From: a virus
DNA: 27,729 bases
IMG/VR virus record: IMGVR_UViG_3300031974_002747
Coordinates: 1-27,729 of that record
Strand: one strand, 5' to 3'
This document shows positions 1 to 27,729 of this stretch, piece after piece (position 1 is the first letter of the stretch; every line of letters begins with the position of its first letter). A program made the translations under genes and the position numbers. The notes below the pieces were generated by a model. The model made no database searches and was not told the origin of the DNA. It was given only the letters and a program-made list of their open reading frames with translations.

Positions 1-1
1 A

Positions 2-190
2 GGTCCTCAAAACACTAACCCTGGCCCTCAAGGGGAACCTGGGCCTCAAGGATCTGATGGTCCTCAAGGGCAACCTGGGCCTCAAGGAACTGATGGACCT
101 CAAGGATCTGATGGACCTCAAGGGGCGATAGGTCCTCAAAACACTAACCCCGGTCCTCAAGGGGAGCCTGGACCTAGAGGTAGTGATGGA
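2..190 (+). repeat. 129-bp direct repeat in collagen-like region
   Basis: A block starting GGTCCTCAAAACACTAACC occurs at 2 and again at 131, with about 60 bp of near identity. The differences are mostly synonymous third-base changes. Between the two copies lie shorter repeats built on GGACCTCAAGGATCTGATGG-like units. The period is 43 codons, so repeat gain or loss would keep the frame and change stalk length. Confidence 0.8.
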
Positions 191-1873
191 GCTACGGGTC
201 CGCTAGGTCCTCAAGGCTATACTGGACCTCAAGGGGTAATTGGGCCTAATGGTGGTCACGGATTCAACTATAGATTTAGTTCTACCGTAACTCCGACTGG
301 TATAGGAAACGGTGGAGTAAGGTTTAATAATACTACAATTGGAACTGTGACTCGTATGTATATTCACTACAACGATTTAGCGGCTAATGGAATCAACGGC
401 ACATTAGACAGACTAAGCGAAGTGACTACTACGAATAAGGGTAGATTATTTATAATTGATCAAACAGATGCAACAAACTACTTTGATTTTAATGTAACGA
501 GTGTTGTTGATGTAACAGCTAGTAATTATTATTTATTTAATGGTACTATTGATTCTCCTGATGGAGGCACAACTGTTATAACTGATGTAATTCCAAATAA
601 CACATTAGTATATTTAGATGTTTTACGATCTGGTAACAAGGGAGATATAGGAGACGCTAACGCCCAGCCAAGCATCTGCCGATTTACTGGAATATCTACA
701 ACTTCGACTCCTACAGGGGGTAGTGTTAAAGTAGGTATTTACACTGATGATGGGGTAGGGGGCACTGATTCTAATATCGCAGACCCAACAGCACTAACTA
801 ATGATAGCTTGGCGTTGACCACTCAGTTATTGATCACCTTGCCCTCGACAGATAAGAGAGGTTCATCTATTTACAATCATTTTGAAGCAGCCGGGTTTGG
901 TGATGGCGGTACTTATGATAATGTTGATGGTAATTGGGGATCATTTACTTTAAGAAATAGAGAGTCTGGGAATGAGACTGCATATTATGAGGGTGTTATT
1001 ACAAAAATAAATCAAGTAACTGGAGGAAGCTATACATTAGTTACTGTTTCAGCGCCAGACTATTCTCAGGTTGCAGCGTGGACAGATTTCTTCACCGTTG
1101 GTGACGAGATGTGTATGAACTTTGATCTGCTAGAACTATATAACGACTCCAATCTCGCTGAGTCTATTAAAATGGCAGGAAACATTATAGAGTTCAATAC
1201 TGAAACTTGCTCTGTACCTACTTCCTACGACGCACTGTACTATGACTCTGCTAGAGGTGAGATATCATTCTTATCATATATAAGTGATGATCTTCCCGGA
1301 GGTACGATAAGAGTAGGACTAGGTGAAGGTAGTACAAACATTGTGGAGGGAGATTTTAGAGTCAGCGGCTCTGTAGACGCTGAAAGTGAAAACTCTATCG
1401 TATCGGGAACCACTGTAAAACCAGTATCGTATGTACATTTGCCTTTACCTTATTGGTGGGGTACTCTTACTGGGAATATGACTGCTTCTGCTACTGAAAG
1501 AAATTGGGGTGGTGGAGCTACAGTTGAGGATATTTATCTTGATGGATACTTCTCTTGGAACGATTCTACTGACGAACTAACCATAAACGAGGGTGGTATA
1601 TATCGAGTATCTCTCCACTGCCCACTAACTGTCGCAACCACTCAAACGGTAATCGCCAGACTTTATGTTTACACAAGTTCAGCGTGGACTCAACGATACT
1701 ACACAGAGCATTATGTAAATGCTGCTACGGACCCGTTCGCTATTACATTTGAAGCATTCTTAAATGTCCCTGCAAAAGGTGATAAGATTAAAGTAACACT
1801 TCAAGAAAGCACATCTACCTATAATAATACACCCCTAAGAAACGGAACACTTACCGTTCAAAGGGTATCATGA
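2..1873 (+). CDS. collagen-like tail fibre protein (5' end outside the window)
   Basis: The frame is open from base 2, so the start lies before the window. The first ~85 codons are Gly-X-Y triplets rich in GPQ, GEP, GSD and GTD, the collagen-like pattern that forms trimeric stalks in phage fibres. The triplet register is broken by the heptapeptide GPQNTNP at bases 2 and 131, exactly 43 codons apart. A short GNKGDIGD collagen-like stretch recurs near base 635. The middle is Ser/Thr/Asp/Gly-rich beta-type sequence. The last ~145 residues (from about base 1430) look like a C1q/TNF-type jelly roll: aromatic-rich start YWWGTLTG, then [20 protein letters not shown], ending in LTVQRVS. By family knowledge this suggests a trimeric receptor-binding tip. 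The ATG at 347 is internal, because collagen codons continue in frame upstream of it. The gene ends in ATGATGA, 52 bp from a convergent gene. The fibre role is an inference from composition and context. Confidence 0.85.
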
Positions 1874-1913
1874 TGAAATTTAAATGGCCTAGAACTGCTC
1901 ACTGTTGAGCGGG

Positions 1914-1942
1914 ATCATAGCTGTGCTAGTCTAGCATATGAT
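1914..1942. repeat. nested inverted repeat between convergent genes
   Basis: ATCATA (1914-1919) pairs with TATGAT (1937-1942), and TGCTAG (1924-1929) pairs with CTAGCA (1931-1936). GCTG is left as a bulge. It lies between the end of the fibre gene and the end of the minus-strand 75-aa gene, and overlaps the latter's stop. A bidirectional terminator is possible by position, but no T-tract follows on either strand. A protein-binding palindrome is equally possible. Confidence 0.4.
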
Positions 1943-2153
1943 TCCTCTTTAGCAGCTTGATCAGACGCTTTACGAAGTTCATTCTGAATGCCGAAAGCGT
2001 TGTAATAGTGTTGTCAATAACTGCTAAGTTCTTCTCACTCACTTCTTTTGAGTGAATGATCTCTTCGATCTGCTTGATAAGGAACTCTAGATTCTGTATG
2101 TCTGGGTCATTAAGCTGGCCTGTTCCTTTTTGTAAATCACTGATCTTCTTCAT
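1926..2153 (-). CDS. 75-aa protein of unknown function downstream of the helicase
   Basis: I do not recognise this protein. The frame could be read further upstream (to 2270), but that would run through the 3' end of the helicase gene. The ATG at 2153 has a good ribosome site (CAAGGA, 4 nt upstream) and overlaps the helicase end by 17 nt, the usual phage coupling. The product begins MKKISDLQKG and is dominated by charged and hydrophobic helix (NLEFLIKQIEEIIHSKEV, then a basic C-terminal FVKRLIKLLKRN). It looks like a small helical, possibly nucleic-acid- or partner-binding protein. In T4 the recombination mediator gene uvsY lies shortly downstream of uvsW. This protein is about half the length of UvsY and I see no clear sequence match, so I do not assign it. 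Confidence 0.65.
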   Translation of the reverse strand: MKKISDLQKGTGQLNDPDIQNLEFLIKQIEEIIHSKEVSEKNLAVIDNTITTLSAFRMNFVKRLIKLLKRNHMLD

Positions 2154-3519
2154 AGTCCTTGATTTCGTGTCCTTCTTTTCTGTAGTATGAGAACCTTGAT
2201 TTTGAGTGGTCCTTAAGATACCTTTCTTCATCTGCGAAGTCGTAGATATATACTTGCTCTTTAGATTCATGCTTTCTCAGAGCGCGTCCTAGAGCCTGTA
2301 GTGTAGCAATTTCAGACTTCATACCTCTTGCGTTAATTAGGTGTGTCACTTCTTGAATGTTCACACCCGTTTGTAGGATCTTTGTGCCGATTAGAACTGT
2401 GCCTTCTGGATTCTTCCTGAACCAATCAATCGCTTGATACCTCTCGCCCAGACTGTTAGCACCTTCGATATACCTACAAGTGTTGCCTAGCTTATCCATC
2501 AACCACTCTCCGTGTGCTAGAGATTTGGTTAGAATCAAGATACGGGGCTTTTTATGCTCGACCATGATTTGAGCCACAATATCTAGTATCTTCTGGTTAC
2601 GCTCCTCGTTCTCCACGATGTAGGTTTCATAGGCGGTTTGGTAGTCCATCTCGATGTCTGCCCCAGCAGCCTTGTATTTACGCCTTACACGGTGAATGAG
2701 GGGCTTTGTGAGTGTACCATCGTCTACGAGATCAGCGGTCTGCACGACCTCCCACACGCGCCCTAGAGCGCCTTCTAGGTTGTGTCGGCCAATATCATCA
2801 GAAGGGGGCGTAGCGGTGAATCCGATGCGGTAGTCGGCGTTAGGGAAGGACTGGAGGGCTCCTAGAGTGAGCTTGCCATTACAGAACTCATGACACTCAT
2901 CAACCATCAAGACCTCTGCCTGACCTACATGGCTGTCGATGATATGCTCAATACTTTGCACGGTGCAGAGCATGATATCGCCCTCGATGAACCCATCACC
3001 AAAGCAAAGACCCACACTGTCAAAATGGCAGACTTCTGTAAAGAACTCGTATGTCTGGGTAAGGAGTTGCTTGGCGTTGAATAGAATAACAATCTTCCTG
3101 CCCTGCTTGCGTAAAGCTTGGACAGCAGCAGCCATGATAAGTGTCTTACCCGAACCAGTAGGAGATTTTACCACGCCCCGCTTCTCCTGTCTTATCTTTT
3201 CTATAAACTCCTCTTGATAGTCGTAGAGGTCGAACCCCTCTATTTGGTGGTCAGCAAGGTCAAGTGATCCCGTCTTGTCGATGATCTCAGGTGTACACTC
3301 TACCTTTTCTAGATCAGCTAGGATACGAGGTAGGAGTCCTGTGCGGAAGGTGCCACCATTGGTAATGAACTGCTTTGTACCATTCCAGCGATGTGAGCGA
3401 TAGTTTCTTGAATATTCCGCTCCGGGCACGCGAAAGCTATATAGAGTTACCAAGGCTGACAGCAGCTTTGGATTATCCGTAAATATTTTTGATTTTTGTG
3501 TGCCTACCTCTATCTGCAT
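2137..3519 (-). CDS. uvsW: UvsW-type superfamily 2 DNA/RNA helicase
   Basis: 460 aa. By family knowledge, UvsW unwinds R-loops and branched DNA, moves Holliday junctions, and shifts T4 from origin- to recombination-primed replication. Helicase motifs are complete: Walker A SPTGSGKT (119-126), DECH box (207-210), FTATP (234-238), motif V GTKILQTGVN (378-387) and motif VI QALGRALRKH (408-417), close to the QTIGRVLRKH I recall in T4 UvsW. The N-terminal ~100 residues (MQIEV at the start, FRVPGAEYSRNYRSHRWNG at 29-47) match the layout of the small T4 UvsW N-terminal domain. This supports the ATG at 3519 over an in-frame ATG at 3642, which would run through the opposing chaperone gene. No Shine-Dalgarno site precedes 3519. 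Instead TATAATA ends 5 nt upstream. The next gene overlaps its end. Confidence 0.92.
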   Translation of the reverse strand: MQIEVGTQKSKIFTDNPKLLSALVTLYSFRVPGAEYSRNYRSHRWNGTKQFITNGGTFRTGLLPRILADLEKVECTPEIIDKTGSLDLADHQIEGFDLYDYQEEFIEKIRQEKRGVVKSPTGSGKTLIMAAAVQALRKQGRKIVILFNAKQLLTQTYEFFTEVCHFDSVGLCFGDGFIEGDIMLCTVQSIEHIIDSHVGQAEVLMVDECHEFCNGKLTLGALQSFPNADYRIGFTATPPSDDIGRHNLEGALGRVWEVVQTADLVDDGTLTKPLIHRVRRKYKAAGADIEMDYQTAYETYIVENEERNQKILDIVAQIMVEHKKPRILILTKSLAHGEWLMDKLGNTCRYIEGANSLGERYQAIDWFRKNPEGTVLIGTKILQTGVNIQEVTHLINARGMKSEIATLQALGRALRKHESKEQVYIYDFADEERYLKDHSKSRFSYYRKEGHEIKDYEEDQ

Positions 3520-3560
3520 CAATCTATTATAGATGAGAATCCTTTTTTGAGGAATTTTAT
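3520..3560. promoter_or_regulatory. divergent promoter region between helicase and chaperone genes
   Basis: These 41 bp must hold the nearby start signals of two opposite genes. CTATTATAG at 3524-3532 reads CTATAATAG on the minus strand, a plausible -10 or T4-late-type element for the helicase, ending 4 nt before its ATG. Toward the plus gene there is a T-run and GAGGAA (3550-3555), a good ribosome site 5 nt before the ATG at 3561. Promoter assignment is by inspection only. Confidence 0.4.
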
Positions 3561-4316
3561 ATGACAAGAAAATCCGAAACAAAATCCACAGAACAACTGT
3601 CTGAGGATGATATTCTAGAGCTACTACTAAAGGACGCACCAAAATCTGAAGAAATCGAACTCGATCTCCCTTCCAAGTGCGTTGGCTATAAGAGTCTTAA
3701 CGGCAAAGCTCCCATGCTTCGCCCCATGACCTTTGATGACGAGAAAGCTCTCATGAACCCAAACAACCAAGGCGATGCTATGAATAAGCTCATCGCTCGT
3801 TGTTTGTCTAACATTTCCATCTCTGAGCTATACCAAGCCGATAAACTATACATCATGCTCAAGCTTAGAGAGATTTCATACGGCGATGATTATCCTGTAG
3901 AGATTACTTGTCCAGCCTGTTCAAAGGAATCTAAAGTGGCTTTCAAACTATCCTCTCTCAATGTGAACTATGTTGAAGATGATTTCTCTGATCCTATGGA
4001 AATCGAGCTACCAGTCCTTAAGCATAAGGTCGGTATAAGATTACCTAGAGTTAAGGATGAGCGGTATTTTGAAACCACTGATATCGCGCTCTCTAACCTT
4101 TGGAGATTCGTAGAGTATATCAACGAGTACGATCAGAAAACGCTTATTTCTAAGTTCTTAGAGAAGCTCCCCCTCCGTGACGCGCACGCGGTCCTGTCTG
4201 CCCTTTCTGGAAAGCAATTTGGCATTGATACTCAGGTACACTTCCTGTGCCAATACTGCAACACCAAGACAAGGATGGAGATGCCTATTACTTCTGATTT
4301 TTTTACGACGAACTAA
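3561..4316 (+). CDS. 26: gp26-like baseplate hub assembly chaperone (zero-frame product)
   Basis: 251 aa, resembling the T4 gp26 baseplate protein family: the LRPMTFDDEKALM segment (53-65) and LREISYGDD (102-110) match what I recall of it. Two Cys pairs, CPAC (117-120) and CQYC (230-233), form a likely zinc ribbon. In T4, gp26 is needed for hub assembly, and by position it is the counterpart of the tape-measure chaperones of other phages. The ATG at 3561 follows GAGGAA. The zero frame ends TCT GAT TTT TTT ACG ACG AAC TAA. The seven-T run 12 nt before the stop is a classic slippery heptamer, and a -1 shift there gives a 312-aa product (next entries). This parallels the lambda G/GT chaperones. 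Unlike the usual arrangement, the tape measure gene lies about 3.7 kb further on, beyond primase and nuclease genes. Confidence 0.82.
   Translation: MTRKSETKSTEQLSEDDILELLLKDAPKSEEIELDLPSKCVGYKSLNGKAPMLRPMTFDDEKALMNPNNQGDAMNKLIARCLSNISISELYQADKLYIMLKLREISYGDDYPVEITCPACSKESKVAFKLSSLNVNYVEDDFSDPMEIELPVLKHKVGIRLPRVKDERYFETTDIALSNLWRFVEYINEYDQKTLISKFLEKLPLRDAHAVLSALSGKQFGIDTQVHFLCQYCNTKTRMEMPITSDFFTTN
4298..4304 (+). promoter_or_regulatory. -1 programmed frameshift slippery heptamer T TTT TTT
   Basis: In the zero frame the bases read GAT TTT TTT, so 4298-4304 is exactly X XXY YYZ with all T. The -1 frame has a TGA at 4295-4297, directly before the run, and is then open for 64 codons to a TAG at 4496-4498. 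The zero-frame stop follows 9 nt after the run. A purine-rich AAGGATGGAG at 4271-4280, about 17 nt upstream, could act as an internal Shine-Dalgarno stimulator. Perfect 8-bp stem arms lie downstream at 4342-4349 and 4368-4375. Confidence 0.75.
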
Positions 4317-4498
4317 AACAGGTTCTAGATGAACAAGACTTGCACCTTCAAGCCTATATATTGGTGAGAAGGTGCCGATTCTCCTATTCCGATGTTCGTG
4401 GGATGACAAAGAGAGATCGTAATGCTTTCTTGAAACTGTACGAAGAAGAGGTACAGAGGGAATCTGATGCAATTAAACAACACAACTCTCGTAGATAG
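4304..4498 (+). CDS. gp51-like C-terminal extension made by -1 frameshift from the gp26-like gene
   Basis: Read in the -1 frame from the slippery run, these 64 codons begin YDELKQVLDEQDLHLQAYIL, continue with FSYSDVRGMTKRDRNAFLKL and end EEEVQRESDAIKQHNSRR. The composition is that of a real protein: amphipathic, with a helix-turn-helix look. It fits the pattern I recall for short gp51-type hub assembly proteins of T4-like phages (Phe-Ser-aromatic, then Arg, then Phe/Trp, then an acidic helix ending near Glu-Ala-Ile). In T4, gene 51 directly follows gene 26. The segment has no ribosome site and no start before the ATG at 4403, so translation as a 312-aa fusion (248 + 64) is the best reading. 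The alternative is a separate 31-aa peptide from 4403. It overlaps the next gene by 32 nt. Confidence 0.72.
   Translation, partial: YDELKQVLDEQDLHLQAYILVRRCRFSYSDVRGMTKRDRNAFLKLYEEEVQRESDAIKQHNSRR
4342..4375 (+). repeat. 8-bp perfect inverted repeat downstream of the frameshift site
   Basis: GCACCTTC (4342-4349) and GAAGGTGC (4368-4375) are exact reverse complements with an 18-nt spacer. In the mRNA they could form a hairpin starting 37 nt after the slippery run. That is further than the usual 5-9 nt spacer of a stimulatory structure, so a role in frameshifting or in control of the next gene is only a possibility. Confidence 0.4.
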
Positions 4499-5396
4499 GC
4501 AAAACCGCCCTCAAGTTAATCAGAGGGTCGGTCTTAAGATTTATTTCATAAACGATGGCGAATATGTCGATCCTTACGAGGTCAGCAGTGTTAAACTATT
4601 TAAGAAGTCTGCTGTTGTTTCTGGTACGGTTCTAGACTCTGATGAGCGCCTAGTAAGCTCCACTCCTCTAATGACCTTTGCGGCTAGTGAAACACTTACC
4701 TCAGACTCCGCATTCGATACTAGCAATTACACGCCAGCAACAGATGCTAGTGGTATCTTTAGAGTTAGCAAGGGTGAGTATGTCGTAGTCCTCGATCAGA
4801 TCTTAGACTCCTCTGGTTTTGATGAGACCACCTCTAGTGTCGGTCACTCAAACACTCTTAGTGCGGTTACAGACTATGTTGATATTTGGACGGTCAAACT
4901 AACCTCCGCTTCAAAGTATCAAGTAATCATCAATAACTTTAAGTTATACGAAGATACCTTCTTCGCTATAACTGAGCCTTTGATGTTCAAGCCTCAGAAC
5001 ACTTTATATAACAAGCATCTGAGACTTGGAGAAAAAGTTGACCTTAGAATTGGCACAGAGATTGGTGTCATGAATGAGGATATTACGGAAGAGATTAAGA
5101 ACATATTCAAAACTTCCATAATCAACAATGCTTCACTTGAGATCAAGAAAGTGAATCAAGATCACAACTTTGATGGACCCTTTACTGTTAGCGGGTTCAG
5201 CGATACATCAAGCCTCACAAGCATAAGCTCAGATAATACGATTAGTATGTCTTTCGATACTAATAATCTGACCAGCTTGGCGGCGTTCCAACTCGGAAAC
5301 TTCGGGAGCGTGACTGGGACTTACAGCGTGCAGGTAAAGTATAATTTACTTAACCAGACGATAATAAGTCCACTGTTCTATCTCACAGTGTCGTAA
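4467..5396 (+). CDS. probable virion structural protein of unknown role
   Basis: 309 aa, not recognised. The ATG at 4467 follows GAGGGAATCTG, a good ribosome site, and lies inside the end of the -1 frameshift extension, so the two are probably translationally coupled. The sequence is beta-rich and Ser/Thr/Asp/Asn-rich, with no signal peptide or membrane segment. The segment from about residue 150 (YQVIINNFKLYEDTFFAITE) to the C-terminal SVQVKYNLLNQTIISPLFYL looks like stacked immunoglobulin-like or baseplate-type beta domains. Its position next to the gp26/gp51-like gene suggests a tail or baseplate component. The 3' end overlaps the convergent primase gene by 14 nt, leaving no room for a terminator. 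Confidence 0.7.
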   Translation: MQLNNTTLVDRQNRPQVNQRVGLKIYFINDGEYVDPYEVSSVKLFKKSAVVSGTVLDSDERLVSSTPLMTFAASETLTSDSAFDTSNYTPATDASGIFRVSKGEYVVVLDQILDSSGFDETTSSVGHSNTLSAVTDYVDIWTVKLTSASKYQVIINNFKLYEDTFFAITEPLMFKPQNTLYNKHLRLGEKVDLRIGTEIGVMNEDITEEIKNIFKTSIINNASLEIKKVNQDHNFDGPFTVSGFSDTSSLTSISSDNTISMSFDTNNLTSLAAFQLGNFGSVTGTYSVQVKYNLLNQTIISPLFYLTVS

Positions 5397-6354
5397 GGAG
5401 GTGATCAATGAGGTAGTCGTAGTCATACGGCTTCGTATCGCTACGAACATATTCCTGTAGGTTGTACCCTTGGATATGTGCTTCGTTCCAGTCCTTGTAT
5501 CTCGAAGGGGGATGGCAGATGTAGAGGTCTGCCATCCTTTTTAGTTTCCGAAGATAATCGAAACGAGTGATACCTTTCTTACCAGCGTCGTCATTGTCAT
5601 AGCCGATAATGATCTTGCCTTTGAAGGTAGATAGCTGTTCGATCTGGTGATCGGAGACCGAACAGCCTTGCGTGCAGGTTGCATTGACGCCCTGAATCTG
5701 GAGGGCAATCGCGTCAAGCGGACCTTCGCAAATTACAAGGTGATCAGCAGATTCATCGTAGTCGTAGAGTACATGAGATGAACTAGGCCAGCCTTCAGAC
5801 GAGGCCGGGTTTAAGTATTTAGGTGTCTCGTCCTGCAAAGTACGAGCTTGGTAATAAAAAATCTCCTCTCCGTAAGGAATAATTAGGCGACCAGAGGTAC
5901 GCCCTTCCATTGAGAGGAAGAACTTGCGCTTACCGTCCCAGAGCTTACGGGACTGGAGGAAGTTCCACGCACGCACACGATGGCTTTCAGGGCTGATAGC
6001 ATCATGCTCAGTGATCTCAGAAAGGGTCAGGTCAACACGCTCTACAGGTTCCTCGATGAAATCCTCAGTGTACTTGTCCTCGTTCTCAAGCTGCTTGAAG
6101 GCCAGATCCTTGTGTGCCTGCGAGAAGGTCTTGCCCTCAAGAAATGCGTACAGAGAGACGAAGTTACCACGGTTGCCCGTCTTGAAGCACTGGAATAGCC
6201 CAGTGTTAAGATTGATGGACATGTGCTTCTTCCAATCGTCAGCTATAAATATAGAGGGAACAATAAGCTCGGTGCTATCGGAGGATATTCTCCGATTACT
6301 CTTGAACTTTTCGAGCAGGTAATCTCTAATAAACTGAGGTGAAACCATGTTCAT
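5383..6354 (-). CDS. 61: gp61-like DNA primase with TOPRIM domain and degenerate zinc region
   Basis: 323 aa. It makes RNA primers for lagging-strand synthesis and would work with the replicative helicase (not in this window). Order: an N-terminal CHC2-like region (about 25-80, including MSINLNTGLFQCFKTGNRGN), a DnaG-type polymerase segment RLIIPYGEEIFYYQARTL (156-173) with PKYLNP (178-183), and a TOPRIM domain with ICEGPLDAIALQ (catalytic Glu210) and the acidic GYDNDDAGKKG (Asp253, Asp255). The zinc ligands are nearly all missing. Where a C-x2-H/C pair is expected the sequence has VPSIFIADD, and only Cys56 of the second pair remains. The start at 6354 has GGAG 9 nt upstream; a second in-frame ATG lies at 6348. 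Either start overlaps the start of the divergent nuclease gene. Confidence 0.88.
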   Translation of the reverse strand: MNMVSPQFIRDYLLEKFKSNRRISSDSTELIVPSIFIADDWKKHMSINLNTGLFQCFKTGNRGNFVSLYAFLEGKTFSQAHKDLAFKQLENEDKYTEDFIEEPVERVDLTLSEITEHDAISPESHRVRAWNFLQSRKLWDGKRKFFLSMEGRTSGRLIIPYGEEIFYYQARTLQDETPKYLNPASSEGWPSSSHVLYDYDESADHLVICEGPLDAIALQIQGVNATCTQGCSVSDHQIEQLSTFKGKIIIGYDNDDAGKKGITRFDYLRKLKRMADLYICHPPSRYKDWNEAHIQGYNLQEYVRSDTKPYDYDYLIDHLLTTL

Positions 6355-7141
6355 AAATACTATCTCCGAGTCGAAATCAAAAATTTACAGTGAGTGCCAC
6401 TTGAAGTACAAGTACCGTTACATTAACCGCTACGAAGAGGAGGCTGGTAATGCTGATGCTCTGCATTTCGGTTCGTACATTCATAGGATTCTTGAGTTGG
6501 GTGTTGATGCCAGTGGTGTTGACCAGCTTCGTATAATAGCCGATGACGAGAGAAAAAACTACGACTTTCCCGATTCTATGTTAGGGCGGGTCGAGCGGTG
6601 CCTCAAGAACTTCTTCGAGTTCAACAAGAACCTATCGGAGACTGTAGCGACCGAGATGGTCTACGAAGTGGTTTACGATCAGGAGAAGGACATCCGACTC
6701 AATGGTGTGATCGACCGTATCGTCAAGGGAAAGGATGGGTCTTACCTTATCATTGATTACAAAACATCCAAGCGAGAGCTTTCAGAAGTGGACCTCTTTC
6801 AGGACCGCCAGCTACAAGGTTACGCCTACGCTATCCACAAGATGATGAAGGTGCCTCTCGATAAGATTGTTGTGGCCCACTTCTACCCGCTGACTGGTAA
6901 CTTCGTACATGTTAAGTTTTTTCCAAGCCAGATCAAGCAGTACCTTTCAGAGAAGGTTAAACAGGTCTGGGATATCCGTAAAAAGAAAAAGGACGAGTTC
7001 AAGGCCAGCCGGAACAACTTCTGTAATTGGTGCGGCTACAAGAAACTCTGTCCTGAGTTCAACGATCAGATGGTGATCAATAAAAGGCTTGAGAAGCTAG
7101 ATGAAGAAAAGCGCAAGAATCCCAACAAGAAGAAAAAATGA
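6347..7141 (+). CDS. PD-(D/E)XK nuclease of the Cas4/AddB type with iron-sulphur cysteines
   Basis: 264 aa. It carries the RecB-family nuclease motifs: His46 in HFGSYIHRILE, Asp123 in NGVIDRI, Asp137-x-Lys139 in LIIDYKTSK, and QLQGY (155-159). Cys17 plus Cys226, Cys229 and Cys235 (NFCNWCGYKKLC) match the one-plus-three cysteine layout that binds a 4Fe-4S cluster in Cas4 and AddB. The likely role is a DNA exonuclease in phage recombination, replication or host DNA breakdown. A Cas4 role in CRISPR is unlikely because no array or other cas gene is present. The ATG at 6347 follows GAGGTGAAACC. The first 8 nt overlap the divergent primase gene, so its promoter must lie within the primase coding sequence. 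The C-terminus is a Lys-rich tail that overlaps an opposing small gene candidate. Confidence 0.88.
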   Translation: MFINTISESKSKIYSECHLKYKYRYINRYEEEAGNADALHFGSYIHRILELGVDASGVDQLRIIADDERKNYDFPDSMLGRVERCLKNFFEFNKNLSETVATEMVYEVVYDQEKDIRLNGVIDRIVKGKDGSYLIIDYKTSKRELSEVDLFQDRQLQGYAYAIHKMMKVPLDKIVVAHFYPLTGNFVHVKFFPSQIKQYLSEKVKQVWDIRKKKKDEFKASRNNFCNWCGYKKLCPEFNDQMVINKRLEKLDEEKRKNPNKKKK

Positions 7142-7255
7142 GAAAAAGCCTATGTAGAATAGGTTAGCGAGGATTCCACCTAACCCTCCTAAAGAGGATA
7201 CAAGTACATAGAGGTGGGCAGAATCAAGTATTTCGTTTCGGTCTTGGTTTGTCAT
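7097..7255 (-). CDS. candidate 52-aa membrane protein (small hydrophobic)
   Basis: A short minus-strand frame starting at ATG 7255 and ending at TAG 7097-7099. The product starts MTNQDRNEILDSAH and then is almost wholly hydrophobic: LYVLVSSLGGLGGILANLFY and IGFFSFFLLVGILALFFI, one or two membrane helices with glycine-rich packing motifs. The start overlaps the end of the 99-aa gene, and the frame fills the otherwise empty 82 bp at 7142-7223. A TAA lies three codons before the ATG, so this is the first possible start. No clear Shine-Dalgarno site is present. The last 45 nt are antisense to the Lys-rich tail of the nuclease gene, and antisense Lys codons read as Leu/Phe, so part of the hydrophobicity could be accidental. 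A holin-like or other lysis/membrane role is possible but unproven. Confidence 0.5.
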   Translation of the reverse strand: MTNQDRNEILDSAHLYVLVSSLGGLGGILANLFYIGFFSFFLLVGILALFFI

Positions 7256-7523
7256 TGGTGATTAATGGATGATAGAGATCAATCTCTATGGTTTCAAAAA
7301 AATTACTTACCTGTTCTTCAGAGTACCGACACTTCTTGTGTAGATAGTTAAACAGACTTGTTTTCTTTACAGTCTTTTGTTTACTCAAGGATTCAAGTAT
7401 CTTAATTTGAAAGTGCTTTACAAACTTCTCTGAATACTTAAATCTCCATTTCTCTACGAAATCACTATGTAGGGTATGGTTGATTAAATCAATGAAATCT
7501 ATTAGGTCGGATTCTTCACTCAA
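7224..7523 (-). CDS. 99-aa protein of unknown function
   Basis: I do not recognise this product. Translation would begin at TTG (7523-7521), preceded by GAGGATATAAGC, a good ribosome site at normal spacing. No in-frame ATG is better placed. The protein is helical, starting (M)SEESDLIDFIDLINHTL. A central basic stretch, SKQKTVKKTSLFNYLHKKC, is followed by YSEEQVSNFFETIEIDLYHP, an arrangement compatible with a small winged-helix or helix-turn-helix DNA-binding domain. It ends in the basic tail NDKPRPKRNT. It is divergent from the late operon starting at 7560, with 36 bp between them, so a role in late transcription is conceivable. That is inference only. Confidence 0.65.
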   Translation of the reverse strand: MSEESDLIDFIDLINHTLHSDFVEKWRFKYSEKFVKHFQIKILESLSKQKTVKKTSLFNYLHKKCRYSEEQVSNFFETIEIDLYHPLITNDKPRPKRNT

Positions 7524-7559
7524 GCTTATATCCTCATATATACTATAAGAGAGGTCATC
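7524..7559. promoter_or_regulatory. divergent start region upstream of the late operon
   Basis: The 36 bp separating the minus-strand 99-aa gene from the first gene of the long plus-strand operon are very AT-rich. They contain CTATAAG (7543-7549) on the plus strand and two ribosome sites, GAGAGG toward 7560 and GAGGAT toward 7523. A late promoter for the tail operon is expected here. CTATAAG is the only candidate I see, and its close spacing to the ATG would leave almost no leader. Confidence 0.35.
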
Positions 7560-7994
7560 ATGGAATTTTCAAAAGAAGCTCTGGATTTTATAAGTAATAT
7601 CGGTGATGACCAGCGTAAAATACTTACCCCAGTAACTAATAACGCTAGTAACTTCTCTCCGGGAGATATACTGATATTTACTTATAAGATGCCGGGTGCT
7701 GTGGGCAAGATCAGTGGAGAAGAGAGAGTTTTCATGGTGCTTAAGGGCCGCAGAGGTCCCGGAGTATTCAAGAGCACCAGAGGTAATACTTTGGTAATGG
7801 GCGTCAAATTGGACACAAATAGAGCCTCGATAGAAGTAATCGTAGAAAACCTATATAGTAAGAGGAGGAAGGCTTCGTATTACGGTAAAATAATGAAGTC
7901 TCTCGAATCTCTGATCGGGAAAGACTCGTTCAGAACCTACAACATTCAAGGAATGGGGAATAATTTACACAAGGTAAACATCCGTGGTAACTAG
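7560..7994 (+). CDS. 144-aa protein upstream of the tape measure gene, unknown function
   Basis: The ATG at 7560 follows GAGAGGTCATC. The product begins with a short helix (MEFSKEALDFISNI), then a beta-rich core: FSPGDILIFTYKMPGAVG (33-50), ERVFMVLKGRRGPG, and NTLVMGVKLD. This has the look of a small SH3-like barrel. The layout (Gly-Asp-hydrophobic strand, then an aromatic/valine strand, then a strand ending in a conserved-looking hydrophobic segment) reminds me of small T4-like proteins encoded near hub genes, but I cannot name a family. The C-terminal part is basic. It is first in the late operon and overlaps the tape measure gene by 11 nt, so an accessory role in tail tip assembly is a reasonable guess. 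Confidence 0.65.
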   Translation: MEFSKEALDFISNIGDDQRKILTPVTNNASNFSPGDILIFTYKMPGAVGKISGEERVFMVLKGRRGPGVFKSTRGNTLVMGVKLDTNRASIEVIVENLYSKRRKASYYGKIMKSLESLIGKDSFRTYNIQGMGNNLHKVNIRGN

Positions 7995-10296
7995 GCAAGA
8001 GGAGCTACTAGAACGCATTGAAAGTGCTTTAAGGGAGAATAGAGAGCCCTTAGAGAACATGGAGCGTAGTCTTAAGCAGTTTGCTGGTGTAGGTAAATTA
8101 CTAAATTCAATAGAGAAAGAGGTAACTAAAACATTCGGAGAGGCTAACGATCTTCAGCGTAAAGCTTTAGGTATAGGAACTTCTCTGAACAGGTTTACTT
8201 CAGATTTCTCCCAGAACATCAACACCCTTAATTCTGGCATAACAGGATACAGCCAAGCTCTAAAAACATCATTTGATCTTTATGAAGCTGGCGTAAGAAC
8301 GAACAACGAAGGATTAGCTACTTTAGCACAGTTCACTAAAGCCACAGGCGGAAATAGTAAGGCACTGGCCGGACAATTAGCTAAGAACCTTGCAGGAGCC
8401 CAAGTAAGCGATAAGGAACTTAACAACCTCAGTATGAACACTATATCTCTTTCTCAAAGGTTTGGTGTTAGTACAGAGCAGCTTGTGGGTGCCATCAATG
8501 CGATGGGGGCCCAACTAGATAGCCTTAAGGCATTGAATCTAGGTGCTGAGGCTATTGACGCTTCTCAGAAGCTTTCCGCTGCACTAGGCCCAGAAATGGC
8601 AAGTTTAGGTCCTGAACTTCTTGGATCGTTCTCAAAAGGATCTAGCATGATTCAGACTGAGATCCTGAATCTCGGAAATGAGCGTAGAGCGTTCTTAGCT
8701 GGTGGAGAGCAGGCAGCAGCAGCGGGTATTGATTTAGTAGTAGAGGCTGGAGCACAATCTCAGAAGATTATTGAACAATTCACTGCTGGGGCCACAGACT
8801 CAGCTTTTGCTCTTGAATTAGCTGGCTCAGTTTACGGACAAGAGATTGTTAAGGCCGCTAAAGCTAGACAACAGCTAGAAAGAAAAGCCACTGAGGCTGG
8901 TTTTAAAAATATTAATGAATATGTAAAGTCTGTAAAAGAGCAACAGGCGATCAACACTAACTTTACTAAAACATTAAGCCAACTTAGGGAGAAGATATTT
9001 AGCCCCATCCAAGAAGCCGTTACATTCCTAGCAGGAATCTTAATAAGGATTCTAGAGCTACCTGTGATAGGCACTCTTATAACTCAACTAGGAAAGATTG
9101 GCGTAATCATAGGAACGCTTGTAACAGGCGCTCTAGGACTAGGGTTGGCAATAAAGGGTCTGTATTCAGGAACACTTCGACTAATAAGGTCCATGTCTGA
9201 TCTTATTAGTGGACAAAACAGGAGAGACAAAACTGAGAACGCTCTTAAGGTAGCGATTGATCAGCTTAAAAATGAAATTAGAGCAAGCGCCAGAAGGGAG
9301 GCTGCAAACAAGTTAGCGGCTCAACGAGGTGCTGCCCCAACTGGTGGGTTTGGTGCTTGGTCAAGAGAGCAGGATATCAAGAAAGCTGCGGCAGAGACCA
9401 TGCAAAGAAACAAAGCGAATCTATCTAGAGCTAAGGTGGCGGGGAGTATCGCAGTATTAAGCACAGTCCTAGCCGGATTTACAGATCAGCTTCCAAAATC
9501 AATGCAGCCTGTTGCCAATGTAGTACTTAAGGCAGTTACGGCACTAACCACCTTACAAAGCGTAATGTCTACCTTGAGCTTGGTCATAGGAAAAGACATC
9601 TCATTCAGGTCAGCGGGCAAGGCATTAACTAAAGCTCCCGGAGCAGCGAAGGCTGCTGTTGGATGGCTATCTAAACTCAAGCCGATGCTAATAAATGGTT
9701 TCAAACTAATAGGACCTATGTTATTAGGTTTAGGTAGTTCATTGTTAACTGGTCTTGGCGCTGCGTTCTCAGCCGCGATAGCTGTACTTACCTCTCCGAT
9801 TACGGCAATAGTAGCTGCCGTAGTGGCAGTCGGTGTTATAATTTATAAGTTCAGAGATCAGATTTGGAACGCTGTAAAGTGGGTGGGTAATAAGCTTAAA
9901 GATATGGGGATGTTTATTTGGAATGGAATAAAATCCCTATTCAGCAATCTCAACCCAATGAACTGGTTTGGTGGAGATGACGAAGAAACAACTTCAGAGG
10001 GTCCAAGAATGGGCACTGGCAAAGCGAAAAATTATGGTCGTGATATCCAAGTCAAGTATTGGGCTGGCAGGGATCTTCATAACCAGAGGGTCGCAGCGGA
10101 GGACCAGATATTAGATGATTTATTAGCCTCTATAAAGAGGCAAGAAGAAATAGCACAAAAACAATCTGTTGAGACTCGGCAACAGACTGCGCTTGCAGAA
10201 AATGCAGAGGCGGCAAGAGAAGCCCAACTTGCAGCAGCCAGAGAGGATAAAACTAGACCTTCACAGTTAGCGGGTGTGCAACCCACAAGTAGATAA
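7984..10296 (+). CDS. tail tape measure protein (gp29-like role)
   Basis: 770 aa. It sets tail tube length and lies in the tube lumen, being ejected on infection. Evidence: long Ala/Gln/Lys/Glu-rich helical N-terminal part (MVTRQEELLERIESALRENR onward), a hydrophobic segment around 347-395 (FLAGILIRILELPVIGTLIT onward), a second at about 568-620 (GPMLLGLGSSLLTGLGAAFS and following), then an amphipathic Trp-rich stretch (FRDQIWNAVKWVGNKLKDMG) and an Ala/Gln/Glu-rich end. This alternation of coiled coil and membrane-like helices is typical of tape measures. Translation starts at GTG 7984 with AAGGTAA just upstream, overlapping the previous gene. T4 gp29 is about 590 aa, so a longer tail than T4's is possible. 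The gene is followed directly (TAATG) by the tube initiator gene. Confidence 0.88.
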   Translation: MVTRQEELLERIESALRENREPLENMERSLKQFAGVGKLLNSIEKEVTKTFGEANDLQRKALGIGTSLNRFTSDFSQNINTLNSGITGYSQALKTSFDLYEAGVRTNNEGLATLAQFTKATGGNSKALAGQLAKNLAGAQVSDKELNNLSMNTISLSQRFGVSTEQLVGAINAMGAQLDSLKALNLGAEAIDASQKLSAALGPEMASLGPELLGSFSKGSSMIQTEILNLGNERRAFLAGGEQAAAAGIDLVVEAGAQSQKIIEQFTAGATDSAFALELAGSVYGQEIVKAAKARQQLERKATEAGFKNINEYVKSVKEQQAINTNFTKTLSQLREKIFSPIQEAVTFLAGILIRILELPVIGTLITQLGKIGVIIGTLVTGALGLGLAIKGLYSGTLRLIRSMSDLISGQNRRDKTENALKVAIDQLKNEIRASARREAANKLAAQRGAAPTGGFGAWSREQDIKKAAAETMQRNKANLSRAKVAGSIAVLSTVLAGFTDQLPKSMQPVANVVLKAVTALTTLQSVMSTLSLVIGKDISFRSAGKALTKAPGAAKAAVGWLSKLKPMLINGFKLIGPMLLGLGSSLLTGLGAAFSAAIAVLTSPITAIVAAVVAVGVIIYKFRDQIWNAVKWVGNKLKDMGMFIWNGIKSLFSNLNPMNWFGGDDEETTSEGPRMGTGKAKNYGRDIQVKYWAGRDLHNQRVAAEDQILDDLLASIKRQEEIAQKQSVETRQQTALAENAEAAREAQLAAAREDKTRPSQLAGVQPTSR

Positions 10297-11156
10297 TGTT
10301 TATAAGAGCACAAGACGCAAAAGGCATTGATCACAATGTAGACTTTAGACTTTTAGAGCAAAGGTCTAGGTTAGAGTTTACTTACCCCAGAGCCTCTTCC
10401 GATGGGGGACCAGCGGTGGTGTTTTTGCCATTTTTTGAGAACCCAATCATTACAGAGAGTAAGGCTGCAAACTATGCAGAGTATGATGTACTAGGAAGAT
10501 CATCTACTTTATATGCTTACACTGGCGCTAAGTCTAGGAAGATAAAGTTAGAGTTACAGTATACCCTTCACCATCTTCTAGCTATGTCAATTACTCAGTC
10601 CCGCTTTGTAAAAATGCTTGAGACTGAGGAGGACGCTAAGAAGAAGTTTTTTGATATAGGGGAAAATAACTCAACAATAAAGAGAGGTCAGGCTCAAGAG
10701 TTGCATGACGAGTACAGAAGAATATTCGGAGATGTTCACGGCGATGCTACCTTACTAGATCGGTTCGAGGATTTCCAACAACTAAATCAACAGCAAACTC
10801 TAAAAGTAATTGACACGATGCTGTTCTTTGTTAATGTTCTAAGATCTTCAGTATACAACAATGCATCAAACCCCCTCTTCGGCCCACCCATAGTTAGATT
10901 AAAGCACGGCACCATGTATCAGGATGTGCCCTGTATTGTTAAGAATTATGATATAGGTGGAATGGATGAGGCGGGGTATCATCTAGAAACTCTAACTCCT
11001 AATAGATTAAAAGTTACTCTAACTTTGGATGAAGTAAGAGCGTCTGATTTCGGAAAGTACGAAAGGGCTCTACCAGTAAGTAGAGACAACTTGGCTGGAT
11101 GGGAGTCAGTAATTGGTGAGAGTGCTGGATCGCTTGATCCCGGAGGACTGCTATGA
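10296..11156 (+). CDS. tail tube initiator / baseplate tube protein (gp48/Afp7-like)
   Basis: 286 aa. The segment FFENPIITESKAANYAEYDV (from about residue 46), followed by GRSSTLYAYTGAKSRKIKLE and LQYTL, is the pattern of tube-initiator proteins of contractile systems: FNP/ENP, then an Ala-x-Tyr strand, a Gly-Arg-Ser turn and a long strand. A later block has FGPPIVRLKHGTMYQDVPCI and VKNYDIGGMDEAGYH, also typical of tube-like beta domains. The protein would sit on the hub and nucleate the tail tube. Start and stop of the previous gene overlap (TAATG), and the end overlaps the next gene (ATGA). The exact T4 counterpart (gp48 or gp54) cannot be decided by eye. Confidence 0.7.
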   Translation: MFIRAQDAKGIDHNVDFRLLEQRSRLEFTYPRASSDGGPAVVFLPFFENPIITESKAANYAEYDVLGRSSTLYAYTGAKSRKIKLELQYTLHHLLAMSITQSRFVKMLETEEDAKKKFFDIGENNSTIKRGQAQELHDEYRRIFGDVHGDATLLDRFEDFQQLNQQQTLKVIDTMLFFVNVLRSSVYNNASNPLFGPPIVRLKHGTMYQDVPCIVKNYDIGGMDEAGYHLETLTPNRLKVTLTLDEVRASDFGKYERALPVSRDNLAGWESVIGESAGSLDPGGLL

Positions 11157-11461
11157 TGGACAACAAAGGTGGTAGAGAGCGTGCGGGTCTTATAGAGATT
11201 AACCACAAGGGTAAAATTTTAAAGACCAGCGTGGGATCTAAGACTTATGAAAAAGGTTTCAGCGGAGTTAGGGCTAATGTTGGTCGCTATAATAAGATTG
11301 GAAAAATACCTCTAGGTTATGAGAACCGCCCTGACCTGATTGCTAATCTATTTTTTGGGACCCCAGCGTCATGGTGGATAATCTGTGAAAAGAATAATTA
11401 CTTTGATGTTTTTGAACAAATGAATGTTGGCGATAGAGTCGTCATACCTACTAAGAGATGA
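11153..11461 (+). CDS. 53: gp53/LysM-like baseplate protein
   Basis: 102 aa. The C-terminal part YENRPDLIANLFFGTPASWW (56-75), then IICEKNNYFDVFEQMNVGDR and VVIPTKR, is the LysM-like motif found in T4 gp53 and in small LysM tube proteins: Arg-Pro-Asp-Leu, then Tyr/Phe-Gly, then Trp-Trp, then a Gly-Asp strand ending in a Val-Ile-Pro. In T4, gp53 clamps wedges around the hub. In Mu-like phages and injection machines a similar domain links hub and tube. T4 gp53 is nearly twice as long, so this may be a minimal form. GGAGG precedes the paired ATGATG at 11153/11156. The end overlaps the hub gene (ATGA). Confidence 0.75.
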   Translation: MMDNKGGRERAGLIEINHKGKILKTSVGSKTYEKGFSGVRANVGRYNKIGKIPLGYENRPDLIANLFFGTPASWWIICEKNNYFDVFEQMNVGDRVVIPTKR

Positions 11462-14067
11462 ATGTACCTACAGTAAATGTTATAATGTCAACAAGCCCAA
11501 AGGACATCTTCGCCTTTTTGGGTAGTGAGACATTAGAACTATTTACGAGCAAGGCAAAAGGTATAAGCACCAAAGAAACTCTTATATTTAACAATGGTCC
11601 TGCATCAAACTTCTTATCCATGTCTCATGAGATAGGTATGGATAAAGACGGTGGACCAAAGCTAAAAATTGAGTTCATTGATCCTCAACAAGTATTTGAG
11701 GAAAGGATGAGTAGCTTTACTGTAAACGGGTTGATGCCTGTCGAAAGCCAGCTAACATCGTATCAAATTAAGAAGCTAAAACTTAAAGTACAGAATGCGG
11801 AAGCAGTATTTTTAGAAAAAGAACAAGAACTGATTGAGGCTCAAAAGAAAGGTAGAAAGTCTGGAGTATGGTCAGGTGATTGGGCTAAAGCTAAAGTGTT
11901 AGAAAAAGAACTTGAAACAATCGAACAAGCATTGGAAGCTGCTAAGGAAGAGTTAGATGATGCAGTAGACACAGGTATATTCGATTTTGAAGGATCTATT
12001 GACGAAGATGAGATTGCTGCGGAAGATGACGCTACCAGAGTTGCGGTAGATAAGTTCAATCAGCAGCTACTAAAGCAATCAGTTTGGATTACATATGGTA
12101 TTGGAGATAGGTTAGAGAACTGGTCCCCACCTATGGTTTTTGGATCGCCTGTTGGTGCTGAGTATGATGTAGGAGCGGGACAGGCTAGAGTTTTAAGACT
12201 AACCTATAGCGGCATGGAAGCGTTTCCCGGATCCGCTGTACCAACTAATATACTAAAAACTTTAGGCAAGAGAGTTATTTGCACAGGAAGGTCGAGGAGA
12301 CTATTCAACGAAGAGTCTATGGAGGCTGCCAAGGACTTTTACGATAGTCTAAACACTGATGGTAGCGTGAGTATACCATACTTTAAAAACTATTTGTCGT
12401 ATAGTATTCATGATGTGGTAACTCAAGTTCTGACGGATTACATTCAGAAAGCGACTGCTAGAACAAATGTTTTAGTTGCGTTGCCTGATTTGGATAGAGT
12501 TCTTAAAGGAATGTATGATGAGCATCTTGAGGATGCTAAGGATTGGGATTCAGTTCAGTTCTTTACTGATCCAGAAATGATTGAGCTTGGTAACTATCTA
12601 GAAACTGCGCGAACCTTCTTTGAAGATTTAGGAATGAAGATTACTGAATCAATTGATGGTGTTCAAAGCGTTAATAGTGATATATTCTCTGAGCTAGAAA
12701 ACGAGTGTAACACCCCCGCCCTGATGGTCGAGTATTTGAAAAAGAAAATCATACATGTAGTTTTATCATCCAATATTGATAGTGAGAGCTACATGGAGGT
12801 CTTAGAGAAAGTATTCACCAAAATAAAGCAAGGTGCAGAAAAGTATTTTGGTGAGACTGAAAAGATTGAACAGTACGATATGGGTGAGTATGTGATCAAT
12901 GATTACATCATGCTCGAAGCTCTTGCTAGAAAAGGTTTGATTGATACTCCTAACGAGCCCCTCTATGTTTTTGGTGCTGACAAGTTTATACAAGACTTCA
13001 TTTTTGCACAGATAGCAAACAAGACAGACAAAGGTAATTACTCGCTATTCTCTCAGATAAAAGGTAAAACTGTTTCAAATGCTTCGATACCTCAACACAT
13101 CGAATCAGAAATGAATAGTAGGATTAGCCCTCTAGACAAACTCAAAGGCTTAGACCAAAAGTATATAAAAGCTATGGCGCTTTACCTAGAGCCTTCCATG
13201 GGTAACTCACCTTTCGGGTTCCCCGCAATATCAAACGAAATTCAACCAGAGATTGATGAGATACAGGTAAACGATTTCACAATGCCTATATTCGCCATGG
13301 GCACTAGAAACGCTAACACATTGGAGCTTAAGTTAGATTTTAACAAACAGTACTTAGCCGCACTTCTTACCTCTCCTAACAGAATTACAGTGCAGCAAAA
13401 AATTAAAGGTGTGCTTACAGACGAGGATCAAGAGAAGGCAGCCTTGAATCTCGTCAGCGATTTCTCTGATTTAGATTTAGGGAAGCTAGGCAAGGAGATT
13501 CAAAACGGTTCGGGCCCTAATTTTGACAAGTTCAAAGAGTTAGTAGATCCAATGAAGGATGAAGCTTGGTATTATGGAGGAAGAGATGATGATGATTCCT
13601 TCGATGCACTCCTTGAGGTATTTGGAGATGTAAACCCAAAGTTTGCTGAAGAATTTGAAAAGGCGGCATCCGAGGATACCGAAGAGAGCGATTATTACCA
13701 AAAGACATATGAGCTTTTGACAAGCCTTATCAATGAGTTCCCCAGAGCAGAAGAGATTGAGCCTATAGGCGCTAATGGCAAGGTTACAATCAGCAAGCTC
13801 GCGCACACTAAGAATATGCTGTCTAAACTAGCGATTGTAGGATCAGTAAAAACTCTACCCCTGTTCCAACTCTCTAACTATAAACGAGTTGCTAATAAGC
13901 CTTGTTATGTATACTCAAGAGAACCTTTGTTCCAAGGAGTAGAAAACAGGACGGATATGGGGACAACTTTTTACTCAGGTGTTTACGAGATAACTGGGTT
14001 TAGACACTCAATAAATAAAAGCTCTGCATACTCAGAGTTCAAAATAAATAGACCATCAGCATCATGA
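11458..14067 (+). CDS. large baseplate hub protein (gp27/gpD-like)
   Basis: 869 aa. It lies between the LysM-like protein and the spike, the usual place of the hub trimer. Features: an N-terminal beta region (to ~100), a charged coiled-coil insertion at about 101-206 (SYQIKKLKLKVQNAEAVFLE onward, rich in Lys/Glu/Ala), a return to beta sequence (SVWITYGIGDRLENWSPPMV), a long helical mid-part, and a C-terminal block (FSGVYEITGF-type: GTTFYSGVYEITGFRHSINK then SAYSEFKINR). The C-terminal block resembles the end of gp27/gpD hub proteins, with its Tyr-Ser-Gly-x-Tyr and Ser-Glu-Phe strands. It is over twice the length of T4 gp27 (about 390 aa). The extra length is mainly the coiled coil and the helical middle. 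Overlaps of 4 nt with both neighbours indicate coupled translation. Confidence 0.72.
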   Translation: MNVPTVNVIMSTSPKDIFAFLGSETLELFTSKAKGISTKETLIFNNGPASNFLSMSHEIGMDKDGGPKLKIEFIDPQQVFEERMSSFTVNGLMPVESQLTSYQIKKLKLKVQNAEAVFLEKEQELIEAQKKGRKSGVWSGDWAKAKVLEKELETIEQALEAAKEELDDAVDTGIFDFEGSIDEDEIAAEDDATRVAVDKFNQQLLKQSVWITYGIGDRLENWSPPMVFGSPVGAEYDVGAGQARVLRLTYSGMEAFPGSAVPTNILKTLGKRVICTGRSRRLFNEESMEAAKDFYDSLNTDGSVSIPYFKNYLSYSIHDVVTQVLTDYIQKATARTNVLVALPDLDRVLKGMYDEHLEDAKDWDSVQFFTDPEMIELGNYLETARTFFEDLGMKITESIDGVQSVNSDIFSELENECNTPALMVEYLKKKIIHVVLSSNIDSESYMEVLEKVFTKIKQGAEKYFGETEKIEQYDMGEYVINDYIMLEALARKGLIDTPNEPLYVFGADKFIQDFIFAQIANKTDKGNYSLFSQIKGKTVSNASIPQHIESEMNSRISPLDKLKGLDQKYIKAMALYLEPSMGNSPFGFPAISNEIQPEIDEIQVNDFTMPIFAMGTRNANTLELKLDFNKQYLAALLTSPNRITVQQKIKGVLTDEDQEKAALNLVSDFSDLDLGKLGKEIQNGSGPNFDKFKELVDPMKDEAWYYGGRDDDDSFDALLEVFGDVNPKFAEEFEKAASEDTEESDYYQKTYELLTSLINEFPRAEEIEPIGANGKVTISKLAHTKNMLSKLAIVGSVKTLPLFQLSNYKRVANKPCYVYSREPLFQGVENRTDMGTTFYSGVYEITGFRHSINKSSAYSEFKINRPSAS

Positions 14068-15227
14068 ATATAAAAGTAGGATATGTAACCTCGAACTTCG
14101 ACATGCGTAGAACCGGAAGCTTTAAGGTATCTTTCAACTTGAAAGATCCAGAGACCGGAAACGCGGAGCCTGAGACTGTTAGGTATGTGTCTCCATATGG
14201 AAGTGATGCTGCGGGCTGGGTTGCAATACCTCAGAAGGGTAGTTATGTTCTTGTGGGCGAGGCTGCCAAAGAGGACCTAGCTAATGGCGTTCCCGGTGGA
14301 TATTTTTATTTGGGCTCGATTTATGGTGGCCTAGGTGGGTCCGCTTTTGAGAAAACTGTAAAGGATGCAGATGATTCTGCACTCACTGACCCCGTTGACA
14401 CAGAAAAGTCTGGACCCGGAATCCACCCGGCTACAAAAGAGGTAGCAAAGATTAACAATAAGAGCGTCTTCCCACAGGAATTTGCTGAGGAACTATACGA
14501 GGCTAAAGGTGCTATCCCAGAGAAGATTGGATTCACCTCAACCCATGGAGACGCCTTTACAATCAATAACAGATTCAGATCAGGTTCTTCCGCAGACGGA
14601 CCTCCACTTGATGATTTTACAGACCACAGAATCGAGATGAGAAGTGGTGCTGGAAAAAAGATCAAGTGTGTAGATACTCCTTCTATTGATGCGATCATTA
14701 TCGAGAACGAGCATAAGGGTAAGGATAAGTTCGTCTGGCAAACCAGCGAGAACGATTTCTATGCTGAGGGCGAGGTCCACTTAAGAACTCACGGACCCAT
14801 CAAGCAGTGGACCTCAGAATCCTTCATGCGTCACTGGGTACAAGAGGGACAGAACCTTGAGATTATCAACGAGTCTACGGGTGCGCGTAGACCCGGTTCT
14901 GGAGGCACACAACCTCAAACAACGAACAAGGCTACGGGAGATGGGGGAAGGTTTAACTCAATCGGACCAGAGGATTATGGTTGCGTAATTATCGAGTCTT
15001 TGCACAACAATATTGTGATTAGAGGGTTGGAGACCGATTCCTGTATCCGCGTATTAGCGCCCGGAAGTGAATCTAAAGTTTTAGTTGATACGGGAGGCAC
15101 TATTGATTTGAGGGCCACCAAAAAAATAACATTAGCGTCTGAAATAATCGAAATATCCGCAGACACAGTAGATATTAATGGGGCAACCATTGTTGATGTT
15201 GATGGAGGAACCATCGAACTTAACTGA
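14064..15227 (+). CDS. gp5/VgrG-like central spike protein without lysozyme domain
   Basis: 387 aa. The N-terminal ~95 residues look like the OB fold of gp5/VgrG spikes: strands around VRYVSPYGSDAAGWVAIPQK, then GSYVLVGEAAKE and GGYFYLGSIYGG. A linker follows, then a second beta block with a DHRIEMRSGAGKKIKCVDTP segment typical of the spike neck. The C-terminal ~60 residues are short valine/isoleucine/threonine strands (IDLRATKKITLASEIIEIS, ADTVDINGATIVDVDGGTIE), the repeat style of the triple-stranded beta-helix. T4 gp5 (about 575 aa) carries a lysozyme domain between these parts. Here there is no room for one and no lysozyme motif. No PAAR-type tip gene follows directly. It is coupled to the hub gene by ATGA. 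Confidence 0.8.
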   Translation: MNIKVGYVTSNFDMRRTGSFKVSFNLKDPETGNAEPETVRYVSPYGSDAAGWVAIPQKGSYVLVGEAAKEDLANGVPGGYFYLGSIYGGLGGSAFEKTVKDADDSALTDPVDTEKSGPGIHPATKEVAKINNKSVFPQEFAEELYEAKGAIPEKIGFTSTHGDAFTINNRFRSGSSADGPPLDDFTDHRIEMRSGAGKKIKCVDTPSIDAIIIENEHKGKDKFVWQTSENDFYAEGEVHLRTHGPIKQWTSESFMRHWVQEGQNLEIINESTGARRPGSGGTQPQTTNKATGDGGRFNSIGPEDYGCVIIESLHNNIVIRGLETDSCIRVLAPGSESKVLVDTGGTIDLRATKKITLASEIIEISADTVDINGATIVDVDGGTIELN

Positions 15228-15239
15228 TAGGAGATAATT

Positions 15240-18224
15240 ATGGCATCTTGGGATTACGCAAAAGCAGCTTCAGTAATAACTACTTCACCAACTCCTGTAT
15301 TGGATGCGCTAGAGGTACAGTTTGGAGTGCCTACCTGTGTCATTAACTTTGCGAAGGACGCCCTTTCCGCGTTCCCCTCGCCAGTACTAGATTCTCTGAA
15401 CTCCGGTATCGCAGACGGCAAGAGATTAGCAAACTCAGTAGTTAAGGATGTTACTCAAAAACTATTCTTCGATACAGGCATCGTTGAATACGATACGAAC
15501 TTAGGGAAACTTGTTTTCGTATCCCAATCAAATAAGTTTGGTTTAGAAAATGCTGCTGGTCAAGCTGCTGATAACATGAAGGGGCTGGGGACCGTTTTAG
15601 GTTTCGGTGCCCAAGCTTATCTAACTGCTCAAAATATCGCTGATCAGTTTGAAGATATTAGTGACTGCATCAATAAGTTCTCATCATTCATGGGGCTCCA
15701 GAAGGGCATCTCTGCCAACGCTCAGGACTTAGTAGGGTTTACTGCGGTAGACCCAACCACGGGAGAGGAGATTGAGTACTTCCCACCGCTGCCAGAGGAC
15801 AAAGCTAAAAGCGAGGTTTTTGAAGAAAGCAAAACTGCATTAGCTGATGCTATAGCTTTTAGTGAGAAGTGTACTCAGCAGCAGAACGCTATTCGTGAGA
15901 TTCTAAAGGCGAGGAGACTCGACCCAGAAAACAACCCTGAGCCAGTGTTCGACGCCAGAGCCGTCAACAGGGACCCTAACAGCCCCTTCTTCGGCCTTAC
16001 GCTCGCACAGGCTCTAGATGGTAGGACCACCTTCACACTCCTTACAGACCTCTCTGGGGTCGATGAGATGGAAGACCGTCCTGAAATCATTTACGCTGAA
16101 GGTCAGAAACCTCCTCTAGCCAGAAAAGGCGTATTCCTTTACTCACAAAATGGTATCTATTACGATATTAACTATGGTGGGCTCGATATTCCTGATGGGT
16201 GCGTTGAGTCGATTGTTAGTGCTGTATATTTTGACGATGACGGAGTACCTTATTCACCCGACGAGATTCCAGATAATGCAGTAAAGTGGATGCTTGATTA
16301 CAACCCTAACCTCGGCGGTAAGGGTAAGATGATCGACCTCAAGACTTTCAACGAGTACGCCAACACTATCTTTGATACAGACTACATTAATGAGTCCGAG
16401 AACATGCAAGAGTACTACAACGAGGACCACTTCTTGCAAGTTCTGATTGACCAAAGAAACAGAGAAATATACGACCTATCTTCTTATGTTGGACAACTTC
16501 TGGGAGGATCGTACACGGAGGACTCCGCTGAAGTTGTAAACGCAAAAGAAACCCTATACTCTAAGATTGCTGCACATGATAGTAAGATTAAGAGAAGAAA
16601 AAAGCAGATCGAAGTAGTTGTAACACTCTCCCCTGACGGACGCATACCAGAGCCCGGAAAGATTCCAATCAACGATTTAACCTCATTGGATGATACAAAG
16701 ATTGGTATCGCAAAGAGGGCGCAGGAAGATATTATGTTTAGCCCCGGAGAGGTTTCTGGGATAGTGCTTCCTGTTTGCCCCAAGTTCATAAATGTTGAGT
16801 TAGAAAAAGAGAAGTTCTCATACACGGATATAATGGTCCCCGATGTAGGTGTCGGCCAGATCATAACCTCTGACCCAGATGCGGAGGGTACTTCTGGAAC
16901 GGTCCTCGGTCTTCAGGATGCGATCACTACTGAAGGCTTAGTCTCTATCTACAACTTCTTAGACGCTGATCTAGTTAATCCAGATTCAGATCAATACTTA
17001 GCTATTAACTGCGCGGTATCTGGTGTTTCCGATAAGCCAGCGAAACTCGTAGCATCCTCTGTCGATTCTCTATTCCCTTCAGGCATAGGTATTCCATACT
17101 TCAGAGGGGTCTGCAACTTCTTCTCTGGAACTGATGGTAATGCGAAAGCCTCCTCCTATACTGGAAACGACGAATACCTCTACAGTCCATATCGTCCTTA
17201 TGGGTATGCTGAGGTTAAGACAGGCTTCGATGACATTGATAGTTTGTTTTACAAGAGATCTGGAATGTCCTTCGAGACATGGGTACATGTTCCAGACCTA
17301 CACAATGCCACTGGTGATGGTTGGGCGGCAGACCAAAGCCTCTCATCACTAACAAGAGTTATTCTAGGTTGTGAGAACAGAGGGGGTACAGATGATTCAG
17401 ACGGAATCAATACATACCCAACTCCCGCTGCCACAAAAGGGGTTGTCATCGGGTTTACTAGAGATAGGCGATTAGTTAGTGGAGATGTTCCATCGAACAC
17501 TCCAGCAGATAATGACATCACAAACGGTATAAACTTTGGTATATTCCCAACTCAAAGCTATAGCACCAGTGCTGTGGGGTACATCGGAAAAGGTAGGAAC
17601 CCAGAAGACTGTGAGATCGGCGTTGACCACAAGGTTAGCGGATACCATGGAGCATCTGTCGGAACAGATAGAGCAGTTAATGGAGTTAAGTTTGATGATG
17701 TGTCAGGATCATTCATGTTAGCAACGATTACGGTAGACTACACTAACGACGAAGTTAGCATTTATCTGAACGGTAACAAGATGGTAACCTCTGGAGCTTT
17801 CGATACATTTGGTGTAGAAGGTCCTCCTAATATTCCAAGTAAATTAGACGCATCTAGCTTCCGATATGGAACCACTCATGAGGATCTGCCTGTTGTTGCT
17901 CCAAGATTCCCAGTAAACCGAGTTGGTCAGAAGGACTTCTGGTATTGGGAAGGCCCTAATGCTTTCGACAGGAGTAGAGTAAACCTAACCCCATTCATTA
18001 TCGGTGGAGGATATACTGATGGTATGGATGCCAAAGGAACCGATTGGTATGTGGAAGGGAGTAATACTGGTATGAACTTCTTAGGAGGCGAATGGGGAGG
18101 GAAGAAGAGTGGTCTCCATGGATTCCTAGGAAGCGTAAAGTTCTACAGCAGACCTCTAACTTCTGACGAGGTTACTAAAAACTATAAAGCTCAACGAGGC
18201 TTCTTTGAAAATATTAGAACATAA
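15240..18224 (+). CDS. 994-aa baseplate-associated virion protein with C-terminal LamG/lectin-like domain
   Basis: This gene starts after one of the few gaps in the operon, with a strong ribosome site (AGGAGATAATT before ATG 15240). The N-terminal ~220 residues are helical with Ala-rich segments and a VPTCVINFAKDALSAFPSP motif. The middle is mixed. From about residue 674 the sequence follows the concanavalin A-like/LamG pattern: MSFETWVHVPDLH, a later FMLATITVDYTNDEVSIYLN with GNKMV, GLHGFLGSVKFYSRPLTSDE and VTKNY, the usual ending of LamG_3-type domains. Such domains bind glycans, so a role in contact with the host surface is likely. Between spike and gp25 it probably sits on or around the hub. 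The family of the N-terminal part is unknown to me. Confidence 0.75.
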   Translation: MASWDYAKAASVITTSPTPVLDALEVQFGVPTCVINFAKDALSAFPSPVLDSLNSGIADGKRLANSVVKDVTQKLFFDTGIVEYDTNLGKLVFVSQSNKFGLENAAGQAADNMKGLGTVLGFGAQAYLTAQNIADQFEDISDCINKFSSFMGLQKGISANAQDLVGFTAVDPTTGEEIEYFPPLPEDKAKSEVFEESKTALADAIAFSEKCTQQQNAIREILKARRLDPENNPEPVFDARAVNRDPNSPFFGLTLAQALDGRTTFTLLTDLSGVDEMEDRPEIIYAEGQKPPLARKGVFLYSQNGIYYDINYGGLDIPDGCVESIVSAVYFDDDGVPYSPDEIPDNAVKWMLDYNPNLGGKGKMIDLKTFNEYANTIFDTDYINESENMQEYYNEDHFLQVLIDQRNREIYDLSSYVGQLLGGSYTEDSAEVVNAKETLYSKIAAHDSKIKRRKKQIEVVVTLSPDGRIPEPGKIPINDLTSLDDTKIGIAKRAQEDIMFSPGEVSGIVLPVCPKFINVELEKEKFSYTDIMVPDVGVGQIITSDPDAEGTSGTVLGLQDAITTEGLVSIYNFLDADLVNPDSDQYLAINCAVSGVSDKPAKLVASSVDSLFPSGIGIPYFRGVCNFFSGTDGNAKASSYTGNDEYLYSPYRPYGYAEVKTGFDDIDSLFYKRSGMSFETWVHVPDLHNATGDGWAADQSLSSLTRVILGCENRGGTDDSDGINTYPTPAATKGVVIGFTRDRRLVSGDVPSNTPADNDITNGINFGIFPTQSYSTSAVGYIGKGRNPEDCEIGVDHKVSGYHGASVGTDRAVNGVKFDDVSGSFMLATITVDYTNDEVSIYLNGNKMVTSGAFDTFGVEGPPNIPSKLDASSFRYGTTHEDLPVVAPRFPVNRVGQKDFWYWEGPNAFDRSRVNLTPFIIGGGYTDGMDAKGTDWYVEGSNTGMNFLGGEWGGKKSGLHGFLGSVKFYSRPLTSDEVTKNYKAQRGFFENIRT

Positions 18225-18718
18225 TGGCTACTACAACAACATTTAACAAATATGGAAGAGAGGTCTCTATTTCTGTACAAAAGTCTATCAAAGCTCAGTA
18301 CAGAAAAAAGAGTGGATTAGCTTATCCTCTAACAGCTACCGTTTCAAAAGTTGCTGGAGACTCTGGGATTAGTTCTCCAAGAACAGGGTCATACTTCAAC
18401 AAGGCATCAGGTATCAGCCTCATTAGAAATAACCTTAGACAACTCCTTAAAACAGAAAGGGGGGAGCGAGTAATGCTTCCTGATTTTGGTGTTAGTCTTA
18501 GAAAATATGTATTTGAGCCTATGGATGAAGTAACTTTTATACTAATCAAGCAGGAGGTTCTCGGCTCAATTACTAAATATTTCCCACAAGCAAATGTTAT
18601 AAAAATTTCGGTCCTAGGTGGAGAGCCCGATAACGAGCATTTATTAAAAATATCGCTAACCCTACAATTACGCGATTCATCCCTAGATACTTTTGAGGCT
18701 GATATAGAGGTCAAGTAA
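18224..18718 (+). CDS. 25: gp25-like baseplate wedge / sheath initiator
   Basis: 164 aa. The gp25/gpW family protein that starts sheath assembly and joins wedge to sheath. The diagnostic block is ISLIRNNLRQLLKTERGERV (64-83), followed by MLPDFGVSLRKYVFEP (84-99), where Gly-Glu-Arg, Pro-Asp-Phe-Gly and Phe-Glu-Pro are family-typical. The first ~60 residues are an extra basic, Ser/Thr-rich extension relative to the 132 aa of T4 gp25. The C-terminus ends in strands ISLTLQLRDSS and FEADIEV. The start is TAATG with the LamG gene and the end is TAATG with the gp6-like gene, so all three are translationally coupled. Confidence 0.9.
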   Translation: MATTTTFNKYGREVSISVQKSIKAQYRKKSGLAYPLTATVSKVAGDSGISSPRTGSYFNKASGISLIRNNLRQLLKTERGERVMLPDFGVSLRKYVFEPMDEVTFILIKQEVLGSITKYFPQANVIKISVLGGEPDNEHLLKISLTLQLRDSSLDTFEADIEVK

Positions 18719-20319
18719 TGTCTTTTTCAGGAACAACAGATTCAGATTTCATGAAACTTGCTGTCATCCCAGACAGGAAGAAGCAGCAGTATATTAATTA
18801 TGCTGGAAACGATTTCTATACCATTCGTCAAGATCTGATCAAGTATGTCAAAGCTGTATACCCTAATGATTATCAGAACTTTGCTGAGTCTGATTTAGGT
18901 ATGATGTTGATCGAGCTTGTCTCCTACATGGGCGCAGTATCCTCCTTGAAGGCAGACATGCTTGCCAACGAGAACTACCTCAGAACCGTTAAGACTCGAA
19001 ACAACCTAAAGAAGCTTCTGGAGCTTATCGGTATAGATCTTAGGGGACCCCTTTCCGCTGTTGGCGGTGCTAGACTACAGGCTGATACTGATCCAATAGC
19101 TTCCGACTTCCCATTAGTATTCCAACCATCTTCTAGAGTATTTTCAATAATCTCCCAAGAAGACGGCGCTCCAGTAAACTACACTCTGTACAAGATTGAG
19201 AATAATCTTATTCAAAATCTAGACTCACTTAATGCCACCATAAGTTTAGAAGGCAGCGAAGCTGATAACGCAGCTAGTTCGCTGTTCACTAACCTAGCTT
19301 TGGTTGAGGGCGCTTTAGTTACTCAAAACGGTACATTTGATACGACAGAAGGTAACAAAACAATTACACTAACGGATTCCCCAATCATTGACGGTAGTGT
19401 TGATGTGTATGTAGATGCTGGTGTAGGTAATCCAGCTACAGGGCAGTATGAGCAGGTTGAACGCCTTTACTCCGCTTCAGGCGCAACAGACAGAGTTTTC
19501 CAAGTATCTTATGATGATGATTATGCTGCTACGATCATCTTTGGAGATAACTTCGTAGGTATTGCTCCTCCTCCAAATGCTGAGTTTACTGTAGCCTATA
19601 GAGTAGGTGGCGGGACTAGAGGTAATCTTCCATCTGAAACTATTAATGTTTCTCTGACTGCCGACACCGACAACGACACCACTCTTAAGTTTACTGTAGA
19701 AAATAGAACACCTATGACGGGCGGTTCTGAGGCAGAGACAGCGGAGCACGCCAAGAAGTACGCACCCCTAAACTTTAGAAGGCAGGATAGGATTGTAACG
19801 CTAGAGGATTACATCGCATTCGGTAATACCTTTAGATCAAAGCAGGGCACTTTAGGAAAAACAACTGCTGTAGTTAGAGATGCTTATAGTTCTGCTAATG
19901 TTATAGATGTCTACACTTTGGAGCGAGCATCCCAGACCAAGCTACAAAAAGCTTCGATATCTTTCAAGAAACAATTGCTTGATGAGATTGAGGAGAAGAA
20001 GATGATCACTGATGAGGTGGTTGTTGTAGATGGTTTAATCAGGACGCTAGATCTAATTATTACAATCAGAATAGACAAAGAGCTTCAAGACATAAAAGGT
20101 CAGATTGAGCAGGAAGTGTCTGATGTTATTCTTAACTACTTTGATGTAGATAATACTGACTTCGGAAAAGCTTTCGTAGCCGCTGATCTTAGCAAAGAAA
20201 TATTCAACCTATCTAATGTTAGATTTGCAACGGTAGATAATACCGAACCTCTAATTGATGTTGATTTCAACGAAATCATTCAACTAAACAACTTTGTTAT
20301 TAAAACAGTATTAGTCTGA
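18718..20319 (+). CDS. 6: gp6-like baseplate wedge protein (baseplate J family)
   Basis: 533 aa. gp6 builds the inner ring of the wedge with gp25 and gp7, as baseplate J does in P2 and Mu. Evidence: the N-terminal FAESDLGMMLIELVSYMGAV region (about 56-75), then a helix with LANENYLRTVKTRNNLKKLL, then ELIGIDLRG, the characteristic J-family start. A central GGGTRGNLPSETINV follows (about 296-310), then MTGGSEAETAEHAKKYAPLN with LEDYIAFGNTF (361-371), and a C-terminal helical/strand part with VVVVDGLIRTLDLIITIRID. These hallmarks are all in the correct order. SD-like GAGGTCAAGTA precedes the ATG. The end overlaps the next gene by TGATG. Confidence 0.9.
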   Translation: MSFSGTTDSDFMKLAVIPDRKKQQYINYAGNDFYTIRQDLIKYVKAVYPNDYQNFAESDLGMMLIELVSYMGAVSSLKADMLANENYLRTVKTRNNLKKLLELIGIDLRGPLSAVGGARLQADTDPIASDFPLVFQPSSRVFSIISQEDGAPVNYTLYKIENNLIQNLDSLNATISLEGSEADNAASSLFTNLALVEGALVTQNGTFDTTEGNKTITLTDSPIIDGSVDVYVDAGVGNPATGQYEQVERLYSASGATDRVFQVSYDDDYAATIIFGDNFVGIAPPPNAEFTVAYRVGGGTRGNLPSETINVSLTADTDNDTTLKFTVENRTPMTGGSEAETAEHAKKYAPLNFRRQDRIVTLEDYIAFGNTFRSKQGTLGKTTAVVRDAYSSANVIDVYTLERASQTKLQKASISFKKQLLDEIEEKKMITDEVVVVDGLIRTLDLIITIRIDKELQDIKGQIEQEVSDVILNYFDVDNTDFGKAFVAADLSKEIFNLSNVRFATVDNTEPLIDVDFNEIIQLNNFVIKTVLV

Positions 20320-23300
20320 TGACAAGAAGAGTAGTAAAATCCAGTAAGATAAATGATCTAGGCGAAACTAGCAGCAAGCTAGTCTCCGTCGTATCGACTG
20401 GTCGATCTTTTGAAAACTACGATAGTGGTCAGAAATACTTCAAAAGAAACTACTTAGATGCTTTAAAAAAGATTATCCCTCAAGTATATTTTGATGATGA
20501 GATCGCGTTATCTGGTCAAAGCATTTCTTACACTGATCAGATAATCAACTCACACATTTTAGCTGCCGCTAATATCAATACAATTCTTCCTGTATCTTCT
20601 CTTGCAAGTGTTCCTGACCTGTCTGCGCTAAACACTCAAGAAGGTATAGCAAGATTTTTCTACAAGCAAAATGTTCCCAACATCATAACCCCTGATGATT
20701 TTGAGAGAAACATTCTAGGACCACTAGGCAGTTTTTATAGAGATTTCGATTCAAGCTCGACATTCCTAGCTCATGTAAAAACTACACTCGCAAAGTTCCC
20801 AGTCCCTACAACAGGGGCGCACACAGACCTAACTGATAACACTAGAACCTCTGGTGTTTTCGCAAGTGATAGTAGTGGCACCCACAAGTTCTTAATTGAG
20901 AATTTAGGGTGGATTTACTTCTTGAACAGAGAAGGCCCAAACCTAACTGCGTTTGATCCATCAAGTGCAGTAGCAGAACTAATCACCACAAACCTTTGGG
21001 CGGGCCGCCCGATTGAGTTCGTAGATTGTATTAATATATTTCAAGAGTACCTTTGGAGACTAAAAGCAGAGTTTGGTCTTTCAGATAACATCATCCCAAT
21101 AGATTATGTGTCGGGCGCTAATACGGATACAGGTCAATATACTAGCGGAACTCAATTACTAGATAGACTAAAAACTCTAAACGAAGTTGTATACTCTCCT
21201 CACTACTTAGATTCTGCGGATCACAAAGTTAAGGACGCATTCATAGATTACTTAGCAGGAGGCGGGTTAATTGAGGACGAGCAAGCAGAAGGTCCTCTAG
21301 TCAAGTTCTTGCAAGCCATGTCATTCAGCATGGCTGATCGCATCACTGAAGATAACGAGCTTAATATTCTTTACGATATAGGAAAATGCCCAGACCAGTA
21401 CCTAGAGCTTCTGGCTGACTTGATCGGTTGGAGACTGATCGGCGTAGACCCAGACAAGTGGAGAGTTCAACTTCGTAACGCAGTCGAGGTTTACAAGAAG
21501 AAGGGAACCAAGTCCTCAATTCAAACACTTCTTGATCTCATATTCTCTCAAGGAGTTTTTAATGTTGTTGATGGAGAAAAGGTTTTTGAGCTTTGGGAAT
21601 CATACCTTCCTGATCTACTATTCTACTCATTAGCCACAAAGTCTGAAGCACTTAAAGACTCTAAGACTTATACCCCAGAGTTGGCGAAACAGTTTGGTGT
21701 AACACGCTACTCTAATGAAAGTTTAGAGCAGAACATTAAACTTCTAGTAGACAAGATTATTTTTGATCTTATGCTAGAGTTCCCTGATTCCTTCTTCTTA
21801 GGAAATAAGCCCTACCCCACTCCAAGGCTTACTGTGCTTCCTACTAACAGGGAAGTATTTGGTCAGGACGGTAGGCGCATAGAAATAAAACCAGAGGACT
21901 ATGAGGTATGGTTCGGACCTTACCACTTACAGCCTGACGGAAGCGGTAGTTATAAATTCAGAACAGGATCAAGAGAGACAGAAGCGTCAAAGGATTTACG
22001 ACTCTGGTATCACCCAGATTATGTGTACAGGTATAGAGGCGGAATAAACTACATCCCCCCTTATGAGAAGCGTCAGTTCTACTCACAAGCTCAAATTACT
22101 CCAGCTATGCTTGAGAGGATTGAGTATTACTTAAAGTGCTACGGTGTACCAAAAGCGTTTGCAGAACAAGTAACCTCATTCATAACAACTGATACAAACT
22201 ACAATACAGACATAGCCTCTGTTATTAATAACTTTGTAATCTTCACTAAGGAGCGCAAGTATGCTCCAAACTACGACGAGATTGTAAAGGCAGCTACAGG
22301 AAACAGAGAGATAGATCAGGTTAGTTTGCTTACACTTTGGAACGGAAAATCATCCCACTTCCTCATCTCTCTAGCTGCAAGCTCATTTGATTTCTCATCG
22401 AGACAACTAAACTCAGACGGATCTTATGGTGTCAGAAAGCTCCGTAGCGTTGTAAACGAGGTAGCTCCAGCACACGCAATACCAGACATCCTTCTCACTG
22501 TATCCGATACAACAGACTCCGCATCAGGCGTACAAGACAATCCCTGCTACGATGTCAACAGTAGATTTACTAGCTTGTACGAAGGCTCCTCTCATGTTGC
22601 AGGCTATGCAGTATGTGCTGTTGCCATGAACGACAACAGGTTCAAGCGCACCGAGGTAGATAATATTGATGATAGCTTGTTTGATTCAGGAGGCAATACT
22701 TACCTGTCGCTACCAAGAAACTCTCTGAGGAGAAGAAACTTCAGAAACCTATTACCTGAGACAAGAATGGTAAGTAGGAACGGAACAGGCAGCCCCGGAA
22801 AGCTAGAGACATCCTCTACCTTCTGGTCAACAACTTCTGCTGTTAACATTCTAGGATTCATACCATCGTCTCTAGATTTTGCTCATGTCCCTACCAAGCA
22901 GAACACGATAGGAAACGGAATAGGCACACTCCTAGATTATAAGAATGTTCCTGAAGTGTGGGACATTTGTGAGAACCTAAACTCTTCTAATACTTTCTAC
23001 GGTGTCGATACCAGCAACACCTTCCCATTCAGACAGAAGCAGGAACTAACTAGCTCCGATTGTGTTACTTATGGAAGACGCAACGAGCTTGATGAGATCA
23101 TGGCTTCTATGCACAGACTAAACGAGAAGAAGTATTACTTACAAGCAAGTTCCATTGTATCTGGGTATTACAACGAAAACGGAAGCCGAAACAAGGACTG
23201 GCCTTCAACTAACTCTTCCCTTACTCCTGTTGATCTAAGCGCGTGGATGGAGAGAAGTGCTGATCCTATTTTATCTATAGGCAACCATCTCATCAATAAC

Positions 23301-24767
23301 TCTATAGATTCCTTCTCTATCAAAGACTTGGAACACTTTGAGTTTGGTAAGAAGCTTCACTCTCTTTACAAAGACTACACGGAGATTGCTGGTCCATATA
23401 AGAACCACCCAACCAACTCATCATATGATTTAGTGGGTGGCCCAAACATTTTCTCTCACACATTTGGCCCTTATATCTACAATCACAATTTAGATGTAGA
23501 CGGATCAGCTATCGACACAAGTGCTTATTTACAGGCCAGTTCTGCTGAGGTAGAGGTTGATATCTCTTTCTACGACGGAAGCGGGGTATTAAGTGAAGAA
23601 GGCATCGGATTAGGAACTGTAGCTGCATCTACCACTGCTGATGTATATGTAGGGAAGCCTGAGTTCAGAAACGAGCACATTATTAGTGGTATCGAGTTAG
23701 TCGATACATCTTCAACTAGCGATGACGCTGCGGCACACCCAATCTTCTCAGTCTTTAGATTAAGTAGAAATGAGCAGAGTAAGTATTCGTTTGCTAACTA
23801 CCTCATAAACAACACAATCCTAAAGTATCACAGATCAACTTCAAGAAATAAGTTACCAAGAATTAGAGTTAAGATTGATAACTCAGACAGCGGTAATGAT
23901 GCTAGAAACTTCCTTTCACCCGGTCATGAGTATGAGGTTAAAGTTACAGGTCACAACCTAGCTCTAACTGGTCGAGAGATTGGTGGACAGTCTTTAGGCA
24001 TGTGGGTTCATACTGAAAACGAGAATGGGCAAGTATTCTCTTATGTACCTAAGCCCTATACCTGCATTCCCGATGAGGTATTTGTTACAGGAACCGACTA
24101 TTGGGAAAGATCAGACACAAGCGCGTTTGCTGGAAGGAACGGGATCTCGAAGGTCGCGGGCTACACTCAGGTCAGAAGGTTCGAGGAAGGTAATCTAAAT
24201 AACCTAAACACTTCTGCAAACACTCCAGACGGGATTAGACAGAGCACCGATTATCGCTGCTATGAGCCTCTGACTGAAACAACCATCATCGAGGGCACTA
24301 ACCCAGACGCTATAATAAATATATCAGAAAAGACTAGACAAACACTTACTTACAAGTTCAGAACTGTCGAGTCTCCTGTAACTGAGCTTACAGCACAGTA
24401 TCAAAGAGATTACGGACAGGTCCACAGAAACGATCAGAAGTATGTGTTAGAATTCTTCGCTCCCACTGGGGACGAAGAGAAGTTTATTGTAATTGAAAGT
24501 ATAGAAATCACTGACCTTACTAGGAAGAGGAGAGCGGTAGTCTCCTCTCAATATGGTGAGGTTGAAATCAATGTTGAGGATATGAGAGCAATCTTCAGAT
24601 ACTTCAACAGCATAAGAAACAACTTGGCAAGTAGGGACGCTATTAACACCTCTGCAACATTTGAGGCAAGTGGTGGTAGTAGGTTGAACTACAGAAATAA
24701 TGCAAACATGGGAACTGCAACACAGTCAGGAGGACAGTACACGGTGGTAACGGTTTATGAAGGGTAG
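20319..24767 (+). CDS. gp7-like giant wedge protein with P2 gpI-type domain
   Basis: 1482 aa, directly after the gp6-like gene as gp7/gpI is in T4-like and P2-like baseplates. Residues ~350-415 hold the tail protein I signature: CPDQYLELLADLIGWRLIGV, then DPDKWRVQLRNAVEVYKKKG and TKSSIQTLLDLIF. Upstream is a helical N-terminal part; downstream are long beta-rich segments that could form arms reaching the fibre attachment points. T4 gp7 is about 1032 aa. The extra ~450 residues are Asn/Ser/Thr-rich C-terminal regions with no recognisable domain. It ends in a YEG, and the stop overlaps the next start by 11 nt. I am confident of the wedge role but not of exact orthology. Confidence 0.82.
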   Translation: MTRRVVKSSKINDLGETSSKLVSVVSTGRSFENYDSGQKYFKRNYLDALKKIIPQVYFDDEIALSGQSISYTDQIINSHILAAANINTILPVSSLASVPDLSALNTQEGIARFFYKQNVPNIITPDDFERNILGPLGSFYRDFDSSSTFLAHVKTTLAKFPVPTTGAHTDLTDNTRTSGVFASDSSGTHKFLIENLGWIYFLNREGPNLTAFDPSSAVAELITTNLWAGRPIEFVDCINIFQEYLWRLKAEFGLSDNIIPIDYVSGANTDTGQYTSGTQLLDRLKTLNEVVYSPHYLDSADHKVKDAFIDYLAGGGLIEDEQAEGPLVKFLQAMSFSMADRITEDNELNILYDIGKCPDQYLELLADLIGWRLIGVDPDKWRVQLRNAVEVYKKKGTKSSIQTLLDLIFSQGVFNVVDGEKVFELWESYLPDLLFYSLATKSEALKDSKTYTPELAKQFGVTRYSNESLEQNIKLLVDKIIFDLMLEFPDSFFLGNKPYPTPRLTVLPTNREVFGQDGRRIEIKPEDYEVWFGPYHLQPDGSGSYKFRTGSRETEASKDLRLWYHPDYVYRYRGGINYIPPYEKRQFYSQAQITPAMLERIEYYLKCYGVPKAFAEQVTSFITTDTNYNTDIASVINNFVIFTKERKYAPNYDEIVKAATGNREIDQVSLLTLWNGKSSHFLISLAASSFDFSSRQLNSDGSYGVRKLRSVVNEVAPAHAIPDILLTVSDTTDSASGVQDNPCYDVNSRFTSLYEGSSHVAGYAVCAVAMNDNRFKRTEVDNIDDSLFDSGGNTYLSLPRNSLRRRNFRNLLPETRMVSRNGTGSPGKLETSSTFWSTTSAVNILGFIPSSLDFAHVPTKQNTIGNGIGTLLDYKNVPEVWDICENLNSSNTFYGVDTSNTFPFRQKQELTSSDCVTYGRRNELDEIMASMHRLNEKKYYLQASSIVSGYYNENGSRNKDWPSTNSSLTPVDLSAWMERSADPILSIGNHLINNSIDSFSIKDLEHFEFGKKLHSLYKDYTEIAGPYKNHPTNSSYDLVGGPNIFSHTFGPYIYNHNLDVDGSAIDTSAYLQASSAEVEVDISFYDGSGVLSEEGIGLGTVAASTTADVYVGKPEFRNEHIISGIELVDTSSTSDDAAAHPIFSVFRLSRNEQSKYSFANYLINNTILKYHRSTSRNKLPRIRVKIDNSDSGNDARNFLSPGHEYEVKVTGHNLALTGREIGGQSLGMWVHTENENGQVFSYVPKPYTCIPDEVFVTGTDYWERSDTSAFAGRNGISKVAGYTQVRRFEEGNLNNLNTSANTPDGIRQSTDYRCYEPLTETTIIEGTNPDAIINISEKTRQTLTYKFRTVESPVTELTAQYQRDYGQVHRNDQKYVLEFFAPTGDEEKFIVIESIEITDLTRKRRAVVSSQYGEVEINVEDMRAIFRYFNSIRNNLASRDAINTSATFEASGGSRLNYRNNANMGTATQSGGQYTVVTVYEG

Positions 24768-25872
24768 CGTAACAGTAATACAGCATCATGAGGATGGCTC
24801 CGAAGAGGTAATTCTTCAGGAGTCTAATCTCATAGTTGATGGTGGTGGGGAGAGTATAGCCGAGATGATGAGTGTGCCCTCCTCCACATTAGGCTATGCA
24901 CCTCGCGTTATGGACGCATCGAACTGGAGCTTTGCTGCTATAACCTTTTCTCCAGCAAAAGACTCGTTCGGCCAACCGACTTACGCTGACGCTAGTTGCG
25001 CGGACGGATCTAGAGAGCTTATCTCGGCTAATGCTTCTTATGTAACTGCCGAAGCAATAGCTGATCCAAGTTCTTGGATAAATATCGGATATGCTCAAAA
25101 CACTCTTCGGGTTCTAAATCCCACTAATTCAACACTTACCGCAACCAGTGGATACGATATTCCTAAAAAGCTCCCTTCCTACCCCGATCCTATGGATACT
25201 GATTTGGAGCCAAAAGCTCAGTATCAATATGCTACAGTAAGTGGTGATGGACAAACCTTTTTTGGACACCATGAAAATAGGGTTTATTGGGATACTAATC
25301 CATCATCGCTAACCATCGGAGCGTTTGCTCCTAAAACAACAGGTAAGATAGAGAATATTTATTTTGTTAGTTCGCTTGACGCAGACTTTTCGGGAACGCC
25401 TGAAGCTAATGTTGAGTTTTCTGCGGGCGGATCTAAAGTTATTAACACATCAAACTTTAACGGTAGAGGGAGTGTCGATAAACACGGATTTGTAAGCATC
25501 CAACATGAGGATGATTCTACATACGGAGAAGGGTTTGCTGGAGCAGCTTTTTACAGAGGAACCGAAGCTACGAGTAGCTTACAAATAACTAATGGGTATG
25601 TAGAAATTTACTCTCTGATCCATGCTAGTGATATACGATGGATGGCTGTGTATGGAGGTATCCACCATATAGGTTTATGGGTATATGATAATAAGGAGTC
25701 TCTTAAAAATCAAACACCGCCCTATGATCTAACGCCTGATTCAAATGGAGAGACTGGACTAAGATATAGATTGTTTGCTAAGAAAACTTTTACTGAAAAT
25801 CTATGTGCTAGAGATAGATTTGACACTATGGGCACTCTTACATTTCGTTGGAGGATAGACTTTAGATCATGA
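24757..25872 (+). CDS. virion protein, paralogue A of a tandem family
   Basis: 371 aa. The first ~40 residues (KGSVTVIQHHEDGSEEVILQ, ESNLIVDGGGESIAEMM) match the starts of the next two proteins in pattern. The end (LFAKKTFTENL, then GTLTFRWRIDF) also matches their ends, which carry AYKSF/AYRPF and a final Arg/Lys-Trp strand. The middle contains extra beta-rich sequence, including SLTIGAFAPKTTGKIENIYF and VEFSAGGSKVINTSNFNGRG, probably an inserted jelly-roll-like domain. No signal peptide. The location after the gp7-like wedge protein and before a beta-helix protein suggests a fibre connector or baseplate-periphery part. Start overlaps the previous stop; end overlaps the next start (ATGATG). 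Confidence 0.72.
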   Translation: MKGSVTVIQHHEDGSEEVILQESNLIVDGGGESIAEMMSVPSSTLGYAPRVMDASNWSFAAITFSPAKDSFGQPTYADASCADGSRELISANASYVTAEAIADPSSWINIGYAQNTLRVLNPTNSTLTATSGYDIPKKLPSYPDPMDTDLEPKAQYQYATVSGDGQTFFGHHENRVYWDTNPSSLTIGAFAPKTTGKIENIYFVSSLDADFSGTPEANVEFSAGGSKVINTSNFNGRGSVDKHGFVSIQHEDDSTYGEGFAGAAFYRGTEATSSLQITNGYVEIYSLIHASDIRWMAVYGGIHHIGLWVYDNKESLKNQTPPYDLTPDSNGETGLRYRLFAKKTFTENLCARDRFDTMGTLTFRWRIDFRS

Positions 25873-26561
25873 TGCAAGGCCATGTAACAGTTTGTAAGGT
25901 TTACAAGGACGGTACACAGGAGACTGTTGTTGATGAGAGCAACATGATCACTGCTGGTCTTTACTCAGCCTTTTTAGATATCCTTCACCAAGCAGGGTCG
26001 AAGTATGCTGAGGATTACCGTCCACGCTACTACCAGTTTGGAACAGGGACGAACACACTTCCTGCTAACGATACCTCCTCGATCTTCTTCAGCCTGTCTA
26101 GCCCCCTCTCATGGTCTCAGTATGGCTCAGACAGCGACATGGAGCTATACAAGAGGTATAGAGCATTCCCTGTATATAACGGCAGCGAGCTTCAATTTGA
26201 GGACCCTACATTCTCTGCTATCAGCTATTCCGGGGTTGACGAGTACTTCGCAAAGATCGGAGGAGAATACTCAACCAGAATTTACTACGATTCTTTCGAG
26301 TCTATTCTTACGCTAGATACAAATAGTGGAAACGGCCTTACTATCTCTGAGGCTGGTCTTTTCGCTAAAAACCCAAGAGGGTATGCTCAAGATTCTCCAA
26401 CCCTCATGGCTTACAAAAGTTTCACTGGAATACCCAAGACTTCAGACTTCTCTCTGATAATCAGGTGGAGTATTGGCTATGTGGGCATAAGTGATACGAT
26501 TGATACTAGATATAATGGGCAGGACTCGACCCACACAAGAAGAGTACCTAATTTGGATTAA
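25869..26561 (+). CDS. virion protein, paralogue B of a tandem family
   Basis: 230 aa. It starts QGHVTVCKVYKDGTQETVVD then ESNMITAG, nearly the same plan as paralogue C. The conserved core includes YYQFGTGTN, an LTISEAGLFAKNPRG block, PTLMAYKSFTGIPKTSDFSL and IIRWSIGY. The shared LTIxEAGLF/KNP and Phe-Ser-Leu-Val/Ile-x-Arg/Lys-Trp strands point to a common beta-sandwich fold. It has a 26-residue polar tail after the final strand that the other two lack. Translation is coupled to paralogue A by ATGA overlap. The role is not known; a connector between wedge and fibres is the natural guess. T4 gp8/gp9 occupy a comparable place, but I see no convincing sequence match. Confidence 0.75.
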   Translation: MMQGHVTVCKVYKDGTQETVVDESNMITAGLYSAFLDILHQAGSKYAEDYRPRYYQFGTGTNTLPANDTSSIFFSLSSPLSWSQYGSDSDMELYKRYRAFPVYNGSELQFEDPTFSAISYSGVDEYFAKIGGEYSTRIYYDSFESILTLDTNSGNGLTISEAGLFAKNPRGYAQDSPTLMAYKSFTGIPKTSDFSLIIRWSIGYVGISDTIDTRYNGQDSTHTRRVPNLD

Positions 26562-26574
26562 TCTATAATAAGAC
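26562..26574 (+). promoter_or_regulatory. TATAATA element in a 13-bp gap before paralogue C
   Basis: One of only two gaps in the operon. It reads TCTATAATAAGAC and runs straight into the ATG at 26575, with no Shine-Dalgarno site. TATAATA at 26564-26570 could be a -10/late-promoter element giving a near-leaderless transcript. The same heptamer lies 5 nt before the helicase start. It also occurs inside genes by chance, for example at 11288, so confidence is low. Confidence 0.3.
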
Positions 26575-27195
26575 ATGAAGCAGAAGGACCAAATCGACAT
26601 CACAGGACATTTACAGATTGTCAAGGTGTATACTGACGGTAAGGAGGAAGTAGCCTTTGACGATCACAATGTCATCACTTCTGGGATGGGGGCAGGGCTC
26701 GGCCTCTTATATGCGGGCTCTGGAGCGGCTGACATTACAAACTTCCAAGTTAGGTATTTCCAGCTTGGAGTCGAAGGGGATACGGTAATTAGTACTTATG
26801 GTCCTGACCAAGTAACCCTTGTTTCTGCTTTAGGACAGGTTAATGGAGCTTCTGATTACCAGAGCGATGCTAGGTCCACCATTCCCGTATTTGCACATGA
26901 ACTATCAGACTCGAACGGGGACCCCGCAGCAGACAGCCAAGCAGCAACAACTTGGCAGTTTGGATTCATTTCAGACAACGCAATCAAAAGAGTTGATCTA
27001 AATTCTGTTACCTATATATTGTATGTAGACCAATATAGTTGTAATGATCTTACCTTGAATGAGGTAGGATTGTTCATGAAAAACCCACAAGGGCTTGATC
27101 CTAACCGATCTACCCTTGTTGCCTATAGACCGTTTACTGACATAACAAAGACTGACGATTTCTCGCTGGTTTTCAAGTGGACTCTAAACTTCTAA
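26575..27195 (+). CDS. virion protein, paralogue C of a tandem family
   Basis: 206 aa. After a short MKQKDQIDI lead it has TGHLQIVKVYTDGKEEVAFD and DHNVITSG, then VRYFQLGVEG, DLTLNEVGLFMKNPQG, STLVAYRPFTDITKTDDFSL and VFKWTLNF. These follow paralogue B block by block and paralogue A at both ends. It is the most compact member and probably shows the minimal fold. No Shine-Dalgarno site precedes the ATG; TATAATA sits 4 nt upstream instead. The stop TAA is followed one base later by the ATG of the next gene. Probable peripheral baseplate or fibre-attachment protein. Confidence 0.75.
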   Translation: MKQKDQIDITGHLQIVKVYTDGKEEVAFDDHNVITSGMGAGLGLLYAGSGAADITNFQVRYFQLGVEGDTVISTYGPDQVTLVSALGQVNGASDYQSDARSTIPVFAHELSDSNGDPAADSQAATTWQFGFISDNAIKRVDLNSVTYILYVDQYSCNDLTLNEVGLFMKNPQGLDPNRSTLVAYRPFTDITKTDDFSLVFKWTLNF

Positions 27196-27196
27196 G

Positions 27197-27729
27197 ATGC
27201 CTTTCATTAATTCAGATCTCTATCTAACTTCTGGTACAACCAAGCTAATTAATAGCTGGGTTGATCCTGTTTATAAGTTTGATTCTAGTTCATTCTACAA
27301 CTGGGAGCAGGATAACCTGCCCATTTATGATTTGGAGGACCGCGATGATTTTCTTTGGGAACAGCACGGATATCCAACCTCCTCTGTCGTAGGAATGACC
27401 TTAACGGTATCTGACTGCAACATTGATAACAAGCGAGTCTTTGCTACAGTTCAGAATGCTGTTGATGCGCTCCCTGCCACCATAAGGTTCCCCGTCATTA
27501 TTGATGTTGCGGCAAGTGCAGATCTAGGATCCTTATATATCGAAGATAAAACTTTTGAGGGCGCTGCTGCTGGATTAGAGATTCGTAACATCGGATTTGG
27601 TAAAATACTTTGTGGAAGTTCAGTTAGCCCTTCTTCTACAATCCAAGCTGTAACAGGAAGCGGAGTATCAACATTTGCTTCGACGGATTTAAGTAACGCT
27701 ATTACTGACGCAGCAACCGCGAGTGGAGT
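27197..27729 (+). CDS. beta-helix virion protein, possible tail fibre or depolymerase (3' end outside the window)
   Basis: The ATG at 27197 follows the previous stop by one base and the frame is open to the window edge (177 codons). It starts MPFINSDLYLTSGTTKLINS. A Trp- and acid-rich part follows (FYNWEQDNLPIYDLEDRDDF, LWEQHGYPTSS) that resembles an attachment module. Then comes VFATVQNAVDALPATIRFPV, followed by IIDVAASADLGSLYIEDKTF and GLEIRNIGFGKILCG, the start of a right-handed beta-helix of the pectate lyase/tailspike type. Whether it has enzymatic activity cannot be told from this fragment. It closes the run of candidate surface-contact proteins. Confidence 0.7.
   Translation, partial: MPFINSDLYLTSGTTKLINSWVDPVYKFDSSSFYNWEQDNLPIYDLEDRDDFLWEQHGYPTSSVVGMTLTVSDCNIDNKRVFATVQNAVDALPATIRFPVIIDVAASADLGSLYIEDKTFEGAAAGLEIRNIGFGKILCGSSVSPSSTIQAVTGSGVSTFASTDLSNAITDAATASG

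Follow-up and report, generated by a model that had tools for sequence, protein, structure and literature searches.

In phage lambda, the tail assembly chaperones gpG and gpGT, which are not part of the virion, have their N-terminal part in common, and the long form is produced by a −1 frameshift near the end of the first gene (PMC5009743). The proteins gp26 and gp51 have been listed as hub assembly chaperones, with gp51 described as essential and of unknown function (PMC3004832). Tail assembly chaperones of T4-type phages were named by Vladimirov, Gautam and Davidson in 2022 (Virology 566:9-15), a paper to which the description of PRFect refers for the short and long forms being separate genes in some T4-like phages (PMC10885494), and that of Pseudomonas phage Adele for slippery poly-T signals in the TAC-N genes of T4-like phages (PMC12846349). 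For Adele and the Andersonviridae, a −1 frameshift in a myovirus tail assembly chaperone gene was deduced from conservation (PMC12846349).

Here we describe a gp26-type gene with a putative −1 extension in an uncultivated phage of T4 type, IMG/VR virus record IMGVR_UViG_3300031974_002747, of which the 27,729 nt from position 1 to 27,729 were analysed as one stretch (hereafter the window). From sequence comparison we consider it highly probable that positions 3561–4316 encode a short T4-type tail assembly chaperone and that −1 slippage at 4298–4304 adds a 64-residue gp51 domain to it.

Reading frames at the end of the gp26-type gene

The open reading frame at 3561–4316 ends with ...GAT TTT TTT ACG ACG AAC TAA, where seven T occupy positions 4298–4304. 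The −1 frame is closed by a TGA at 4295–4297, is open from 4298 and ends with the TAG at 4496–4498. The peptide read after a shift starts with YDELKQVLDE, and the fusion amounts to 248 + 64 = 312 aa. A preliminary description made from the letters of the window had placed the T run in exact zero-frame register with the zero-frame stop 9 nt after it, and had the −1 frame shut by the TGA just before the run and then open for 64 codons to give a fusion of 312 aa; all of these readings are borne out by the sequence. The coordinates of the features are collected in Table 1.

Table 1. Features of the gp26-type locus and of its presumed client gene in the window
Feature	Coordinates	Strand	Remarks
gp26-type gene	3561..4316	+	Zero-frame product of 251 aa; putative short chaperone form (TAC-N); PF12322, phrog_150, AlphaFold
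Slippery heptamer T_TTT_TTT	4298..4304	+	Zero-frame register; T_TTT_TTY in 93/93 clade and 57/57 cyanophage-type junctions
Zero-frame stop TAA	4314..4316	+	9 nt past the heptamer; spacing kept in nearly all clade junctions
−1 extension, putative gp51 C-terminal domain (TAC-C)	4304..4498	+	64 codons plus stop; phrog_634, three-helix model, Foldseek
Virtual frameshift fusion	3561..4498	+	312 aa; putative long chaperone form (TAC-NC); phrog_150 positions 11-281/282
Putative cis-acting RNA stimulator	4305..4364	+	Stretch equivalent to the clade-wide synonymous-constraint peak
CAAGCCTATATA	4349..4360	+	Window version of the clade's conserved GAAGCCTATATA; GCC 89/90, ATA 93/93 in clade
Window-specific hairpin	4342..4375	+	About −19 kcal/mol; begins 37 nt past the heptamer; role unproven
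Tape measure protein, presumed client	7984..10296	+	phrog_4200 E 2.7e-10, other tape measure families

In the mechanism that we propose, some ribosomes would slip one base back on T_TTT_TTT, during which both tRNA-Phe would pair anew in the −1 frame, and the slipped ribosomes would read on to 4498, appending a gp51 domain of three helices. The shift would be ribosomal and would occur in a minority of passages, probably boosted by the RNA directly downstream. The short and long forms would act like lambda gpG and gpGT, both coating the tape measure protein and recruiting the tail tube protein.

Four ORFs, one of them on the other strand, lie between the gp26-type gene and the tape measure gene of the window; in Bacillus phage SP-15 and Listeria phage LIS04 the gp26-type gene is near-adjacent to the tape measure gene. 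On the opposite strand, a helicase ORF (2137–3642, −; phrog_16) overlaps the gp26-type gene when its listed TTG start is used, and translation more likely begins at an internal ATG near 3519. Elsewhere in the window, collagen-like GPQ repeats were found at 2–1873 in the first part of a tail fibre protein that is cut off by the contig end, and three tandem ORFs with a similar N-terminal motif were found at 24757–27195. The last two of these ORFs are clear paralogs, and no PHROG match was obtained for the first. GCCTATATA was also considered as a promoter-type element and rejected, since it occurs in the window no more often than in shuffles.

Conservation of the junction among relatives

Relatives were collected by IMG/VR protein searches, which gave 19 loci and then about 160 further loci, and removal of duplicates left 94 distinct junctions, namely 93 of the window's clade and that of cyanophage Syn1. 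The −1 domain alone was also used as a query, in a search where in-frame fusions or separate genes would have turned up too. In each of the 94 junctions, the frame of the homologous domain is −1 with respect to that of gp26, and an in-register T_TTT_TTY is present, nearly always 9 nt ahead of the stop. A search from the S-PM2 gp26 yielded 57 distinct junctions of cyanophage type, all with T_TTT_TTC 3 nt ahead of the gp26 stop and a −1 frame open for ~60 codons. Comparison of homologous gp26-type genes, which the preliminary description had proposed as a check, thus recovers both the slippery run and the −1 frame in all clade junctions (93 of 93) and in all those of cyanophage type (57 of 57). 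Given that the slip signal is present in all of these ~150 related gene ends, we conclude that it is real and that a chance origin is ruled out; the junctions share ancestry, so that their counts overstate the number of independent events.

T_TTT_TTN with a matching layout was also found in RHph_Y68, OLIVR5, MIJ3, RaK2, LR756511, XacN1 and Atu_ph07. The C-terminal parts of SP-15, LIS04, Streptococcus phage GXN1, LR7565xx, XacN1, Atu_ph07 and MIJ3 gave no gp51 family match, so the frameshifts of these phages, the most distant ones, are proposed from layout only. SP-15, LIS04 and GXN1 have an open +1 frame after the gp26-type gene and a common NCC-CGA-TTY just ahead of its stop, and these three phages possibly use a +1 frameshift.

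Since errors are frequent in homopolymer runs and the product is similar to T4 gp51, which is one continuous protein, a sequencing or assembly indel in one truly continuous fusion gene has to be weighed. The layout is, however, common to the ~150 distinct junctions, which come from many assemblies and cultured phages, and an in-frame gp26-gp51 fusion was found in none of them. The single uninterrupted gene in relatives that would have told against frameshifting was accordingly not encountered among these junctions, and we reject assembly error as scarcely credible.

Probable selection on the slip site and the −1 frame

At the 93 clade junctions, the codon ahead of Phe-Phe invariably ends in T, compared with 70% T (T versus C) for the Asp, Asn and Ser codons elsewhere in the same genes, and the first Phe of the slip is invariably TTT, the codon used for 76% of Phe elsewhere in these genes. 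The last base of the heptamer varies (40 T and 53 C). An invariant T at the two synonymous positions relevant to slippage, together with a free last base, fits the X_XXY_YYZ rule. Past the slip, the codon-position entropy of the −1 frame is 0.94/0.57/1.31 bits in the clade junctions, which is a coding-type pattern.

The run consists of seven T in the window, and UUUUUUU is under-represented in all frames of E. coli genes, for which transcriptional slippage has been named as a possible reason (PMC4066793). RNA polymerase could thus gain or lose bases on the T run, with the −1 frame being reached via altered mRNA. On the other hand, the run consists of just six T followed by C at 53 of the 93 clade junctions and at all 57 of the cyanophage type, and the downstream constraint, like the exact X_XXY_YYZ register, fits tandem slippage by the ribosome. 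We therefore reject transcriptional slippage on the six-T sites and consider it very improbable.

An equally slight probability is given to a separate small gene 51, expressed by reinitiation or from a start of its own as the cyanophage annotation has it. Cyanophage records do give gp51 its own CDS just past the gp26 stop, and an in-frame ATG is found 5 nt past this stop in 30 of the 57 cyanophage-type junctions, but 17 of the 57 lack an ATG up to 40 nt from the stop, and in the clade only 3 of 93 junctions have an ATG among the 25 codons that open the −1 frame. In addition, the synonymous positions of the slip are frozen, which reinitiation would not need. A separate start was rejected for the window's clade, and the case is less clear for the cyanophages.

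The reading favoured by these comparisons is the programmed −1 frameshift originally put forward for the window, joining gp26 to a gp51-like domain. The case for it is made by the conservation of the slip site and the −1 frame, the frozen synonymous sites, the lack of in-frame fusions among the junctions and the rarity of an ATG that could start a separate gene.

Candidate RNA stimulators

Synonymous constraint along the fused ORF reaches 0.3–0.5 at the slip and across the ~20 codons (~60 nt) that follow it, against a background of about 0.05. It drops to background after this peak and rises a second time at the 3′ end, where the next gene starts (4467). The strongest constrained sites are in GAA-GCC-TAY-ATA, where GCC is used in 89 of 90 cases (16% of Ala codons elsewhere) and ATA in 93 of 93 (23% of Ile codons elsewhere).

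For the clade, a stem of 10 pairs was proposed that begins 8 nt past the heptamer and in which 70% of the cells pair, compared with 43–53% when the alignment was slid by 1–3 columns. The loop of this hairpin can pair with CTATAT 3′ of the stem, with five of the six pairs formed at 75–92%, above the slid controls. Covariation in the stem is weak and no consensus RNA structure was found by RNAalifold in 79 junctions, so the pseudoknot is a proposal, and both stem and pseudoknot rest on the pair counts and the synonymous constraint. The RNA just 3′ of the slip may stimulate frameshifting, with most of the clade being able to form the stem and possibly also a downstream pseudoknot. The near-invariance of GAAGCCTATATA is explained by this proposed pseudoknot only in part. 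The window itself keeps 3 of the 10 stem pairs and cannot form the shared stem; it has a small hairpin near the slip as well as the strong hairpin listed in Table 1, and the z score for 4298–4400 is −4.15.

Upstream of the slip, the window has the SD-like AAGGATGGAG at 4271–4280, whose distance of 17 nt from the T run is at the far edge of the 6–17 nt range used in PMC4066793. An SD-like sequence was found upstream of the slip in 28 of the 93 clade junctions versus about 11% of other positions, a comparison in which the encoded peptide is uncontrolled. This count does not point to a stimulator shared by the clade. The element noticed in the preliminary description is present in the window, but a stimulator role for it is not supported, the element not being conserved.

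Identity of the two domains

The zero-frame protein matched PF12322 with an E-value of 1.8e-21, in agreement with the gp26-like identity first assigned to it, and phrog_150 with an E-value of 1.2e-25 over positions 11–233 of 282. The AlphaFold model of this product (pLDDT 91) matches models of T4-type gp26, and sequence and fold searches of the PDB with the gp26 domain returned nothing meaningful, with no recognisable solved relative.

For the −1 domain, a profile search against gp51 families bears out the proposed gp51-like tail through the clade members, 9 of 14 of which match phrog_634 (baseplate hub assembly catalyst, gp51) with a best E of 2e-5, but not through the window's 64 codons alone, for which the family profile search gave no significant match. 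The match of the virtual fusion to phrog_150 extends from one end to the other and scores 99 bits, compared with 91.5 bits for the zero frame alone. The −1 ORF of S-PM2 matched phrog_634 at 1.9e-27, and hhalign between the clade −1 profile and the S-PM2 peptide gave an E-value of 1.3e-5, indicating a distant kinship. AlphaFold modelled the −1 domain as three helices (pLDDT 87), and in a Foldseek search against viral models the gp51 of P-HM1 was ranked second with a probability of 1.00 and an annotated tail assembly chaperone fourth with a probability of 0.99 and an rmsd of 0.7 over 53 columns, the E-values being weak as is usual for a domain of 64 residues. Together these matches support the assignment of the −1 domain as the gp51 C-terminal domain.

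Comparison with known tail assembly chaperones

In T4, PF12322 is matched by gp26 (E 9e-64) and by gp51 (E 4e-52), and gp51 matches phrog_634 too. T4 gp51 covers positions 13–280 of the 282 in phrog_150, as the window fusion does, and T4 gp26 covers 14–235, as the window zero frame does. The parallel between these coverages suggests that the two paralogues of T4 correspond to the one frameshifted gene of the window. Whereas the window has one gene and a probable frameshift, gp26 and gp51 are encoded in T4 by two paralogous and divergently transcribed genes, in agreement with the preliminary description, which has them as separate genes there, and two T4 genes thus appear to encode what the window phage would make from one.

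In the cyanophages S-PM2 and Syn1, as in the window, an in-register heptamer (T_TTT_TTC) precedes the gp26 stop and gp51 is in the −1 frame, with the stop 3 nt past the heptamer instead of 9 nt and a gp51 part only distantly related to that of the window's clade. Genes 26 and 51 are annotated there as two genes; cyanophage records such as L030 and L031 list gene 51 as a short CDS of its own that begins past the gp26 stop. The conservation of the slip suggests that these annotations miss a frameshift.

The arrangement is already known in kind, as cyanophages and further T4-type phages have it too and the T4 pair was described as tail assembly chaperones in 2022, so far as that paper is represented in the works citing it; the synonymous-constraint element, like the survey in its breadth, may go beyond the published work. 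In a broader scenario, for which we judge the chances to be evenly balanced, gene 51 of T4-type phages outside the T4 lineage would usually be the −1 extension of gene 26 via T_TTT_TTY, with a downstream pseudoknot in the window's clade that was rewired in some sub-clades, and the route would have switched from −1 slippage to an apparent +1 shift in SP-15, LIS04 and GXN1 and to gene duplication in T4. Should gp26 and gp51 be a short and a long form of a single chaperone that many T4-type phages make by frameshifting, their role could be tested in other systems, the cyanophage gene 51 records would need re-annotation, and one family would show frameshifting and gene duplication as interchangeable routes to two protein forms.

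The Adele locus resembles that of the window in its −1 shift and conserved poly-T but belongs to another phage lineage and has a GTTTTT motif, the two being compared by layout. As in lambda gpG/gpGT, the window would have a short and a long form with a −1 shift near the end of the first gene, and the analogy to lambda drawn in the preliminary description is strengthened by the Foldseek matches to a gp51 model from a cyanophage and to a protein annotated as a tail assembly chaperone. Unlike lambda, the window has a PF12322 N-terminal domain, a poly-T slip and a tape measure gene that is not adjacent; the likeness is one of layout and fold. From family membership and fold similarity, we infer that the two products serve as tail assembly chaperones in a short and a long form, with the tape measure protein as their client.
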